Of a stretch of 64,000 nucleotides of DNA, positions 1 through 64,000 are shown in pieces; within the stretch, counting starts at the first letter, position 1; each line of letters opens with the position of its first letter. The notes below the pieces were generated by a model. It searched no databases, was not told where the DNA came from, and worked only from the letters and a program-made list of their open reading frames with translations. Position numbers and translations under genes: made by a program. The DNA is from Akkermansiaceae bacterium. Lineage in GTDB: Bacteria > Verrucomicrobiota > Verrucomicrobiia > Verrucomicrobiales > Akkermansiaceae. The stretch covers positions 1 to 64,000 of the forward strand of contig CAJJBR010000014.1 in the NCBI GenBank assembly GCA_905182475.1, in the 5' to 3' direction.

Positions 1-28
1 GAATAGGGAATAGGGAATAGGGAATAGC
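1..28. repeat. Heptanucleotide tandem repeat at window edge
   Basis: Four copies of the 7-bp unit GAATAGG, the last ending in C, lie at the very start. On the minus strand they read as CCTATTC units, like the array just upstream of ilvA. The array may sit upstream of a minus-strand gene that lies outside the window. It could extend beyond the edge. Confidence 0.8.
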
Positions 29-129
29 GGCACGGCGGAGTCCGATGAGTTCGAAGTGCCCGTCGCTACCCATCCTGGCGCTCGGTTATGCAAGGTAGGC
101 GAAGACGATCCGTTCTAAGATCCGGGCAC

Positions 130-158
130 AAAAAAAGCGGGCGTTGCAGCCCGCTTTT
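130..158 (-). terminator. Rho-independent terminator of the bactofilin gene
   Basis: On the minus strand a 7-bp GC-rich stem (AGCGGGC/GCCCGCT) with a 6-base loop is followed by a run of seven T. It lies 26 bp downstream of the bactofilin stop codon, as expected for an intrinsic terminator. Confidence 0.8.
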
Positions 159-183
159 CAAAATTGGTAAAGAATCGGAGGGA

Positions 184-504
184 TTACCCGCCGATTTCGG
201 TGCGACCGCAGAGCTGAGCGCCTTCTTCCATGGAGAATACCTTGGATTTGATGTCGCCATTGATCTTGGACTTATCCTTGAGCTCGCAGCGGCCGGAAGT
301 GATTTTACCTTCGACATTGCCATAGACTTTCACGTCGCCTGCTGTGACGTCGCCTTTTACCCTGGCGTTTTCACCGATGGTGACCTTGCCTTTCTCTGAA
401 GTGATTTCGCCATCGATTTTTCCATCGACGATCATGTCATTAGAGAAACGGATGGAGCCGATAATTTCGATTCCAGAGGAGAGTACGTTGGTAGCATTTG
501 CCAT
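184..504 (-). CDS. Bactofilin (polymer-forming cytoskeletal protein)
   Basis: A 106-residue protein made almost entirely of short hydrophobic/glycine turns (DGKIDGEI, ARVKGDV, GNVEGKI), the pattern of the bactofilin right-handed beta-helix. Bactofilins polymerise without nucleotide into filaments that scaffold cell-shape or wall enzymes. The length matches the minimal single-domain family form. The gene is divergent from the FHA-domain gene, with about 128 bp between the two starts, and has its own terminator. No membrane segment is visible. The family call is confident; the cellular role here is not known. Confidence 0.9.
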   Translation of the reverse strand: MANATNVLSSGIEIIGSIRFSNDMIVDGKIDGEITSEKGKVTIGENARVKGDVTAGDVKVYGNVEGKITSGRCELKDKSKINGDIKSKVFSMEEGAQLCGRTEIGG

Positions 505-632
505 AGCGGCTGTAAAGAAGCAGATACGGTGATGGATGGCAATCGGAAAGAATTCTGTAATCAGAGGATTTTTCAGATGCTTTGTTTTTACTTTTTGCGT
601 TAGAAAGGGTAAAATCCAACCGTTTATCTGTT

Positions 633-1253
633 ATGCCAAGAGTTATCATCACCGTCCCGGAAAAAAACGCTCAACCCTACCGCTTCAAACTCGATCGCAA
701 GGTCGTCAGCCTGGGGCGGGGGAGCGATAACCATATTGTCATCGATTGTAGCTCTGTTTCCGGGAAGCACGCAGAGATGCACCGGGTCGAAGGCGGCTAC
801 GAACTAGCCGACCTAGGATCGACCAACGGAATCAAATACGATGGCACCCGGCAACAGAAGGTTTCACTGCGCTCGGGAATGACCGTAAAACTCGGTGATG
901 TGTCCTTTGATTTCACACTTACCGAAGAGGAACTCGAATCCCTCGGTCATGAGAAGCCGCTGAACGAATCCCCGATTTCCAAAGAGCCCGAGGAGGAAGC
1001 TCCTAAGAATAAGCAAAAAGCCAAAAGAGAACCTGAAACGTCACCACGTCGCAAGGTTGTCGTCCAGCAGTCTGCGGGCGCTGGATTGGGAATAATTATC
1101 CTTTTCTTTGTGTTGGCAGCAGCGTGCTTCTACGCAGGTCTCGCGATCCGCCACGAAAAGGACACCGGCGAATCCCTCATTAAAGCAATGGCGAACAAAG
1201 GGGATGTGGAGAAAGAAGCACCGGCTCCTACTCCTCCGGCTCCGGAGGAGTAA
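633..1253 (+). CDS. FHA-domain protein with C-terminal membrane segment
   Basis: The start is set at ATG 633 because the forkhead-associated fold begins right after it (MPRVIITVPE); the longer ORF start lacks support. The FHA domain covers about residues 1-95, with SLGRGSDNHI, SSVSGKHAEM and the DLGSTNGIKYDG signature that binds phosphothreonine. A charged Lys/Glu-rich linker follows. One hydrophobic segment (about 150-175, GAGLGIIILFFVLAAACFYA) should anchor the protein, and the tail is Pro/Ala-rich. It is probably a membrane-tethered reader of Ser/Thr kinase signals. No kinase gene is in the window, and the phospho-partner is unknown. Confidence 0.88.
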   Translation: MPRVIITVPEKNAQPYRFKLDRKVVSLGRGSDNHIVIDCSSVSGKHAEMHRVEGGYELADLGSTNGIKYDGTRQQKVSLRSGMTVKLGDVSFDFTLTEEELESLGHEKPLNESPISKEPEEEAPKNKQKAKREPETSPRRKVVVQQSAGAGLGIIILFFVLAAACFYAGLAIRHEKDTGESLIKAMANKGDVEKEAPAPTPPAPEE

Positions 1254-1313
1254 ATCCAGTCCGCGACTGGACGGAAGGATTACAGGAAAGGGGTTTCTAG
1301 CCCCTTCTGCATA

Positions 1314-2429
1314 TTAGACGTTGAATCGGAATTCGATCACGTCTCCGTCCTTGACGGTGTATTCCTTGCCCTCGATTCGGAGCTTGCCGGCGGTCTTGGC
1401 GGCGGTCTTGCCGCCTGCAGCGACGTAGTCGTCGTAATGGGCAACTTCCGCAGCGATGAAGCCACGCTCGAAATCGGTATGGATCACTCCGGCGGCTGCC
1501 GGAGCCTTGTCGCCCTCGGTGATCGTCCATGCGCGGGTTTCCTGAACACCGGTAGTAAGATAGGTGCGGAGTCCGAGAAGGTGGTAAACGCCTCGGATCA
1601 GCCCAGAGACACCGGAATCCTTCACGCCCATGTCCGCAAGGAACTCAGCTGCATCTGCAGGTTCCAGATCGGAGAGCTCTTCCTCGATCTGGGCTGAAAT
1701 TACGATGGCTTCCGCTCCGGAGTGCTCGGATGCGAATTTGCGGACTTTCGCGACAAGTTCGTTGGAGTCGGGGTCTTCCACGGCTCCTGCAAGTTCGGAT
1801 TCCAAGACGTTGCAGGCGTAGATCGTCTTTTTTGAGGAGAGCAGGAAAAAGCCTTTCACGATCTCAGCGTCGTCTTCAGAGAAATCAATTGTCAGCGCCG
1901 GATTGCCCGCGTCGAGGTGCGGCATGATTACATCGATGAGTTCCACTTCCTTTTTGGATTCCTTGTCGCCGCTCTTCGCTTTCTTCTCGCGGGACGAGCG
2001 GCGTTTCTCCAAGGCTGCCATGTCGGCGAGGATTAGCTCCGCGTTAATGATCTCAATGTCGCGGATGGGATCGACCGAGCCGAGCTCGTGGATAATGTCG
2101 TCGTTTTCGAAGCAACGAACCACCTGTACGATTGCATCTGTCTCGCGGATATTCGCGAGGAACTTGTTTCCAAGACCCGCGCCCTCCGAGGCACCTTCTA
2201 CGAGACCCGCGATATCGACGAACTCGATGGCAGTCGGGACGAGCTTCTGTGATCCGGAAATTTTCGAAAGTACAGCTAGCCTGTCGTCTGGAACCATCAC
2301 GATCCCGACGTTCGGGTCGATGGTGCAGAAAGGATAGTTTGCCGCTTCCGCCTTCCGGGTGCGGGTGAGGGCGTTAAAGAGTGTTGATTTTCCGACGTTT
2401 GGTAGGCCTACGATTCCAGCTTTGAGCAT
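1314..2429 (-). CDS. ychF: Redox-regulated ATPase YchF (OLA1 family)
   Basis: A 371-residue protein from ATG 2429; the ORF track's longer start adds 15 unlikely residues. The P-loop GLPNVGKSTLFNALT is followed by the YchF-typical NYPFCTIDPN and DIAGLVEGAS. The G4 position reads NVLE instead of the NKxD of true GTPases, in line with the family's preference for ATP. A TGS domain forms the C-terminus (about 280-371). YchF binds the ribosome and is linked to stress responses. A 7-bp-period AT-rich array lies just upstream of the start. Confidence 0.96.
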   Translation of the reverse strand: MLKAGIVGLPNVGKSTLFNALTRTRKAEAANYPFCTIDPNVGIVMVPDDRLAVLSKISGSQKLVPTAIEFVDIAGLVEGASEGAGLGNKFLANIRETDAIVQVVRCFENDDIIHELGSVDPIRDIEIINAELILADMAALEKRRSSREKKAKSGDKESKKEVELIDVIMPHLDAGNPALTIDFSEDDAEIVKGFFLLSSKKTIYACNVLESELAGAVEDPDSNELVAKVRKFASEHSGAEAIVISAQIEEELSDLEPADAAEFLADMGVKDSGVSGLIRGVYHLLGLRTYLTTGVQETRAWTITEGDKAPAAAGVIHTDFERGFIAAEVAHYDDYVAAGGKTAAKTAGKLRIEGKEYTVKDGDVIEFRFNV

Positions 2430-2470
2430 ATCGCGCGGAGATTGGGCGGGGGAAAGGCAAATAACAAAGC

Positions 2471-2497
2471 TCAAAATTGAAAATTCAATAATTCAAG
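2471..2497. repeat. Heptad-period AT-rich array upstream of ychF
   Basis: TCAAAA, TGAAAA and TCAATA units start at 2471, 2478 and 2485 (7-bp step), with a further unit at 2493. In the ychF direction this reads as TTGAAT/TTTTGA units. The array starts about 42 bp before the ychF start codon. Confidence 0.6.
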
Positions 2498-2588
2498 CCC
2501 CACGGAAAGAACTGGGGTTGCGGTTGAAGAGGAACCACAATCGAAGCGCAGCGGAGATGGACAGACTGTAAAATCAAACCCCTCCATC

Positions 2589-2692
2589 AAATGAACACGG
2601 ATGAATGGACGCGGATGAACACGGATGAACACGGATGAACACGGATCGGATTCTTCAGTTCTTGCTTCTGGATTCTTGGTTCTGAGATTTGA
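2589..2692. repeat. Compound repeat: decamer array joined to heptad array
   Basis: From 2589 to 2647 a 10-bp unit (ACACGGATGA) is repeated about five times with small changes. It runs straight into TTCT units at 2659, 2666, 2673 and 2680, exactly 7 bp apart. The same head-to-tail order occurs upstream of holA and near 38.75 kb. It lies upstream of rplM. Confidence 0.8.
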
Positions 2693-2808
2693 TCGAAAAA
2701 ATCGGATATTTCCCGGTTGACAGTTCGCGAGGGGACTGACTAAGTTCCGCGCCCCTCCGGGTGGGCACGCTCAATCGCGCCTCGCCGCAGGATTTCCCTA
2801 TTACTGAA

Positions 2809-3240
2809 ATGAAGACATTTTCCGCCAAGCCACATGAAGTCGAACGCAAATGGTATGTGATCGACGCCAAAGGCAAAGTCCTCGGCCAAGTAGCCGTGGA
2901 AGCCGCGCGTTTGCTGCGTGGCAAAAATAAGCCGACTTTTACTTCTCACGTTGATACTGGCGATTTCGTCGTAGTGATCAATGCAGAGCACGTTGTCCTC
3001 ACTGGCACGAAAGAGACCGACAAGATATACACCCGTTTCTCCGGATACGTTGGTGGTAAGAAAGTCGAGAATCCTAAGAAGCTCCGCGAGCGCCGTCCGA
3101 TTCTTCTCGTCGAGAAGGCAGTTTGGGGCATGATCCCGAAAACCCGCCTTGGCCGCGTCCAGTTCGGTAAACTCAAGGTTTATGCAGGTGAAGAACACCC
3201 GCATGAAGCACAAGACCCGGCCGTTCACGAAGTCCGCTAA
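2809..3240 (+). CDS. rplM: 50S ribosomal protein L13 (uL13)
   Basis: A 143-residue protein from ATG 2809, chosen because [20 protein letters not shown] matches the family's N-terminus; the upstream GTG is less likely. Typical L13 blocks are present: [48 protein letters not shown] and the [10 protein letters not shown] block. It is a primary 23S rRNA binder in large-subunit assembly. It is followed after 24 bp by rpsI, the usual two-gene operon. The C-terminal tail is ordinary in length. Confidence 0.97.
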
Positions 3241-3264
3241 TCAAATCTTTTCCAGAAAATTATT

Positions 3265-3660
3265 ATGCCAGCTACCGCTACACAAAGTTCCACAGGTCGC
3301 CGCAAGACCGCAGTCGCCCGCGTATGGGTCACCGAAGGTTCCGGTCAAGTGACCATCAACGGACTCTCCTTCGAAGAATACCTTCCGACCCTCGATCTTC
3401 AGAACGCAGTGATCGCTCCGTTTCAGACCGTGAACATGGTCAATAAATACGACGTGAAAGTGATCGTCAAAGGCGGAGGCAAGCATGCCCAAGCCATTGC
3501 AATCCGCCACGCGATTTCCCGTTCACTCACTCAGTTCGACCCAGAGAACCGCAAGCTCATTAAGCCAGAAGGCTTCCTCACCCGTGACCCACGGATGAAA
3601 GAGCGCAAAAAACCAGGCCAGCCTGGTGCACGCGCCCGCTTCCAGTTCTCCAAGCGTTAA
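3265..3660 (+). CDS. rpsI: 30S ribosomal protein S9 (uS9)
   Basis: A 131-residue protein with S9 landmarks: GRRKTAVARVWV near the N-terminus, VKGGGKHAQAIAIRHAISR in the middle, and a basic end RARFQFSKR. The final Lys-Arg tail reaches the ribosomal P site in known structures. It is co-directional with rplM and probably co-transcribed. A strong terminator follows 27 bp after the stop. Confidence 0.97.
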   Translation: MPATATQSSTGRRKTAVARVWVTEGSGQVTINGLSFEEYLPTLDLQNAVIAPFQTVNMVNKYDVKVIVKGGGKHAQAIAIRHAISRSLTQFDPENRKLIKPEGFLTRDPRMKERKKPGQPGARARFQFSKR

Positions 3661-3687
3661 TCGCGAAGCATTACAATTTCAAAGAAG

Positions 3688-3712
3688 CCGCATCACACGA
3701 TGCGGTTTTTTT
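3688..3712 (+). terminator. Rho-independent terminator of rplM-rpsI
   Basis: A 7-bp stem CCGCATC/GATGCGG with loop ACAC is followed directly by seven T. It lies just downstream of rpsI. Confidence 0.92.
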
Positions 3713-3788
3713 GTGTACTGGTTGCGAATATTTTCCGCAACTTTTTGCCTAGCCAAGGGTTCTCCCTAAACTGATCTTATACAAAACA

Positions 3789-5153
3789 ATGAAAACGAAT
3801 ATTTTGATTCCAGGTGTGGCACTCGCAATCGGCCTCGGTGTGGGCTTTGGTATAGGCAAAGGAGGGGGCGGAGCCGCCAGTGAAATATCCGGTTCCGGTA
3901 GTGAGGTAAAAACCCGTGCAGGGGATAGAGGAATGGACAGGGGTTCTGGTGGAGGCCGCAAATCCAAGGCGCGCAGCCTTGAGGAAATTTACCGTCAGCC
4001 AGGGCAAAGCAGTAGGGTGCAAGCGCTGCTCGATTTTTATTCAAATCTTGGCCCGGGTGAATTTCAGTCCGAGGCCGAGAAACTCGAGGCGCTTCCGTTT
4101 AACGAACGCATCCTCGCTTCGGTGCTTCTTTTCGGAAAATGGGCGGAAGTCGATCCCACTGCTGCGATGGCTTTCACGGGTACTATGGGCATGACTGGTG
4201 GGTTCGTTAGGCCGACCGTGCTCCAAGGCTGGGCAAGCACCGACCCAGTGAATGCAGCGAAATACTATACGGAGAATCCGGCACAGTTCGCTATGATGAA
4301 TATGATGGGTGGTCGCGGTGGACGCGGTATGGGAATGCAGGGGCCCGGTGGCATCATCGCCGGAGAGTGGGCAAAGCAGGATCCTACTGGTGCGATGGAG
4401 TGGGCCAAGGGGCTAAAGAGCAACAGCTCCCAAGCAATGACATCCGTAGTTTCTGAAGTCGCAAAAACCGATCCGAAAAAAGCTGCAGAAATGGCGGCTT
4501 CGATGGATGAGGGTTCGCGCGGCAATGCCTACGAGACCATTGCGAAACAATGGGGTGCATCGAATTTTAGTGAGGCTCAAGCATGGGCGAACGGCCTTCC
4601 AGAAGAGCAACGTGGCGCGGCTATGGCCTCGGCTATCGCCGGTCTTGCCCAAACCAGCCCGGAGCTGGCCGCCACGGAGATTGGAAAAATGACCGATACC
4701 GATGCGCGCCGTGAGGCAATTCCTTCGGTTGCAAAAAATTACGCACGTGAAGATGTCCGTGGCTCGATGGACTGGCTCAACAGTCTTGACGATGATGCTG
4801 CGAAAAAAGATTCCATGCGGGAAGTAATGCCGATCTGGGCAGCTTCCGACAGCAGTGCAGCCTTGGAATTTGTGAAATCGCAGACCTCACCGGAAGTGAA
4901 GGACAGCGCGGCTCAGAGCTACGTTTGGAGTAATCGCACTTCTTCTCCAGCAGAGCTGGTAGAAGTTGCGGGCTTGATTACCAATGAACGTGACAGGAGC
5001 CGGACTACTGGGGTGGTTGCTGCCCGCTGGATGCAGGAGGACAAGGAGGCGGCAACAGAATTCATCAACGGCAGCAATGCGATAGACGATGGCATGAAGG
5101 AACGCCTTCTCAATGGTGGCAGCATGTGGGGCGGTCGGGGTAGGGGGCGTTAG
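3789..5153 (+). CDS. Ala/Gly-rich repeat protein with N-terminal anchor
   Basis: A 454-residue protein I cannot assign to a named family. An N-terminal hydrophobic Gly-rich segment (about residues 6-25) suggests a signal anchor. A charged linker follows, then several degenerate helical repeats of about 35-40 residues built around the pattern W-A-x-x-D-P-x-x-A (GWASTDPVNAAKY, EWAKQDPTGAMEWAKGL, VAKTDPKKAAEMA). They resemble TPR/HEAT-like alpha-solenoids, so a periplasmic or membrane-linked scaffold is a guess. A Met/Gly-rich insert (MMNMMGGRGGRGMGMQG) and a GGRGRGR tail are odd. It lies upstream of the lemA-like gene but may be transcribed alone. Confidence 0.75.
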   Translation: MKTNILIPGVALAIGLGVGFGIGKGGGGAASEISGSGSEVKTRAGDRGMDRGSGGGRKSKARSLEEIYRQPGQSSRVQALLDFYSNLGPGEFQSEAEKLEALPFNERILASVLLFGKWAEVDPTAAMAFTGTMGMTGGFVRPTVLQGWASTDPVNAAKYYTENPAQFAMMNMMGGRGGRGMGMQGPGGIIAGEWAKQDPTGAMEWAKGLKSNSSQAMTSVVSEVAKTDPKKAAEMAASMDEGSRGNAYETIAKQWGASNFSEAQAWANGLPEEQRGAAMASAIAGLAQTSPELAATEIGKMTDTDARREAIPSVAKNYAREDVRGSMDWLNSLDDDAAKKDSMREVMPIWAASDSSAALEFVKSQTSPEVKDSAAQSYVWSNRTSSPAELVEVAGLITNERDRSRTTGVVAARWMQEDKEAATEFINGSNAIDDGMKERLLNGGSMWGGRGRGR

Positions 5154-5214
5154 ATCTCCCTGCACCTTCAAAGCTTCTTGCAAACTAACAGGCGTTCGAT
5201 AGAAAGACGGCACT

Positions 5215-5820
5215 ATGGCAATGGGATCAGGACTGGTATTGGTTATCGTGGTGATCGGATTGGTCGCCGTGTTCGGGGTTTTAGCGATGGGCGTTTACAA
5301 CGGCCTAGTGAAGCTGCGGAATATGTATAAAAACGCGTTCTCGCAGATCGACGTCCAGTTGAAACGCAGGCACGACTTAATCCCGAACCTCGTCGAAACC
5401 GCGAAGGCCTACATGAGCCACGAGCGGGAAACCCTGGAAGCGGTCATCGCAGCACGGAATGTTGCTTCTGGTGCCCGTGAAGCCGCTGCTGCCAATCCGG
5501 GTGATCCCGGCGCATTGGAGCAGCTCGGGAAAGCCGAGGCCGGTCTCGGCGGTGTCCTTGGCCGACTCTTTGCTGTTGCGGAAGCCTATCCCGACCTAAA
5601 GGCGAACCAGAACATGATGCAGCTCAGCGAGGAACTGACGACCACGGAGAACAAGGTCGCCTTTTCCCGACAGGCTTACAACGATAGCGTCCTGGCTTAT
5701 AACAATAAGCGCGAGGTTTTCCCAAACAACATCGTCGCTGGAATGTTCGGCTTTGATAAAGCGGCCTCGTTTGAGATCGTGAACGAAGCAGAGCGCGATG
5801 CTCCAAAGGTGCAATTCTGA
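5215..5820 (+). CDS. LemA family protein
   Basis: A 201-residue protein with one N-terminal membrane helix (about 5-28), then the family core YKNAFSQIDVQLKRRHDLIPNLVETAK and the AYPDLKAN and FSRQAYND blocks. LemA proteins are inner-membrane proteins with a helical domain of unknown biochemical role, often paired with M48 proteases or TPM-domain proteins. That is the case here: the M48 gene begins 19 bp downstream in the same direction, so the two are probably one operon. The length is typical. Confidence 0.93.
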   Translation: MAMGSGLVLVIVVIGLVAVFGVLAMGVYNGLVKLRNMYKNAFSQIDVQLKRRHDLIPNLVETAKAYMSHERETLEAVIAARNVASGAREAAAANPGDPGALEQLGKAEAGLGGVLGRLFAVAEAYPDLKANQNMMQLSEELTTTENKVAFSRQAYNDSVLAYNNKREVFPNNIVAGMFGFDKAASFEIVNEAERDAPKVQF

Positions 5821-5839
5821 TTTTTCCGGATAAACGCCG

Positions 5840-7744
5840 ATGAACTTTTTCGAGGCACAGGAGAGGGCGCGGAAATCGAGCCGCTTTCTGGTCTGGTGGT
5901 TCATACTTTCCGTGCTGGGCGTCATCATAACGATGTATGCCTTGGCAACGGTTTATCTCCGAATTTCCAATCCCGAGAAACAAGCCGAGTTTGATCCGGC
6001 GCAAACCGTCCAATTCGTAGGGTGGTGGAATCCGGAACTGCTGGTTGGGATCGCCGTAATCGTCGGCGGGATTATTATGATCGGGAGTTGGATCAAGCTC
6101 GCCCAGCTTTCCTCCGGTGGAAAAGTCGTGGCTCAGGGGCTAGGAGGTAGGCCGGTGGAGCCAACCACCTCCGACCTTGCTGAGAGGCGGTTGCTGAATG
6201 TGGTGGAGGAAATGGCCATTGCCTCGGGCGTACCGGTTCCGGAGGTATGGATCATGGACGACGAGGAAGGGATCAACGCCTTCGCCGCAGGAACCGATCC
6301 CTCGAACGCTGTGATAGGCGTGACCCGTGGAACTTTGGATCGATTGACCCGCTCAGAGCTTCAGGGCGTGGTGGCCCACGAGTTCAGTCATATCCTCAAC
6401 GGGGACATGAAATTGAACATGCGCCTGATGGGGTGGGTTTTCGGCCTGGTGATGCTCTCCATGCTGGGGCGTATCATGCTGCAATCCTTCCACTTTATGA
6501 GGGGTTCACGTGATTCGAAAGGTGGTGGTGTCATCATCGCCATTATCATAGCCGGCGTTGCTGTCTGGCTTGTCGGCTCCATTGGCGTGCTTTTCGCGCG
6601 GATGCTGCAGTCTGCAATTTCGCGGCAGCGGGAGTTTCTCGCGGATGCATCGGCAGTTCAATTTACCCGAGATCCAAATGGCATCTCCGGTGCGTTGAAG
6701 AAGATCGGAGGCTTTTCCGAACACGGGAAAATCTCTTCTCCGAAAGCGATGGAATCCCGACACATGTTCTTCGCAGGCAGTGGCTTCAGTGCTTTGATGG
6801 CCACCCACCCACCTCTGGAAAAACGGATACTTGCAATCGATCCGAATTGGAAAGGTGAAATGCTCAAGGGCAAGGCTGATCCTGTTTCCGCTACCGAATT
6901 TTCCGGAGCGATGGGCTTCTCTGGCTCGCTGGAGCAGGTGAATTCTGGAGATCGGTTGAATTCGTTAGGTGAAAGCGCTCGGCTTGACGCCCACGTTGGT
7001 GCCGCTATCCGGGAGGAACTCCGTGCTGGGAAGGTCACTTCATTTTCGAAACAGGAAGCCAAGTCACTGCTGCTTGGCCTGTTGGTGGCTGCGGATACCG
7101 ATGGTCGGGAGATTGGGAAAACGATTCTCGCAAAGCATGGTTTCGATGAGGAAACGATTGCCCAGGTGATCGCCTGGAGCGTGGATCTGGAAAGCTACAA
7201 CTCTGCAAAGAAACTTGCGCTGGTAGATCTTTCTCTCTCTTGGTTGCGGAAAATGGGCAAGCCGGAGGCGAAGGGATTCGTTGCCGCGAGTAAGGCGCTC
7301 ATTGAGGCGGATGGGGAGGTGAACCTCTTCGAATTTATGCTCCAGAAAGTGATCGAGAGGCATGTGGAAATCGGCCTCGGGATTAAGCCGGTTCCAGCGA
7401 TGAAATACCGCAATCTGACTTCCATCGAAACCGAAGTCGCGCAGGTTCTGAGTGCGTTCGCGGTTCTTGCCGGTGGTGAAGCCGCTCTGGAAAATGCCGC
7501 TGCGGAATTCCGCGAATATACGGCAAGGGAACTTCCGCGTGTCCAGGCCGGGCTGGCGGAGGTGGCTCAGGCGTTGGTGGAAATGGATGCGTCCACCCCA
7601 TTGGTAAAACAACAGATCCTGTGCCTTTGCTCTCTGGTTGCTACTGACGACGGCGCAGTGGAGGATAGGGAACTCACACTGCTGCGGGCAACTGCGGAGG
7701 CCATTGGGGCGCCTGTGCCGCCTTTGTTCAGGACAAAGGTGTGA
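5840..7744 (+). CDS. M48 family membrane metalloprotease with long C-terminal extension
   Basis: A 634-residue protein. Two N-terminal membrane helices (about 15-40 and 65-85) precede the zinc motif HEFSH (about 179-183). Two more helices (about 197-250) and the third-ligand region REFLADASAVQF follow. This is the HtpX/Ste24-like layout for proteolysis at the inner membrane. It is about twice the usual HtpX length: the extra ~300 residues are soluble and contain two acidic helical segments (ADTDGREI, ATDDGAVEDREL) that recall TerB-like metal-binding domains. That last point is inference. It pairs with the upstream lemA-like gene. Confidence 0.92.
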   Translation: MNFFEAQERARKSSRFLVWWFILSVLGVIITMYALATVYLRISNPEKQAEFDPAQTVQFVGWWNPELLVGIAVIVGGIIMIGSWIKLAQLSSGGKVVAQGLGGRPVEPTTSDLAERRLLNVVEEMAIASGVPVPEVWIMDDEEGINAFAAGTDPSNAVIGVTRGTLDRLTRSELQGVVAHEFSHILNGDMKLNMRLMGWVFGLVMLSMLGRIMLQSFHFMRGSRDSKGGGVIIAIIIAGVAVWLVGSIGVLFARMLQSAISRQREFLADASAVQFTRDPNGISGALKKIGGFSEHGKISSPKAMESRHMFFAGSGFSALMATHPPLEKRILAIDPNWKGEMLKGKADPVSATEFSGAMGFSGSLEQVNSGDRLNSLGESARLDAHVGAAIREELRAGKVTSFSKQEAKSLLLGLLVAADTDGREIGKTILAKHGFDEETIAQVIAWSVDLESYNSAKKLALVDLSLSWLRKMGKPEAKGFVAASKALIEADGEVNLFEFMLQKVIERHVEIGLGIKPVPAMKYRNLTSIETEVAQVLSAFAVLAGGEAALENAAAEFREYTARELPRVQAGLAEVAQALVEMDASTPLVKQQILCLCSLVATDDGAVEDRELTLLRATAEAIGAPVPPLFRTKV

Positions 7745-7814
7745 AATTCACCTGTGAGGCAAGCGAAGTCAGTCAACGCTTGCGTTCGGGCGATGCCGTG
7801 CGGAAGCTCCGGGT

Positions 7815-8654
7815 GTGGAGAAACAACGCAGGCCATGGTGGCTTTATTTCAATTTGCTGGGGCTAGATGCTCCTGTGATTGCAGTCGTTTGGCTGTTTCT
7901 CTTCGCGCAAACTTGGCGGGTGAACTATCATCCGTGGGAGGCATATGCCGCTCTTGGCCTTTTCGTTTGGGCGATACGGATTATGGGGAAACTGCTCTCC
8001 GCAGCGATGGCTGGGGTTGAAGAGGATTTTAACGTGAAGCATAGAAAAGCACTGAGAAACGTGGCTCTTCTGGCAGGCACCTCGTCGACCGTACTCACGG
8101 TCCTGAATTTCCCACTCTCAGGCTACAACTACTTCTTGATCGGAGCGGTTTTGGTCATCGGTTATTTCGCCCTGGCACTCTTTTCAACGGGAGAAGACAA
8201 CGAACCGGTGTATGCGAAGCACCTGATGGGAGGCTGCGCGTTCGCCTATGGGACGGCACTGATGGCACACGCATATCTCCCCAGTCTTGGGATTCAGCAA
8301 ATGGTGTTATCGCGGGAGTTCATTTGTTTTGCCGTTCTCTGCCTACTCGCCTCCTCCGCCACGGATCTCTGGACCCAGTCGGGAAAAGTCGAGGATCAGG
8401 AAATCAAGGCCGCCCACGAACTCGCACTCTCCCTACCTCTCACGCTGCTCGGCGCGGCTGCACTCGTCTTTGCAGTGCAGAACGAATCAATGAGTACCCG
8501 CCCGTTTTTCTACGGAATCCTGACTGGTGCTGCACTCCTGCAAATCCTCAACCGCATGCGTGGACGCTTCCGTATCGAGACCGTAAAAGTTCTCACCGGA
8601 GTCTGCTTGCTTGCTCCGGGAATGATTTTCGAGGCCTACGCGATTAGTAGGTGA
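7815..8654 (+). CDS. Hypothetical polytopic membrane protein
   Basis: A 279-residue protein from GTG 7815 with about eight hydrophobic segments and short loops; I recognise no family. One loop near the middle (TDLWTQSGKVEDQEI) is charged. It follows the M48 gene after 70 bp and ends 3 bp before the convergent ilvA stop, so the two genes share a very tight terminator region. No transport motif or cofactor site is visible. Confidence 0.75.
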   Translation: MEKQRRPWWLYFNLLGLDAPVIAVVWLFLFAQTWRVNYHPWEAYAALGLFVWAIRIMGKLLSAAMAGVEEDFNVKHRKALRNVALLAGTSSTVLTVLNFPLSGYNYFLIGAVLVIGYFALALFSTGEDNEPVYAKHLMGGCAFAYGTALMAHAYLPSLGIQQMVLSREFICFAVLCLLASSATDLWTQSGKVEDQEIKAAHELALSLPLTLLGAAALVFAVQNESMSTRPFFYGILTGAALLQILNRMRGRFRIETVKVLTGVCLLAPGMIFEAYAISR

Positions 8655-8657
8655 GAT

Positions 8658-10205
8658 TTAGCCCAACGGAACCAACCGTTTCGAGGCCTCCGTATCTAAT
8701 GGTTCGCAGAGGCGGTAGCCTTCTCCTTGAGGTGGAAGGGAGAGGAGGAACGCTTCTCGCTCGAAGGGGGAGGGGAAGTCCAGGCCTATGAGGGCGCGGC
8801 CGATGCGCTCGCCGGACTGGCGGTAGTTGAAGTAGGTGAGGTTGGCGTTGCCGGTAAGGCGTTTTGCGAGGAAGTCGTGGAGGGCGCCGGGGCGCTCGTA
8901 GAAGTCGAGGCGAAGGAAGGTGGGGTTTGCGAGAAGATCGCCGCGGAAGGGGATCGCACGGAAGGCGATGTCGGTGGCTCCGGTGATGTCTTCCCAGTCG
9001 AGTCCGGCGGAATCGAGTTTCGCAGGGAGGTCGGCTAGTTTTTGCTGACTGTCGGCGGCGAGGGTAAAGGCGGGCCAGGCGGTGGAGTTATCGGTTTTTC
9101 CGTATTGGAAATCGGTGATGTCGATCTCTGAAAAGCAGTTGTCGAGCAGGGCGAGCATAGCGCCAGGAGTTTCTGGGATGCAGACGCGGAGGGTGCGGCT
9201 GTGGCGAGTGGAGGAACCCTCGGATTGGGCGATGCGGCCGAGTTGGAGGAAATCGACGTTTGCTCCGCAGAGGACGACGAGGACTTTTTTTCCAGCAAGG
9301 TTTTCCTTTTCCGCAAGGGCGGCAGCGAGGCCCATCGCACCGGATGGCTCGGAGATGCACCGAAGGCCTTCCCAGAGGGCGCGTATGGCGGCTGTGACCT
9401 GGGCGTTACTGACGGTGGTAGTGCGGTCAAGGCTGTCTTTGCAGATTTCGAAAGGAAGCGAGCCTGCCTGCTTGACGGCGGTGCCATCGCAGAAGAGATC
9501 GACGGCAGCGAGAGGTATGGGTTTTCCTGCTTCGATTGCGGCCTTCATTGAGGCCTGGCCTTCGCCTTCGACGCCTACGGTCTCGATGTCCGGCCAATAG
9601 GTTTTCAGCCAGGTGGAAACGCCTGCGGCCATACCACCGCCGCCGATCTGGAGGTATACGGTATCGAAGGGGCCGTGGCCAGAGAGAACGATTTCATCGG
9701 CGAGGGTGCCTTGGCCGGCCATGACTTGGAGGTCGTCGTAGGCGTGGATATAGACTGCCTTGGTTTGTGCTTCGTCGTCACGGGCGGCTTTCATGGCCTC
9801 GTCGTAGCTATCTCCGGACAGGTGGATGGAGATGTATTCCGCTCCGTGGGTAAGGACGGCATCCTGCTTCACTTGTGGGGTGGAGCGGGGCATATAGATG
9901 CGGGCGCGGATGCCGAGTTTTTTCGCGGCGAGGGCGACTCCCTGGGCGTGGTTGCCAGCGGAGGCCGTGACGACTCCGCGTGCGGCTTCGACTTCGGTGA
10001 GGGTAGCCATTCGGTTGGCTGCGCCGCGCCATTTGTAGGCTTTGATGGCGGAGAGATCTTCACGTTTTACCCAGATCTCAGGGCCACCGTGTATGGTGAT
10101 TTTCTCCAAGGGGGTAGGCTGACCGAAGTGATAGACGCGCTCGCGGGCAAAGAGGATTTCTTGGCGGAGTTTCCTGTCGAGAGGGAGTTTTTCGTCGCGA
10201 GTCAT
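8658..10205 (-). CDS. ilvA: Threonine ammonia-lyase, biosynthetic (threonine deaminase)
   Basis: The start is set at ATG 10205 (MTRDEKLPLDRK), giving 515 residues, the long biosynthetic form. The PLP fold covers about residues 15-330: KREDLSAIKAYKWRGA holds the Schiff-base lysine, SAGNHAQGVA binds phosphate, and GGGGMAAG is the glycine loop. Two ACT-like domains follow (about 335-510), where isoleucine and valine act as allosteric effectors in known enzymes. The reaction is threonine to 2-oxobutanoate, the first step to isoleucine. A heptad array sits 5 bp before the start and there is no clear Shine-Dalgarno sequence. Confidence 0.94.
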   Translation of the reverse strand: MTRDEKLPLDRKLRQEILFARERVYHFGQPTPLEKITIHGGPEIWVKREDLSAIKAYKWRGAANRMATLTEVEAARGVVTASAGNHAQGVALAAKKLGIRARIYMPRSTPQVKQDAVLTHGAEYISIHLSGDSYDEAMKAARDDEAQTKAVYIHAYDDLQVMAGQGTLADEIVLSGHGPFDTVYLQIGGGGMAAGVSTWLKTYWPDIETVGVEGEGQASMKAAIEAGKPIPLAAVDLFCDGTAVKQAGSLPFEICKDSLDRTTTVSNAQVTAAIRALWEGLRCISEPSGAMGLAAALAEKENLAGKKVLVVLCGANVDFLQLGRIAQSEGSSTRHSRTLRVCIPETPGAMLALLDNCFSEIDITDFQYGKTDNSTAWPAFTLAADSQQKLADLPAKLDSAGLDWEDITGATDIAFRAIPFRGDLLANPTFLRLDFYERPGALHDFLAKRLTGNANLTYFNYRQSGERIGRALIGLDFPSPFEREAFLLSLPPQGEGYRLCEPLDTEASKRLVPLG

Positions 10206-10209
10206 TTGT

Positions 10210-10248
10210 TTAAGGGAGATTGGGGAATGGGGGATTTGAAATTGGATG
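10210..10248. repeat. Heptad-period array upstream of ilvA
   Basis: Consecutive 7-mers TTAAGGG, AGATTGG, GGAATGG, GGGATTT and GAAATTG start at 10210, 10217, 10224, 10231 and 10238. In the ilvA direction they read as CCATTCC-like units. They fill the whole gap between ilvA and the S41 protease stop. Confidence 0.6.
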
Positions 10249-11463
10249 CTATTTTTCAAATGATTTTAGGGCGGCGGCGATGGCGGGGTCTTGCCAGGTG
10301 GTGAGGGATTTTTTTTCTGCTTCGGTGAGAGAGGCGGGGTGGCTTGCACGGCGGAAGTTGGTGCGGTCAGCATCGGTGAAGGGGATTTCGATGTCCGGAG
10401 TGATGCCTTTGTGGTGGGGGGTGTTTCCGGAGGGGGTGTGGTAGGTGGCGATGGTGAGGCGGAGGGCGGTGCCGCCGCCCATGGGGATGATGTTTTGAAC
10501 GGAGCCTTTCCCGTAGCTGAGCTCACCGATGACGGTGGCGCGCTTGAGATCCTGGAGGGCACCGGCTGAAAGCTCGGAGGCGCTGGCGGAGTTCCGGTCG
10601 ATGAGGACGGCTACGGGGTATTCGCGCTTCCGGCGCTGGCGCTCCGGAGTTTTGAGGAATTCCTCGGGCTTATTGCGCTCGCGGACGGAGACGACAGAGG
10701 TGTCGGGAGGGACGAAAAGGCCTAGAATTTTTACTGTTTGGTGGAGATCGCCGCCGCCGTTTTCGCGGAGATCGAGGATGAGGGATTTCATGCCCTCATC
10801 TTCCAGATCATCGAGGGCGGATTCGATTTCTCGGGCGCAGTTAGCGCCGAAGCTGGCGAGGCGGAGGTATCCGATGGTCGGGTGTTTTTTTAGAAGTGCG
10901 GATTCGATTAGAGAGCGTTCTTCGACAAAGCGATGGGTGAGTGTGGTTTCGATTTTTCCCGGTCGCTCGGGGTTGCGAAGGATGAAGGCGGTTTTTTCTC
11001 CGGGAGCGAGTTGAAGGTTGCCTAGGATTTCGGGGAGAGATGCGATATCTGGTTTCGCGCCGTTGATGGAAAGAACGGCCGTGCCGGGGATGATTCCCGC
11101 CTTGTCTGCTGGGCCGGATTTTTCCACTGCGGAGAGGAAGATGTTGTCGGAATCCATGTCGAGGCTCAGGCCGAGTGAGCGGACTTCGTTGTCCAGTTCT
11201 CCTTCTCCGGTTACTAGCTGCTTCATCTCCGGATGAATGAATGAAGAGTGGCGGTCGAGACTGGAGAGCAAGCCGTCGAGCGCGTGGTTGATCATTCTGT
11301 CATAGGTGACCTTGTCTAGATCCGGATGGCGAGCTCGAGCTGTTTCTAATACTTCCACAAAGCGCTCCAGCGCAGGATAGGCGTCTTCTTTCGAATCGGC
11401 AGGGAGAGCCGGTTCGGAGTAAAGCGGGACGAGAGTAGCAAGGAAGAACGAGAGTATTCTCAT
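10249..11463 (-). CDS. S41 family C-terminal processing peptidase
   Basis: A 404-residue protein with an N-terminal signal peptide (MRILSFFLATLVPLYSEPALPA), so periplasmic. A PDZ domain (about 85-165) is followed by the tail-protease core: LILDLRENGGGDL, the catalytic serine in NSASASELSAGAL, and the lysine in GELSYGKGSVQ. Such proteases remove C-terminal tails or degrade tagged envelope proteins. It is rather short for the family and lacks a long C-terminal extension. It lies just upstream of ilvA on the same strand, with no obvious functional link. Confidence 0.93.
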   Translation of the reverse strand: MRILSFFLATLVPLYSEPALPADSKEDAYPALERFVEVLETARARHPDLDKVTYDRMINHALDGLLSSLDRHSSFIHPEMKQLVTGEGELDNEVRSLGLSLDMDSDNIFLSAVEKSGPADKAGIIPGTAVLSINGAKPDIASLPEILGNLQLAPGEKTAFILRNPERPGKIETTLTHRFVEERSLIESALLKKHPTIGYLRLASFGANCAREIESALDDLEDEGMKSLILDLRENGGGDLHQTVKILGLFVPPDTSVVSVRERNKPEEFLKTPERQRRKREYPVAVLIDRNSASASELSAGALQDLKRATVIGELSYGKGSVQNIIPMGGGTALRLTIATYHTPSGNTPHHKGITPDIEIPFTDADRTNFRRASHPASLTEAEKKSLTTWQDPAIAAALKSFEK

Positions 11464-11542
11464 AGGGAACCTGCTACCACCGAATTGGAGGAGAAGGGAG
11501 GAAAAACCGTAAGGACGGGACTGGAGTGGCTATCCAAAACTA

Positions 11543-11587
11543 ACCCTCCAAAAGTAGGATCGCAGAGGATTACAATATTTGGAGGGT
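11543..11587. repeat. 10-bp inverted repeat between two minus-strand genes
   Basis: ACCCTCCAAA at 11543-11552 pairs perfectly with TTTGGAGGGT at 11578-11587 around a 25-base loop. It lies between the sigma-54 regulator stop and the S41 protease start. There is no clean T-run, so it could be a weak terminator or an operator. Confidence 0.5.
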
Positions 11588-11596
11588 AGAAGTAGG

Positions 11597-12946
11597 CTAT
11601 TTCAGGCCGTGCCTTCCCATTAAATTGTAAACGGAGCGTTCCGAAATCCCGAGTTCTCGGGCGGTTTTTGCCTTGTTTTGCCCGGTGCGAATATAGGTCT
11701 GTATGAAGGCCTCTCGTTCGATCTCTTGGAGGGTGAGTCCCGGTTCGGAGAGGGTCTGTTTTGCGCGTGCAGCAGGAGTGGGTGACTCTAGGGCGCCGAT
11801 GATTTCATCGGTATTGATTGTCGGACTGTCGGAAAATGCGGTTGCGCGCTCCAGCACGTTTTCCAGTTGGCGGATGTTGCCCGGCCAGTTGAATTTCTGG
11901 AGAGCTGCTGCTGCGGATTCCGTTAGCGCCCAGGGTTCCGAATTTCTGTTGGCGACGATGCGGGCAAGGATATGCCTGATGATCTGGGGTATATCCTCTT
12001 TGCGTTCACGTAGCGGTGGGATGACCAGTTCGATGATGTTAAGGCGGTAGAAAAGGTCTTCGCGGAAGGTTCCGGCTTCGACCCGGGCATGGAGATCGAC
12101 GTTTGTTGCAGCGATGACCCGGGCGTTGGTTTTGAAAAGCTTGTTGCCTCCGACGCGGAAGAGTTCGCGATCCTGGAGGACGTTGAGAAGTTTTGGTTGA
12201 AGTTCTTGAGGAATGTCGCCGATTTCATCGAGAAAAATAGTGCCTTGGGATGCTTGTTCGAAGCGGCCAGCTCTAGAGGCGCTTGCTCCAGTGAATGCTC
12301 CTTTTTCGTGGCCGAATAATTCGGTTTCCAGAAGTTCGCGGGGCAGTGCCGGACAACTGACGGTGATGAAATTCTCTTGGGCGCGCGGGCTGAGCAAGTG
12401 GATCTGTCTGGCGATGTAGGTTTTCCCCGTTCCGCTTTCACCGGTGAGAAGTATCGTGCTGTTCAGTGAGGCTGCTTTTTCTGCCTGTCGGAAAAGCTGT
12501 TTCATCCTCGGGCTGGAGGTTTCCAAGGATACATTGGGACGTTTCTTTGGAGGTGTGGCTGGTTTTTTCCTCGATTTGGAGGGTTTTACAGTGGCTCTTA
12601 GAAGATCGAAAAGACGCTGGAGTTCGAAGGGTTTTGTTATGTAATCGTTTGCTCCGGCTTTGAGCGCTTGGACGGCTGTCGAGGCGTCATTCGAACCGGT
12701 GAGCATGATGACGGGGACCTCGGGAAATAGTTCGTGGAGTTTACTTATGGTTTCGATCCCGTCCATACCGGGGAGGCCGACATCCATGATTACGGCTTGG
12801 ATCCCGGAGTCGATTAATTCGATCGACTCCTGTCCTGATCGGGCGGCGATAGGGTGCCAGCCGTGATCCTTTGCCGCGATTGCTAGCAAACGTTGGATTG
12901 TGTCGTCGTCGTCGACAATCAGAAGGTTTGAATTGGTAGGACTCAC
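11597..12946 (-). CDS. Sigma-54-dependent response regulator (NtrC family)
   Basis: A 449-residue protein with the full NtrC layout. The receiver domain (about 1-118) has the acidic DDDD pocket and the phospho-site in VIMDVGLPGMDG. The AAA+ domain (about 140-370) has Walker A GESGTGKT, the sigma-54 contact loop GAFTGA, and Walker B TIFLDEIGD. A Fis-type helix-turn-helix sits at the end (KTARELGISERSVYNLMGR). It should activate sigma-54 promoters on phosphorylation. The likely partner is the hybrid kinase encoded next on the same strand. No -24/-12 promoter was recognised nearby. Confidence 0.95.
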   Translation of the reverse strand: MSPTNSNLLIVDDDDTIQRLLAIAAKDHGWHPIAARSGQESIELIDSGIQAVIMDVGLPGMDGIETISKLHELFPEVPVIMLTGSNDASTAVQALKAGANDYITKPFELQRLFDLLRATVKPSKSRKKPATPPKKRPNVSLETSSPRMKQLFRQAEKAASLNSTILLTGESGTGKTYIARQIHLLSPRAQENFITVSCPALPRELLETELFGHEKGAFTGASASRAGRFEQASQGTIFLDEIGDIPQELQPKLLNVLQDRELFRVGGNKLFKTNARVIAATNVDLHARVEAGTFREDLFYRLNIIELVIPPLRERKEDIPQIIRHILARIVANRNSEPWALTESAAAALQKFNWPGNIRQLENVLERATAFSDSPTINTDEIIGALESPTPAARAKQTLSEPGLTLQEIEREAFIQTYIRTGQNKAKTARELGISERSVYNLMGRHGLK

Positions 12947-13062
12947 AGGGAAGAGAGAGTATTGGTCAAAAAGAGTTGGACGGCAACGTAGGATCTAGGT
13001 TACTTGTTTGCAAGGACTCAGGTTTGTTTTTTGTGGCTTATCTCATGCCCTGAGGTGGGATC

Positions 13063-13557
13063 TTATTTCTTCAGTATTTCAGCAAGAGAGCCAAGGAGGG
13101 CTTCTGCGGTGAACGGCTTTTGGAGGAAGTGGCGAACCCCTTCGCCGGAAGTCAATGCGATCTCGCCGTTTGTACGGATACCGCTGACGGCAATGATTTT
13201 TGCTGAGGGGGCAATTTTAAGTATGGCATGTATGGTGCCGACGCCGTCGAGTCCGGGCATCATCATGTCAGTAATAATTACGGAAATATCTGTATAGCTC
13301 CTACGGAAGACCTCAAGGGCATGAACCCCTGACTCCGCTAGGAGAGTATGATATCCGTAGCTTTCGAGGGTTCGCCGGGTCATCTCAAGAATTGCCGGCT
13401 CGTCATCGACAATGAGAATCGTTTCTCCAGTTCCTCGCTGCAGAGATGGCGGAATGGCGGCGGGGCTTTTTGGGGGGGGGAGAGGGCAGCGCAGGAAGAT
13501 GGACACGGATGCGGGTGCCTTTTCCCGGCTCGCTATAGGATCGGATAAAGCCGCCAT
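13063..13557 (-). CDS. Receiver domain of the hybrid kinase, separated by a frameshift
   Basis: This frame encodes a clear receiver domain (TILIVDDEPAI, IITDMMMPGLDG, FLQKPFTAEAL). Its N-terminal stretch up to about PPSLQRGTGE is not an independent start: it is the +1 frame of the kinase gene's 3' end. Removing one C from the 9-C tract (plus-strand G at 13472-13480) would fuse kinase and receiver into one hybrid kinase. A separate protein would need an internal start. The frameshift may be real, phase-variable or a sequencing error. Confidence 0.85.
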   Translation of the reverse strand: MAALSDPIASREKAPASVSIFLRCPLPPPKSPAAIPPSLQRGTGETILIVDDEPAILEMTRRTLESYGYHTLLAESGVHALEVFRRSYTDISVIITDMMMPGLDGVGTIHAILKIAPSAKIIAVSGIRTNGEIALTSGEGVRHFLQKPFTAEALLGSLAEILKK

Positions 13558-16525
13558 GGCTTTTTACGATAGCGAGGGTGGTGGAAAGCCCGAGCCCCGT
13601 GCCTTTTCCTATGCCTTTGGTTGTGAAAAATGGGTCGTAGATCCGGTCAATGTTATCCGGATGGATACCATGCCCGGTGTCTTCTACTTCAATGCATACG
13701 TGGGGGCCGACGGTTGCATCGAGATTGGCAGCGGCGTAATTGCTGTCGATGTTTTCGTTGGAAGCGGAAACGAATAGAGTGCCGCCTTCCGGCATGGCGT
13801 CGCGGGCGTTTACGCAGAGGTTGAGAAGGATCTGGTTTAGCTGCGTGGAGTCCCCGATTACCTGCCAGAGATCGTCCTGTAGTGAAGTCTCGATCCGGAC
13901 GTTTTTTGGGAAAGTGTCCCGTATGACTCCCGAGAGACTGGTTACGATTTCTTTTCCGGAAACGGGCACCCGGCGGCCTTCCACTCCGCGGGCGAAGGAT
14001 AGGATCTGGGAGATCATGTCCGCTCCTCTTCGCGAGCTTTGGGCGATGGCGTCGAGCAGTTCGTTCCCCCTTTCATCACTTACGCTTTTGCGCAGCAGTT
14101 CGATGGACATGGAAATCGGAGCGAGGACGTTGTTCAGATCGTGGGCGAGTCCGCCCGCGAGCGTGCCGATGGATTCGAGTCTCTGGGCGCGTAGGAACTG
14201 GCGTTCGAGGTTTTTGTGTTCGGTGATGTCGGTATTGATCGCGAGGATGGAGACTGGTTTGCCTTTCGCGTCGCGGACAAGGTTCCAGCGGCATTTCACG
14301 ATGAGTGGCTTGCCATCGCTGTTGAGTTGGTGGAGTTCGCCCAGCCATTCGCCGTTTTCCATGGTGGTTGAAAATGCCCGGTCGTATTCATCCGTATTTC
14401 CTTCCAAGAGGTCAAAAGTAGATCTTCCCGAGAGTTCACCGTCGGGTAGTCCGTAGAGCTGCCCGGCGCTCTTGTTCCAAAAGGTGATACGGTGATTTAA
14501 ATCGAAAGTGAGAATGGCGTCGCGCGCCTTGTCGATAAGTGACGCCTGATTAAAAATCCGTGCGTCGGCTTCTTGTTTGGCCATTTCCGAAGCTGCTCTC
14601 TCGGCGAAGATTTGAAGGATCGATATAACCAATGAAGTATCCTCCAGCGGCGATTTAAAAAGGACGGAGAGCACGCCTACGGGTTCATCACGAGAGTTGA
14701 AGAGGGCTACTCCGGCATAGCTCTTGATCCCGAGTTCGATCAGGTAGTGGTCTTCAGGAAAGAGGGTTGAGAGCTTGTCTTTAAATATACAAACGCTATT
14801 GGATCTGACTTCCGAACAAGGCGTTCCCCTGAGGGCGTAAGTTACGTTTTCCTGGAGGACACCTTCGAGCACGAAGGCGAATGTCGTTAGCGAATCGGTC
14901 TCAGTATCAATCTTACCGATAATGCCTGCAGATGCGCCCAGAGCGCTCACCATGTTTTTTGTTAGGAGTTGGTAGAATTGCTTTCCGGCACTGTTTGAAA
15001 CGGTTTGGGCGACTTTGACGATGGTGTCTTGCATCGTCCTTTGCTTGATATTGGTGCGTAGTGCAGAGACACCGAACGCGACGTTATCCGCGAGTTCCTT
15101 GAGAAGTCTTAGCTCGTCGGCACTTATTGCGTTCACGTTTTCAGAGAGTAGCGATATGAATCCGAAGCAGCTTTCGCCATCCTTCAGAGGTAGGCAGACG
15201 ATGCTACGGAAGCCGCGTTCGAGGGCTTCCTCTTTCCAGTGAAATCGGACGTCTTCGTTGCGGATGTCTTCGCAGATCACCGGTTTACCTGTGCGTATGG
15301 TTCTACTTCCGGGGCCGTTTCCGGAAGTGCTAGTCTCGGAATAGCTCAGTTTAATGGAATTGGTAAACCCGCTGTCATCGCCCCATTCAGCTACGGGGAT
15401 GATTGGTTTGTCATCACCCGGGCCAGCAAACCCGACCCATGCCATTTTGTATCCGCCGATATCGGTAGCGATCGTGCAGATGTCGTTGAGTAGTTGCTTC
15501 TCGTCATTCGCGCGGATGAGCATTCGGTTGCACGAGCCGAGCATTTCGAGCGCCCGGTTGAGGGTCTTAAGTTTATATTCGGTTTGCAGGTGGGCGGTCA
15601 TGTCGGACATTCCGCCTATCATTCGGACTGCCTTACCCTCGGAGTCGAAAATGATTTCCGCCTGGTCAATCACATGTGCTAAGGTTCCGTCATTGCGCAG
15701 AAAGCGGTATTCGCAAGTCCAGTGTTTATCGCCTCCTTTGGACGCGGATTCCAGGCTGTGCATGACACGGTCGCGGTCGTCGGAATGAATGCGTTCAGAC
15801 CAGCCTTGTAAGCTTGGTCCCCGTCCTTCTCCCTTAAATCCGAAGAGCTTGGAAAAGCCTTCATTCCACCACAGCACGTCATTGACGATATCCCAGTCCC
15901 ACACAGCATCGTTGGTCGCGGCGGCGGCGGATTTGAATTTCTCGTTACTCTGGAAAAGAGCCCCCGATACCTTGTTTCTTTCGATGGCAAGGCGAATCAA
16001 GTGGCACATCGATTCAATCCTCCGGAGCTTGTTCTCGCTGGGCTTGTAGTGGATCTGATAGAAGGAAGTGATTACTGCCAAAGGCTCCCCGGTCTTGTCG
16101 AGGACTGGGATACTCCAGCAGGATTTGACCCCGTATTTTAGAGCGATTTCCCGGTAGGCGAGGTTATTCGGATCCGTGGCTACGTTTTCCGAAACAACGG
16201 CCTTCCTCAATGTCACCGCCTGCCCGCAGGTTCCGTCCTCCGGGCGGACTTCGAGGCGTTCGAGATCGGCAACCAGATCCTCGGGGAGGCTTGGTGCCGC
16301 AGCCAGCTTTAAGGTAAGATCGGGCTTCTCGACAATTTTGAGGGTGCAGTAGGTGCCTTTCGGTGAAACGCTTTCGATCAACTTCGCCGTTCTGTCGAAA
16401 ATTTCCGCCAAGGATTTTTCCTCAACCACCATTTCCAGTAGCGCGGTATGCGCCATGTAGAATGCGTCGCTACTTGTAGGTTGGTCAGCGTAGTGTTTGT
16501 TCCCGGCCGGAATTTTTTCATTCAC
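13403..16525 (-). CDS. GAF/PAS sensor histidine kinase (hybrid, frameshifted at its 3' end)
   Basis: A 1040-residue protein without membrane segments, so a cytoplasmic sensor. In order: GAF (about 25-185), PAS with PAC (205-325), two further GAF-like domains (345-490 and 505-650), PAS (665-780), HisKA with the phospho-histidine in GGLAHDLNNVLAPI, and HATPase with NLCVNARDAM, DTGHGI and GTGLGLSTT. The last 20 or so residues after HLPALPSPPPKK look unlike a natural end. A receiver domain continues in the next frame, so the intact gene probably spans 13063-16525. The probable output is the adjacent sigma-54 regulator. Confidence 0.92.
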   Translation of the reverse strand: MNEKIPAGNKHYADQPTSSDAFYMAHTALLEMVVEEKSLAEIFDRTAKLIESVSPKGTYCTLKIVEKPDLTLKLAAAPSLPEDLVADLERLEVRPEDGTCGQAVTLRKAVVSENVATDPNNLAYREIALKYGVKSCWSIPVLDKTGEPLAVITSFYQIHYKPSENKLRRIESMCHLIRLAIERNKVSGALFQSNEKFKSAAAATNDAVWDWDIVNDVLWWNEGFSKLFGFKGEGRGPSLQGWSERIHSDDRDRVMHSLESASKGGDKHWTCEYRFLRNDGTLAHVIDQAEIIFDSEGKAVRMIGGMSDMTAHLQTEYKLKTLNRALEMLGSCNRMLIRANDEKQLLNDICTIATDIGGYKMAWVGFAGPGDDKPIIPVAEWGDDSGFTNSIKLSYSETSTSGNGPGSRTIRTGKPVICEDIRNEDVRFHWKEEALERGFRSIVCLPLKDGESCFGFISLLSENVNAISADELRLLKELADNVAFGVSALRTNIKQRTMQDTIVKVAQTVSNSAGKQFYQLLTKNMVSALGASAGIIGKIDTETDSLTTFAFVLEGVLQENVTYALRGTPCSEVRSNSVCIFKDKLSTLFPEDHYLIELGIKSYAGVALFNSRDEPVGVLSVLFKSPLEDTSLVISILQIFAERAASEMAKQEADARIFNQASLIDKARDAILTFDLNHRITFWNKSAGQLYGLPDGELSGRSTFDLLEGNTDEYDRAFSTTMENGEWLGELHQLNSDGKPLIVKCRWNLVRDAKGKPVSILAINTDITEHKNLERQFLRAQRLESIGTLAGGLAHDLNNVLAPISMSIELLRKSVSDERGNELLDAIAQSSRRGADMISQILSFARGVEGRRVPVSGKEIVTSLSGVIRDTFPKNVRIETSLQDDLWQVIGDSTQLNQILLNLCVNARDAMPEGGTLFVSASNENIDSNYAAANLDATVGPHVCIEVEDTGHGIHPDNIDRIYDPFFTTKGIGKGTGLGLSTTLAIVKSHGGFIRSYSEPGKGTRIRVHLPALPSPPPKKPRRHSAISAARNWRNDSHCR

Positions 16526-16566
16526 GTATCCATGCTATGTCGTAGCTGGATTGAGACAAGGGAAAG

Positions 16567-18225
16567 CTATCTTTGTGGCAGGGTAAGGGCAAATATTGCG
16601 CCCTGAGACCCATCCGGCCGCTTCCGGCAGGAAAGCTGCCCTCCCATGGAGCGCGCAAGGCGGCTTGATAGCGCTAGGCCGAGACCTACTCCGGGCTGTG
16701 TCTCGGCGGCTTCTTTCGCTGATTTGTGGAAAGGACGGAAGATGCGCTTGCACTCTTTCCCGGAGATTCCCGGGCCGTGGTCGCAGACGCAGATCTCGGT
16801 ATCCCCGCTTTTGACGGATATTTTGAGGGAAACGACAGGTGGATCGGAAGCTGCCGCGTATTTAGCGGCATTGTCGATGAGGTTGAAAAGGATGTGCTCG
16901 AGGGCGGAGGTGTCGAGCGTGATGCGGAGAGGATCCGTTGGCTGGAAGTCGAGGCGGAGACACGCCGTATCCAAGCGTGATTCGAAACGCTCGCGCATGG
17001 ATTCGAGGGTTTGGTTCAGTTCCACTTCGGAAACGGTGCTGCGTGCGCTGCCACGCTCGATTTTCGAAAATGCGAGGACGTTTTCCACAAGGTGGGAGAG
17101 TCGATCCGCTTCTCGGGAGAGCACGTTCAGGTAGGCGGGGCGCTTTTCCTCGCGGACAGCACCTGTGCTGAGCATGTCGGAATAGAGGCGGAAGGTTGTG
17201 AGCGGGGTCCGCAGTTCGTGGGTCACGGCGGAGACGAACGAAGCGCGGCGGTCACTGAGCTTCATGATGTTTGAGATCAGGAAAAAGGCAGTCAGCAGCG
17301 CGACGAGGGCGGCGATCCAGCCGGCGAAAAGGGAAATCGAGATGGTTCGTGGGATCGATTCCGGTGTTGCCCCGATGCCGCCCGGTGTCAGCTTGAATGG
17401 AAAGGAGGCGAGAATGAACGAGTCGTCCTGTTCGTTTTGCGCCCGTTCGAGGTAGGCTTGGGGAAGGCGCTGCCTGCACTCCGTGAGAAGCAGTTCCTTA
17501 AGTTTATCTTCGTCTACTAGCGATCCCTGGGCGAAGGTTGTGATGGTCATTCCCCTGCGGATTAGGAAAAGCGATCCGTCATACCAGGCTGGCTTAAAAT
17601 CGCTGATTGGGTTGGGGATTTCGCGGTCACTGGGTGTGGGCGCTGGAGCTCTTTTTTGATCGGCATCTTTCTTTTCCGATCCGTAGGTGATGTTCTGTTT
17701 GGATAGTGCTTCGCCAAGCCAGCGAGAACGATTCGCTTTCTCTGCTAGGTTTGCAGCAACTTGCATTTTCTCTCCGCCTCTGAGCTTGCTCTGGGGAGGA
17801 GCTACGTAGGCGTAATATGCCTGGGATTTTCCGGGGGAGTCCGATTGATTCAGGCTGGTTTCCTTTTTCGAAACGAGTCCCGGCACGGCGGTACTACATA
17901 GTGTCAGGGCGGATTCGCTGCCGGTGCCACGTATTGCCGCGCCGTCCTGTGTTTCGAACCGGGCGGTCGTGGGAAGGGTGGTTTCGGGTTCGGAAAGGAA
18001 GAGCTGTGTCGGGATTGCGTTTTCCTCGATCAGGATGGAAGTACCGAGCGAATCCATCTGCCAAAGTGACAGCCTGACCCGTTCTTGGAGCTCTGCGCGG
18101 ATTTCGGCAATGGCGCGGTTATGCTCGGTGGAGATCACGCTGCGAGTCAGCCAAAACATTGCGGCTGCGACCAAGCAGGCGCAGCTCGCAAACACAATCC
18201 AGATCCAGCAGTTCCTGTTTCTCAT
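16567..18225 (-). CDS. Membrane sensor histidine kinase
   Basis: The start is set at ATG 18225 (MRNRNCWIWIVF), giving 552 residues; its ATG overlaps the upstream regulator's TGA (ATGA), a translational-coupling arrangement. Two membrane helices (about 7-27 and around 290-315) enclose a periplasmic sensor region of unknown ligand. HisKA has VTHELRTPLTTFRLYS, and HATPase has NLIDNAAKYA, DHGPGIS and GVGLGLALSSRLA. It pairs with the OmpR-type regulator encoded immediately upstream. No HAMP domain is evident. Confidence 0.93.
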   Translation of the reverse strand: MRNRNCWIWIVFASCACLVAAAMFWLTRSVISTEHNRAIAEIRAELQERVRLSLWQMDSLGTSILIEENAIPTQLFLSEPETTLPTTARFETQDGAAIRGTGSESALTLCSTAVPGLVSKKETSLNQSDSPGKSQAYYAYVAPPQSKLRGGEKMQVAANLAEKANRSRWLGEALSKQNITYGSEKKDADQKRAPAPTPSDREIPNPISDFKPAWYDGSLFLIRRGMTITTFAQGSLVDEDKLKELLLTECRQRLPQAYLERAQNEQDDSFILASFPFKLTPGGIGATPESIPRTISISLFAGWIAALVALLTAFFLISNIMKLSDRRASFVSAVTHELRTPLTTFRLYSDMLSTGAVREEKRPAYLNVLSREADRLSHLVENVLAFSKIERGSARSTVSEVELNQTLESMRERFESRLDTACLRLDFQPTDPLRITLDTSALEHILFNLIDNAAKYAAASDPPVVSLKISVKSGDTEICVCDHGPGISGKECKRIFRPFHKSAKEAAETQPGVGLGLALSSRLARSMGGQLSCRKRPDGSQGAIFALTLPQR

Positions 18226-18926
18226 GTCGTATTTTCCGGGTGAACAAAACGATAGCCTTTTCCGCGCTCGGTAACGACGCAGGAGGCGATCAGTTCGCCA
18301 AGCTTCGCGCGGAGATGTGCCATGTGCATATCGATGGTGCGGGTCTCGATACGTTCGGGATCGAGGTTCCACACCTGGCGGAGGATTTCCGAGCGAGTGA
18401 CCGTCCGCCCGCCCGCATCGATGAGATATCGGAGCAGGCAGGATTCCTTTTCGCTAAGGTCAGTAGTGCTGCCGTCGGGAAAGTGAATGCGGCTTTCGTT
18501 GAGGTCGATGGTCGCGCCGTTGATCTCGTGGCTGGCGGCGGGGGAGGGCCGTTCGTGGGAACGGCGTAGGACGGCATCCACGCGTGCGAGAAGTTCCTTC
18601 ATGCTGAAAGGCTTCACCACGTAGTCGTCCGCACCTCCGACGAGACCTTTCACTCGATCCTGTTCCTCGCCGCGTGCGGAAAGCATGATTACAGCTTGTC
18701 CGGGTCGTGCCTTTTTTAGGGCTGCGAGAATTTCAAAGCCCGAGGGGCCGGGCATGACGATATCGAGCAGCAGAAGGCGGTAGTTTGATTGGAGAGCCAT
18801 TTTCATGCCCTCGTGGCCGTCGGCTGCTTCCAAAGTACGCTAACCGCCGTATTCCAGCGTATCGACGATTCCAGTGCGGACAGCGGAATCGTCCTCGATG
18901 ACAAGGATGGTCGGTGAGTCTATCAT
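18222..18926 (-). CDS. OmpR-type response regulator with an in-frame amber stop
   Basis: Read from ATG 18926, the frame gives a receiver start with ILVIEDDSAVR, then TAG at codon 29 (18840-18842), then continues in the same frame as RTLEAADGHEG, the phospho-site LLLLDIVMPGPSG and KPFSMKELLARV. A winged-helix effector follows with RTIDMHMAHLRAKLG. The stop replaces a position that is usually aromatic in receivers (YGGY-RTLEA), so a single Tyr codon change would explain it. The ORF track starts at a TTG after the stop, which would drop the acidic pocket. The gene is coupled to the kinase downstream. It is either a pseudogene, a suppressed stop or a base-call error. Confidence 0.85.
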
Positions 18927-18998
18927 TGTGTTAGTGGAAGAAAGCAGTTCGGGGAACGCGCTGCAAGGACACGTTCCTCGGTTTCGCAATGGGGGATA

Positions 18999-20196
18999 TC
19001 ACTTCTCGAACTTGTAACCGAGGGTCGATGCTTGTCTGCGGGTGGCTTCTATCATCGCTTGGTCGAGGGTTTTGTTCCCGTCGGCAGCTAGTTTTTTTAA
19101 TTCAGAGGCAACGTGGTCTTCGCGTTCTTTGTTGAGTTTCTTGATTTCGTTCTGGATAAGGTAACGCTTGGCTGCGGTTTTCTCGATGAATTCCTTCCGC
19201 TTGCCGGGTGCGAGTTTTTTCATTTCCTCGGGGAGTTCGTCTGTTTTGAGGGTGGCGGGATCGATTTTCTTCTCCCGGAGGGCATCGCAGAGATCCCAGC
19301 CGGCGTTTGAGTAATTTCTGCTGGCCTTGGTCACTGCGCGCTGGACTTCCGCTCCTGCCCCAGCGTTTTTAGCCGCATCGTTGTCGGCACGCTTCTGGTT
19401 CGCGGCCGCTTCCACGCGCTGCTGGCCGTAACCGAGGTAGGTGTCGTTGAGTTTGTGGCTGAGTTCGGAAATTCTCTTGTCTTGCGGCGCATCGACATGG
19501 GCGACGGCCTTGTCCTGATCGATCACCAGGAAATCACCTCCTGCCAATGCAGCACCGTCGTGCCAAGAGCCATCGATGCCCTTCTGGCGGCTACCGCAGT
19601 GGATCGTGTTGATGATGATGTTTTTCGTGAGAGCTTCCTTACATGCGGAGCGGGCATCGACCCGGCCTTGGGTGAATGGCTCGTTGCCAGCGATGAAGAC
19701 AACCTTGTAGGTGGATTCGCGGTCGTCCCACGAGAGGTCACCAAGAGCGCGTTGGATGACGGCGCCGCAGTATTCCTCTCCGCCGTTTGTTTTCAGTGCG
19801 AAGAGCTGGCGGCTGAGGCTATCGAGATCCCGGGTCATCGGGCTGATGAGGCGCACCCAGTCGTTGCCGACCGCGTTGCTGTTGTTACCGTATTCATAGA
19901 GGGCGACTTCTACGACTGGCGCTTTCCCGTCGCGCCGTGCGTCGATGAAGGTATTGACGACTTTCCAGAGCTGGGTCTTCGCCTGGTCGATCAGGCCGTC
20001 CATGCTGTTTGAGGTATCGAGCAGAAGGGCAATCTGGACACGCGGGCCAGCATGGGCATTATCATTTGCAGGTGGATCGACCTGAGATTTTTTCAGGCTG
20101 GCGAGGATCGACTGCGGGTTTGGCCGCAGACGGGAGGGCGGTGAAGACCGCGAACGAGGTAATTGCCATAACGGCGAGTGTGGCTGATGTTTTCAT
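18999..20196 (-). CDS. Secreted von Willebrand factor A domain protein, frameshifted after its signal peptide
   Basis: A good signal peptide starts at ATG 20196 (MKTSATLAVMAITSFAVF). The vWA domain lies in the +1 frame and begins before the ORF-track start: upstream codons read VQIALLLDTSNSMDG, the MIDAS motif DxSxS. Dropping one A from the 6-A tract (T at 20088-20093) joins both into one protein of about 398 residues with a Pro/Lys-rich linker. The C-terminal 150 residues are Ala/Lys-rich and helical, unlike a known domain. Its role is unknown; vWA domains bind metal and protein partners. It lies upstream of the two-component genes on the same strand. Confidence 0.85.
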
Positions 20197-20364
20197 AACA
20201 CATCTTGTATAAGGTTGCCGGCCTGAGCTGTCTGTAAAGGGGCTGTAAAATCAGATTTAGTCCCGGAAATGTTGCGAAAACGCCCGGTTGGTAGTTTTTT
20301 TGAGAAAAGAACAAGTTTGGGCTTGCAAAGGCGGGTGGATGAGGTATCTACCGCGCCCCTAATT

Positions 20365-20634
20365 ATGGCTAAGAAAAGTTGGATCGCGCGCAACAAGCGC
20401 AAAGCAAAAACCGTTGAAAAATACGCAGACATTCGTCACAAACTGAAGGCTGAGAAAGATTATGTCGGTCTCTCGATGCTTCCTCGTGACGCGAGCCCTA
20501 CCCGCGTGGTAAACCGCTGTGAGATCACTGGTCGCCGCCGTGCTTTCCTTCGTCGTTTCCGTCTTTCCCGGATTACTTTCCGCGAGTATGCTTCTGCTGG
20601 ACTTCTCCCAGGAGTGACGAAATCGAGCTGGTAA
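20365..20634 (+). CDS. rpsN: 30S ribosomal protein S14 (uS14, zinc-free form)
   Basis: An 89-residue protein from ATG 20365 ([13 protein letters not shown]); the longer ORF start is not supported. The C-terminal block [23 protein letters not shown] is diagnostic of S14. Only one cysteine is present where zinc-type S14 has CxxC pairs, so this is the C-minus, zinc-independent form. It stands alone here, outside the main ribosomal protein operon. A strong hairpin follows 10 bp after the stop. Confidence 0.97.
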
Positions 20635-20644
20635 CACCGGTTCC

Positions 20645-20698
20645 GGCCTAGCTTTATAGCTAGGCCACGACGCGGGACGGTAACGACTCGTTCCCGCG
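20645..20698 (+). terminator. Two consecutive hairpins between rpsN and the FmdB-like gene
   Basis: Hairpin 1 (20645-20666) is a perfect 9-bp stem GGCCTAGCT/AGCTAGGCC with loop TTAT. Hairpin 2 (20671-20698) pairs CGCGGGACG with CGTTCCCGCG, with one bulge, and ends 8 bp before the next ATG. Neither has a T-run. They may end rpsN transcription, or control translation of the next gene, which has no visible Shine-Dalgarno sequence. Confidence 0.6.
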
Positions 20699-20706
20699 TT
20701 CTAAAA

Positions 20707-20967
20707 ATGCCAATCTACGAATACGAATCAGAAGCCCCTGACGATCCGGAGCGATCGTGTAGAATTTGTCGGCGTGGATTCGAGCTGCGGAGACCCGCAG
20801 ATCGAGAGGCTTTGGAGAAGTGTCTCCTTTGCAAGCACCCAGTGAGAAAGGTTATCTCACGGGTGAATACACCTAGGGTGACAAAGCCGCTGTCGGTTTC
20901 CGATGCGAAGAAGGCCGGTTTCACGGTCTTGGAAAAACGCGACCAAGGAGTGTATGAGAAACTTTGA
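20707..20967 (+). CDS. FmdB-like zinc ribbon protein
   Basis: An 86-residue protein beginning MPIYEYES, the FmdB/CxxC_CxxC_SSSS family start. Two CxxC knuckles (CRIC, CLLC) should bind one zinc. The family's role is unsettled, with regulatory functions proposed. The C-terminal half (TKPLSVSDAKKAGFTVLEK) is longer than in minimal members. The gene overlaps the start of the following transporter-like gene by 14 bp, suggesting co-translation. No Shine-Dalgarno is seen before the ATG. Confidence 0.82.
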   Translation: MPIYEYESEAPDDPERSCRICRRGFELRRPADREALEKCLLCKHPVRKVISRVNTPRVTKPLSVSDAKKAGFTVLEKRDQGVYEKL

Positions 20968-22384
20968 ACTCATTTCCGCCGATCTGATGGGCGTTGGAGT
21001 GTTTCTTGCCAATAATGAGGTCAGCCACAGTTTCCCGGGTATTGGAGAGACTCTCCTATATCTCACGGGTATCGTTTTTTTCCTGTTGCTAAATGCGTTC
21101 TTCGTGGCTTCCGAGTTCGCCATCGTAAAGGTGCGCCCGAGCCAACTAGAGAGCCATGGTAAGGAAACCGGAGCCGATACCGAGCTAGCGGTCAAGGTGG
21201 TGAAGAACCTCGATGGTTATCTTTCCGCCAACCAGCTTGGAATTACATTCTCGTCCCTCGCGCTCGGATTCTTGGGTGAGCCGTTTGTAACCGCTCTGGT
21301 TTCGCCACTACTTACGCTGACCGGTATGCCGGATAAGGTGATCTATTGGGTTTCACTGGTGATTGCCTATGTCTCCTTCACTTTCCTCCACGTGGTGATC
21401 GGTGAGTTGGTGCCAAAATCGATCGCGATCCGCCGTTCACTTGGAACGACGATGATGTTGGTCGCTCCACTGCATGTTTTCTACAAGACGTTCTATTTGG
21501 TCATCCGTTTCTTCCAAGGCACCGCGAACTGGCTATTGAAAAACATTTTTCGTATGGATCCGATTAGTGAAGGCGAGCACGTTCACTCGGCGGAGGAGCT
21601 CGCGATCCTAGTTACCCATTCGGGGAAATTCAAAGAGGTGACGGATACTGAGCGGGAAATTCTCATCAATGCGCTTGAACTTAATGAACTTTGGGTGCGC
21701 GATGTGATGACACCCAGGAATGAGGTTGTTGTCCTCGATGCGGATGAGCCGTTTGAGAAAACTCTCGATATCGCCCTGCGTAGCAAGCACACCCGTTTCC
21801 CTCTTGTAAAAGGTCACCTCGACCAATCCATCGGCCTGATTCACATCAAGGATCTGTTTAAATTGATGAACGATCCGGATCCCGATCTGATGCGGATCAA
21901 GCGTGAGCTAAAAATGGTGCCGGACACCATGCCGTTGGATAAGCTGTTGAAATTTTTCCTTAAGGAGCATGCGCATTTCGCGATGGCGGTGGACGAGTTC
22001 GGTACGCCCGTCGGGATTGTCTTTCTCGACAATGTCATCGAGGAACTCGTCGGCGACATCCAAGACGAGTTTGATAACGAGCACTCGGCTTTCACACGTG
22101 TGAACGAGGAAGAATTTGTAGTCGAAGGTTCGATGACACTCAACGATCTCGAAGGGCATGTCGAAGAGCTTTCTCTGGAAAGCGGAGAGGTTACTACAGT
22201 TGGTGGTTATTTGACTCAGCAACTCGAGCGTTTTCCGGAAGTCGGCGAAAGCATTGAGGTTCTTGGCTACGAGGCAAAGGTGACCAGCACCGACGGACGC
22301 AGGGTCGGCCAGATTCATTTCCGCAAACTCGATGAGAATGGGGAACCCACAGAGAACGGTGCTGATACTTCCAAAGTTGCCTGA
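20954..22384 (+). CDS. CNNM/CorC-type membrane protein (hemolysin family, CBS domains)
   Basis: The start is set at ATG 20954, which has AAGGAG at the right distance; this gives 476 residues. The DUF21 membrane domain (about 30-210) has several helices, including NAFFVASEFAIVKVRPSQLE and VVIGELVPKSIAIRR. Two CBS domains follow (RDVMTPRNEVVVLD, GLIHIKDLF), then the acidic NEEEFVVEGSMTLNDL CorC_HlyC domain. Related proteins take part in magnesium/cobalt export; the older hemolysin label is historical. It follows the FmdB-like gene with a short overlap. Confidence 0.94.
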   Translation: MRNFELISADLMGVGVFLANNEVSHSFPGIGETLLYLTGIVFFLLLNAFFVASEFAIVKVRPSQLESHGKETGADTELAVKVVKNLDGYLSANQLGITFSSLALGFLGEPFVTALVSPLLTLTGMPDKVIYWVSLVIAYVSFTFLHVVIGELVPKSIAIRRSLGTTMMLVAPLHVFYKTFYLVIRFFQGTANWLLKNIFRMDPISEGEHVHSAEELAILVTHSGKFKEVTDTEREILINALELNELWVRDVMTPRNEVVVLDADEPFEKTLDIALRSKHTRFPLVKGHLDQSIGLIHIKDLFKLMNDPDPDLMRIKRELKMVPDTMPLDKLLKFFLKEHAHFAMAVDEFGTPVGIVFLDNVIEELVGDIQDEFDNEHSAFTRVNEEEFVVEGSMTLNDLEGHVEELSLESGEVTTVGGYLTQQLERFPEVGESIEVLGYEAKVTSTDGRRVGQIHFRKLDENGEPTENGADTSKVA

Positions 22385-22479
22385 AGCGGCAAAACGTAAC
22401 CGGATTGTTTTGCATCTGATTCCGGGTGAAATTTTATAGCGCTTTCGTCTGGCATCTGCATATTTTAGAGATATGGAAG

Positions 22480-23094
22480 ATGTTTGAACATCTGGGCGTA
22501 GCTCTTGGACTAGCGTCCTTGGCCGGGATCAATCTCTACCTCACGACATTCGTCGCAGGTCTTGCGATCCGGTTTAACTGGATCGAGTTGGCCTCTGCTC
22601 ACGAGAGCTTAGCTGTTCTCGGGAACGAATGGGTGCTCGCTGTGGCCGGGACTCTGATGGTGGTTGAGTTTTTCGCGGACAAGGTGCCTTGGTTAGACAG
22701 TGGATGGGATGCGGTTCATACCCTGTTGCGGCCTGCTGGCGGGGTGCTTCTTGGTATGGCGGCGCTGGGAGACATGGATCCGAAGATGCTGGCTATCGGT
22801 GGCCTTCTTTCCTGAGGAGCCTCTTTGACGATGCACGGAGCCAAAGCTGGTACCCGACTTCTGGTGAATATGTCGCCAGAACCGGTTTCCAACAGTGTGG
22901 CAAGTGTGGCTGAGGGCGGTTTGGTTCTCGGTGGGCTGGTTTTGACGGGCTTAGCACCTACCGTTGGGTTCTTTGTATTCGTGATTGTACTGGCGATAGC
23001 CGTAGTCATTGTTCGTAAGACATTCGGCAGTATGCTGGCGATCTGGAAAGGTATTCGAGAGAGGCGGCGTGTGAGAGTAGCGGAGCCACGTTGA
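22480..23094 (+). pseudogene. DUF4126-family membrane protein, interrupted by an in-frame TGA
   Basis: The two ORF-track entries at 22426-22815 and 22825-23094 are in the same frame, separated by TGA at 22813-22815. Together they read like one DUF4126 protein of about 204 residues: GLASLAGINLYLTTFVAGLA at the N-terminus, KVPWLDSGWDAVHTLLRP, then HGAKAGTRLLVNMSPEPVSN, which is a hallmark block. The stop falls between GGLLS and GASLTMHGAK, in the middle of a membrane helix. A single base change (for example GGA to TGA) would create it. The function of DUF4126 is unknown. Confidence 0.85.
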
Positions 23095-23306
23095 GCCAAA
23101 AGAAGCCGTGGCAACAAAGGTGCGGGGGCTACTCTTGGCTTTACCTATAACCGAGATCTGATCCACTGAAAACCACTCCGCCATCGTGTCCCGAAAGCGC
23201 GCCGCTGAAACTCGGCGATGACCTTTTTGACAAGGCTCTTACAACCCCGGTTGCAAGCTCCCGCTATCAGCAGCTCGACCGTGCACTCGGGCATTGCCTC
23301 AAGGCG

Positions 23307-24002
23307 ATGTCGGGTGATCTGGAGGATTTCTCGATCAAAATCCGCTGCACGTCTACACGCTTCCTAGCCGCTGGTAGATCTGCGAAACTACTAGCTGCCG
23401 CAAAAGCCGACGCTGTAAATTTGCTTTTATCTGCGAATCAAAGCGAGGTGGCGGAGGCGCTTCATGCGCGTGCTGTGGCCATCACCGTGCAAGGAGACCT
23501 CGATGCTGCACACGGTGCCTATGTGGAGCTAGCGACACATCCCGATTCCGGGACGGAAGAGCTGGCAAAGGCACGGTATTTGGCGCGTCACATGGCACGG
23601 GCGAATGGATGGGCGTTTGGAAGTCTGGACGATGCATTCCCTCCGTTGCAGCTGGTTGTCTTGGCTGGGCACCTTCCTCCGAAGGTCGATCTCGGCTGTC
23701 AAAAACTGATCGCGGACGAATTGGCTCGATTGGGTGCGACCATTGGTGTGGCGAGCGCAGCGGCGGGCGCGGATCTTCTTTTCCTAGACTCCCTGCATTC
23801 ACGGGGTGGGAAATCGCACATCATTCTGCCATGGTCACAGGATTCGTTCCGGGAGACCAGTATTCTTCCATTCCGTAATAGCCGGGACGGGGCAGTTTGG
23901 GAAAAGCTTTTTGACGATGCCTTGGAGAACAGCGCAAGCGTCCGGGAGATAGGTGAAGTGGTGGGGTTAAAAGCCGGTCTAGTCTCTTCAAGCACGCGGT
24001 GA
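23307..24002 (+). CDS. Protein resembling the TPR plus nucleotide-sensor-like region of cyclase-associated proteins
   Basis: From ATG 23307 the protein has 231 residues. A TPR-like stretch (VQGDLDAAHGAYVELA, ELAKARYLARHMA) precedes a Rossmann-like part (LVVLAGHLPP, IGVASAAAGADLLFLDSL, HIILPWSQDSFRETSI). That part resembles, from memory, the SLOG-like domain in multi-domain proteins with TPRs and cyclase domains. The frame stays open upstream to 23151 with protein-like sequence but no start codon, so the N-terminus may be truncated. The 212 bp before it hold nothing else recognisable. It overlaps the convergent panC by 15 bp. Confidence 0.55.
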   Translation: MSGDLEDFSIKIRCTSTRFLAAGRSAKLLAAAKADAVNLLLSANQSEVAEALHARAVAITVQGDLDAAHGAYVELATHPDSGTEELAKARYLARHMARANGWAFGSLDDAFPPLQLVVLAGHLPPKVDLGCQKLIADELARLGATIGVASAAAGADLLFLDSLHSRGGKSHIILPWSQDSFRETSILPFRNSRDGAVWEKLFDDALENSASVREIGEVVGLKAGLVSSSTR

Positions 24003-24824
24003 AATATCGACGTGGTCAATCAGGCGGATATTCCCGTAGAATACCGCGCAAGCGAGCACGGTAGGTGAGGAAAGGGTTTCGGCAGGGGCAAGCGTTTCGG
24101 CATCGACTAAGGAAAGATAATCGATTTTACCGAAAGGCGATTCTTCGAGAATGTCCCGTGCATCGGAGAGGATTTGCTGCGGGGTGTTTCCAGTAGAAGC
24201 GGACTCAAGCGCACGCAGGATACGTGGGGTATCTGCGCGGTGTTCCAGTGTAAGGCGGCGATTGCGGGAAGACATCGCTAGTCCGTCAGGTTCACGAATC
24301 GTCGGGTGGGAAATGATTTCCGTCTCGAGGTCGAGATCACGGAGCATGCGTCGAATAATGGCGAGTTGCTGGAAATCTTTTTCTCCGAAAACCGCAGCAT
24401 CGCAGCGGGTGAGGTTGAAGAGCTTGAGAACAACCGTGCAGACTCCGTCGAAGTGCCCTGGGCGCGTCGTCCCACAGAGGTGGTTGGCGAGATTGTTTTC
24501 GATGATGGTGACGGAACGGTCGGGAAAATACATTTCACCGCCTTTTGGAACAAAGACGCCGTCGGCTCCGTGCTCATTACATATGGCGAGATCTGGCTCC
24601 AAAGTGCGCGGATAAGATTCCAGATCCTCGGCACGGTCGAATTGGATGGGGTTTACAAAAATCGAGACCAAGACGGTACCATTCGCCCCCGCTTTTATCC
24701 GCGCAAGATCGATCAGGGACGCGTGACCGGGATGGAGCGCTCCCATGGTCGGGACAAGGATGACCGGGGCTTTTTCGGATGAGAGCCTGGCGCGGAGATC
24801 GGCCTTTGTGTTTGCAAGCCACAT
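23988..24824 (-). CDS. panC: Pantothenate synthetase
   Basis: A 278-residue protein with the HxGH nucleotidyl-transfer motif in PTMGALHPGHASLI, VSIFVNPIQF, the CGTTRPGHFDGVCTVV block and the C-terminal KMSKS-like MSSRNRRL. It joins pantoate and beta-alanine with ATP to make pantothenate, the CoA precursor. The length is typical. The gene lies 17 bp downstream of pgsA on the same strand. No panB or panD is in the window. Confidence 0.97.
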   Translation of the reverse strand: MWLANTKADLRARLSSEKAPVILVPTMGALHPGHASLIDLARIKAGANGTVLVSIFVNPIQFDRAEDLESYPRTLEPDLAICNEHGADGVFVPKGGEMYFPDRSVTIIENNLANHLCGTTRPGHFDGVCTVVLKLFNLTRCDAAVFGEKDFQQLAIIRRMLRDLDLETEIISHPTIREPDGLAMSSRNRRLTLEHRADTPRILRALESASTGNTPQQILSDARDILEESPFGKIDYLSLVDAETLAPAETLSSPTVLACAVFYGNIRLIDHVDISPRA

Positions 24825-24841
24825 GGGTTTCTAAATAGGGA

Positions 24842-25420
24842 CTAAACTTGTTCGGCTCTCAGGATGTGTAGCCCTTGTTGGAAATATTTGAGCATGGACC
24901 AGACGGTGAATACTGCGGCAAAAATGCAGGGGTAGATTGGCGAGAGATGGATGAGTTTAAGCATTACCCAACCGAGGACAAAGAAGTGGCTGAAGGTGCA
25001 GACTTTTCCTGTCCAATGCGGTCGGATCTTTACCTTCTTTTTGGCGGAATACAAAACACGGATGCCACCAAGGATCACACAATCGCGCAGGACTACGATA
25101 GCTGCGAACCACAGGGGAATACTCCAGCCGTCCGATCCCCAGTCCACAAATGTGAGAATGAGAATGGCGGTGAGGACGAGAAATTTGTCGGCGATGGGAT
25201 CAAGATAGGCTCCGAGGTCGGAGCGTTGGTCGAAGTGGCGGGCGATCCATCCGTCGACGCCGTCGCTTGCAGCGGCCACGATAAAAACAACCAGTGCTAC
25301 CCATCGGTAGTTTTCCACCGGGTTTCCGTTCGCAATGCTTAACCCATATGCAATGGCGTAGGCCGCGAAAACAGGCACCAGACAAATCCGGGCGACTGTA
25401 ATTTTCGTGGCAAGGGTCAT
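24842..25420 (-). CDS. pgsA: CDP-diacylglycerol-glycerol-3-phosphate 3-phosphatidyltransferase
   Basis: A 192-residue membrane protein with the CDP-alcohol phosphotransferase signature DGVDGWIARHFDQRSDLGAY followed by LDPIADK, containing the four metal-binding aspartates. About five or six membrane helices follow. It makes phosphatidylglycerol phosphate for anionic phospholipids. A cardiolipin or other CDP-alcohol transferase is possible, but the length and motif context fit PgsA. It is followed by panC. Confidence 0.88.
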   Translation of the reverse strand: MTLATKITVARICLVPVFAAYAIAYGLSIANGNPVENYRWVALVVFIVAAASDGVDGWIARHFDQRSDLGAYLDPIADKFLVLTAILILTFVDWGSDGWSIPLWFAAIVVLRDCVILGGIRVLYSAKKKVKIRPHWTGKVCTFSHFFVLGWVMLKLIHLSPIYPCIFAAVFTVWSMLKYFQQGLHILRAEQV

Positions 25421-25490
25421 GCCATAAACGTATCAGGGCACGGGAAAAAGGAAATGCGAAATCAATGTGGACGACGACCGAAGATCGCCG

Positions 25491-26204
25491 CTACCAGTTC
25501 ACATTCGTCCCTCGGGTATCGATGTGGGTGAAAGAGGAGTAGCTGCCGACGCCGCCCTTAAAGAGTCCGTGGTCGCGAAGAGTGCGAGTCGCGCGGGTAA
25601 CGTTGCGCGCAGAGGTATCAAACTTCACATCAACTGCTACATTTACCTGATGATAAGAACCGGTCTTTGCTCCCTGGCAGCGGGAGTTGTAGGATGGGCT
25701 GCGGTATGCGGAAACGATTTCATGAATCGGCACGTTCATCGCTGTCGAGACGCGATCCACAACTCGGAGAGTGTAGCCCATGCGAGTCCACCATTTTTTT
25801 GGAGGGAGAGTGTTCCAGACGCCTCCACGCTCTTTCGCATGTGCTGTGATGAGGTCCTGCGCGCTTATGTTCTTTAGCTTCAAGGAATTGACGTAGTTGG
25901 CGTAGGATTTCAAGTTCCGGCCTTGTAGCCGAACCCATTCTTCTGGGAAACCGCCGATTTGTTTGCTTTGAGTAGAAGGTGTCGTGCGGCGCCCGTCGCT
26001 TTTGATAGATTTCACTTCAACAACGGGAAGGTCGTTTTTTTTCTTCCAGAACCAGCCTGCGCTTGCAGAAACGGAAGATGCACAGAGAGCGGTTGATGCC
26101 AGGCCTAGGGTACCTATTACCTTGCGGCGGTTGGTGAAAGAATCCGATGGAGATGCGAGTATTGTTGTCACATGCGACTGAATCGGTTCTGGAAGGTCTG
26201 ACAT
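25491..26204 (-). CDS. Exported M15-like peptidase (DUF882/YcbK-like)
   Basis: A 237-residue protein. The N-terminus has a twin-arginine-like signal (TNRRKVIGTLGLASTALCA) after a 20-residue lead. The C-terminal 100 residues have the peptidase M15 layout: IVSAYRSPSYNSRC, the metal-ligand block YHQVNVAVDVKF, and FTHIDTRG with the last histidine. Relatives cut peptidoglycan stem peptides or cross-links. The middle part (WVRLQGRNLKSYANYVNSLK) is lineage-specific. It stands alone upstream of pgsA on the same strand. Confidence 0.85.
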   Translation of the reverse strand: MSDLPEPIQSHVTTILASPSDSFTNRRKVIGTLGLASTALCASSVSASAGWFWKKKNDLPVVEVKSIKSDGRRTTPSTQSKQIGGFPEEWVRLQGRNLKSYANYVNSLKLKNISAQDLITAHAKERGGVWNTLPPKKWWTRMGYTLRVVDRVSTAMNVPIHEIVSAYRSPSYNSRCQGAKTGSYHQVNVAVDVKFDTSARNVTRATRTLRDHGLFKGGVGSYSSFTHIDTRGTNVNW

Positions 26205-26474
26205 AATAAAGGACTGGAATTGGGGTTTGAAAGTCGGAAATATGGTTGGCTGCCCGCTGGCGGATTTTATATAAGCAGGTCTTGTACCTTTGAAAATTCA
26301 TGGCTAGGGAAGCATTTGGTCTGCCAAGCGCAAGAAAAAATGGTATTTTAAGAAGAAACCTGCTCCAGGGGAAAAGATCAGGTTTGAAAAGGCACATTGA
26401 ACCGATAAACCGCCGTCCCGGCTTCGATTTGTCTAAATTTGTCGAATTTCGAAAAATTTAGGAGTTTTCGGTTC

Positions 26475-28214
26475 TTAGTGCTTTCTGAAAACAATTGCCG
26501 TAGCGAATCCAATTGCTGATAGGAGGATTATGCCCCAATCGCCGATCAGAGCGTAGAGGGAGAAGCTAGGTTGTTTCGGGATGTTCAGGCGGACGAGTAG
26601 ATGATCTTGCAAGAAGGTACTGCCTTTTTCGTCCTGGATGATTTGCTGCTTTCCGGTTTCCGGACTCGTGGTGGAGCCGATGGTGTCGATCGCTGCGCTG
26701 ACTCCCGTGTTGGCGCAGCGGATCATTGGGCGGCGCAGCTCGATGGCGCGGAAGCGGGCGTTGGCGAAATGCTGGGCAGCTGCGGGGCTTTCCTTGAACC
26801 AGCCGTCGTTGGTGAGGTTCACGATGATTTGCGGGCCGTCGCGGACGAATTTTCGGGTGAGACGGGGGACGGTATCTTCAAAACAGACGGCGGGGATGAT
26901 CCCGACGGTTTCGCCGTTGATATCGACAGGCAAGGGATCGTGGGAAGAGCCGGACTGGAAGGAGCCGTAATATTTCTGCCCCGACTGTTGCTCGTAGATT
27001 TTCTGGAGAAAGGGGAATGTTTCGATGAGCGGAATCGTTTCCCCGAAGATGACCAGATGGTGTTTTTGGAAAGTCTGCTGGTCGCCCTCGGGTGTTTCGA
27101 TCACGATGGAGTTGTAGATGCGTCCGTCTTTTTTCGGGTAGAGGCCGTCCTCGCGGACTTCTCCTTCCATCTCCACCGCACCGTAGATAAGGTCGAAATC
27201 CTCGCCGCCTTCGCGGACGCGGGCAATGCTATCGATGTTCTCCTTCCATGCCCCCCGCTCGCCGTCATCGGTGCGGACGATACGTCCAAACAGTGCGGCC
27301 TCCGGCCAGACGACCCAGTCAGGGTTGCTGAGTTCGATGGAGCCTTCTTGGTTTTTCTCGATGGCAGCCTGGAGTTTTTTCTCGTCAGTGTCCGCGAGGT
27401 TTTTTAGTGCCTCTAGGGTTTCGTCTTCGTAGGCCATGTGAACTTTTTCCATCTCCCAGAGGACGGTTGCGCCATCGTGGGGAATGTTGATTTGGACAAG
27501 AAGCGCCTTGAGGGGAATGGAATCTTTTCCGCTTTCCCCGGCGATGCGAAGGATGCCGTATGCGAGCAACATGCCGACGATGAGTGCGGTGACGGCGAAA
27601 TCCCAGCGAGGGCGGAGGATGCCGTCGGTGCCGGTTTTCATCAGGCGGTGGCCGACCTGGACGAGAACACATTGAAAAAACACCAGCATCAGGGAAAGTC
27701 CGGCCACGCCGAGAATGTCGGCGGCCTGGGAGATGACGAGAGTATCGTGGAAAGCGATGCCGAGCCCGTTCCAACTGAAGCCGGTAAAAATCCACCCGCG
27801 CAGCAATTCGAGGCCGGCCCATATGCTGGCGTGGGTGAAGGCGTTGAAAAGGCTTCGGAGTGGTGTTTCGGAAACGCCTTTCTTGCGGTGCCATGGATTG
27901 CCAATGGTGGCGGCGAAGGCACCGAAGGCACCGAAGTAGATCGGCAGGTATCCGGCGAGAACGACGGGGCCGAGCCACGAAATGGTGGAAAGCCACGAGA
28001 CCTGGATGCCAAAGGCGATTGCTCCGGTGAGGTAGCCGATGAGGAAGCCTTTCTTCGCCCGATGTTTTCCTTTCAGGCTCCAGAGCGCGATGAGGAACGG
28101 GACGAGGCCGACCCATGCTAGTGTGGCGAAGCTGTATGGTGGCACCAGCGCTGCGATCATCAGGCCGGTGGCGATGATGGCGAGAATTCTGAGGGTGACA
28201 GCGCGTGAGGGCAT
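26475..28214 (-). CDS. lnt: Apolipoprotein N-acyltransferase
   Basis: A 579-residue protein. The N-terminal 200 residues hold about six membrane helices (VPPYSFATLAWVGLVPFLIAL, GAIAFGIQVSWL). A carbon-nitrogen hydrolase domain follows with the catalytic triad: Glu in VWPEAALFG, Lys near QKHHLVIFGETIP, and Cys in AVCFEDTVPR. A final helix closes the protein. Lnt adds the third acyl chain to lipoproteins in Gram-negative bacteria. A heptad AGTG array starts 8 bp before the ATG, where no Shine-Dalgarno is visible. Confidence 0.95.
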   Translation of the reverse strand: MPSRAVTLRILAIIATGLMIAALVPPYSFATLAWVGLVPFLIALWSLKGKHRAKKGFLIGYLTGAIAFGIQVSWLSTISWLGPVVLAGYLPIYFGAFGAFAATIGNPWHRKKGVSETPLRSLFNAFTHASIWAGLELLRGWIFTGFSWNGLGIAFHDTLVISQAADILGVAGLSLMLVFFQCVLVQVGHRLMKTGTDGILRPRWDFAVTALIVGMLLAYGILRIAGESGKDSIPLKALLVQINIPHDGATVLWEMEKVHMAYEDETLEALKNLADTDEKKLQAAIEKNQEGSIELSNPDWVVWPEAALFGRIVRTDDGERGAWKENIDSIARVREGGEDFDLIYGAVEMEGEVREDGLYPKKDGRIYNSIVIETPEGDQQTFQKHHLVIFGETIPLIETFPFLQKIYEQQSGQKYYGSFQSGSSHDPLPVDINGETVGIIPAVCFEDTVPRLTRKFVRDGPQIIVNLTNDGWFKESPAAAQHFANARFRAIELRRPMIRCANTGVSAAIDTIGSTTSPETGKQQIIQDEKGSTFLQDHLLVRLNIPKQPSFSLYALIGDWGIILLSAIGFATAIVFRKH

Positions 28215-28221
28215 GGGAAGA

Positions 28222-28246
28222 AGTGGCTAGTGCCGAGTGATCAGTG
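28222..28246. repeat. Heptad AGTG array upstream of lnt
   Basis: AGTG occurs at 28222, 28229, 28236 and 28243, exactly 7 bp apart; in the gene direction this is CACT every 7 bases. The core GCCGAGTGATCAGTGGAAGA is also present upstream of the aminotransferase at 45.6 kb. Confidence 0.85.
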
Positions 28247-28292
28247 GAAGACTTGGGTTGTGAAGGCGGTGGGAGGCACACCTCTCCTTGGG

Positions 28293-29036
28293 TTAGAGTT
28301 TGGCGGGGTTTTTTCCGAGTGCGAGGAGAAGTGCGAGGACGCGGAGGACTTTTTCAAGCGGGGACCTCCATGGTCGCTGGGGGCGGAGGATGGGCCATGC
28401 GTTCTTTTCTGCGAGGGTGGAGAGCTTTTCTTTCGGGTTCACGACGGTAGCGGAATCACAGATCGCGAGCATAGGAAGATCCGCAGTGCTGTCCGTGTAG
28501 CCGTGGGAGTTGGTGAGCTTACCGTTCGTGAAATACGATGAAGGTAGTAGTTCGTGAAGGCGTATGACCTTGTTCGCTCCTTTGTGGTTGGTGAGGTCAG
28601 GGAAAAGCAGGTTATTTTCTAAAATGGTTCCCAGCGAGAGATCAAAGCCGAGGAGTTTGCCTACTTCTGCCGCGTAGCACTCAGGGCTGGCGGATGAGAG
28701 GATGGTGAGGTGGCCGGCGTCGCGATGCTTTACGAGTTCCGCTTTCAACTCGGAGTAGATACCTGGCTGGAGTTTCTCTGCGAATTCACGGGAGAGTTCC
28801 GCAAGCCGGTCGGGTGGCATTTTCCAGAGGAAGCAGTGGAAGATACGTTTCATGTTTTCCGTGCCTAGGAGCTTTGCAAAAGGCAGGAATAGGAGAAAAA
28901 GCGGCACTGAAAAAAGCCGTGATGGTTCTGCGCTAAGAACGTGGTGGCGGAACAGTAGTTGGCAATCCCACGCAAGCAGGGTGCCATCCATATCGAAGAG
29001 AGCGATTCCTGACGGAGATTTTTCGGGGAGAGTCAT
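28293..29036 (-). CDS. HAD-superfamily IB phosphatase (SerB-like)
   Basis: A 247-residue protein with HAD motif I FDMDGTLLAWD, motif II LTILSSASPE, a lysine near ANKVIRL and the SHGYTDSTADLPML motif with its acidic pair. It has the helical cap of subfamily IB, as in phosphoserine phosphatase and related lipid or sugar phosphatases. A hydrophobic stretch in the cap (LFSVPLFLLFLPFAKLLG) suggests a membrane-proximal substrate, which is a guess. It lies between leuD and lnt on the same strand. Confidence 0.88.
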   Translation of the reverse strand: MTLPEKSPSGIALFDMDGTLLAWDCQLLFRHHVLSAEPSRLFSVPLFLLFLPFAKLLGTENMKRIFHCFLWKMPPDRLAELSREFAEKLQPGIYSELKAELVKHRDAGHLTILSSASPECYAAEVGKLLGFDLSLGTILENNLLFPDLTNHKGANKVIRLHELLPSSYFTNGKLTNSHGYTDSTADLPMLAICDSATVVNPKEKLSTLAEKNAWPILRPQRPWRSPLEKVLRVLALLLALGKNPAKL

Positions 29037-29072
29037 TTTGCCAGAATGACCCTTCGCCGGAGCCAGTTTGGA

Positions 29073-29675
29073 TTATACGTAGTGAAGTGCGGAGGCGCGT
29101 TCGTTGATCGCCGCGTCGTTGTCGATGAGTTCCTGGATGGGATCCCAACGGCCGGAAATAAGTGCATCGCGCGCGGATTCCGGCATGTTCACGGAAATCT
29201 CCAAGCCACCCGAGGTGCTGACTTTGAGGTTTTCCACGTCGATGGTGATCTCGGTTTCCGGTTTGGCTTCAACTGCTGCTTTAAGCGCGGCAATGTCTGC
29301 GGCGGAGGCCATCACGCAGGGCATGGCGAGCGTGGTGGAGTTTCCGTAGAAAATTTCTGCGAAGGATTCTGCGATGCACGCTTTGAATCCGTATTTTGTG
29401 AGCGACTGTGGTGCGTGCTCACGGGAGGAACCGCAACCGAAGTTCACACCGGCGATGAGGATGGACGCATCCTTGAAGCGTTCGTCGTTGAGAGGATGTT
29501 TGGTTTTTTCGCCGGTGTCCGAATTGAAGCGGACGTCATAGAATGCGAATTCTCCGAGTCCATCGAAGGTGACGCATTTCATGAAACGCGCGGGGATGAT
29601 GCGGTCGGTATCGATGTCTGCGCCGGGAATGAATACTCCTGTGCCGGAAACTTGCTTTACTGGGTCGAGGGTCAT
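29073..29675 (-). CDS. leuD: 3-isopropylmalate dehydratase small subunit
   Basis: A 200-residue protein with GADIDTDRIIPARFMK at the N-terminus and the swivel-domain motif GVNFGCGSSREHAPQSL. With LeuC it isomerises 2-isopropylmalate to 3-isopropylmalate in leucine synthesis. The length is normal for the bacterial small subunit. It is separated from leuC by an Uma2-type gene, which is unusual. A heptad array starts 11 bp upstream of its ATG. Confidence 0.96.
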   Translation of the reverse strand: MTLDPVKQVSGTGVFIPGADIDTDRIIPARFMKCVTFDGLGEFAFYDVRFNSDTGEKTKHPLNDERFKDASILIAGVNFGCGSSREHAPQSLTKYGFKACIAESFAEIFYGNSTTLAMPCVMASAADIAALKAAVEAKPETEITIDVENLKVSTSGGLEISVNMPESARDALISGRWDPIQELIDNDAAINERASALHYV

Positions 29676-29685
29676 GGTGTTGAAA

Positions 29686-29712
29686 TTCTAAGTATTAAAT
29701 TCTAAATCCTAA
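29686..29712. repeat. Heptad-period array upstream of leuD
   Basis: TTCTAA, TATTAA, TTCTAA and TCCTAA start at 29686, 29693, 29700 and 29707, exactly 7 bp apart. The array occupies most of the Uma2-leuD gap. The reading towards leuD is TTAGAA every 7 bases. Confidence 0.8.
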
Positions 29713-29717
29713 ACGGT

Positions 29718-30332
29718 TTAGCCGTCTTCGCGAAAACGGAGGTAGAAGGGGCGTTGGACGTCTTCGGGGAAAGGGTTTGACTGGTAAAAGTCGGCCACGT
29801 TCAGAGTGAGTCCGACCGACTGGAGTTCGACCGGGGACTCCATCTGGGTGAAGTGGTGTTTTTTCCAGCGGTCCGAGCGGCGGGTGACGAAGATTTCCGG
29901 CCAGTCCTGTTCGACGAGGACGATTTCCTCTACGCTTGGGATTCGTTTGTAGGCGTTGAGCTTTTCGCCTCTGTCGTTCCGTCCTGTGGTAGGAGAAATG
30001 ACCTCGATGATGAGTTTTGGCTCACGCATCACGTGGGTGTCGTCACTGACCGGTTCGCAAGTGACGAAAACGTCCGGGTAGTAGAATGCGTTTCCGAGGT
30101 CGTCGGAAAGCTCCACTTTCACCGCTTCGATGAAAGTGCGGCAGGAGCCTCCCCGGAGATGGTTTTTCAGGATGGAGTAGATGTCTCCACAGATCTGATT
30201 GTGCCAGGCGCTGGCACCGGACATGGCATAGACCTTTCCGTCGATGTATTCGTGACGAACCTCCGAAGCGAGCTCTCCTTCGAGGTATTCGGAGGGAGTG
30301 ATCGGAAGTTTTCTGGCGGTGCTTGCGCTCAT
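29718..30332 (-). CDS. Uma2 family PD-(D/E)XK endonuclease-like protein
   Basis: A 204-residue protein of the Uma2/DUF820 family, with a restriction-endonuclease-like core. Visible landmarks are SEVRHEYIDGKVYAMSG, YPDVFVTCEP with the catalytic Asp region, and PKLIIEVISPTTGRNDRGEKL with the (E)xI segment. Uma2 genes occur in many copies in cyanobacteria and some PVC genomes; their physiological role is not established. The gene sits between leuC (11 bp gap) and leuD (42 bp gap) in the same direction, as if inserted into the leu operon without breaking it. Confidence 0.9.
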   Translation of the reverse strand: MSASTARKLPITPSEYLEGELASEVRHEYIDGKVYAMSGASAWHNQICGDIYSILKNHLRGGSCRTFIEAVKVELSDDLGNAFYYPDVFVTCEPVSDDTHVMREPKLIIEVISPTTGRNDRGEKLNAYKRIPSVEEIVLVEQDWPEIFVTRRSDRWKKHHFTQMESPVELQSVGLTLNVADFYQSNPFPEDVQRPFYLRFREDG

Positions 30333-30343
30333 TGCTGGTGATC

Positions 30344-31768
30344 CTAGGCGACGGCAGCGGATTCTTCCAGATCGAAAAGATCGCGGGCGTCGGTGATGTG
30401 ACCTTTGATGGCGGCGGCTGCGACCATGACCGGGGACATGAGGATGGTGCGGCCGGTAGGGGAGCCTTGGCGGCCTTTGAAATTCCGGTTCGAGGAAGAG
30501 GCGCAGAGCTGGTCTCCGATGAGTTTATCCGGATTCATAGCTAGGCACATGGAGCAACCTGCGGCGCGCCACTCAAAGCCCGCTTCGCGGAAAATTTCTG
30601 GGAGGCCTTCCTGCTCACACTGGATTGCGACGATCTGGGAGCCGGGGACGGCGATGGCCTGGACGTTAGCGGCGACCTTGTGGCCTTTGATGTACTTCGC
30701 GACTTCGCGGAAGTCGGAGATTCGGCCGTTGGTGCAGGAACCGATGAATGCCACGTCGATTTTCACGCCTTGGATAGGAGCGCCGGCGGGGAGTTTCATG
30801 TATTCGAGGGCTTCCTCGATGGAGGCTTTTTCCTCGGGGGATTCCGCGGTGAGTGGATCAGGGATGTTTTCCGTGATGGAGATGCCTGCATCCGGGGAAA
30901 TGCCCCAAGTGACGGTAGGATCGATCTGGGAAGCATCGATTTTTACGATGTCGTCGTAGTGTGCGTCGGCATCGGAGGCGAAGGAGAGCCAGCGAGCGGC
31001 GGTTTCGTTGAAGTTGTCGTTGTCCACGTAAGGTCGGCCCTGGAGATAGGCTACGGTTTTTGCATCCGGGTTGATGTAGCCGCAGCGTGCGCCACCTTCA
31101 ATGGACATGTTGCAAATGGTCATGCGCTCTTCCATGGACATGCGTTCGAATACATCGCCAGCGTATTCATAAGCGTAGCCGATGCCGCCGTTGGCACCGA
31201 GCAGGCGGATGATGTGGAGGATGACGTCTTTCGCGTAAACGCCCGGGCGGAGGTCACCGTTGACCTCGATGCGGCGGACCTTCATTTCCTGGAGAGCCAT
31301 GGTCTGGGTGGCGAGGACGTCACGCACCTGGCTGGTGCCGATGCCGAAAGCGATGGCTCCGAAGGCTCCGTGGGTGGCGGTGTGGGAGTCGCCGCAGGCG
31401 ATCGTCGTGCCGGGCTGGGTGATGCCTTGCTCGGGGCCGACCACGTGGAGGATGCCCTGTTTCCCGGATTTTAGGTCGAAATAGGTCACTCCGAAGTCAT
31501 CGCAGTTCTTGCGGATCGCTTCGATCATCTCTGCTGCCATGGGATCAGCAGGCTGATCCTGATTAATGGTAGGGACGATGTGGTCGATGGTAGCGAAGGT
31601 GCGCTGCGGGAATTTTACGTTCAGTCCAAGTTCGCGGAGCATGCCGAAAGCTTGTGGGGACGTGACCTCGTGGATGAGGTGCGTACCGATGAAGAGTTGT
31701 GTGCGGCCGTCACCCAAGGTGCCGACGCGGTGTGAATCCCAGACTTTTTGAAATAGACTTTTTCCCAT
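30344..31768 (-). CDS. leuC: 3-isopropylmalate dehydratase large subunit
   Basis: The start is set at ATG 31768 ([15 protein letters not shown]), giving 474 residues. The [4Fe-4S] ligands lie in [12 protein letters not shown] and [11 protein letters not shown], with [13 protein letters not shown] as the aconitase signature. It forms the leucine-pathway isomerase with LeuD. The tail [20 protein letters not shown] is typical of the family. A heptad array lies 59 bp before the start. Confidence 0.97.
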
Positions 31769-31826
31769 GACTTTATGCCGCCGTGGTTCGCGGCGGGGCG
31801 GGAATGTGGATAGGTAGTCTGGAAAC

Positions 31827-31854
31827 TTCAACTCTCAAAATTCAACTCTCCAAA
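31827..31854. repeat. Heptad array upstream of leuC
   Basis: Perfect alternation of TTCAACT (31827), CTCAAAA (31834), TTCAACT (31841) and CTCCAAA (31848), each exactly 7 bp. It lies in the divergent leuC-holA intergenic region. Confidence 0.85.
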
Positions 31855-31890
31855 ATGGCAGGAAGAGGAACCTCGCATGAGGAAACAGAA

Positions 31891-31985
31891 ACCACGGATG
31901 AACGCGGATCAGATTCTTGTGGCTGAGGTTCTGGATTCTGGGTTCTGACTGTTAATTGAGATTTGAATTTTGAATTTTGAATTTT
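31891..31985. repeat. Compound decamer/heptad repeat upstream of holA
   Basis: Two decamer units (CCACGGATGA, ACGCGGATC) lead into ATTCTTGTGGC and then GTTCTGG, ATTCTGG, GTTCTGA, followed by TTTGAAT units whose TGAA falls at 31964, 31971 and 31978. It ends 18 bp before the GTG start of holA. The order matches the repeats at 2.6 kb and 38.75 kb. Confidence 0.85.
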
Positions 31986-32002
31986 CCAGCTAGGACTCTC
32001 TG

Positions 32003-33142
32003 GTGCCAGCGAAAAAGAAGACCCCCTCGGCGAATTCGAATGTCCATGTGATCGTGGGGACGGATGACGGACTGGTGCGTGAGGAGGCGCTTGCTTTATA
32101 TAATCAGCTTACGGGAGGAAACGACGATGGGTTCACCCACGAGACGATTGACGGCAATGCGGACAATTCGGAGGGTGCTTTCCAGCTTTGCTCCAGTGCG
32201 GTGCAATCGCTGCTGACCATGCCGATGTTCGGCGGGGATAAGGTGGTGTGGCTGCGGAATGTGAATTTCCTAGGGGATGATGTGACGGGGCGAGCACAGC
32301 GGACGGAGGCAGGGGTAGAAATGCTGCGGAGCACGATGGAGAAAGGTTTGCCGGACGGGATCCAGTTTTTGCTTTCCGCCGATAAAGTGGACAAGCGGCG
32401 GGCGTTTTGGAAATTTCTCAATAAGAGCGCCAGCGTGCAGAGCTTTGATAAGATCGATATCAGTCGCGATGGCTGGCAGGATCAGGTGGGGCAGTTGGTG
32501 GAGGGGCGTGCCACCGAGCTGGGACTGGATTTCGAGCGGGATGCGATGGAGCTGTTCATCATGCTAGCCGGGGAGCAGACCAAGCAGATCGCGAACGAAT
32601 TGGAGAAACTGGATCTGTACCTAGGCAAGGAGCGACGGACGGTCACCGAGGAGGATGTTAGGAAACTGGTGCCACTTAGCCGGGCGGCGGTGATTTTTGA
32701 GACAGGAAAAGCGATCCAGATGGGAAATGTCGCGAGGGCGATCCAGCTCATCGACGAACAGCTCGCGGCGGAGGAATCAGCCATCGGGATTATGAGAGCT
32801 TCGATTATCAATGTCGTCCGTAACCTCTACATGGCGAAGCTGATCCTGGAGAAATTCAAAGCTCCGTCAGGAAATTATTCATCTTTCGCAGGGGCTCTCA
32901 ATAAGCTGCCCGTCGCCGACCGTGCATGGCTGCCCCAGAAAAAGGACGGCTCCGGCGTAAACGTGTTTCCCATTTTCCTCGCGGTGCAGAATGCGAGGAA
33001 CTTTGATCTGGCAGGGCTCCAGCACGTGATGGAGAAGACTCAAAGTGCGGATCAGGCACTGGTGACGACGGGGCTGGATCACCGGTTGGTGCTCCACCGT
33101 TTGATCGCGGAGATCGCGGCGGCTCGGAAACGGAAGAGGTAG
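32003..33142 (+). CDS. holA: DNA polymerase III subunit delta
   Basis: A 379-residue protein from GTG 32003. It has the HolA layout: an N-terminal AAA+-like domain (VHVIVGTDDGLVREEAL, MPMFGGDKVVWLRNVNFL), a middle lid (AGEQTKQIANELEKLDLYLG, ITEEDVRKLVP-like) and a helical collar (IGIMRASIINVVRNLYMAK). Delta opens the sliding clamp within the clamp loader. It is somewhat longer than many HolA proteins, with a Lys/Ser-rich start and an RKRKR end. The preceding GCTAGGAC is only a weak ribosome site. Confidence 0.9.
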   Translation: MPAKKKTPSANSNVHVIVGTDDGLVREEALALYNQLTGGNDDGFTHETIDGNADNSEGAFQLCSSAVQSLLTMPMFGGDKVVWLRNVNFLGDDVTGRAQRTEAGVEMLRSTMEKGLPDGIQFLLSADKVDKRRAFWKFLNKSASVQSFDKIDISRDGWQDQVGQLVEGRATELGLDFERDAMELFIMLAGEQTKQIANELEKLDLYLGKERRTVTEEDVRKLVPLSRAAVIFETGKAIQMGNVARAIQLIDEQLAAEESAIGIMRASIINVVRNLYMAKLILEKFKAPSGNYSSFAGALNKLPVADRAWLPQKKDGSGVNVFPIFLAVQNARNFDLAGLQHVMEKTQSADQALVTTGLDHRLVLHRLIAEIAAARKRKR

Positions 33143-33172
33143 CCGCGAATGGACGCCAATTTTCGCGAATGA
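33143..33172. repeat. CGCGAATGAA-type decamer repeat after holA
   Basis: Three units CGCGAATGGA, CGCCAATTTT and CGCGAATGAA overlap the holA 3' end and the next start codon. The same family, in the opposite orientation, is at 53481-53509. Confidence 0.6.
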
Positions 33173-33612
33173 AGAAGGAAGGGAAATCGGCTTGGAGTTC
33201 CTATGCCGTGGTAAGGAATCTCTTTGTATTTGGGATTGCCTCTTGGCTGTCGTCCTTCGTTGCCCTGTTCACTTTTCCACAGGTCAGCGCGCTGTGGGTA
33301 ATTAGTGGCTCCATCGGTGCGTTTCTCATGGTGCCGCATCTCTATTGGAGCTGTCCTGCATGCCGGAAACCATTTTTTAGAAATTGGTGGGCTTTCACAT
33401 CTGATTTCGAAGAGATGTTCAACCCGTTCAGGAGGAAATGCGCGCATTGCGATTTGCCAAAATGGAACGAGCCACCTTCGAAGCTGGAGATCGAGAGTAA
33501 AATTCCTACTCCACTAAATCCCACGAAGCCGCTGAACTCGTATCGTTCGAAACAACGAAACTTTCTCGCCCTTGTCTTGCGGGATGATCCGGGTGTGATT
33601 GGGTTGAAATAG
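33169..33612 (+). CDS. Small membrane protein with two CxxC motifs
   Basis: A 147-residue protein of unknown family. Two hydrophobic segments (about 15-35 and 42-60) are followed by CPAC and CAHC motifs 35 residues apart, which could bind zinc or form disulfides. The charged region between them (FRNWWAFTSDFEEMFNPFRRK) is probably cytoplasmic. The start lies inside a CGCGAATGAA repeat, so the true start could differ. The tail after about residue 110 looks less natural, and another coding-like frame overlaps it, so a frameshift near the 3' end is possible. Confidence 0.6.
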   Translation: MKKEGKSAWSSYAVVRNLFVFGIASWLSSFVALFTFPQVSALWVISGSIGAFLMVPHLYWSCPACRKPFFRNWWAFTSDFEEMFNPFRRKCAHCDLPKWNEPPSKLEIESKIPTPLNPTKPLNSYRSKQRNFLALVLRDDPGVIGLK

Positions 33613-33734
33613 AGGTTCTGCTGAGAAGGGCAAGAGCGGAGCGGATAGCATTGGAGAGGGAGGATTTGCTTATTGCCAGCGATTTTGAAACCGATGGCTC
33701 CGGCACGTTGATTCGGTTCAAAAGGCCGAGCTAG
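33501..33734 (+). pseudogene. Possible degenerate coding segment
   Basis: One plus-strand frame open from 33501 to TAG 33732, with a single TGA at 33585, reads in a protein-like way: STKSHEAAELVSFETTKL before the stop, and RRARAERIALEREDLLIAS plus FETDGSGTLIRFKRPS after it. No start codon is evident. It might be the true 3' end of the preceding gene after a frameshift, or a separate small decayed gene. I recognise no family. Confidence 0.25.
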
Positions 33735-34342
33735 CTTTTCACTTTCTCCATCGACCTATCGTGGGGGATACGGAGTAGTATTACCGCGAAGATTACACCG
33801 ATGAGGGCGCAGAACATATCGGTCTGTGTGTCCCAGACATCACCTTGGGTGCCGAGGAAAGCCTCTGATGCCTCAGCAGAAACCAGAGCGGCCGCCCATT
33901 CGATGAGTTCATAGACCGCGCTGACTGCCATACAGAAGCAGACGATCAGGAACGCCAGCCAGCCGCGTTTCGCGATCACGTTGTTGCGGATCAATACTTC
34001 GCGGCACAGGATTGCCGGGACGAGGCCCTGCATAAGATGGCCTAGACGGTCGTAGTGGTTTCTTGGGAAATCGAAAACCTCCTTTGCCCAGTCCCCGAGC
34101 GGCACGAGCGCGTAGGTGTATTTTCCTCCGACCATCAGGACGACCATATGCAGGCCTAGCAGAACCAAGGCGAAGTTCGAGAATTCCCAGCCCTTGGCCT
34201 GTGCGATGAACAGGCAGACGAAACCGATGAACACCGGAGCCACTTCCAGCCACCATGTAGTCCTGTCATAGGGATCCCACCCGGACCATGCCAGCACCGG
34301 TAGCATGGCGATCAGAAGAAGAAGGTTAGCATAGATTTTCAT
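33731..34342 (-). CDS. DUF2238 family membrane protein
   Basis: A 203-residue protein with about five or six membrane helices. The block PRNHYDRLGHLMQGLVPAILCREVLIR and the later VYELIEWAAAL and GTQGDVWDTQTDMFCALIG match the DUF2238 (YjdF-like) family. Its function is unknown; conserved His, Asp and Glu residues in the membrane suggest metal or proton handling, which is inference. It stands alone, convergent with the preceding plus-strand genes. Confidence 0.88.
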   Translation of the reverse strand: MKIYANLLLLIAMLPVLAWSGWDPYDRTTWWLEVAPVFIGFVCLFIAQAKGWEFSNFALVLLGLHMVVLMVGGKYTYALVPLGDWAKEVFDFPRNHYDRLGHLMQGLVPAILCREVLIRNNVIAKRGWLAFLIVCFCMAVSAVYELIEWAAALVSAEASEAFLGTQGDVWDTQTDMFCALIGVIFAVILLRIPHDRSMEKVKS

Positions 34343-34549
34343 TGGATGTGAAACAGGTGTATCTGAAAATGAAGTGTAATAGGAGTGCTTTCATTTTGAA
34401 TACTCTTGCTTGGAGGGTGGAGGAGTCCACGCGTTCTCGCGCATGGACTCCAGAAGGAAGAAGGACGGCCAATATGCTGCCAAGAGCTGGGAGCGTGAGT
34501 GTGGGATTGAGCATATCGGATTTACGGATATCGCGAAAAACCCGCTTTT

Positions 34550-35794
34550 TTATCGCTCTGCGATCGCAAGCCCTGCGATGTGTGCGGTGGTCCATGCTGC
34601 TTGGAAATTGAAGCCGCCGGTGATGCCATCGATGTCGAGGCATTCGCCGGCGAAATGGAGCCCGGGGATGGTCTTGCTTTCCATGGTGCGGAAGTCGATT
34701 TCCCGAAGCCGAACTCCGCCACAGGTGACGAATTCGTCCTTGTTGGTAGTCTTGCCTAGAACTTGGAAACGCGCATCGGTGATCTCGCGGAGGAGGGCGT
34801 TCTCCTTATCTTTGGCGAGCTGGGACCACTGGGTTGTTGGGGAAATGGTCATTGTTTCCAACATCCGCTCCCAGAGGCGGCGAGGGATTTCCTCGGGTGA
34901 TCTGTTTTTGACTAGGGATTTCCCGGAGGAGTTGCGCAGTTCTGAAAAGCGCTGGCGGAGTTTGTTTTCGGAAATTTTTCCGATCCAGTTTACCGCAATC
35001 TCGAAATGGTAGCGGTCCTCCTGGAAGCGCCGTGCTTCCCAAGCGGAGAGTCGGAGGATGGCTGGGCCGCTGAGGCCGCGGTGGGTGATGAGGAGTGGTC
35101 CGGTCTGTGGATTTCCTTTCGGAATAGCGCGGACAGAGGCGTTCAGCACGGCTAGTCCGGCTAGCCCTTCGGTGCGGGGATCGTTGAGATTAAAGGCGAA
35201 GAGTGAAGGCGCGGGAGTCTCCACGGTGTGGCCGAGTGCGGAAATGGCACTGGCTAGTGGGGAGGTTTTGAGTGATCCGGAGGTGATGCAGACTTTGTCT
35301 GCGGGGAAGGTGCTGCCATCGGCGAGGGTGAGCAGAAATTTCCCTTCGGCGGATGGGGTGATGTCTCGGAGGCCAGTCTTGGGGCGTAGCGTTACTCCAG
35401 CATCGCGAGTCGCTTTCATGAAGCAATCGATGATCGTCTGTGAGCTGTCCGTATCCGGAAACATCCGCCCGTCGGCCTCAGTCTTGAGGGTGACTCCGCG
35501 GGCTGCGAACCATTCGACTGTATTGCTAGGCTGCCATCTGTGGAATGCACCGCGAAGCTCTCGGGAGCCGCGAGGATAGTTTTTCGAAAGTAGAACTGGA
35601 TCGAAACAGGAGTGAGTTACGTTGCAACGCCCGCCACCCGAGATTTTCACTTTGGAGAGGTAGGAGCCGGATTGCTCGAAGAGTGTGACGCTTGCCGAAG
35701 GATCGGTCTCAGCCGCGGTGATCGCAGTGAAAAATCCCGCGGCACCACCGCCGATGATGGCGATGTGTTTTTCTGACGGAGCGGAGGGTATCAT
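34550..35794 (-). CDS. NAD(P)/FAD-dependent oxidoreductase (HI0933/YhiN-like flavoprotein)
   Basis: A 414-residue protein with the FAD-binding GxGxxG motif IAIIGGGAAGFFTAI and the family block VKISGGGRCNVTHSC, FAARGVTLKTEADGRMFP, and near the end GLHFAGECLDIDGITGGFNFQAAW. This matches the HI0933-like family related to BaiN. The substrate is unknown in most species. The 200-base gap to the DUF2238 gene downstream holds nothing recognisable. Confidence 0.93.
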   Translation of the reverse strand: MIPSAPSEKHIAIIGGGAAGFFTAITAAETDPSASVTLFEQSGSYLSKVKISGGGRCNVTHSCFDPVLLSKNYPRGSRELRGAFHRWQPSNTVEWFAARGVTLKTEADGRMFPDTDSSQTIIDCFMKATRDAGVTLRPKTGLRDITPSAEGKFLLTLADGSTFPADKVCITSGSLKTSPLASAISALGHTVETPAPSLFAFNLNDPRTEGLAGLAVLNASVRAIPKGNPQTGPLLITHRGLSGPAILRLSAWEARRFQEDRYHFEIAVNWIGKISENKLRQRFSELRNSSGKSLVKNRSPEEIPRRLWERMLETMTISPTTQWSQLAKDKENALLREITDARFQVLGKTTNKDEFVTCGGVRLREIDFRTMESKTIPGLHFAGECLDIDGITGGFNFQAAWTTAHIAGLAIAER

Positions 35795-35864
35795 TTTCTG
35801 AGAAAGACTCTCAGGAGAGGCTGTAGAGTCGAGTGGATTCTAGGGTATTGATTTCCTCTGGATT

Positions 35865-37268
35865 GTGTCGTGTTGCGCGGATAGTCTCGCGCCGTTGAAG
35901 ACACGGTGGACATTGAGGGATTTGGTGGATTTTGAAGCTCTGCTTGGCAAGGCGGATGCGGCTACGGATGAACGCTTGCTGAGGGAGAAGGTGAAAGGCT
36001 TGGACGGCGCGCATGCCAGGCGCGCGGCAATCAAGGTCTGGCTGGACGGGCAACGGCGCGGGAAGGACGAATTGCCAGGGGATGTCTGGGGCGGTGGCAG
36101 GTTTCTAGTCGGTGCGGTTGTTTGTTTGGTGATGTTTCTCGCGGGGATAGGTGTAATGACCGGGATGCTGGATAGAGAGAGGATGGGATTCCATGTGCCT
36201 ATGGTGATGGGGGTTGCGGTTGGGTTGCAGCTTTTGGTTTTGGTTGGCGCGGGCGTGCTGTGGTTGCTGCGGGGGAAGATGGGCTTGTTGCAAAAGCTCT
36301 TTGCGTGGCTGATCGGGAAATTTTCCGCGGAAGGTGATTCCGGATGGTGGCGGATACTGAGGCTGGAGGGAGGTCGTGCGTGGGAGGCTCTGGGGTGGAA
36401 TCTGGTGCGGATGACTCAAGCGGGAGCCGTGATGTTTTCGATTGGGCTGATGGCTGGGTTATTGGGTTGTATTTGGTTTCTGGAGGTGAGCTTTTTCTGG
36501 GATTCTACGACGCCGGAATGGATGGCGAAGAAGATATACGAGGTGTGCGGATTTCTAAGTATGCCTTGGAGTTGGTGGACTGTGGGATGGGTTCCCGGGG
36601 AAACTACGATCCAGGTCACTCGATGGGGCGTTGAAGCTCCGCTCGTTGATGACCTGGACTTCATGGCTGTCTGGTATCGTTTCCTCTTCGCTGCGATTTT
36701 TTTCTGGGCTCTCCTGCCTAGGCTGGTGCTCTGGATACTCGCCGTTTTTAAGGAACGGAAAGCTCTCTCTTCACTGGATTTCCAAGCCAAGCGCCATCGC
36801 GAACTATGGCGGGAGATCATGGGAACGCGTCGGGCGGATGTGAGTGAGGCACCCTTGGATGGGGTTCTGGTGCTGGATGTCGGTGGGACTGGGCTGAAGG
36901 AAGAAAGCCTTCGTGGATTTCTTCTGAGACGTTTGCGGGTGAATCCGGGTGAGTGGTATGAGGTGGGCGTATGGGACGAAAAGGGCGAGGAGGCTGCTGT
37001 GAAATCGCTCCGCAATGCACCTGCTGGGGTGGTTTTTTTGGCGGAAGGTTGGGCACTTTTGCCGCCGAGGATGAAGGCGCTGCATTCGCAAGTCAGGAGC
37101 ATCGCGGGGTCGGAAACTTGCGTCTATTTCTTAGTGGTGAACTCCGGAGGTGCGGGCGAACCTCTCGAAGTGAAGGATGAGGAGAAGACGATCTGGAAGG
37201 ATTTTGTTGATGGATTGGCGGATGCCTCGGCGGAGATATTTTTCTATGAAAAGGAGGAGGGTCAATGA
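35865..37268 (+). CDS. DUF2868 domain membrane protein
   Basis: Up to 467 residues; the track start is GTG 35865, but TTG 35895 (KTRWTLRDLVDFEALL) is at least as likely. Several membrane helices (FLVGAVVCLVMFLAGIGVMTG, GVAVGLQLLVLVGAGVLWLL, two more in the middle) precede a cytoplasmic C-terminal domain with an alpha/beta feel (VLVLDVGGTGLKEE, WYEVGVWDEKGEEAA). This fits DUF2868. It overlaps the next gene by 4 bp (ATGA), a DUF3482 GTPase that is its usual partner. The pair's function is not established. Confidence 0.85.
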   Translation: MSCCADSLAPLKTRWTLRDLVDFEALLGKADAATDERLLREKVKGLDGAHARRAAIKVWLDGQRRGKDELPGDVWGGGRFLVGAVVCLVMFLAGIGVMTGMLDRERMGFHVPMVMGVAVGLQLLVLVGAGVLWLLRGKMGLLQKLFAWLIGKFSAEGDSGWWRILRLEGGRAWEALGWNLVRMTQAGAVMFSIGLMAGLLGCIWFLEVSFFWDSTTPEWMAKKIYEVCGFLSMPWSWWTVGWVPGETTIQVTRWGVEAPLVDDLDFMAVWYRFLFAAIFFWALLPRLVLWILAVFKERKALSSLDFQAKRHRELWREIMGTRRADVSEAPLDGVLVLDVGGTGLKEESLRGFLLRRLRVNPGEWYEVGVWDEKGEEAAVKSLRNAPAGVVFLAEGWALLPPRMKALHSQVRSIAGSETCVYFLVVNSGGAGEPLEVKDEEKTIWKDFVDGLADASAEIFFYEKEEGQ

Positions 37269-38719
37269 GTGAAGGTGTGCCGGAATTCGCTGTCGTGGGG
37301 CGGGTGAATATGGGAAAGAGTGCGGTAATCGCGACTCTCCTCGAGATCGATGATAACGAGGTGTTGCGGGTTAGTCCCACGCCGGGTGAGACGACACGCT
37401 GCCAAGTCCACAAGGTGGTCTTCGGGAGGAAGGAGTGCGTTCGTTTTATCGATACCCCAGGATTTTCCCGACCGGTAGAAGCTATGCGTGAGATCCGCCG
37501 GATCCAAGGGGAGGGGACTCCTGGCCGGGATGCCTTGCGCCGATTCGTAGAGGAAAAGGGCGATGATTTTGCAGATGAGAAACGTTTGCTGGAGCCGCTG
37601 CTGGATGGTGCAGGAGTGCTTTATGTGGTCGATCCGGGAAGGCCGCTGCGGGATGACTTCCTAGCCGAGATGGAAATCCTGAGGTGGACGGGAAGGCCGC
37701 GTCTTGCGCTGATGAATGTCCGGGACGGTAAAGGCGCGGAAGAGGATGGAATCTGGCGGGAGAAACTCGGGAGTGCGTTCAACCTAGTGCGGACTTTCGA
37801 TGCGCACCGCGCAAAATACGAGCAACGGTTGTTGCTTATGAGGGCCTTACTGGAGATCGAGGAGACCAATAGGCAGAGGCTGGAGGAGACAATCCAACTG
37901 ATCGAAATGGAATGGGAGGACAGGCGCAACGAAGCAGCGGAAGTTGTCCGGGAATTTCTGGCAGAGGCATTGGAGTTGCGCGTCCGGGTGCGGATCGAAG
38001 ACAAGGACGAGCGGATGCCGACCCGGCGGAAGCAGAAGGAGGACGATCTCGGAGTGGAATACTTCGCGCGACTGAAAAAACTGGAGCGTAGGTGTTTTTC
38101 AAAACTGCTGAAAATCTATCGTCATCACCTTCTCAAGCTGGAGAGCGCGGAAGATGCATTCGAAGACATCGATTTGGAAAGCGAAGAGGTCTGGATGAAA
38201 TGGGGGCTGAGCCGGGGGCAACTGACGCTGGTGGCCGCTGCGACGGGTGCTGCTGGCGGCGTGGCAATCGATGCTGCTACCGGCTTTTTCTCCCACGGTA
38301 TATTTACCGCAATAGGCGGCGTTGGTGGTGCCGGTGCCGCTTGGTTCAAGGGTGGGTTGCTACCTGATCTGAAGGTCAATCTGCGGGAGGGGGTCAAATT
38401 TTCCACCGGGGAAACCAAGGAGTTGATGATGGGCCCTCCGGGGAATCCGAATTTTCCCTGGATTCTCCTCGATGGTGTACTTGTTAGATACGGACGCATT
38501 CTCGAGCGTGCCCACGGTCGACGGGATACCGAGGTGCTGGGTGCGCCGGATGAAGGCGGCTACACCAAGAATTTCCCGCCAGACCGGAGGAAACGGCTAG
38601 GAAAATGGTTTGTAGAATGCGCGAAGGGAAACCGGCCTGTGGGGAAGGATATCGAGGTAAAAGTGCTTTGGATGTTGGAGGAATCGCTTGGGGATGTGAA
38701 CCGTGCGGGTGATCGGTGA
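37265..38719 (+). CDS. DUF3482 domain GTPase
   Basis: A 484-residue protein with a TRAFAC-type GTPase domain at the N-terminus: P-loop GRVNMGKSAVIATLL, G2/G3 region with FIDTPGFSRP, and a degenerate G4 (LMNVRDG). A long helical middle (NRQRLEETIQLIEMEWEDRR) leads to a Gly/Ala-rich hydrophobic stretch (VAAATGAAGGVAIDAATGFF) likely to touch or enter the membrane. It is translationally coupled to the DUF2868 gene by an ATGA overlap, so the two probably act as a membrane GTPase pair. Confidence 0.88.
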   Translation: MSEGVPEFAVVGRVNMGKSAVIATLLEIDDNEVLRVSPTPGETTRCQVHKVVFGRKECVRFIDTPGFSRPVEAMREIRRIQGEGTPGRDALRRFVEEKGDDFADEKRLLEPLLDGAGVLYVVDPGRPLRDDFLAEMEILRWTGRPRLALMNVRDGKGAEEDGIWREKLGSAFNLVRTFDAHRAKYEQRLLLMRALLEIEETNRQRLEETIQLIEMEWEDRRNEAAEVVREFLAEALELRVRVRIEDKDERMPTRRKQKEDDLGVEYFARLKKLERRCFSKLLKIYRHHLLKLESAEDAFEDIDLESEEVWMKWGLSRGQLTLVAAATGAAGGVAIDAATGFFSHGIFTAIGGVGGAGAAWFKGGLLPDLKVNLREGVKFSTGETKELMMGPPGNPNFPWILLDGVLVRYGRILERAHGRRDTEVLGAPDEGGYTKNFPPDRRKRLGKWFVECAKGNRPVGKDIEVKVLWMLEESLGDVNRAGDR

Positions 38720-38747
38720 TAAGACTTGGGCTTGTGGGGAAGAGGAA

Positions 38748-38774
38748 CCACGGATGACGCGTATGGACACGGAT
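38748..38774. repeat. Decamer repeat with TTCTTGTGACTT tail
   Basis: CCACGGATGA, CGCGTATGGA and CACGGATCA units run into ATTCTTGTGACTTGGGTTCTGG, as upstream of holA. Just before it (about 38707) is a sequence similar to the AGTGATCAGTGG core seen upstream of lnt. It lies in the 189-bp gap before the next gene. Confidence 0.7.
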
Positions 38775-38908
38775 CAGATTCTTGTGACTTGGGTTCTGGT
38801 TTCCCTCCGTCTGTCAGACTGTCTGTCAGGCGTCTGGAAACGCACAAACTTCTATTGCCATTCATGCCCATAGCGCATTGAATCTCCGACCAATCAATTT
38901 ACCGAACT

Positions 38909-39409
38909 GTGAAATCCCACGAAATATTTACCGCCGTCGATCCCGCTGTTGTAACTGAAATGCTCGACTGGTTCCGAGATAACGACAGAAACGTCTACAA
39001 GACTGCTGTCGCTACCCTCGCCGCCGAGCGCAAACTGCGTCCCGTTTTCATCCAGAAGAAATCACTCGTAGATCAGTACGCGTGGATTCAGAAGACTTTG
39101 CAGATCCGCGTCTGCGATCCGATCGGCGAACAGATCCTTCAATCCTACCTCATGGCTGGCCAACAAGCTATGCTTGGCATGTTTTGCGATGGCATGGGTA
39201 TCCCGCACGATGGCAAGGGTTCCGTTGTAGGTGAACTTCCTAAAGCGATCGATAAAGAACGTCTCGACGCGACGGTTGAGAAGCTTGTCGATGTGTTTGA
39301 TCCGAAAATTTTCACTCTCTATCTCCACTGCTTTAACATGCAAGTGGCGGGTGGCTATCCGGCTCTTGTTGAGAAAATCGAATCCGACGAGCGCCTGACC
39401 TTGGCGTAA
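38909..39409 (+). CDS. Conserved hypothetical protein
   Basis: A 166-residue, mostly helical soluble protein from GTG 38909; I recognise no family. It has no signal peptide or membrane segment. Stretches such as EMLDWFRDNDRNVYKTAVATL and YLMAGQQAMLGMFCDGMGI look well folded, and codon use matches the neighbours, so it is very probably real. It ends 13 bp before the miaB start in the same direction, and the two may be co-transcribed. Confidence 0.8.
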   Translation: MKSHEIFTAVDPAVVTEMLDWFRDNDRNVYKTAVATLAAERKLRPVFIQKKSLVDQYAWIQKTLQIRVCDPIGEQILQSYLMAGQQAMLGMFCDGMGIPHDGKGSVVGELPKAIDKERLDATVEKLVDVFDPKIFTLYLHCFNMQVAGGYPALVEKIESDERLTLA

Positions 39410-39422
39410 GTTGCCACGAACG

Positions 39423-40805
39423 ATGCCTAAGGTTTACCTGAAAACATACGGCTGCCAGATGAACGAACGCGACACCGAGCAGGTGGCGCGGATGTTCACG
39501 GAAGGCGGCTATACGCTGACACCCACGGAAACGGATGCGGACGCGATCCTGATCAATACCTGCTCAGTTCGCGACCAGGCGGAGCAGAAGGCGCTTGGGA
39601 AAATGGGAATCTTGGGCAAGCAAAGGCGTAAGCGTGCGCACGTCGTTTACGGATTTATGGGTTGCATGGCGCAGTCACGAGGAGAGGAGCTTTTCGAACG
39701 CATCCCACATCTCGATATCGTGGTGGGAACCCAGAAATACCACAAGGTTTTCGACTATGTTGATCGCATCTTGAAAAGCCGTATGGAGGCACGAATGGAC
39801 GACCCTGCGCTTTCCCTGAGCGGAAGCTCAGTGTGCGACACCGCGGAGGAAGCTGACTCCCAGAATACGATCCGTGACCATATGCCAAAGGCGAGGAACG
39901 CCTCTGCCTTCGTTTCCATCATGCAGGGCTGCAACATGCGCTGCACGTTCTGCATCGTCCCGGATACACGCGGGAAAGAGCGAGGTCGGCCGATTATGGA
40001 GATCGTGAAGGAAGTGGAATTCCTGGCAGGACAGGGCGTGAAAGAAGTCACCCTGCTCGGCCAAATTGTGAACCTTTACGGTAGGACTGAATTTCCAAAG
40101 GTAGACGGGAAATCCCCGTTTGTGCAGCTGCTGGAGGCGGTGCACGAGGTGGAGGGGATAGCTCGCATCCGTTTCACTTCTCCGCATCCTATCGGCTATC
40201 GGGATGATCTGATCGCGGCATTTACCTATCTTCCGAAGCTGATGTCCCACATCCATTTCCCGATGCAAAGCGGATCGGATCGGATTTTGAAGCTAATGCG
40301 CCGCCCCTATAAAAACGCGAAATTCGTTGAGATCTGCGAGAAAATGAAGGCGGCGAGGCCTGATCTCGCGATCACGACCGACATCATCGTCGGCTTCCCC
40401 GGAGAGACCGAGGAGGATTTTCAAGCTACGATAGATACCGTAGAACGCCTGCAGTTTGATAACGCCTTTGTCTTCCGCTACTCGAAACGCAAGGACACAC
40501 CTGCAGCTGAAATGGAAGATCAGCTTCCGGAAATTGTTAAGGAAGAGCGGAACCAGAGGCTTTTGGAAACAGTCAACCGTCTAGCAAAGGAAAAGACATC
40601 TGCGATAGTCGGGACACGCCAGACCGTGCTCTGCGAGGGCCCTTCGAAAAGGAATTCTTCAACTCTCACGGGTCGGACACCCCAGAATAAGATCGTTATT
40701 TTCGAAGGGGATATCGAAAAACTCACAGGGCAGATCTTGGATATCGACGTTGACGACTCTACCGACTTCACCGCCTACGGCACGCCGTTGTTGGTGGGGG
40801 TTTGA
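39423..40805 (+). CDS. miaB: tRNA-2-methylthio-N6-dimethylallyladenosine synthase
   Basis: From ATG 39423 the protein has 460 residues. The N-terminal MTTase domain starts VYLKTYGCQMNERD with NTCSVRDQAE and GCMAQ supplying the first Fe-S cluster cysteines. The radical-SAM domain has MQGCNMRCTFCIVP (CxxxCxxC). A C-terminal TRAM domain ends the protein. It thiomethylates A37 in tRNAs that read U-starting codons. The TTG start in the ORF track adds only four residues and is less likely. Confidence 0.96.
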   Translation: MPKVYLKTYGCQMNERDTEQVARMFTEGGYTLTPTETDADAILINTCSVRDQAEQKALGKMGILGKQRRKRAHVVYGFMGCMAQSRGEELFERIPHLDIVVGTQKYHKVFDYVDRILKSRMEARMDDPALSLSGSSVCDTAEEADSQNTIRDHMPKARNASAFVSIMQGCNMRCTFCIVPDTRGKERGRPIMEIVKEVEFLAGQGVKEVTLLGQIVNLYGRTEFPKVDGKSPFVQLLEAVHEVEGIARIRFTSPHPIGYRDDLIAAFTYLPKLMSHIHFPMQSGSDRILKLMRRPYKNAKFVEICEKMKAARPDLAITTDIIVGFPGETEEDFQATIDTVERLQFDNAFVFRYSKRKDTPAAEMEDQLPEIVKEERNQRLLETVNRLAKEKTSAIVGTRQTVLCEGPSKRNSSTLTGRTPQNKIVIFEGDIEKLTGQILDIDVDDSTDFTAYGTPLLVGV

Positions 40806-41018
40806 TTACGGTTTTCTATTTTCCAGAATCTGCTCGTAGAGTTCGTAAACGGGATCCGGAGTGTTGGCGTATTCGAGGAGGATTGCCTTTCCCGAAATCT
40901 GGCGATAGATGATGCGGAGACCGCCGATACGGAGGCGGTTGAATCCTTCCAGCGGGCCTTGGAGTCCTTTGATGTCGCCTTTTCCTTCCGAACGGCCTGG
41001 GGCTGGAATCCCCAGCGA
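40806..41018 (-). pseudogene. RelE/ParE-type toxin, C-terminal remnant
   Basis: The last 65 or so residues of ORF 40806-41216 read GDIKGLQGPLEGFNRLRIGG, then RIIYRQISGKAILLEYA, which is the C-terminal half of a RelE-like mRNA interferase fold. The N-terminal half is missing: upstream of about 41019 the sequence belongs to a group II intron remnant on the other strand. No antitoxin gene follows. It is probably a toxin gene cut by the intron and later degraded. Confidence 0.7.
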
Positions 41019-41421
41019 GTGCGCCGCAAAGCGCCAACACCCTCTGGAGTGGGAGACTTCGGCCAGTTTCGGACGCATTCGGGCTGAGAACTTGGCATGG
41101 GAAAAGGTGCAGTCCAACGCAGGAGCCTGCGGGGTGGACGGCATTACGGTAGGACGCTTCGAGAAAGACAGCAAAAGTCGGCTGCTCGTCGTGAATGAGC
41201 ATTTGAAAACGGGCACCTACCGACCCAAGCCAGTCAAACGGGTATGGATCGCCAAACCGCTACTTTGCAGAACTCGGGCTCTTTTGGCTGATGGATGCCC
41301 AAAGTTCTGAAGTGATCAGTCTCCGTAACGGAGTAAACCACTTGACTGGAGAGCCGGATGCGGGGGATCCGCTTGTCCGGTTCGGAGGGGGGAGCGGCGC
41401 AAATCAATGCGCCGTTCCTAC
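41019..41421 (+). mobile_element. Collapsed group II intron with maturase fragments
   Basis: A plus-strand frame encodes the N-terminal part of a group II intron reverse transcriptase (AWEKVQSNAGACGVDGITVG, NEHLKTGTYRPKPVKRVWI). It jumps after AKP, in another frame, to what looks like the maturase end (NRYFAELGLFWLMDAQ), so about 300 residues are deleted. Then comes a domain V-like hairpin at 41351-41383 (GAGCCGGATGCGG, GNRA-type loop, TCCGGTTC) and a domain VI-like stem GGCGC/GCGCC ending in CCTAC. The left edge is placed at GTGCG (41019), the usual 5' consensus, but domain I is missing. It is inactive. Confidence 0.75.
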
Positions 41422-42830
41422 CTCAATCTGCCGATTTCGAAACCTTTGCGGTAGGAGCCTTTGAGCATGGTGTTTGCCTGTTCTGAAAAGTCGCCGGTGA
41501 AGACTTCCTTTTCAGGATCGATCGTCAGGGTTTTTCCTAGGGCGATCATGTTCTTATCTAGGTTCACTTGGTTTTTCTCAAGGTGTTGCATCATACGGCC
41601 TACGGCGTCGTTTGTAGTGGCATCCTTGATCGCGGCTTTGATGTCTTCCGGTTTTGTTGGGGCGCCGAGTTTCCATGAGATGTTGCCGACGTGAGCGAGT
41701 GCGGCAGAGAGATGCCCGTTCTCGGCTCCGTGCGTGTAATCAATTTTCCCGGAGTGGCATGAATCGACGAAGGACTGCATGTGGGATTTTCCACCTTTGA
41801 AGGTCTTAACTTTCTTACCATCTTTATCAAAGACCGAGCATTCCGAATTGTGTCCGCCGGCAAGGTATCCGCCTTCGCATTCGATAATGTTTCCGATCTT
41901 TTGGCCACGGTAGTTATCGCTTGGGAGACCTCGCACTTCAAAGACGATGGGGATTGGGTAATCGAAATAGCAAACCTGCGTGTTGGCACAGGTGCCGTCG
42001 TCTTCGTATCCGAGACGGGCGCCGACGGAAACGACGGAGGCTGGAAGTGCGGGATCGCCGATAAACCAGCGGCAGACATCGAGCTGGTGTGGTCCTTGGT
42101 TTCCAAGATCGCCGTTTCCGTAATCGAGCTGCCAGTGCCAATCGTAATGGAAGCGTTTGCGAGGCACGGGAACCACTTCACGCGGGCCGCACCAGAGATC
42201 GTAGTTTACAGATTTCGGTGGCTCGGCGGCTGGGCCGACTTTTCCGATGGATTTACGTGGCTTGTAGCAGAAGCCTCGGACGAGGGTTGTCTTGCCGATT
42301 TCTCCGGATTTGAGATAATCTGCGGCTTCGTACCATGAAGTTTCGGAGCGGCGTTGGAATCCATGCTGGATGATGGTTTTGTATTTCTCGGCTGCGTTGG
42401 CGAGTTGGCGACCTTCCCAGACGTTGTGGGAAACAGGTTTCTCCACGTAGGCGTGTTTACCGTTCGCAGCAGCTGTCGTGGCGATGAGAGTGTGAAGGTG
42501 GTTGGGCGTGGCGATAATGACGGCGTCGATGTCCTTGGACTCGCAGACTTTGCGGTAGTCTTCGAACTTGGCGACCTTGACGCCTTTCTTCTCTAGCTCA
42601 GAGGCAAATCCGTCGAGGACTTCGGAATCGACGTCACAGAGGGCTACGAGCTTGGCACCTTTGGATTTGAGAACATCGTTTGCGAGGCCTTTTCCACGGC
42701 TATGGAAGCCGATCACGCAGATGCGCAGGTCGCCGTTGGCGCTGCTTGCTGCGCGGACGAAGGAAGGGGTGAGTGCAAATGCACTGGCAAGGGTTGAGGT
42801 GGAGAGGAAACTACGGCGTGTGGTTTTCAT
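41418..42830 (-). CDS. Gfo/Idh/MocA family oxidoreductase, Tat-exported
   Basis: A 470-residue protein with a twin-arginine signal (KTTRRSFLSTSTLASAFAL). The NAD(P)-binding Rossmann part starts RICVIGFHSRGKGLANDV and has VALCDVDSE; the catalytic-type lysine is in YVEKPVSHNVWEG. The C-terminal domain (about 180-420) is typical of exported PVC homologues acting on sugars or cyclitols; the substrate is unknown. Its stop codon TAG coincides with the 3' end of the group II intron remnant, so the original C-terminus may have been altered by that insertion. Confidence 0.92.
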   Translation of the reverse strand: MKTTRRSFLSTSTLASAFALTPSFVRAASSANGDLRICVIGFHSRGKGLANDVLKSKGAKLVALCDVDSEVLDGFASELEKKGVKVAKFEDYRKVCESKDIDAVIIATPNHLHTLIATTAAANGKHAYVEKPVSHNVWEGRQLANAAEKYKTIIQHGFQRRSETSWYEAADYLKSGEIGKTTLVRGFCYKPRKSIGKVGPAAEPPKSVNYDLWCGPREVVPVPRKRFHYDWHWQLDYGNGDLGNQGPHQLDVCRWFIGDPALPASVVSVGARLGYEDDGTCANTQVCYFDYPIPIVFEVRGLPSDNYRGQKIGNIIECEGGYLAGGHNSECSVFDKDGKKVKTFKGGKSHMQSFVDSCHSGKIDYTHGAENGHLSAALAHVGNISWKLGAPTKPEDIKAAIKDATTNDAVGRMMQHLEKNQVNLDKNMIALGKTLTIDPEKEVFTGDFSEQANTMLKGSYRKGFEIGRLR

Positions 42831-43052
42831 GATTCTGGTTTCGCGGGTTTTCTGGTTTCGCTGGAAGGGATTTGTGAATTTCGTCTAGTTTCGCGGATTC
42901 AAGCAAACCGTTGTGAATAAAGTCCGGAATGGGTTTTGCATCAGCTTTAGTGGAATTCTAGGAGTCTATTACGGGAGATAAAGGAATGTTTTTTCGTCTT
43001 CGTGCGTTTATTCGGAATAGCGTGGTGGCAATTTCGCTCCTATGATTCAGAA

Positions 43053-43601
43053 ATGAGTGAGTTCGGAGAATTGGTCGATGCGCATTATCAGGCGCTATAC
43101 CGTTTCGGGTATTCCCTGACGAGGAGCCCGGATCGTGCTGCAGATTTGGTGCAGGAGACGTTCTGCATCTGGGCAGAGAAAAATTCCCAGTTGCGTGACC
43201 GGAGCAAGGCGAAGACCTGGCTTTTTACGACCTTGCACCGCGAGTTCCTTGGTCAGAGGAGGAAGATGGCAAGGTTTTCCGATGATCCGGTGGATGAGGG
43301 CATGATAGCCTCTGCGGTTGGGAACGAGGATGATGCGGAGCGCCAAATGGATGGGAGCCGGGCGGTTGAACTTTTGAGGGAAATGGATGAAATGTATCGT
43401 GCCCCACTTGCTTTGTTTTACCTGCAGCAGCATAGCTACAAAGAGATTGCAGAAATTCTCGACGTTCCGATCGGGACGGTGATGTCACGGTTGTCTCGTG
43501 GGAAAGAAATGCTAAGGAAGAAAATGGTGAAGGAGCCCTCAAGCGGTCCGAAGAATCTGGTGGATGAGAACCCCGAACTATTTCAGAAAAATCATGGATA
43601 A
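43053..43601 (+). CDS. ECF-family RNA polymerase sigma factor
   Basis: From ATG 43053 the protein has 182 residues. Region 2 is visible as LYRFGYSLTRSPDRAADLVQETF and KAKTWLFTTLHREF, and region 4 as APLALFYLQQHSYKEIAEILDVPIGTVMSRLSRGKEML. A charged tail follows. It overlaps by 8 bp a gene for a membrane protein that is probably its anti-sigma factor, the usual arrangement. Target promoters are unknown. Confidence 0.93.
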   Translation: MSEFGELVDAHYQALYRFGYSLTRSPDRAADLVQETFCIWAEKNSQLRDRSKAKTWLFTTLHREFLGQRRKMARFSDDPVDEGMIASAVGNEDDAERQMDGSRAVELLREMDEMYRAPLALFYLQQHSYKEIAEILDVPIGTVMSRLSRGKEMLRKKMVKEPSSGPKNLVDENPELFQKNHG

Positions 43602-44487
43602 GGAGAATGCAAAATTTGTCCTGCAGAGCTTCCGCCCAGACGGAGCGGACACCCAGGATTTGGATTTAGCAGAGGCTTTGCAGCTTGCGACCGAAGACCG
43701 TGAACTTGGCGAGTGGCTCGTGAGGGAACGTGCTTTTGATGCAGAATTCGCAGAGGCTCTCGCGCGAGTTGATCTTCCAGAAGGGTTGCGCGAGAGCGTT
43801 TTACTTGCGATGGTTCAGGGCGGTGGAGATTATCCGAGAATCGATATGGCCGAGGAAGGGAAATGGATCACGGAATTTGCCGGAATCGAAGTGCCGGATG
43901 GTTTACGTGAGAGAGTGCTCACTGCGATGGAACAGTCTGCCAAGGTTCATAAACCTAACTTTGGTTGGAAGAGATTTGGTATCCCGCTTGCTGCTGCGGC
44001 TGGTATCGCGCTGGCTTTTGTGGCGATGCTGGATAAGACAGATGTATCCGTCCAAGTTGCGACTAACGATCAGAGAGTTCAAGTCGAGGCGGTGGCTGCA
44101 GGCTTTGTAAGGACTTTTGAATCGCCGATTTTCAGCCTCGATAAGATGAGCGGAGACATGCCAAAGCTGGTTTCTTATCTTAGGGCGAAAAGTCTTCCTT
44201 GTGGTAAAGGCTATCTACCACCAGGTCTAAAAAGTTGCAAAGGCTTGGGCTGTCGCGAGCTTGTGATCGATGGTATCAAAGGCTCGCTGATCTGCTTCGA
44301 TGACAAGGACGGAACTATCCACCTCGTCATTTTCCGAAAAGCTGATATTGAAGGAAAGCTCCCTAGAATTTCCAATCCGGAAATCAAGCAGTCAGGTGAT
44401 TGGGCTAGGGCATCATGGGAGAAAGACGACTACGTCTTCACGATGATGAGCCTGCGAGACAAGAGTAAGTTTGAAGGTTTTTTCTAA
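43594..44487 (+). CDS. Putative membrane anti-sigma factor
   Basis: From ATG 43594 the protein has 297 residues. The N-terminal cytoplasmic part has two related modules (LPEGLRESVLLAMVQ, VPDGLRERVLTAMEQ). A membrane helix follows (FGIPLAAAAGIALAFVAML), then a periplasmic domain with several cysteines (LPCGKGYLPPGLKSCKGLGC). Position and overlap with the ECF sigma gene support an anti-sigma role, though no zinc-finger anti-sigma motif is present. The cysteines could make it redox-responsive, which is inference. Confidence 0.75.
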   Translation: MDKENAKFVLQSFRPDGADTQDLDLAEALQLATEDRELGEWLVRERAFDAEFAEALARVDLPEGLRESVLLAMVQGGGDYPRIDMAEEGKWITEFAGIEVPDGLRERVLTAMEQSAKVHKPNFGWKRFGIPLAAAAGIALAFVAMLDKTDVSVQVATNDQRVQVEAVAAGFVRTFESPIFSLDKMSGDMPKLVSYLRAKSLPCGKGYLPPGLKSCKGLGCRELVIDGIKGSLICFDDKDGTIHLVIFRKADIEGKLPRISNPEIKQSGDWARASWEKDDYVFTMMSLRDKSKFEGFF

Positions 44488-44493
44488 AGACTA

Positions 44494-44513
44494 GGCACCC
44501 GGATTCGGGTGCC
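44494..44513. terminator. Hairpin between convergent genes
   Basis: A 7-bp stem GGCACCC/GGGTGCC with loop GGATTC lies between the anti-sigma and aminotransferase stops. T-rich stretches on both sides are weak. It probably serves as a shared terminator. Confidence 0.7.
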
Positions 44514-44517
44514 TGGA

Positions 44518-45591
44518 TTACTTTGCGAGGATGTCGTCCATCGCATCGATGAGTTCCTGAATGGTCGCTTCGGTTTCGTTGCCCATGTTGGAAATACGGA
44601 AGGTCGTTCCTTTGATTTTCCCGTAGCCGCCGTTGATGAGGAAATTGTATTTCGTTTTCAGCTCCTTGATGAATGCTGAGAGGTCGAAGTTTTCCGGAGT
44701 AGCGAAACAGGTGAGAGCAAAGGAACGGTGTCCTTCGGGAGCGAAGAGTTCGAATTCGTGCTTAGCGCCCCATGCGTGGATCATTGCGTTGGTCTTTGCG
44801 TGGCGCTTCTTGCGTGCTGCGAAACCTTCCTTGGCGATCTCACTAAGCATGAACTGGAGTCCGAAGAGCAGGGAAATGCAGGGAGTGGTCGGGGTATTGT
44901 TCTTCTTGTCGTTTTTCGCAAACTCGTGGAAGTCGAAGTAATAGCCACGGTTCTCGATGGTCTTCGCGCGTGCCATGGCCGCGTCGGATACAGCAAATAG
45001 CGCAAGGCCGGGAGGCAGGGCGAGTGCTTTCTGGACACCGGCGAGGCAGACGTCGATGCCGTGCTTGTCCATGTCGATATCGACGGTGGAAAGGGACGAG
45101 ACGCTATCTACTACGAGCATCGTATCAGGAAAGGATTTAACGACCTTGGAAACCGCTTCGAGGTCGTTGAGGACTCCGGTGGATGTTTCCGAGTGGATGA
45201 AAGTCACGGTGTCGAATCCGCCTTCGGAGAGCTTCGCGCGAACGACTTCTGGGTCGATAGCTTCGCCCCATTCCACCTGGATTGCTTCCGCTTCGAAGCC
45301 GCATTTTTTCGCAACATCGATCCATTTGTCTGAGAAAGCACCGCAGCAGAGGCAGAGGACTTTCTTTTGGACTAGGTTGCGGAGGGCCGCTTCCATCACG
45401 CCCCAGGCGGAGGAGGTGGAAAGGAAGACGGGGCGCTCGGTGCCGAAAATTTCCTTCAGGCCGGGCTGGAGGGAGGAGTAGAGCTGTTCGAAATCGGAAC
45501 CACGATGGCCGATCATTGTGTGGGACATTGCCGCGAAAGTTTCAGGTGAAACATCTACGGGGCCTGGACTGAAGAGTTTGGGAGTTGGCAT
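44518..45591 (-). CDS. Class V aminotransferase (alanine-glyoxylate/serine-pyruvate type)
   Basis: The start is set at ATG 45591 (MPTPKLFSPGPVDVSPE), giving 357 residues. The PLP-fold landmarks are GHRGSDFEQLY, STSSAWGVMEAAL, HSETSTGVLNDLE, and the Schiff-base lysine in CLAGVQKALALPPGLAL. The family interconverts alanine or serine with glyoxylate or pyruvate, or makes phosphoserine, so a part in serine or glycine metabolism is likely. The longer ORF start runs back into a heptad CACT array 10 bp upstream. It is co-directional with dapA and hisC. Confidence 0.9.
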   Translation of the reverse strand: MPTPKLFSPGPVDVSPETFAAMSHTMIGHRGSDFEQLYSSLQPGLKEIFGTERPVFLSTSSAWGVMEAALRNLVQKKVLCLCCGAFSDKWIDVAKKCGFEAEAIQVEWGEAIDPEVVRAKLSEGGFDTVTFIHSETSTGVLNDLEAVSKVVKSFPDTMLVVDSVSSLSTVDIDMDKHGIDVCLAGVQKALALPPGLALFAVSDAAMARAKTIENRGYYFDFHEFAKNDKKNNTPTTPCISLLFGLQFMLSEIAKEGFAARKKRHAKTNAMIHAWGAKHEFELFAPEGHRSFALTCFATPENFDLSAFIKELKTKYNFLINGGYGKIKGTTFRISNMGNETEATIQELIDAMDDILAK

Positions 45592-45600
45592 GGTGGTGAA

Positions 45601-45625
45601 AGTGGAAAGTGCCGAGTGATCAGTG
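45601..45625. repeat. Heptad AGTG array upstream of the class V aminotransferase
   Basis: AGTG at 45601, 45608, 45615 and 45622, exactly 7 bp apart. It shares the core GCCGAGTGATCAGTGGAAGA with the array upstream of lnt. No Shine-Dalgarno is visible between it and the start codon. Confidence 0.85.
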
Positions 45626-45644
45626 GAAGATTTAGGTCGAGAGG

Positions 45645-46526
45645 TTAGATGAGGTTGTAGGATCTTAGCAGGGCGCGGAGTGCTACGAGGTTGTCCTCGT
45701 CCATCGGTGCGAGAGGGAGGCGTAGCTCGGCCGAGCAATGGCCTTGGAGTGCGACTGCGGTTTTGATTGGCACGGGGTTCACATCAAGGGACATTAGGCC
45801 GCGCATGAGCGGATAGTATTGCTTTTGCATTGCGAGAGCCTCGGTAAATTCCGCCGCGAGGCAGTGGTTCACGAGCTTAGAAATCACCTCGGGGACGAGG
45901 TTTGCAGCGACGGAGACGAGGCCGTTCGCACCGCAGGAAATGAAAGGTAGTGTGAGCGGATCGTCACCACTGAGAATACCGAAGCCGTCCGGGAGTGCTT
46001 GGACGAGCTGGTTGATCCTATCAACTGATCCGCCCGCTTCCTTGATCGCCGTGATGTTCTTGCAGTCCGCGGCTAGGCGGGCAGCAGTCTCCGGAGCGAT
46101 CTCAATGGATGACCTGCCGGGAACCGAATACAGCATGATCGGCAGGGAGGTGCTGTCGGCGATGGCTTTAAAATGAAGATACAGACCTTCTTGGGAGGGT
46201 TTGTTGTAGTAGGGGCAAACCTGCAATGACGCATCGGCTCCGAGTTTTTCGGCTGCCTGGGTAAGTTCTATGGCCTCGGAGGTTGAATTGGCACCTGTGC
46301 CAGCGATGACCTTAATTCGGCCTTTCGCCGCCTGAATCGCGAGTCGAATCACCTCGATGTGGTCCTCGGCTCCGAGGGTAGGTGACTCACCCGTCGTGCC
46401 GACTGGGACGATGCCGTTGATCCCTCCTGCGATTTGACGCTCGATGAGAGCCTCGAAGGCCGGGACATCGATAGTTCCGTTTTGGAAAGGGGTGATAAGG
46501 GCGGTATGTGTGCCGGTAAAGTTCAT
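45645..46526 (-). CDS. dapA: 4-hydroxy-tetrahydrodipicolinate synthase
   Basis: From ATG 46526 (MNFTGTHTALITPF) the protein has 293 residues. The TIM barrel shows GTTGESPTL, the catalytic Tyr in MLYSVPGRSSIEI and the Schiff-base Lys in ITAIKEAGGSVDRI. It condenses pyruvate and aspartate semialdehyde in lysine and diaminopimelate synthesis. It lies 43 bp downstream of hisC, with a partial AGTG heptad array in the gap. Confidence 0.95.
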   Translation of the reverse strand: MNFTGTHTALITPFQNGTIDVPAFEALIERQIAGGINGIVPVGTTGESPTLGAEDHIEVIRLAIQAAKGRIKVIAGTGANSTSEAIELTQAAEKLGADASLQVCPYYNKPSQEGLYLHFKAIADSTSLPIMLYSVPGRSSIEIAPETAARLAADCKNITAIKEAGGSVDRINQLVQALPDGFGILSGDDPLTLPFISCGANGLVSVAANLVPEVISKLVNHCLAAEFTEALAMQKQYYPLMRGLMSLDVNPVPIKTAVALQGHCSAELRLPLAPMDEDNLVALRALLRSYNLI

Positions 46527-46550
46527 GAGTCGGGGACTTTGGGGAAAGGG

Positions 46551-46568
46551 AGTGAAAAGTAAACAGTG
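46551..46568. repeat. Short heptad array upstream of dapA
   Basis: AGTG at 46551, AGTA at 46558 and AGTG at 46565, exactly 7 bp apart, lie in the hisC-dapA gap 25 bp before the dapA start. Related to the arrays at 28.2 and 45.6 kb. Confidence 0.65.
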
Positions 46569-46569
46569 A

Positions 46570-47676
46570 TCAATTGGTTGCGGAAATTGCAAGAACGTGG
46601 TCGAGGACTTCGAGAGCGCGGTGATTTTCCGCAGAGGTTCCGATTGAGATTCTTACCCAGCCGGGCAGCTTGTAGCCCCTCATTGCGCGGACAATTACCC
46701 CCTGCTTGAGCATTTCCTTGAAAACGAGATCGCCGTCACCGACCTCGACGAGAATGAAGTTTGCAACGGAGGGGACGAAATTAATACCGCGCTGAGCAAA
46801 CGCCTTTTCGTAAAACTCCAGACCCTGGCGATTGATTGCGCGGGTCTTTTCGATGTGGTCGGTATCATCAAGAGCCGCGAGCGCACCCGCTTGTGCGATG
46901 GCGTTCGTGTTGAAAGGCTGGCGCGCTTTCTGGAGGAGATCGGAAAGGGGTTTTGGCGCAACTCCATATCCGATACGCAGGGCGGCGAGGCCGTGGATCT
47001 TCGAACAAGTGCGGAGAACGATCACGTTTTTCCCGGCACGGACGTGCTTGAGGACATCCGGTGGTGTGTCTAGAAATTCGAAATATGCTTCGTCGAATAC
47101 CGCCACCACATGATCCGGTAACCTATCGATGAAATTGTCGATGGCTTCCTGGGTGACCTGTGTACCGGTCGGGTTGTTTGGGTTTGCGATGAAAACCAGG
47201 CGAGTGTTTTGCGTGATCGCATCTGCCATCGCTTCGAGATCGTGGATGAAATCCGGATCGTCGACCTCGACGTATTTCGCGCCAAAGAGGGTAGCCATCA
47301 GCTTGTAGACCACAAAGGCGTGCTTCGCGGCGATGAGTTCCGCATCGCGGTTCAGGAAGGTGTGGCAGAGAAACTCGATAATTTCATTGGAGCCGTTTCC
47401 AAGGATGATGTTTTCAATGTCGAATCCAAGTTTTCCTGCGATGGCAGAGCGGAGCTTGTAGCCGCCGCCGTCCGGGTAGATGTGTGACTGCTCGATGGCC
47501 TTACGCATTGCCTCCTTTGCCAGCGGGGAGGGGCCTAGCGGGTTTTCGTTCGAGGCGACTTTTACAATAGCTGAGGGATCGAGACCGAGTTCACGTGCGG
47601 TTTCTTCGATAGGTTTCCCCGGCTCGTAGGCTACGAGATCACAGACAAAAGAGTTGGCGGCATCCGAAATGGGCAT
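46570..47676 (-). CDS. hisC: Histidinol-phosphate aminotransferase
   Basis: A 368-residue class I/II aminotransferase with KVASNENPLGPSPLAKEAM at the N-terminus, LGNGSNEIIEFL, FIANPNNPTGT, and the PLP lysine in RTCSKIHGLAALRIGYG. This motif set is that of HisC, which transaminates imidazole acetol phosphate; such enzymes may also act on aromatic keto acids. It is isolated from other his genes, and is followed by dapA and the class V aminotransferase. Confidence 0.93.
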   Translation of the reverse strand: MPISDAANSFVCDLVAYEPGKPIEETARELGLDPSAIVKVASNENPLGPSPLAKEAMRKAIEQSHIYPDGGGYKLRSAIAGKLGFDIENIILGNGSNEIIEFLCHTFLNRDAELIAAKHAFVVYKLMATLFGAKYVEVDDPDFIHDLEAMADAITQNTRLVFIANPNNPTGTQVTQEAIDNFIDRLPDHVVAVFDEAYFEFLDTPPDVLKHVRAGKNVIVLRTCSKIHGLAALRIGYGVAPKPLSDLLQKARQPFNTNAIAQAGALAALDDTDHIEKTRAINRQGLEFYEKAFAQRGINFVPSVANFILVEVGDGDLVFKEMLKQGVIVRAMRGYKLPGWVRISIGTSAENHRALEVLDHVLAISATN

Positions 47677-47732
47677 GCGCTTGACTTAGGACGGATTCAC
47701 CTGCCAGTCAATGGTTTGAAAACCGCAGTGAT

Positions 47733-48077
47733 TCACGAAATACCCTCGTAGGCACCCTTGAATCCAACCCGCGTCGATTTGTCCGTGATGAGGAAGGGGC
47801 GTTTGATGAGGTTTCCGTTGGAGGCTAGGAGCGCGATGGCTTGGTCTTCGGAGAAGGTGGGGAGCTGGTCTTTTAGGTTGAGGGAGCGGTAGTCCAGACC
47901 GGAGGTGTTGAAGAGTTTGCGGAGGTCGCCATTGAGGTCGGCGAGGGCGCGGCGGAGGTCTTCGGTGGAGGGAGGGGTTTCGCGAATGGGGATTTCCTGG
48001 AAGGGGATGTGGTTTTCCTTGAGCCATTTGGTGGCTTTGCGGCAGGAGTCGCAGGTTTTCAGGGTGTAGATGGTCAT
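47733..48077 (-). CDS. ArsC/Spx-family thioredoxin-fold protein
   Basis: A 114-residue protein with the CDSC motif near the N-terminus (TIYTLKTCDSCRKATKWL), PFQEIPIRETPP, and the conserved NLIKRPFLI segment. It is the YffB/ArsC-like form. A true arsenate reductase would need a resistance context, which is absent, so a general redox role is more likely. A heptad TTTAAA array starts 6 bp before the ATG. It is co-directional with hisC. Confidence 0.88.
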   Translation of the reverse strand: MTIYTLKTCDSCRKATKWLKENHIPFQEIPIRETPPSTEDLRRALADLNGDLRKLFNTSGLDYRSLNLKDQLPTFSEDQAIALLASNGNLIKRPFLITDKSTRVGFKGAYEGIS

Positions 48078-48082
48078 GAAAC

Positions 48083-48108
48083 TTTAAACTTTAAATTTGA
48101 AACCTCAA
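48083..48108. repeat. Heptad AT-rich array upstream of the ArsC-family gene
   Basis: TTTAAA at 48083 and 48090, TTGAAA at 48097 and CTCAA at 48104 step by 7 bp. In the gene direction it reads GTTTCAA, ATTTAAA, GTTTAAA, and runs almost to the ATG. No Shine-Dalgarno is visible. Confidence 0.7.
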
Positions 48109-48201
48109 TGAAGAGGGGTGGCTGCGGACTCAAGTTTGAGGAAAGGTATTGGAATTTATCTCTTCCTCCATGTCCGCTGCGCTACCATTGCGTTCCTTTT
48201 G

Positions 48202-48912
48202 CTATAGACCCCAGGCTCCGGCTTTGGTGGATTTTGCGGTTTTTTGGAGGCTGAGGAGGTGGGCTTCGTGTTTGCGTTCGGAGGTGCCGTCCGGCATGGG
48301 GGCACCTTTGGTGTGGATGCGGGCGTAGCCTTTTTCTACGAGGAGTTCGTGGAGGTAACGGGTTTTTTCGTTGTAGGAAAGCTGGATGAAGGCGTGGTAG
48401 CGTCGGTCGTTAAAAGGACTGTCCCATTCGGTTTGGACGGTAAAAGGGGCTTTGGAGAGGTGGGTGAGGGTGAATTCCTTGGCCTTTTTGCCTATCCCGA
48501 CGGCTTGCTCGGGGGTGATGCGACCCATGGCATCGGCTTGCTGGTCGATGCGGCGGTGGTTATTCTCGCCGCCACCGTAGGTTTTGAAGTCGCTCTCCGG
48601 GGTGTCGACGAAATAGAGGCGGACGATTTCCTTTTTGCCATCAGGGAAAAGGACACGAAAGGAATCTCCGTCGTTGCTACGGTCTTTCGTTAGAGTGCAG
48701 CCATAATAAACGTCGTATCGTCCAATGCGTTCCGGACCGGTGGATTTTTCGGAAGATGTCCGTGTATCTGCGGGAACGGGTTTGGAATTCTCTGGATTGA
48801 AAAATGATCTGAGCTTGCCTTGGCCGTAGGCGTCGTAGATCCAGATGGCAACGGCTGCGCAGAGGATGAGAATGGGCAGGATGGGTGATCTTTTCGAGCG
48901 CTTGCGGGACAT
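48202..48912 (-). CDS. Thermonuclease (SNase-like) family protein, membrane-anchored
   Basis: A 236-residue protein. An N-terminal helix (SPILPILILCAAVAIWIYDA) after a basic start acts as an anchor or signal. The SNase domain (about 75-220) has the catalytic region RLYFVDTPESDF, KAKEFTLTHL and NDRRYHAFIQLS. It probably cuts nucleic acid outside the cytoplasm. The end (KHEAHLLSLQKTAKSTKAGAWGL) is typical. A heptad array lies 11 bp before the ATG. Confidence 0.88.
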   Translation of the reverse strand: MSRKRSKRSPILPILILCAAVAIWIYDAYGQGKLRSFFNPENSKPVPADTRTSSEKSTGPERIGRYDVYYGCTLTKDRSNDGDSFRVLFPDGKKEIVRLYFVDTPESDFKTYGGGENNHRRIDQQADAMGRITPEQAVGIGKKAKEFTLTHLSKAPFTVQTEWDSPFNDRRYHAFIQLSYNEKTRYLHELLVEKGYARIHTKGAPMPDGTSERKHEAHLLSLQKTAKSTKAGAWGL

Positions 48913-48922
48913 GCGGAGAAAC

Positions 48923-48949
48923 TCTAAATTCTAAACTTTAAACTCCAAG
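48923..48949. repeat. Heptad AT-rich array upstream of the thermonuclease gene
   Basis: TCTAAA at 48923 and 48930, TTTAAA at 48937 and TCCAAG at 48944, exactly 7 bp apart. In the gene direction this is GTTTAAA, GTTTAGA, ATTTAGA, GTTTCTC just before the ATG. Confidence 0.85.
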
Positions 48950-48990
48950 GAAGAATGTCTCCGCTGGCATCTCCGGGCAGGGTGCCCCAG

Positions 48991-49719
48991 CTACAGCCCT
49001 TTGAAGCCGGCGTATTCCTTGTAGGTGCCGGTGGGGATTGCGACGGGGCGCCACTCGCGGTTTAAGCGGCGATATTTCTTGATGAACTTAGTTGGATCCG
49101 CCCAGTTGGCGAGATCCGAAGGAACGCTGCTGCGGTGCATTCCCGTGTTGATGTTGTGGCGGATCTCGAAATGGAGGTGGGCGGCATACATTCCGAAGTT
49201 GCTGCCGATTGTTCCGAGTTGCTGCCCTCGTTTCAGGTTCTGGCCGACTTTTACCATCATTTTGTCGAGGTGGCCGTAAAGGGAATCGACGTATTTGATT
49301 TTTCCGCTACTCGGGTCGCGGTATGCATGGCGGACTAGAACCACGTTTCCCCAGCCTTTGCGCACGTTGTGGGCGAAGGTGACGATGCCATCGGCACAGG
49401 AGTAGACAGGGTCTCTAAGGTCGGTATTACCACCGGCACGCCCGTTCCAATCCTCGCCGAAGTGGGTGGGTGAGCGTAGGCGCAGTCCGCGAGCTTTGTA
49501 ATATCCAGCGGAGTTTGGCTTACCAACGGGGAAGTCAAAGCCATCGGCTAGATTTACTTTTGCGCCGCGCGCGTCGAGCTGGGAGGGTAAAAGAAGGCAG
49601 CAAAATAAAAATACCGAAACAAGCCCCTGTGACAAAATACGACGAGTCAGGGGGGAGCCGTTTCCAACTGGGAGTTGTTTCGGGAGAAATACCATCCGCG
49701 TCCATTTCTCTCCTCGCAT
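48991..49719 (-). CDS. M23 family metallopeptidase, exported
   Basis: A 242-residue protein with a signal segment (LVSVFLFCCLLLPSQLDA) ending before ARGAKVNL. The LytM/M23 core shows the first zinc ligands in SPTHFGEDWNG, then VRHAYRD and DSLYGHLDKM, and the HxH motif in AAHLHFEIRHN. It likely cleaves peptidoglycan peptides in the periplasm. The start could be the inner ATG eight residues in. It lies downstream of the MFS transporter terminator on the same strand. Confidence 0.9.
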   Translation of the reverse strand: MRGEKWTRMVFLPKQLPVGNGSPLTRRILSQGLVSVFLFCCLLLPSQLDARGAKVNLADGFDFPVGKPNSAGYYKARGLRLRSPTHFGEDWNGRAGGNTDLRDPVYSCADGIVTFAHNVRKGWGNVVLVRHAYRDPSSGKIKYVDSLYGHLDKMMVKVGQNLKRGQQLGTIGSNFGMYAAHLHFEIRHNINTGMHRSSVPSDLANWADPTKFIKKYRRLNREWRPVAIPTGTYKEYAGFKGL

Positions 49720-49742
49720 GCCGTTTGAAGCAAGAGAAAAGA

Positions 49743-49774
49743 AGACGGCGCACCTTTTCAGGGGTGCGCCGTCT
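49743..49774 (-). terminator. Rho-independent terminator after the MFS transporter
   Basis: A perfect 12-bp stem AGACGGCGCACC/GGTGCGCCGTCT with an 8-base loop lies 27 bp past the MFS stop. On the minus strand it is followed by a T/C-rich stretch (TCTTTTCTC). Confidence 0.85.
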
Positions 49775-49800
49775 CGGGGAAGGATTATGGAAAAATCCGT

Positions 49801-51396
49801 TTAGCGGACAGGTCCTTCGACTCCGCCGGCCATTTCTTCAATGCTCAGTGGTTTATAGCCACCGATAGATTTGAAGTAGATGAAGAGGATCAGGTAGATC
49901 CCCGCCATGACAAGGGGGATGTAGGAATCCGCCTCAAGAGTGAGGCGGTCGCCTTTTTGGTCGGCTGCAACAACCGTTTCTTGCGCTTCGGTGCGATCTT
50001 CAGCCTCCTTGGCTTCGGCGAGTTTCGTGCCATCCAGACCGAACGCCTTCGTGGCCGGGATATTCAAGAAGGCGGAAGGTGTCTCCGCTTTATATTCCTC
50101 GTAGAGTGCGGAATCAGCTTTTTTCAGCTCTTCGCCAGCAAAACGGTCTTTCGAGTAGCCGAGACCTGGTCCACCAATGAGGCCGGCGGAAAGCATGCCG
50201 ATACCGCCCATGATGGACATAGCGACTGCACCGGTGTGGGGATAACGGTCACCAACAACTGCCAACATCGTAGGCCAGAAGAAGGTTTTTCCAACTGCGT
50301 AAATACCGAGTGCTACCATCGCCATGGCGAAGGATTGCATGTTGGCGGCCATTGAAAGGCCGGCGAAGGCGATCAACGAACAAACGAGGAGAAGGCCGAT
50401 GGGGGAAAGCTTGAGCTTAGTTTCAAGCCAATGTGCAGAGAAGCGGAGAGCGAACATGATGGCGGATGTCCATAGGAAGAGGTATTTTCCTTGCTCGGAG
50501 GTAAACAGGTTTCCGGTGATGTTCTGGATCCAGCCGTCCGTGCCGAGTTCGACTGCGCCGATCATGGCGTGGGCGATGAAAAGGATGAAGAGAATGATAG
50601 AACCCCAGGAAAACTTGGTCATCAGTGCGACAACGATGAGAAGCGCTCCACCGATACCGTAACCGATCATGTTCGAAGTTTCCGGTGCGATGCCTTTGAA
50701 TAGATCCCCGAAGAACAGTGCGAGGAGGTAGCAGGCGACGAGTGCGCCGAGGATTCCGACGGATTTGAACATCTGCACGAAGCTTGCGCCTTTCTCGGCG
50801 GCTTCGGATTTTGGATATTTCTGACCCATGAACATCACGCCGTAGGCGACTGTTGGGATAAGGTAGAGGGAGAGTTGGGTTTTCCAGCCGATTTCCATCT
50901 TGTCGTCAAGGAGCCATCCGGCTGCGACACCGAGGATCATACCTGCAGGCCACGCGGCGTGGAGCATGTTGAGGTAATGAGTCCGCTGTTTCGGATAAAG
51001 GGTGGCTACAAGCGGGTTTGCAACGGCTTCGAGGGTTCCGTTGGCAAAGGCGAAGAGGAACATTCCCCAGAAGAGGAAACTATAGGCATTCTCAGGAGTG
51101 CTTGCACCGAAGGTGACGAAGTAGGAGATAATGTGGCAGAGGAGGGCTACGAGGACGAGTTTTCCGTAGCCGATTTTATCAACAACAATACCTCCGAGGA
51201 TGATTCCGAAACAGAATCCCGAAAAGCCCGCACCACCGATTGCTCCAAGCTGGGCTCCGGTGAAGCCGTATTCCTTGGCCCAGTTGTCAAAAATGCCACC
51301 ACGAATGGCGAAACCTACGCCGGCGGCGAGGATGGCGATGAATCCGGCCCAGAAGAGCCGGCTAGCGTTTGGTGCAATTACGTCTGATTTACTCAT
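49801..51396 (-). CDS. MFS transporter
   Basis: A 531-residue protein with about 12 membrane helices ([42 protein letters not shown] and others). An acidic cytoplasmic loop of about 80 residues near the C-terminus ([17 protein letters not shown]-like, with [14 protein letters not shown]) precedes the last helix. The [13 protein letters not shown] stretch matches the MFS loop 2-3 signature. The substrate is unknown; sugars or nucleosides are plausible. It is a single-gene unit with its own terminator. Confidence 0.88.
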
Positions 51397-51499
51397 GGAT
51401 TAACTTTATGGTCTGTGGGGATTATCGGTTAGGGAGGGGATTGGCAAGCATTCGAAGAGAAAAAGTTGTTTTTTTAGCTGATATTCAGGAGATCCTAAA

Positions 51500-52454
51500 T
51501 TCTCTGTCAGGGCACTAGGACCACATCGGACGCGGTTACCGAGCGGCTGGAGAAGGAATTTTTTCCCGAGTTCCTCGCGCGTACATCCCTCAATCTCCAT
51601 CACGGAGAGTGGCCAGGTAGAATAGAGGGGGAAATCCTTAAAATCCCTGGTCAAGGGCTTCGCGTTTTCAATCGTCTTCATCTACGTGCTAATTGCCATC
51701 CCGCTAAGGAGTTATACTGGCGCGCATTGGGATTTGTGATTTGGCGCTTCCGAAAACGGCGGAATTTCAGCTTTGAATTTTAGGTCCTCCTCGCTGTAGG
51801 CGAGATGCAACAACAGCATGGGGCTCTAGCCCCATGAACTTCCCAAACCAAGCCCATGGGTGCTGAATGCACGCGGGAAATGCACAACCATCCACCGTGA
51901 CTACAGCACGGGCATTGCCTGGAACATAGTTCATGGAGCTGAACCCCCATGCTGTTGTTGCGCCCTGCCTACAGCAGATTTTTCACAAGAGGTGAAGCGC
52001 GGCGGTATATCTGAAACCGCTGATCATCATGTCGATCATTCCTTTCGGAATCATCGGTGCACTCATGGGACACTACTTGATGGGTATCGATCTATCGATT
52101 CTCTCGGTCTTCGGCATACTCGCGCTTTCCGGTGTGGTGGTGAACGATTCCCTAGTCCTCGTCTGCGCGGTAAACGATCTTCAGGATGAAGGGGAATCCC
52201 TCCTCGAAGCAGTCTCCCGCGGCCGGGGTGAACCGGTTCCGCGCCATCCTCCTCACCTCGCTGACCACATTCTTTGGCCTAGCCCCGCTTCTTTTGGAAA
52301 AGGAAGTCCAGGCGCAATTTCTCAAGCCCATGGCCACATCTCTCGCCTTCGCCACCGTCATCTCCTTCCTGTGTTCATCATCATCATCATCATCAACGAT
52401 GTGCGTAAGGGGTTCAGAAAATACCTAGGTCTGGAAAAGGTGCCGATGCAGTAG
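51500..52454 (+). pseudogene. RND efflux transporter, decayed C-terminal portion
   Basis: Pieces of one RND (AcrB-like) permease appear in order over several frames: AVTERLEKEFFPEFLAR (about 51.52 kb), SLVKGFAFSIVFIYVLIAIP (to about 51717), then after a 290-bp insert PLIIMSIIPFGIIGALMGHY, DLSILSVFGILALSGVVVND, then in another frame [20 protein letters not shown], and finally [16 protein letters not shown]. The upstream two-thirds of the gene is missing. At least three frameshifts and one insertion are present, so it is dead. ORF-track entries here are fragments or shadows. Confidence 0.9.
51718..52007. mobile_element. MITE-like insert with long inverted repeats inside the RND pseudogene
   Basis: The insert separates RND codons ending IPLRSY from those starting LKPLIIM. 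It contains imperfect inverted repeats of about 47 bp (51794-51840 and 51927-51974): CTGTAGGC, GCAACAACAGCATGGGG and CATGAACT occur on one side and their reverse complements on the other. The left arm also holds a small palindrome GGGGCTCTAGCCCC. No transposase ORF is present. Its ends and target duplication were not resolved by eye. Confidence 0.65.
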
Positions 52455-52461
52455 GATAAGA

Positions 52462-52527
52462 ATGGAGCGCGGACTTTAGTCCGCAGGCAGTGCAAAGGTG
52501 GCCTGCGGACTAAAGTCCGCGTTCCAT
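52462..52527. repeat. REPIN-like doublet of inverted palindromes
   Basis: ATGGAGCGCGGACTTTAGTC begins a 27-bp arm at 52462-52488; its reverse complement is at 52501-52527 with one mismatch, around a 12-bp spacer. Each arm contains its own palindrome GCGGACTTTAGTCCGC. This nested arrangement matches REP doublets (REPINs). No RAYT transposase gene is in the window. Confidence 0.8.
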
Positions 52528-52545
52528 CCGCAGGAGGAAAGGAAC

Positions 52546-52563
52546 CGCGATTTAGAAATCGCG
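52546..52563. repeat. Short palindrome CGCGATTTAGAAATCGCG
   Basis: A perfect 8-bp stem with a 2-base centre lies 18 bp after the REPIN-like doublet and may be a related REP unit. The remaining 200 bp up to the PIN-domain gene hold no recognisable feature. Confidence 0.65.
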
Positions 52564-52770
52564 ACTGCAACCGGAAAGAGCTTCGTTGGGGTTGTCGCCG
52601 ATTCCGTCTTTACCGAAATCTGAATCCAATGCCGGCGAGCGGCGCAAAAACAGTAATCACGCAAAGGGTTTTGAAGCGGACGAGTCGATACACTCCATAT
52701 CCGAAAGCGAACACGAGTCCGAATTTTGCGAACTGACTCAACGCGATTTGAACAACCTCAGGCATGGCAG

Positions 52771-53187
52771 TTAGTCGAGAAACGGATTCACAATCCGCAA
52801 GTGCCCGAAGCTCCGCCCGTGCTGCAAATCCTCCGAGTAAAGTATACCCACACCGCTCTCCAGCGCCGCCGCCAGAATCAGGCAGTCATAGAAGCGGTAT
52901 TGGGTTTCCACATGGAGTTGGATGGCTTTTTTGTATAGCGCGGGGTTTGGGAAAGCTTGGCAATGAGGCCATAGAACCTCCTCCAAAAAAAGATCTAGAA
53001 ATTCCGGTTTCAACGGCACTTTGAATTTATGAAGCCCGACCGTTGAAAATTCTTGGATTACCTGCCAGCTAATCGCCCAAGGCGAGTCCGGTTTTATCAG
53101 CGAAAGGGCAATATCGCGTTTTTTGGGGATTTCCTTCTCGAACGCGTAAACTAGAATGTTCGTATCAAGGAAGTGGTCAGCGCTCAT
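52771..53187 (-). CDS. PIN-domain toxin (VapC-like)
   Basis: A 138-residue PIN-domain protein. The acidic catalytic residues are in HFLDTNILVYAF, SWQVIQEFS, RFYDCLILAAAL and YSEDLQHGR. VapC toxins are endoribonucleases cutting tRNA or rRNA. It overlaps by 11 bp the small gene upstream, which should be its antitoxin. It lies beside the RND pseudogene in a repeat-rich zone, consistent with an acquired module. Confidence 0.93.
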   Translation of the reverse strand: MSADHFLDTNILVYAFEKEIPKKRDIALSLIKPDSPWAISWQVIQEFSTVGLHKFKVPLKPEFLDLFLEEVLWPHCQAFPNPALYKKAIQLHVETQYRFYDCLILAAALESGVGILYSEDLQHGRSFGHLRIVNPFLD

Positions 53188-53395
53188 TCATTTCCTCTCT
53201 TGTGAATGGTCCGCCCGCATTGAACTCAGACATGCGGCGGATCACCTCGTCCGCCCGTTTCAGCGCCTCGTCACGTTGGGCGATTTCCTCCAACCATTCT
53301 CGGAAAAGAGCGTTTAGCGAGGTCTTGCGTTTCCGCGCTTCGGCTCGAGCCATCTCGATGAGGTTCTCATCCGCACTGAGAGTGATGTTTTTCAT
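53177..53395 (-). CDS. Ribbon-helix-helix type antitoxin (VapB-like)
   Basis: A 72-residue protein starting MKNITLSADENLIEMARAEA, a ribbon-helix-helix-like start, with KRKTSLNALFREWLEEIA as the second helix and a charged tail that should bind the toxin. It is encoded directly upstream of the PIN-domain toxin with an 11-bp overlap. Autoregulation is expected but not shown; an imperfect palindrome (ACTAGAGTAGTGCGCACTACTCTAGTG) right before the ATG is a good operator candidate. Confidence 0.88.
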   Translation of the reverse strand: MKNITLSADENLIEMARAEARKRKTSLNALFREWLEEIAQRDEALKRADEVIRRMSEFNAGGPFTREEMNER

Positions 53396-53397
53396 AT

Positions 53398-53424
53398 TAC
53401 TAGAGTAGTGCGCACTACTCTAGT
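53398..53424. promoter_or_regulatory. Palindromic operator candidate before the antitoxin gene
   Basis: ACTAGAGTAGTGCG and its reverse complement CGCACTACTCTAGT overlap around a central GCGC, forming an almost perfect palindrome immediately upstream of the antitoxin ATG. RHH antitoxins bind such sites for autoregulation. Confidence 0.6.
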
Positions 53425-53480
53425 GTGCAAGCAGTTCGTCGCCAATCGGATTTTAATTGAATCTTTCGGGTGAAAATTTG

Positions 53481-53509
53481 ATTCGCGTCCATTGGCGTTC
53501 ATTCGCGGT
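53481..53509. repeat. CGCGAATGAA-type decamer repeat
   Basis: On the minus strand it reads CCGCGAATGA, ACGCCAATGG, ACGCGAAT. It is related to the repeat at the end of holA (33143-33172) in inverse orientation. It lies between the antitoxin gene and prfB. Confidence 0.65.
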
Positions 53510-53593
53510 TGAATCTTCAAAAACGAGGTGCTCTTGAAGCCATCATGATTATCCTTGCCCGCGCACAGGCCATCGGTTTTTCTTCGCACCTCC

Positions 53594-54734
53594 ATGTCCA
53601 CACTCCCTACCGCTGACCTCCTGGCGCTTGATACGGACGGCTTCCAGAGCCGCCTGTCAAAACTCAGGAGGTATCTTTGACGTTCCCGTTTTAGAAAATA
53701 AAATCCAAACGCTCGAAGAGGCGATGGGCGCTCCAGATTTCTGGGACGATACTGAAAAAGCCCGCACCATTTCCGAAGAGGCCGCGGGGATGAAAAAGAA
53801 GCTCGAAGCATTTTTTGATCTCGAAAGTCGCAGCAACGATGTCGTCGAAGGTGTGGCTCTGGCAAAAGAATTCGACGACGAGGAACTCGCCAAAGAAGCG
53901 ATCAACAGCGCAGCCAAGCTCGAAAAAGACATCCGTTCGTTCGAGCTCCTCACCCTTCTGAATCGGCCCAACGACGAGGCCAACTGTTACCTCGCCATCC
54001 AAGCGGGAGCCGGCGGCACCGAGGCCTGCGACTGGGCGCAGATGCTCCACCGCATGTATACCCGCTGGGCGGAGAGCAAGGGATTCAGCGTGGAAACCCT
54101 CGATTGGGAAGATGGCGATGGCGCTGGTCTCCGCTCCGCCACGGTCAAGATCATCGGCGAGAACGCCTTTGGCTTTCTTAAGAACGAACGCGGCGTCCAT
54201 AGACTCGTCCGCATCTCGCCATTCGATTCCGCAGGCAAACGCCACACCTCCTTCGCTTCGATCGACGCCACCCCGGAAGTGAACGACAAGATCGAGATCG
54301 AGATCGCCGATAAGGACGTGGAGATTAGCACGATGCGCTCCGGCGGCAAAGGCGGTCAGAACGTCAACAAAGTAGAGACCGCAGTGCTGTTGCGGCATCT
54401 TCCTTCCGGGATTCTGATCAAGTCCACCGCCTCCCGCACCCAAGGCGCGAACAAGATACTCGCCTTCCAGATCCTTAAAGCAAAACTCTTCCAGATCGAG
54501 GAAGACAAACGTTCCGCCGATGCCGAAGCCGTGTATGGCGAAAAGAGCGATGCCTCATGGGGAAGCCAAATCCGCTCCTATGTCTTCCAGCCCTACCAAA
54601 AAGTCCTCGACCTGCGCACCGGCGAGGAAAGCGGCAACATCCAAGACATCATGGACGGCGATATCGATGCCTTTATCGAAGCCAAGCTCCGCGGAAAAAT
54701 CCGGGTGAAAGGTGAGAAGGATAATGAGGATTGA
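53594..54734 (+). CDS. prfB: Peptide chain release factor 2, with programmed +1 frameshift
   Basis: The gene starts at ATG 53594 ([13 protein letters not shown]). Codon 29 is TGA (53678-53680); translation continues in the +1 frame as [16 protein letters not shown]. The ORF track gives only the second frame from a false start. The domain-3 motif GGQNVNK contains the GGQ needed for peptidyl release, and HLPSGI and the [11 protein letters not shown] block are typical of RF2. The factor reads UGA and UAA. The frameshift lets RF2 level control its own synthesis. Both frames together give about 379 residues. Confidence 0.96.
53666..53681 (+). promoter_or_regulatory. prfB programmed frameshift signal
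   Basis: AGGAGG, then TAT, then CTTTGAC: an internal Shine-Dalgarno 3 bases before the slippery CTT followed by the UGA stop and C. This matches the classical RF2 recoding site. Confidence 0.95.
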
Positions 54735-55432
54735 TCAAGGAGGGGCTTTCCTCGATCCAATTTACAAGCCCTCTACTGTGCATCCAATCGGCGGATGGTA
54801 GAAAAGGTGGGTCATCAATATACAAAACATTACCGGTTCGGTTCCATTTGGTCGGAAAACAGTAGTCATGCTCTAGGCGGAATTGGTAGCCCTCTCGATG
54901 TCGGGGGTGGCGCAGTGGAACGGAGCCTACCCCGGGAACTCCGCCCCCGGATATCTCAACCCCAACGGGGTTGCGTCCGTTCGGGAATCAATCCCAGACG
55001 TATTTCCCGTCCCGCAATTCTGGATCGCGGAGGAAAAGAAGGCGTTCTTTGGTGGAATAAACCGTGTGGAACAGGATTCGCGACAGGGATTGGGGTCTGA
55101 AATATCTGTTGGATTTCCAGGCTAGTGTCGTGTAAAGCTTAAACTGTCAGATGAGTTTTGGTTGGGGTCTTGTGGTCAGGCTTCCGGTGGTCGCAGAGGT
55201 AGAGGTGGCTCGACGCTTTTTCCCAATAGCTGCGTTGCGCGACGAGTCGTGAATCTCGATTGCCTGCGCTTCACTCCGGCCAAGCCGGCGTGTGCCCACC
55301 TCCTCAGTAGGGCATGGTATGGTGGCTTTCACTGCCTCCTTGCGCCTTGCTCTTGGAAAAAATCGCTTTCGGCCATCCGTCAGATTAAGGTTTTCAGAAC
55401 CCTAGTTTTTTCCAAGTGCAGGAATTCTCCTT
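54735..55432. other. Long non-coding stretch with repeat-like sequence
   Basis: No convincing gene lies in these roughly 700 bp. The 54880-55000 part has GC-rich blocks (CCCCGGGAACTCCGCCCCCGG) and the palindrome CAACCCCAACGGGGTTG, a style I associate with dispersed intergenic repeats. The 55135-55400 part is bounded by related words (CTGTCAGATGAG and CCGTCAGATTAAGG in the same orientation) and could be an element remnant. ORF-track entries here lack protein-like composition. Confidence 0.5.
54957..54973. repeat. Palindrome CAACCCCAACGGGGTTG
   Basis: A 7-bp perfect stem around AAC, in the middle of the long gap after prfB. Probably part of a dispersed intergenic repeat; no other copy is in the window. 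Confidence 0.5.
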
Positions 55433-56830
55433 TTAGAATTCGGTTTCCGTGCCTAGTTCGCCGACGGTTACGTCAGCGCCCGTCTCTTTTAGAGCGGTCT
55501 GGAGAGCCTGGCCGGAGTCCGGTTCACCGTGGATGAGCCATGTTTTAGTTTTTGGTCCGGTGATTCTGCTGAAGTAATCGACGAGTTCCGAGTGGTCTGC
55601 GTGGCCGGAAAAGGAGTCTACGATCTCCACTGCGGCGTTTACACGGAAGGTGTCTCCAAGGATCTTTACTTCCTTTTTTCCATCGCGAATGCGACGCCCA
55701 AGTGTCCTTTCTGCGCAGTAGCCGACGAAGAGGATGGTGTTTTTGGAGTTTTCAATATTGTTCCGGAGGTGGTGCATGATGCGTCCTGCCTCGCACATCC
55801 CAGAAGCGGAAATGATGATGGCAACGCCTTCGAGTTCGTTGAGTGCTTTGGAACCTTTGACTGAGCGGATCAGGGTGAGATCTTCGAATCCGAAGGGGTT
55901 CTGTTTCTCGAATAGTGCGGCATAGACATCCTCGTTAAAGGAATCCGGATGGAGCCGGTAAATTTCGGTAGCGCTGACGGCGAGCGGGCTATCGACATAG
56001 ACGGGGATGGAAGGGAGTTCCTTGGCTAGGAACATTTCATTGAGCACGTAGAGGAGCTTTTGCGTCCGTTCTACGGCGAATGCGGGGATGAGAATTTTGC
56101 CTCCACGCTTCACTGCTTCTTTGATTACGCCGGCGAAATGGGTGTCGAAGCCTGGAGGTGCTTCGTGCTCACGGCCTCCGTAGGTGCTTTCCATGAGGAG
56201 AAAATCGACATCCTTGACAGTGACGGGATCGCGCAGGACTTCACTATCGCCACGCCCGACATCGCCGGAAAAGAGGAAGCGTTTCTTTTTCCCGTCGGCT
56301 TGATCAGTGACGTCGAGCACGACCTGGGCGGAGCCGAGAATGTGCCCGGCATCGAAGAAGGTGAGTTCCACTCCATCGCTGATTTGGAGTGGCCTGTCGT
56401 AGCCGAGTGTAACAAATTGGCGGAGGCTCTTTTCCGCATCCTGCTCGGTGTAGAGAGGCTCGGCTGTGTCGAGACCCTTGCGTTTGCGGTGCTTGTTGAG
56501 CCATTCGATATCGTGTTCTTGGATTCGTGCGGAATCGCGGAGCATGATCTGGCAGAGATCGCGCGTGGCGTGGGTGCTGAAAATGGTTCCGGCGAATCCC
56601 TTTTTGCAAAGGTTGGGAAGATTACCGCTGTGGTCGATATGGGCGTGGGAGAGGACTACTACATCCACAGATGCCGGATCGTAGTGCGGGAAGCAGCAGT
56701 TGATTTCGTAGGCGTCTTTGCGACGTCCTTGGTAGAGACCGCAGTCGAGGAGGATGCGTTTTCCATTTACTTCGAGAAGGTGTTGGGAGCCGGTGGTGGT
56801 GCCAGCAGCACCACAAAATTTGAGTTTCAT
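55433..56830 (-). CDS. MBL-fold beta-CASP hydrolase (RNA-processing exonuclease type)
   Basis: From ATG 56830 the protein has 465 residues. The metallo-beta-lactamase part has SHAHIDHSGNLP and later DAGHILGSAQV and FSGDVGRG. The beta-CASP part has ILIPAFAVERTQ (motif A/B region), IIISASGMCEAGRI and the final SFSGHADHSEL, with WLIHGEPDS as the RNA-specificity end. Relatives are RNA exonucleases or endonucleases like the YsmB/CPSF73 group. It is a single gene; no partner in RNA decay is nearby. Confidence 0.94.
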   Translation of the reverse strand: MKLKFCGAAGTTTGSQHLLEVNGKRILLDCGLYQGRRKDAYEINCCFPHYDPASVDVVVLSHAHIDHSGNLPNLCKKGFAGTIFSTHATRDLCQIMLRDSARIQEHDIEWLNKHRKRKGLDTAEPLYTEQDAEKSLRQFVTLGYDRPLQISDGVELTFFDAGHILGSAQVVLDVTDQADGKKKRFLFSGDVGRGDSEVLRDPVTVKDVDFLLMESTYGGREHEAPPGFDTHFAGVIKEAVKRGGKILIPAFAVERTQKLLYVLNEMFLAKELPSIPVYVDSPLAVSATEIYRLHPDSFNEDVYAALFEKQNPFGFEDLTLIRSVKGSKALNELEGVAIIISASGMCEAGRIMHHLRNNIENSKNTILFVGYCAERTLGRRIRDGKKEVKILGDTFRVNAAVEIVDSFSGHADHSELVDYFSRITGPKTKTWLIHGEPDSGQALQTALKETGADVTVGELGTETEF

Positions 56831-56893
56831 TAGCAATCAGTCTCGCCCGGAGACAAATCGGAGCAATGAAATTCCGTTAGAGAGAAGTTCGAA

Positions 56894-56924
56894 CCACGGA
56901 TTTCACAGATGGGCACGGATAAGA
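56894..56924. repeat. ACGGAT repeat flanking the GxxExxY gene (downstream side)
   Basis: The 31-bp sequence starting CCACGGATTTCACAGATGG and ending CACGGATAAGA is the inverted counterpart of 57284-57314, with 26 of 31 positions identical. It lies just after the GxxExxY stop, on the opposite strand orientation. Confidence 0.8.
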
Positions 56925-56931
56925 GAAAGAG

Positions 56932-57299
56932 CTAAGGGACTAGCGGTTTCCATTTCAAGGTGGCGAATTTAAAATTCACAAGAAGTGCGAGCCGGAGACC
57001 AGTTATTCCTAGGTAGCTAATCATCTGTGCGACGTGTGTATCGTTAAAATCCGAATCCATTTTAGTATCTACGGTTACAAGGCCATCACCAATGAGGTCT
57101 GGGATGAGAGTGTCCACGATCTCTCCAGCGTATCTCACATCGAAACGTTTCTGTTGTTCGACGGTATGACCAGGTGGCGAAGTTCGATCACGAGTGAGTT
57201 CTCATAAGCCTTTTCACTGAGACCGGGTTTCAAAACTTTCATTGAGCACCCGATAATCGACTCCGATTGAGCGCGATACAAAATCTTATCCGTGTCCAT
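56932..57299 (-). pseudogene. GxxExxY protein (PD-(D/E)XK-like), frameshifted
   Basis: From ATG 57299 the first 50 residues include SESIIGCSMKVLKPGLSEKA with the name-giving GLSEKAY motif, then the frame drifts near 57180. In the adjacent frame the rest follows: GHTVEQQKRFDVRYAGEIVD, a metal-site-like IPDLIGDGLVTVDTK and ISYLGITGLRLALLVNF. One missing base (for example RHAGHTVE) would restore a protein of about 122 residues. The family is grouped with PD-(D/E)XK nucleases; its role is unknown. Its start lies inside a copy of the ACGGAT repeat, and an inverted copy follows the stop. Confidence 0.85.
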
Positions 57300-57314
57300 C
57301 AGTGTGATCTGTGG
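57284..57314. repeat. ACGGAT repeat flanking the GxxExxY gene (upstream side)
   Basis: On the minus strand it reads CCACAGATCACACTGATGG, then ACACGGATAAGA. It supplies both the last codons and stop of argA (TTDHTDGHG*) and the start codon of the GxxExxY gene (MDTDKI). It is the inverse of 56894-56924. Confidence 0.8.
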
Positions 57315-58401
57315 TGATTTCAGTGGAGAGGGCTTTCCGGAACACCAGCGAGTCCCTTCCGCTCGCGAGAAGTTGTGCTTTGCGGGTCTCGGGGAGGGTT
57401 TGGGTTTCGGTCTGTGTGTAGCCGGCGCGTTTGAAGAAATCCGCAGCTCTGTTGGTGAGGGCGAAGACGTTGGGGATGTGTTTTTCGATGGCGAGTTGTT
57501 CTGCGTGCTCGACGAGTTCGTAGCCGTAGCCTCGGCCTTCGTGGGCTTGCTTGACATAGAGGCAGGCGACTTCCGCGCAGTTTTCGTCGGGATATTCGTG
57601 GAGTGCCAGGCAGCCGACGACGTTGTCATCGATGGTCATGACGTGGTAGTCCGAGATATTTAAATGGATGTCCTCGTAGTTGCGGGGGACGAGTTTGGTG
57701 CGGCGGACGACGCGGCCTATCATGCCGAGCAGTTCTGGGATGTCGTCTTCGCGGAGCTCACGGATGATTCGATAGCTGTCCGCGTGAACCATGGTGCCTA
57801 CACCTTCGTTGGAGAAAAGCTCATCGACGAGCACGCCCTGCTGGCGCCCGTTGAGGACGTGGACACGGGGGATGCCGCAGTTACAGGCTTCAGCGGCGGC
57901 GAGGAGAAGTTCGCGACCAGAGACGTTTTCCGATTTTAAAACAGATGGGACGTCGGCGGCGCGGATTGCATGCGCGGGCTGTCCGTTGACGAGGATGCTG
58001 TCTTGAAGGAGGGCGATAATTTTTGAAACTCCGACGAGTTTTCCAAAGTCCACAACTTCGGAATCAAGTGGGCCGATCCCTGATGCATCGATGACCGCGG
58101 ACTGCCCGCGCTGAAGGATTTCATTCACTTCACGGGCAGCGTGTTCATCTGAAATGGGCAGGCTAACACGGGCGGCCATGATTTCGCATTCGAGGGTCCA
58201 GTCGTAGAGATCCTTGAGATCGCCGCCGAGGACGCCGAGCACGAGCTTCACGCCGAGATCTTCGAGGACTGCGAGGTCGAGCAAGGTTTCCGCTACCGCG
58301 GGTTCGGGCAAAAGTCCTGCTTCGATGAGGACACAGAACACTTTTCCCCGGAATTGGGGGATGTATTGGAGAACGGCTCGCAAGTCACTTTTTTCGACCA
58401 C
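57286..58401 (-). CDS. argA: N-acetylglutamate synthase (kinase-like plus GNAT domains)
   Basis: A 371-residue protein from GTG 58401 with the ArgA layout. The N-terminal amino-acid-kinase-like domain (about 1-215) lacks the usual glycine-rich ATP motif (RGKVFCVLIEAGLL), as expected for a non-catalytic regulatory half. The C-terminal GNAT domain has YHVMTIDDNVVGCLALHEYP and the acetyl-CoA loop VKQAHEGRGYGYELV. It starts arginine synthesis by acetylating glutamate. The last nine residues (TTDHTDGHG) come from an intergenic repeat, so the native end was probably earlier. A heptad array precedes the start. Confidence 0.92.
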   Translation of the reverse strand: MVEKSDLRAVLQYIPQFRGKVFCVLIEAGLLPEPAVAETLLDLAVLEDLGVKLVLGVLGGDLKDLYDWTLECEIMAARVSLPISDEHAAREVNEILQRGQSAVIDASGIGPLDSEVVDFGKLVGVSKIIALLQDSILVNGQPAHAIRAADVPSVLKSENVSGRELLLAAAEACNCGIPRVHVLNGRQQGVLVDELFSNEGVGTMVHADSYRIIRELREDDIPELLGMIGRVVRRTKLVPRNYEDIHLNISDYHVMTIDDNVVGCLALHEYPDENCAEVACLYVKQAHEGRGYGYELVEHAEQLAIEKHIPNVFALTNRAADFFKRAGYTQTETQTLPETRKAQLLASGRDSLVFRKALSTEITTDHTDGHG

Positions 58402-58422
58402 GCGGCGATCCTATCGGTAAAA

Positions 58423-58447
58423 TTCAAAATTCAAAATTTAAACTTCA
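58423..58447. repeat. Heptad array upstream of argA
   Basis: TTCA at 58423 and 58430, TTTA at 58437 and TTCA at 58444, exactly 7 bp apart. In the gene direction it reads TTTGAAT units 22 bp before the GTG, the same unit as upstream of holA. Confidence 0.85.
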
Positions 58448-58574
58448 AGTAAGATTGTAGATCGACGGTTTCCGGAGGGGGGGATCTTGGGCTTTGATGC
58501 CCTTATTTTACGATTTCCAATGCTGAAAGTCGCCTCTTCGAGTCCCGCAGGGATATCGTGAGTTTTAATGAACC

Positions 58575-58933
58575 TTAGGCGGAATCTGCGGTGACCACGG
58601 TGTGGTTTTCGTCGTGGGAGGATGCACGCCAGTTGCTGAAGCTGTCGATAGACCCGCCGCGGTCACGGAAGGACGCGGAAAACTGGGTAACGAAACCGGT
58701 TTTGAAACTTTCCTTCTCAGGTTCCGTTTTGACTGCGAGATATTGTGGATCAACAGGCACTCCGAGGGAGTTGAGCGTTTCCCAATCGATATCCGACAAT
58801 GCCGAAGGATTTCCCCGGACGAGTGATGAAAATGTCGTTTTAGCGAAGGTTATATGGCTTGCTCATCCGCATTTTTGCAAGAAGCGAGAAAGAATGCGGA
58901 TGCTGCAGCGAGGGCAACGGTGATGGTTTTCAA
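58575..58933 (-). pseudogene. Small lipoprotein, frameshifted
   Basis: From TTG 58933, which overlaps the preceding stop as TTGA, the frame gives a lipoprotein signal with lipobox: KTITVALAAASAFFLASCKN, then stops at 58850. In the next frame the sequence goes on as SHITFAKTTFSSLVRGNPSA, SDIDWETLNSLGVPVDP, and ends SFRDRGGSIDSFSNWRASSH. One base added near 58860 would give a lipoprotein of about 115 residues. I recognise no family. The ORF-track entry 58575-58799 is only the second part. Confidence 0.65.
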
Positions 58934-59310
58934 GAGATGTAGGGAGGTAATTTAATATCTCCGTGAGGGTGTTCAAAGTCCGGTTCTTCTTCATCGTTGG
59001 AGACACGCTTGCAGCAGTCGCTTTTGCACAGGTAGTAAATACCCGCGCCTACTGCTCCGAGAAGGATGAGTCCGCCTCTGTAAGCCGACAGAGGATTGTC
59101 CCGGATGTGCCCGCATGTAGCGGAGCTGGGAAGCTGCAAATTCGCCGCCAGCGTGGATGCGATCCCTCCCGTAATCCGCGAGATCCCGAGCGCCATCAGG
59201 AATGGTGTGGCGGCCAGTGTGTGAAAACAGCGAGGCAACGTCGTGGCGGAGTTGCGAGATGTCATCGCTGACGCAGTCTAGGTATTCTTTAGTGGATTGT
59301 TTTTTGACAT
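58930..59310 (-). pseudogene. DUF883 (YqjD/ElaB-like) membrane-associated protein, frameshifted
   Basis: Three frame segments make one protein. The ATG at 59310 gives MSKK and then needs one more A in the tract 59300-59305 to continue as [20 protein letters not shown] and DRIHAGGEFAASQLRYMRAH. Near 59110 one more indel leads to HIRDNPLSAYRGGLILLGAV and a cysteine-rich tail KSDCCKR. A heptadic helical part followed by RxNPxxA and a membrane helix is the DUF883 pattern; relatives bind ribosomes at the membrane in stationary phase. The ORF-track N-terminus (MTSRNSATT) is out of frame. Confidence 0.7.
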
Positions 59311-59512
59311 GGTATCATGTGGTTGGTGCTATCGTGATCGGCAGTGTCGGTGACATAAAGGGCGCGCACTTTGAGCTCCCGTGCCTTTGCTGATACTACC
59401 AGCAGAACGAGGAATACGAAGAAGAGAATCTGTGCGATTCCTGATCCGGCACCTGCGATTTCGCCGAAACCGAGAACTCCCGCAACGCTGAAAAATGGAG
59501 TGCCCAGCTCAA
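59289..59512 (-). pseudogene. DUF1328-like small membrane protein, frameshifted
   Basis: The coding-like stretch [20 protein letters not shown] plus [15 protein letters not shown] matches the small two-helix DUF1328 (YtjA-like) family. The natural start LSWALHF is in the adjacent frame from TTG 59512; one more T in the five-T tract (plus-strand A at 59491-59495) would join them. The tail after KARELKV is longer than usual and overlaps the DUF883 start. DUF1328 and DUF883 genes often sit together in stress-induced clusters of other bacteria. Confidence 0.6.
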
Positions 59513-59797
59513 CTTAATTTGGGGTCTTTCAAATTGTCGGAGGTTTCATTTTTTACCTCAGGCCGACTTCCCTCAGCGATATAAACCCCTTTCTCGCGTG
59601 TAGAATACCAATGAGAAGCCCCCGGTGACCAAGGCTGAGTATGTTTTTTTCGATGGAAGTCATGATTTTGAGTCTCGAATAACGCGGAAATTCAGCGAGA
59701 GCGGGTGCATTATGCGCTTGGTAATTGAGCAAATGCCGCGCAGTCAATGAGAGGAATCGGGTGTTGGGAAGCAGAGCGCTTGCCGTATGATATCCCT

Positions 59798-61063
59798 GTG
59801 AAACGTTTTCCATTCTCATTAATTCCATTGTCGGTGCTGTTTGTGTGTTCGGTGAGTGCGGCTCTTGGGCAGATGGATTTCTGGGATCTCCCGCCGGTCA
59901 GCTATTCGGATACCGCTGCGACCGATTCAATTGCACAAATGGCTGCCGCGCTAGCTGCGGGGGAGGTTGAAATCGAGGGGCATGGCGCTTTGCAACGATT
60001 GGAATTTGTTTTGGATAAACTGGAAGTTCCAGTGGAGTCCCAGGTGTTGGTGTTTTCAAAGACCAGCCTCCAGAATGGATTGATCCATCCGAGAAACCCG
60101 CGATGTCTCTATTTTTCGAAAAATGCGTATGTCGGATATGTTCCGGGAGGGGCGATAGAGGCGATTATCCAGGATCCGATTTTGGGCCCGGTATTTTATC
60201 TGATCGAATCAGGTAGGAAAGGCGGACTTCAGATCGAAAGGGATACGAATAAATGTCTCTCCTGTCATGCGACGGGTCGCACCGAAGGGGTGCCGGGGAT
60301 GCTGATTCGCTCGGTGTATCCTGATTCCGACGGTCATCCGTTACTGAATTTCGGCACCAACGACGTGAGCCATGAGACCCCATTGGAAGAACGCTGGGGC
60401 GGCTGGTATGTGACTGGAAATAGCTCGCTACCGCACCTGGGGAACCGTGTGTTTTCTGAAGGGAGCGATCTGGAGCCAAAGGAAAGCAGTCTTGAGGATT
60501 TGAGTGGATTGCTCGATGTCTCGAAATACCCATTGCCCACAAGTGATATCGTTGCGCTCATGGTTTTGGAGCACCAATGCAAGATGCATACGCTAATGAA
60601 CGCTGCGGCGATCAACTACCGGCGGGCACTGCATTTTATGCAGGTTATCAATCCCGGGAGCGATCCCAATTCAGGCTCTGCGGGGCAGGTTGCGGAGAGT
60701 TGGGCGGACAAGATCGTCGAATGTATGTTTTTCAAGAACGAGGCGGATCCGGCGGAGGGGATAGCGGGGAATCCTGGATTTCAGAAAGCGTTTTTCAATC
60801 AGTTTCCGAAGACCGAAGAGGGAGATTCGTTAGCGGAGTTCAGGCTCTACGGTCGGGTGTTTAAGAATCGATGCTCCTTTATGGTATATTCGGAAGCCTT
60901 CCAAGGACTCCCAATAACTGTGAAGGGTAAGGTGGTTGCCAGGATGAGAAATATTCTTGATGGCACGGATCCGGAGATTGATTGGATCGCTGGCTCGGAA
61001 AGGAAACGGATTTCACAAATACTCGAAGAGACGCTGGAAGGCTGGGTTTCCGTGGAGAATTGA
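59798..61063 (+). CDS. Exported protein with one c-type haem motif (CxxCH), function unknown
   Basis: The start is set at GTG 59798, where a good signal peptide begins (KRFPFSLIPLSVLFVCSVSA); this gives 421 residues. A single CLSCH motif near residue 150 should bind haem c in the periplasm. Other notable stretches are HPRNPRCLYFSKNAYVGYVP and MVLEHQCKMHTLMN with His/Met candidates for a second ligand. It does not look like a standard small cytochrome c. The 285 bp before it hold only a doubtful 36-codon minus-strand ORF. nnr follows after 36 bp. Confidence 0.75.
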   Translation: MKRFPFSLIPLSVLFVCSVSAALGQMDFWDLPPVSYSDTAATDSIAQMAAALAAGEVEIEGHGALQRLEFVLDKLEVPVESQVLVFSKTSLQNGLIHPRNPRCLYFSKNAYVGYVPGGAIEAIIQDPILGPVFYLIESGRKGGLQIERDTNKCLSCHATGRTEGVPGMLIRSVYPDSDGHPLLNFGTNDVSHETPLEERWGGWYVTGNSSLPHLGNRVFSEGSDLEPKESSLEDLSGLLDVSKYPLPTSDIVALMVLEHQCKMHTLMNAAAINYRRALHFMQVINPGSDPNSGSAGQVAESWADKIVECMFFKNEADPAEGIAGNPGFQKAFFNQFPKTEEGDSLAEFRLYGRVFKNRCSFMVYSEAFQGLPITVKGKVVARMRNILDGTDPEIDWIAGSERKRISQILEETLEGWVSVEN

Positions 61064-61099
61064 AATGCGCAGTGAACGGTTTTGCTATATGTTTGTCAC

Positions 61100-62575
61100 A
61101 TGGGAGCTGTGACGGTAGCGGAAATGCGGGAGATCGAAGGGCGTGCGATGGGTAGCGGCACGACCGAAGGCGAACTCATGGAGCGGGCAGGAGTTGCGCT
61201 GGGAAATGCAATTGGTAGGCAATATCCACAAACGCGAGCTGCAGTTGCCTATATTGGAAAGGGTCACAATTCGGGTGATGCGTTGATTGCGCTGCGAGTA
61301 TTGCACAAGGATTTTGGATGGGAAATTGCTGTGAGATCTGCATATCCGGCGGACACGTGGGCGGAGCTGACGAGGCGGCAGTGGGATGTTTCGGGGTTGG
61401 AAAGAACTCTGGTGGAGCCTCCCATAGACAGGTTCGTGGGGACTGTTCTACTCTTGGATGGATTGCTGGGGATCGGTGCGAAGGGTGCCCTGAGGGAACC
61501 GTTGGCTGGGCTCGCTAGGGAAATGGAATGGCTGAGAAATACGCGGGGCTTTCAGGTTGCTGCTGTGGATTTACCCTCCGGCGTGGATCCCGATAGCGGT
61601 GAGATTTTTCCTGGTGCGGTGACTGCCGATCGCACGTTTATGATAGGCGAAGCGAAGCGCGGCCTTCTGTTGGGCTGCGCGGCGAATTCTACCGGAGCCT
61701 TGGCACTAGTGGACGTGGAAGGGCTGTCAGGAGAGGGCGAGGATATGCAGGTGATTTGTCCGCAGAGGATGGATTTTGGAAAAATCCCGAGGCTTTTCGA
61801 TTTTCACAAGGGCAAGGCCGGAAGGATCGGGATACTTGCAGGGTCGCCGGAGTTTACCGGGGCAGCTCTGATTTCGACGCTAGGAGCGCTTGCAGCGGGA
61901 GGGGGGCTGGTTACGTTATACTCTCCCTCCAGCGCCAGTGATGCGATCCGTTCGCGGTTGCCACTGGAGGCGATGTGCAAGTCTTGCGACGATCCAACCG
62001 CCCTTCTCAGCGAACGGCTTGATGCCTTGGTCGTGGGGCCGGGGCTGGGTGAAATGCTCGGCAATTTTGAAGCAGGAGTAATTGAACTGATTTCTTCGAC
62101 TCGGGTGCCTATGGTGATCGATGCGGATGGGCTGAACCTGATCTCAAAGCGTCAGATAAAAACGGATGAACGTCACATCCTGACGCCTCATCCTGGTGAA
62201 TTCGAGCGGCTTGCCGGAAAGATGGAGGGGCAGTCCCGTGAAGAAGCGGCAAAGACATTTTCGTTCGCAAGCAGATCGGTTCTCCTTTTGAAAGGTGCCC
62301 GGACGATTGTGGCGAAAAGAGACCAGTCTCTCAGAATCAATAGCACGGGCAATCCGGGGATGGCGAACGGGGGACAAGGTGACTTGCTGTCCGGAGTCAT
62401 CGGGGCACTGCTCGCGCAAGGAATGGAAGGGTTCGATGCTGCATCTCTTGGAGCGTGGCTATGCGGGCGAGCTGCCGAAATTTCCGTGGAGGAAAACGGC
62501 TCTCCCTCAAGGGCTACCGACGTGGCTAGAAAACTTGGTATAGCCGAGCTAGATTGGCGTGGGGGCAACCGGTAA
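61100..62575 (+). CDS. nnr: Bifunctional NAD(P)H-hydrate epimerase/ADP-dependent dehydratase
   Basis: From ATG 61100 the protein has 491 residues. The N-terminal YjeF epimerase domain (about 1-215) has AEMREIEGRAM, GKGHNSGDALIALR and AVDLPSGVDPDSGEIF. The C-terminal carbohydrate-kinase-like dehydratase (about 225-490) has AGSPEFTGAALIST, DADGLNL, LTPHPGEFERL and GNPGMANGGQGDLLSGVIG. It repairs hydrated NAD(P)H. The length and domain order are standard. Confidence 0.95.
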   Translation: MGAVTVAEMREIEGRAMGSGTTEGELMERAGVALGNAIGRQYPQTRAAVAYIGKGHNSGDALIALRVLHKDFGWEIAVRSAYPADTWAELTRRQWDVSGLERTLVEPPIDRFVGTVLLLDGLLGIGAKGALREPLAGLAREMEWLRNTRGFQVAAVDLPSGVDPDSGEIFPGAVTADRTFMIGEAKRGLLLGCAANSTGALALVDVEGLSGEGEDMQVICPQRMDFGKIPRLFDFHKGKAGRIGILAGSPEFTGAALISTLGALAAGGGLVTLYSPSSASDAIRSRLPLEAMCKSCDDPTALLSERLDALVVGPGLGEMLGNFEAGVIELISSTRVPMVIDADGLNLISKRQIKTDERHILTPHPGEFERLAGKMEGQSREEAAKTFSFASRSVLLLKGARTIVAKRDQSLRINSTGNPGMANGGQGDLLSGVIGALLAQGMEGFDAASLGAWLCGRAAEISVEENGSPSRATDVARKLGIAELDWRGGNR

Positions 62576-62928
62576 ATCCGGTATTCGCGTGCTAGGGCGA
62601 TTGAGGTCGGTGATGTTTTTCTCGCTCAAAGAGTGTTCTGCGAAGTTTCCTCAGGGATGATCTTCTTTTCGATACGCTGTCATTTTCTTGAACCCGGCGC
62701 GGCGGCGCCTTACCTCGAGAGCCTGTTCCTTGCGCTTGGTGTCTGTTGCGCAATCCGACAGTGATTCAAGATGGAGTCTCGCATAGTGGGTCATTGCCTG
62801 GTCATGGCTGCCAAGAGGAATAAACCTGCGCCCAAATACTTCGCTAGCGAAGAATACGGAGTGAACGGATCCGTTCCAGTCTGCTCTCGACCGCTCCGGC
62901 TAGGGGAGTATGGTGTCGCGAGAGTAAT
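62576..62928. other. Intergenic stretch with one possible minus-strand coding remnant
   Basis: Apart from the minus-strand frame described separately (62651-62902), these 353 bp between nnr and the channel gene hold nothing I recognise. Confidence 0.5.
62651..62902 (-). CDS. Possible small protein or fragment not in the ORF track
   Basis: A minus-strand frame, open from about 62902 to TGA 62651, reads in a protein-like way: GSVHSVFFASEVFGRRFIPL, then MTHYARLHLESLSDCATDTK and RRRRAGFKKMTAYRKED. The only in-frame ATGs give 47 residues or less (first at 62794). It may be a small gene with an unusual start, or the 3' part of a broken one. I recognise no family. Confidence 0.35.
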
Positions 62929-63789
62929 ATGACCGATAAAAGTCAGGAGACACTTCATGAAGAGACGGAGCCCGCCTCACCGATGCGGGAGAAAATTTGG
63001 AGGATCATTTTCCTGTCCGATACTAGGGCTGGTCAGTTGTTCGACGTCGTACTGCTGGTTCTGATCGGGGTTAGCGTTGGGGTGGTGATGCTAGAGAGCG
63101 TCGAGGGACTGAGATCAAGTTACGGGATTCAGTTCTTAATTCTGGAGTGGTTTTTCACCCTGATATTTACGTTCGAGTATGCAGTAAGGCTTGCCGTGGT
63201 GAGGAAGAAGAGCAAATACGCGCTGAGTTTCTTCGGGATCGTCGATTTGCTATCCATCCTTCCTACCTTCATCGCGATCTTGCTGACCGGCACGCAATAC
63301 CTGATGGTGATACGGATACTCAGGCTTCTGAGGATGTTCCGGGTTTTGAAAATGGCGCACCACTTCGGTCAGGCGAACGTGTTGATGAATGCGTTACGGT
63401 CTAGCGCGCCTAAGATATCGGTCTTCCTGTTCTTCATCCTCACTCTGGTTTCCATCGAGGGCACTTTGATGTATCTGGTCGAGGGGTCATCGAATTCGGG
63501 ATTCAGTTCCATTCCACAATCAATCTACTGGGCGATCGTAACTGTAACCACGGTCGGCTACGGGGATGTTGCACCGATGACCATTGTTGGGAAAATGCTT
63601 TCATCGGTGATTATGCTGAGCGGCTTTGCTATTATCGCCGTGCCAGCCGGGATTGTCACTGCCGAGATCGGAGCAGGTTTCATCAAAAAAATTGGTATGG
63701 ATAAGCGGGAATGCGGACAGTGTGGATGGAAAGGGCACGATCCGGCTGGGAACTATTGCAAGCATTGCGGGTGCAAGCTAGGTAGTTGA
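62929..63789 (+). CDS. Voltage-gated-type potassium channel with C-terminal zinc ribbon
   Basis: A 286-residue protein with a six-helix channel layout. S1-S3 lie in about 35-135. The S4-like helix (VIRILRLLRMFRVLKMA) has regularly spaced arginines. The pore has the K+ filter in IVTVTTVGYGDVAP, followed by S6 (LSSVIMLSGFAIIAVPAGIV). After S6 comes a cytoplasmic end with CGQCGWKG and YCKHCGCKLG, a four-cysteine zinc ribbon. The ribbon is an unusual addition and may control gating or assembly, which is inference. Confidence 0.92.
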   Translation: MTDKSQETLHEETEPASPMREKIWRIIFLSDTRAGQLFDVVLLVLIGVSVGVVMLESVEGLRSSYGIQFLILEWFFTLIFTFEYAVRLAVVRKKSKYALSFFGIVDLLSILPTFIAILLTGTQYLMVIRILRLLRMFRVLKMAHHFGQANVLMNALRSSAPKISVFLFFILTLVSIEGTLMYLVEGSSNSGFSSIPQSIYWAIVTVTTVGYGDVAPMTIVGKMLSSVIMLSGFAIIAVPAGIVTAEIGAGFIKKIGMDKRECGQCGWKGHDPAGNYCKHCGCKLGS

Positions 63790-63836
63790 AATGAAGGGTG
63801 ACTTGCAAGCCGTCGGCACTAGGCTAGTTGTCACGG

Positions 63837-64000
63837 ATGCACATACCGACATTGATTGCGAGAAAGAGGGAAGGGGAAGAGCTTTCCGCGGATGAGATCG
63901 GGCGGTTGGTGAACGGATATGTTAGTGGTGATGTGGCCGACTACCAGATGTCGGCCTTTGCGATGGCTGTGTATTTCAAGGGCATGTCCGCAGTGGAAAC
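63837..64000 (+). CDS. Thymidine/pyrimidine-nucleoside phosphorylase (N-terminal part, runs off the window)
   Basis: The frame from ATG 63837 reads HIPTLIARKREGEELSADEI, then RLVNGYVSGDVADYQMSAFA and MAVYFKGMS. This is the N-terminal helical domain of the thymidine phosphorylase family, which cleaves pyrimidine nucleosides with phosphate. It is too short for the ORF track because the window ends. The substrate range cannot be judged from this part. Confidence 0.88.
   Translation, partial: MHIPTLIARKREGEELSADEIGRLVNGYVSGDVADYQMSAFAMAVYFKGMSAVE

Follow-up and report, generated by a model that had tools for sequence, protein, structure and literature searches.

The window analysed here is a 64,000 bp stretch of DNA from an Akkermansiaceae bacterium, in which a minus-strand gene of the GxxExxY family (TIGR04256/PF13366) lies between an argA-like gene and a beta-CASP/RMMBL metallo-hydrolase gene. 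A repeat search shows that the GxxExxY gene is bracketed by an inverted pair of 32 nt arms (56893–56924 and 57284–57315), with 27 of the 32 positions paired (84% complementary) and a spacing of 359 nt; this is the same pair that was originally predicted to match at 26 of 31 positions, counted with one end base fewer. The features of the locus, and two gene-less arms elsewhere in the window, are as follows.

55433–56836, minus strand: beta-CASP/RMMBL metallo-hydrolase gene, the other neighbour of the GxxExxY element
56893–56924, plus strand: left arm, downstream of the GxxExxY gene, consisting of ACC and three units (CACGGAT/CACAGAT/CACGGAT) at a pitch of 9 and 10
56932–57138, minus strand: 3' piece of the GxxExxY gene, matching PF13366 (E 5e-11, 43 bits, cut-off 22)
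57135–57314, minus strand: 5' piece of the GxxExxY gene, matching PF13366 (E 0.001, 19.9 bits), with the GxxExxY-type helix GLSEKAYENSL
57284–57315, minus strand: right arm, on the 5' side of the gene, which repeats the left arm in inverted orientation (27/32 identical) and within which the first GxxExxY ATG lies and the argA frame ends
57286–58401, minus strand: argA-like gene with a GNAT acetyltransferase domain (PF00583), its 3' end read into the right arm
2596–2646, plus strand: solo arm in the same spelling, a tandem run of CACGGAT units without a gene
38746–38774, plus strand: solo arm ACCACGGATGACGCGTATGGACACGGAT, without a gene

A frameshift, which the original prediction did not mention, splits the GxxExxY gene into the two pieces listed (57135–57314 and 56932–57138); the 3' piece still has QMxxY and, in IPDLI...VDTK, the catalytic D and DxK. 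The copy in the window, at the 3' end of argA, is a relic with a broken frame, in which the gene has decayed and the arms remain. The original prediction correctly placed both the start codon of the gene and the altered end of argA in the repeat: the first ATG of the GxxExxY frame falls in the right arm, and the argA frame ends there at 57286, reading on as ...SLVFRKALSTEITTDHTDGHG. Because the argA orthologues stop earlier (...SLVFEKLL), before the position of the arm, we conclude that the element was inserted where argA ends. The argA/beta-CASP gene pair is syntenic in relatives without GxxExxY, and the space between the two genes is empty in six genomes, contains a solo arm of another spelling in L086, and contains hairpins in L084.

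A window-wide scan identifies four inverted pairs in the 64 kb that are as strong as this one and less than 900 bp apart, the GxxExxY arms among them. The inverted-repeat score of the window GxxExxY gene is 19.5, and none of 50 ordinary window genes reaches 12. An Rfam search gives no match at the GxxExxY locus. The motif ACGGAT, which had been described as a dispersed repeat scattered through the window, is present in the arms and is mildly enriched (59 occurrences against 34 expected), but only two true solo arms of this spelling lie within the window, and ACGGAT is one spelling among many of what are element-specific arms. Several other repeats were observed in the window. A hairpin with tandem-unit arms (CTGGAAACTTCAACTCTCAAAATTCAACTCTC and its partner) and no known gene within it lies at 31819–31989, and AAAATTCAA units similar to its arms are found near 58420, just upstream of argA; two more inverted pairs are located at 51793–51975 and 52462–52527, the second being palindromic and REP-like (GCGGACTTTAGTCCGC). 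A group II intron match in Rfam (RF00029, 45 bits) lies at 41349–41427.

The genome from which the window derives contains seven PF13366 genes, all above the cut-off and the window copy included. Three intact copies have the same arm plan in other spellings: the arms of L001 are built of CGCCAAG units, those of L002 of CGCAAAGG-like units (47/52 paired) and those of L003 of CGCAGATGG units (39/41 paired). Inverted arms scoring at least 16 within 250 bp are present at 59 of 76 GxxExxY loci of the same order, compared with 15 of 301 control pairs in which the upstream flank of one locus was combined with the downstream flank of another, and at 40 of 74 usable loci from many phyla compared with 22 of 364 swapped pairs, this second set having been collected with a profile of narrower alignment and so leaning to one subfamily. 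It includes Bacteroidota, Cyanobacteria, Planctomycetota, Chloroflexota, Acidobacteriota, Omnitrophota, several proteobacterial classes and others, and perfect arms are seen in L154, L178 (an acidobacterium) and L180 (a planctomycete). Flanking arms are therefore the rule at other GxxExxY loci, as the original prediction required, with convincing arms missing in about a quarter of the same-order loci and almost half of the wider set.

The arms consist of three or four direct units of 8–10 bp each, and their outer end is typically ACC or AAC. Autocorrelation at lags of 8–10 bp is 0.56, compared with 0.40 in shuffled arms, and the commonest lag is 9. The median length of the element is 482 bp, with the whole unit spanning approximately 0.42–0.6 kb; in L009, L027, L050 and L074 some arms are oppositely oriented or lie within a full hairpin on one side. 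In L117, L136, L161, L171 and L178 the N-terminus of the GxxExxY protein is apparently read from the arm, giving HRDTETQR-like peptides, so annotated starts may fall inside the arm. At G018:C45:20735-21098 arms recur about every 108 bp next to a GxxExxY gene. The upstream arms of L031 and L032 differ by the gain or loss of one whole 9-bp unit (ACGCAGAGG) in cassettes that are otherwise near-identical, which suggests slippage within the arms.

Five GxxExxY relatives of different subfamilies score 128–156 bits against TIGR04256 (cut-off 35), and members of this family retain E, D, ExK and QxxxY together with the GxxExxY helix; E27, D67, E77, K79, Q91 and Y95 are invariant or near-invariant over 45 sequences. 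The genes are under purifying selection, with Ka/Ks mostly 0.03–0.15. The predicted structure (pLDDT 95.6) is closest to the folds of LHK-Exo, Cas4 SSO0001 and lambda exonuclease (probabilities of 0.9–0.99 with weak E-values of 2e-3 to 1e-2), and sequence searches found no solved homologue. The catalytic residues and the structural model agree with the PD-(D/E)XK membership given in the original prediction, and we infer that GxxExxY is a nuclease of the Cas4/lambda-exonuclease type with a putative catalytic activity. No gene other than the GxxExxY frame was found between the arms, and Pfam and NCBIfam searches give PDDEXK_3/GxxExxY only, with no known transposase (DDE, HUH, or serine/tyrosine recombinase). 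A role as a defence system was considered and rejected, since PADLOC reports weak Cas4 similarity and nothing more.

Arm similarity is correlated with protein identity across 99 loci (Mantel r 0.54), and the correlation persists for protein pairs below 70% identity (r 0.47) and within the order (r 0.61); none of 2000 permutations reaches the observed value in any of the three cases. The most informative location is site M, flanked by two parts of methionine synthase, a homocysteine S-methyltransferase gene and a pterin-binding gene. Its flanks are orthologous across much of the genus, and no fewer than four types of GxxExxY gene occur there, each accompanied by arms in a spelling of its own; at this site alone the protein–arm correlation is 0.80 (n=16; 0/2000 permutations). 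Arm spelling thus tracks the protein and not the chromosomal site. Two of the site M loci (L010 and L192) carry a gene and an arm type otherwise found at another orthologous site, P, which indicates that the cassette – the gene with both of its arms – relocates or is swapped as one unit.

Seven genomes (L190, L193–L196, L198 and L199) have an empty site M, L200 has a solo arm there, and in L191, L192, L197 and L201 internally deleted genes lie between two arms, showing directly how gene-less copies arise. Gene-less arms are also dispersed: among 59 genomes, 38 carry the GAG spelling and 46 the GAT spelling, at up to 38 copies; these numbers come from pattern searches covering two spellings in draft assemblies and are lower bounds, and the reversed control pattern gives zero matches. 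Many are AACC...GGTT pairs 50–100 bp apart. Within the genus, genomes with the gene have a mean of 17.8 solo arms compared with 3.0 for those lacking it (p=0.0014), and solo-arm count correlates with GxxExxY gene number (Spearman 0.53), in a comparison that takes neither phylogeny nor assembly quality into account; a few arms are retained in some genomes with no detected GxxExxY gene. At three hairpin insertions in G015, the arms and the interior are both absent from the orthologous sites of relatives, so the hairpin unit arrived whole; G017, at a further site, carries a differently spelled hairpin in the same place. The gene-less hairpins of G015 (L217–L226) have a near-constant length of about 130 bp and unrelated interiors, and because of the latter they were rejected as copies of one MITE. 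In G025 (L227–L234) arm hairpins are nested in a longer MITE-like repeat whose outer ends are CAATACTGTTCAATTA.

Target duplications were sought at argA, site M, the three hairpin sites and a 94–98% pair, and none was resolved, the empty sites being diverged or refilled: they are 70–98% alike, and the closest (G023 versus G002) holds 45 bp of other repeat-like sequence, with no clean junction. No excision product of the cassette was seen. Among 50,697 phage records there is no GxxExxY copy, and plasmid records with one are few (8 of 72,556); phage or plasmid cargo was rejected on this basis, and the element is chromosomal, like the RAYTs. The original prediction had regarded the repeats as possible termini or remnants of a small GxxExxY-carrying element, in a relation like that of a MITE to its parent. 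The regular occurrence of arms, the orthologous empty sites, the gene-less hairpins and the internal deletions all speak for such an element, and gene-less copies are indeed dispersed in a MITE-like manner, but movement also occurs by replacement or gene conversion at fixed sites.

A second gene family has similar surroundings. Among TIGR02436 genes of this genus, which encode four-helix-bundle proteins, 24 of 30 (L298–L327) have tandem-unit inverted arms scoring at least 16, compared with 7 of 137 swapped pairs, and three such loci are present in the genome of the window (G000:C77:31640, C121:14992 and C46:1773). The arm spellings are again element-specific, usually starting with AG (AGACAGAAG, AGTTTTCAG, GGGGCTGGGG, GGTAACTGGT). 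In the 96.5% identical genome pair compared at L033 (about 2208–2684 in gene orientation) and L060, a four-helix-bundle gene is present in G012 where G023 has only a hairpin of another spelling, of the TCAGTTTTCAG type. The GxxExxY proteins match TIGR04256 only and the four-helix-bundle gene compared with them matches TIGR02436. The parallel has two readings: one kind of element is served by two unrelated proteins, or both proteins rely on a shared host process. A nuclease need not be the essential part of the element, and because this unrelated family has the same architecture we hold the catalytic role of GxxExxY with moderate confidence.

Taken together, the GxxExxY gene and its inverted arms probably form a single genetic unit, similar to a REP-RAYT element but with a PD-(D/E)XK nuclease as the cognate protein, and this orphan gene is probably part of a small mobile element that has been overlooked. 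The strongest competing explanation, which we nonetheless regard as unlikely, is that the cassette spreads solely by host homologous recombination from one conserved site to another, as a selfish toxic or hitch-hiking gene, the nuclease acting elsewhere in defence or addiction and the arms being regulatory or protective sites. Cassettes that are 98–100% identical lie in flanks mostly 70–92% alike at the same orthologous site in the species pairs L002/L052, L031/L032 and L070/L071, the last with co-converted flanks of about 110 bp and 300 bp; this fits the prediction of homing or recombination, and ordinary recombination could explain it. In L020/L042, divergence is even across the cassette and its flanks. 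Many elements also occupy constant sites throughout the genus, and the Cas4 similarity seen by PADLOC, weak as it is, would suit a nuclease employed in defence. Non-homologous movement is nevertheless needed to account for the site-P-type gene and arms at site M and for gene-less arm–loop–arm units at many unrelated sites, and the absence of phage copies and near-absence of plasmid copies do not fit a defence-island or phage lifestyle.

It is somewhat less probable again that the arms are owned by another mobile system, for example a RAYT/Y1 or DDE transposase acting in trans, with GxxExxY as a trapped passenger. A search of 39 genomes found Y1 transposases in 38, the G025 arm hairpins lie inside a larger MITE with the CAATACTGTTCAATTA outer ends, and the four-helix-bundle genes are a second, unrelated passenger-like family with similar architecture. 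However, the Y1 genes carry other, palindromic REPs: with Y1/RAYT loci as a positive control, their own REPs were detected at 14 of 24 loci compared with 6 of 113 swapped pairs, whereas GxxExxY arms were found at none of the 24, and the arms were accordingly rejected as RAYT repeats. The arms are moreover specific to the GxxExxY subfamily and track its presence, and GxxExxY is the sole gene between them.

An RNA-level element, in which the arms form a transcript stem cut by RNase III and the protein is RNA-related, is very improbable. Its precedent is the intervening sequence of 23S rRNA, in which a four-helix-bundle (S23) ORF of the TIGR02436 family is bracketed by a terminal inverted repeat (PMC4990558), the same architecture as that found here. 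These sequences resemble the GxxExxY element in being about 0.4 kb long, with one small gene, a terminal inverted repeat and suspected mobility, but the protein is unrelated and the known copies are part of rRNA, from which RNase III removes them as RNA. Mismatches between the GxxExxY arms include 48 that are G-U-compatible on the coding strand and 61 that are not; this lack of wobble bias indicates that the pairing is a feature of the DNA, and an RNA hairpin was rejected as the selected feature. The predicted fold is that of a DNA-exonuclease/Cas4-type nuclease, and solo arms occur with neither gene nor stem partner. Finally, it is hardly conceivable that dispersed repeats happen to flank the gene by chance in a repeat-rich genome: ACGGAT-type repeats are scattered and some swapped controls do score (15/301), but this reading is refuted by the swapped-flank and ordinary-gene controls and the permutation tests, and the arms recur in many phyla, perfectly so in L154, L178 and L180.

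The REP-RAYT-like reading can be set beside several known systems. In the REP-RAYT/REPIN systems (REPtrons) described by Bertels and Rainey in 2011, a chromosomal gene lies between inverted short repeats that are also dispersed as inverted doublets (PMC3116915). The GxxExxY elements share with them a single gene between inverted dispersed repeats, gene-less doublets and a match of repeat type to gene type. They differ in that RAYT is an HUH/Y1 tyrosine transposase and GxxExxY a predicted PD-(D/E)XK nuclease, in that REPs are GTAG-tagged palindromes and the GxxExxY arms tandem direct units, and in that the RAYTs present in these genomes are associated with different repeats. TIRtrons (TIRYTs), as reported by Di Nocera et al. 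in 2013, likewise have a gene between element-specific terminal inverted repeats, with some families dispersed; their enzyme is a tyrosine transposase, and tandem-unit ends do not feature in the portion of the TIRtron description considered here (PMC3733652).

The predicted fold and the motif set E, D, ExK and QxxxY are shared with Cas4, lambda exonuclease and RecB-type nucleases; GxxExxY differs in being a stand-alone protein of about 120 aa with neither cas genes nor an iron-sulfur domain and in being paired with DNA arms. The terminal inverted repeats and the internal-deletion and solo-arm derivatives seen at site M are reminiscent of insertion sequences and MITEs, but there is no known transposase between the arms. 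Homing endonuclease genes spread as a cassette into the same site with co-converted flanks, a signature seen indirectly for GxxExxY at L070/L071; homing genes are not known to have inverted arms or many non-homologous gene-less copies, and GxxExxY has both inverted arms and gene-less copies. Eukaryotic foldback transposons have terminal inverted repeats composed of tandem short direct sub-repeats, as do the GxxExxY elements, but are much longer and have a different transposase. REP-RAYT and TIRtrons thus already provide the plan in which inverted repeats enclose a gene and gene-less doublets are dispersed. For the nuclease class, the tandem-unit arms and the protein–arm correspondence we found no description in the open-access literature, subscription papers being outside the search, and the arm spellings had no match in the same literature.

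A possible mechanism follows the build of the arms. The unit pitch of 8–10 bp suggests that GxxExxY could bind the repeated units with one subunit per unit, about one helical turn apart and roughly on one face of the helix. The protein might then draw the two ends of the element together and nick or cut at the joined arms, and repair of the cut would paste the cassette, or a gene-less arm–loop–arm copy, into intergenic sites; alternatively, homologous repair may copy the cassette from a donor in a homing-like manner. A bolder proposal, for which we judge the balance to fall slightly on the negative side, is that GxxExxY is the founder of a new class of mobilising enzymes: a stand-alone Cas4-like nuclease that recognises and spreads tandem 8–10 bp arrays, its specificity diversifying with the protein. 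This would explain widespread intergenic repeats (ACCACAGAGACACAGAG... and many spellings), and the four-helix-bundle protein, unrelated to it, would have arrived at the same plan by convergence.

GxxExxY proteins are found in many bacterial phyla and have a name without a role, being mentioned only in passing in those parts of the open-access literature that were consulted. If the interpretation is correct, REP-RAYT would have a counterpart that relies on a nuclease, and there would be a cognate enzyme for many of the intergenic repeats dispersed in genomes, a large class. The arms at each locus are themselves its predicted target, and the natural protein/arm pairs would constitute a ready-made specificity code. 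The four-helix-bundle parallel would give the question of the 23S rRNA intervening sequences a new context.
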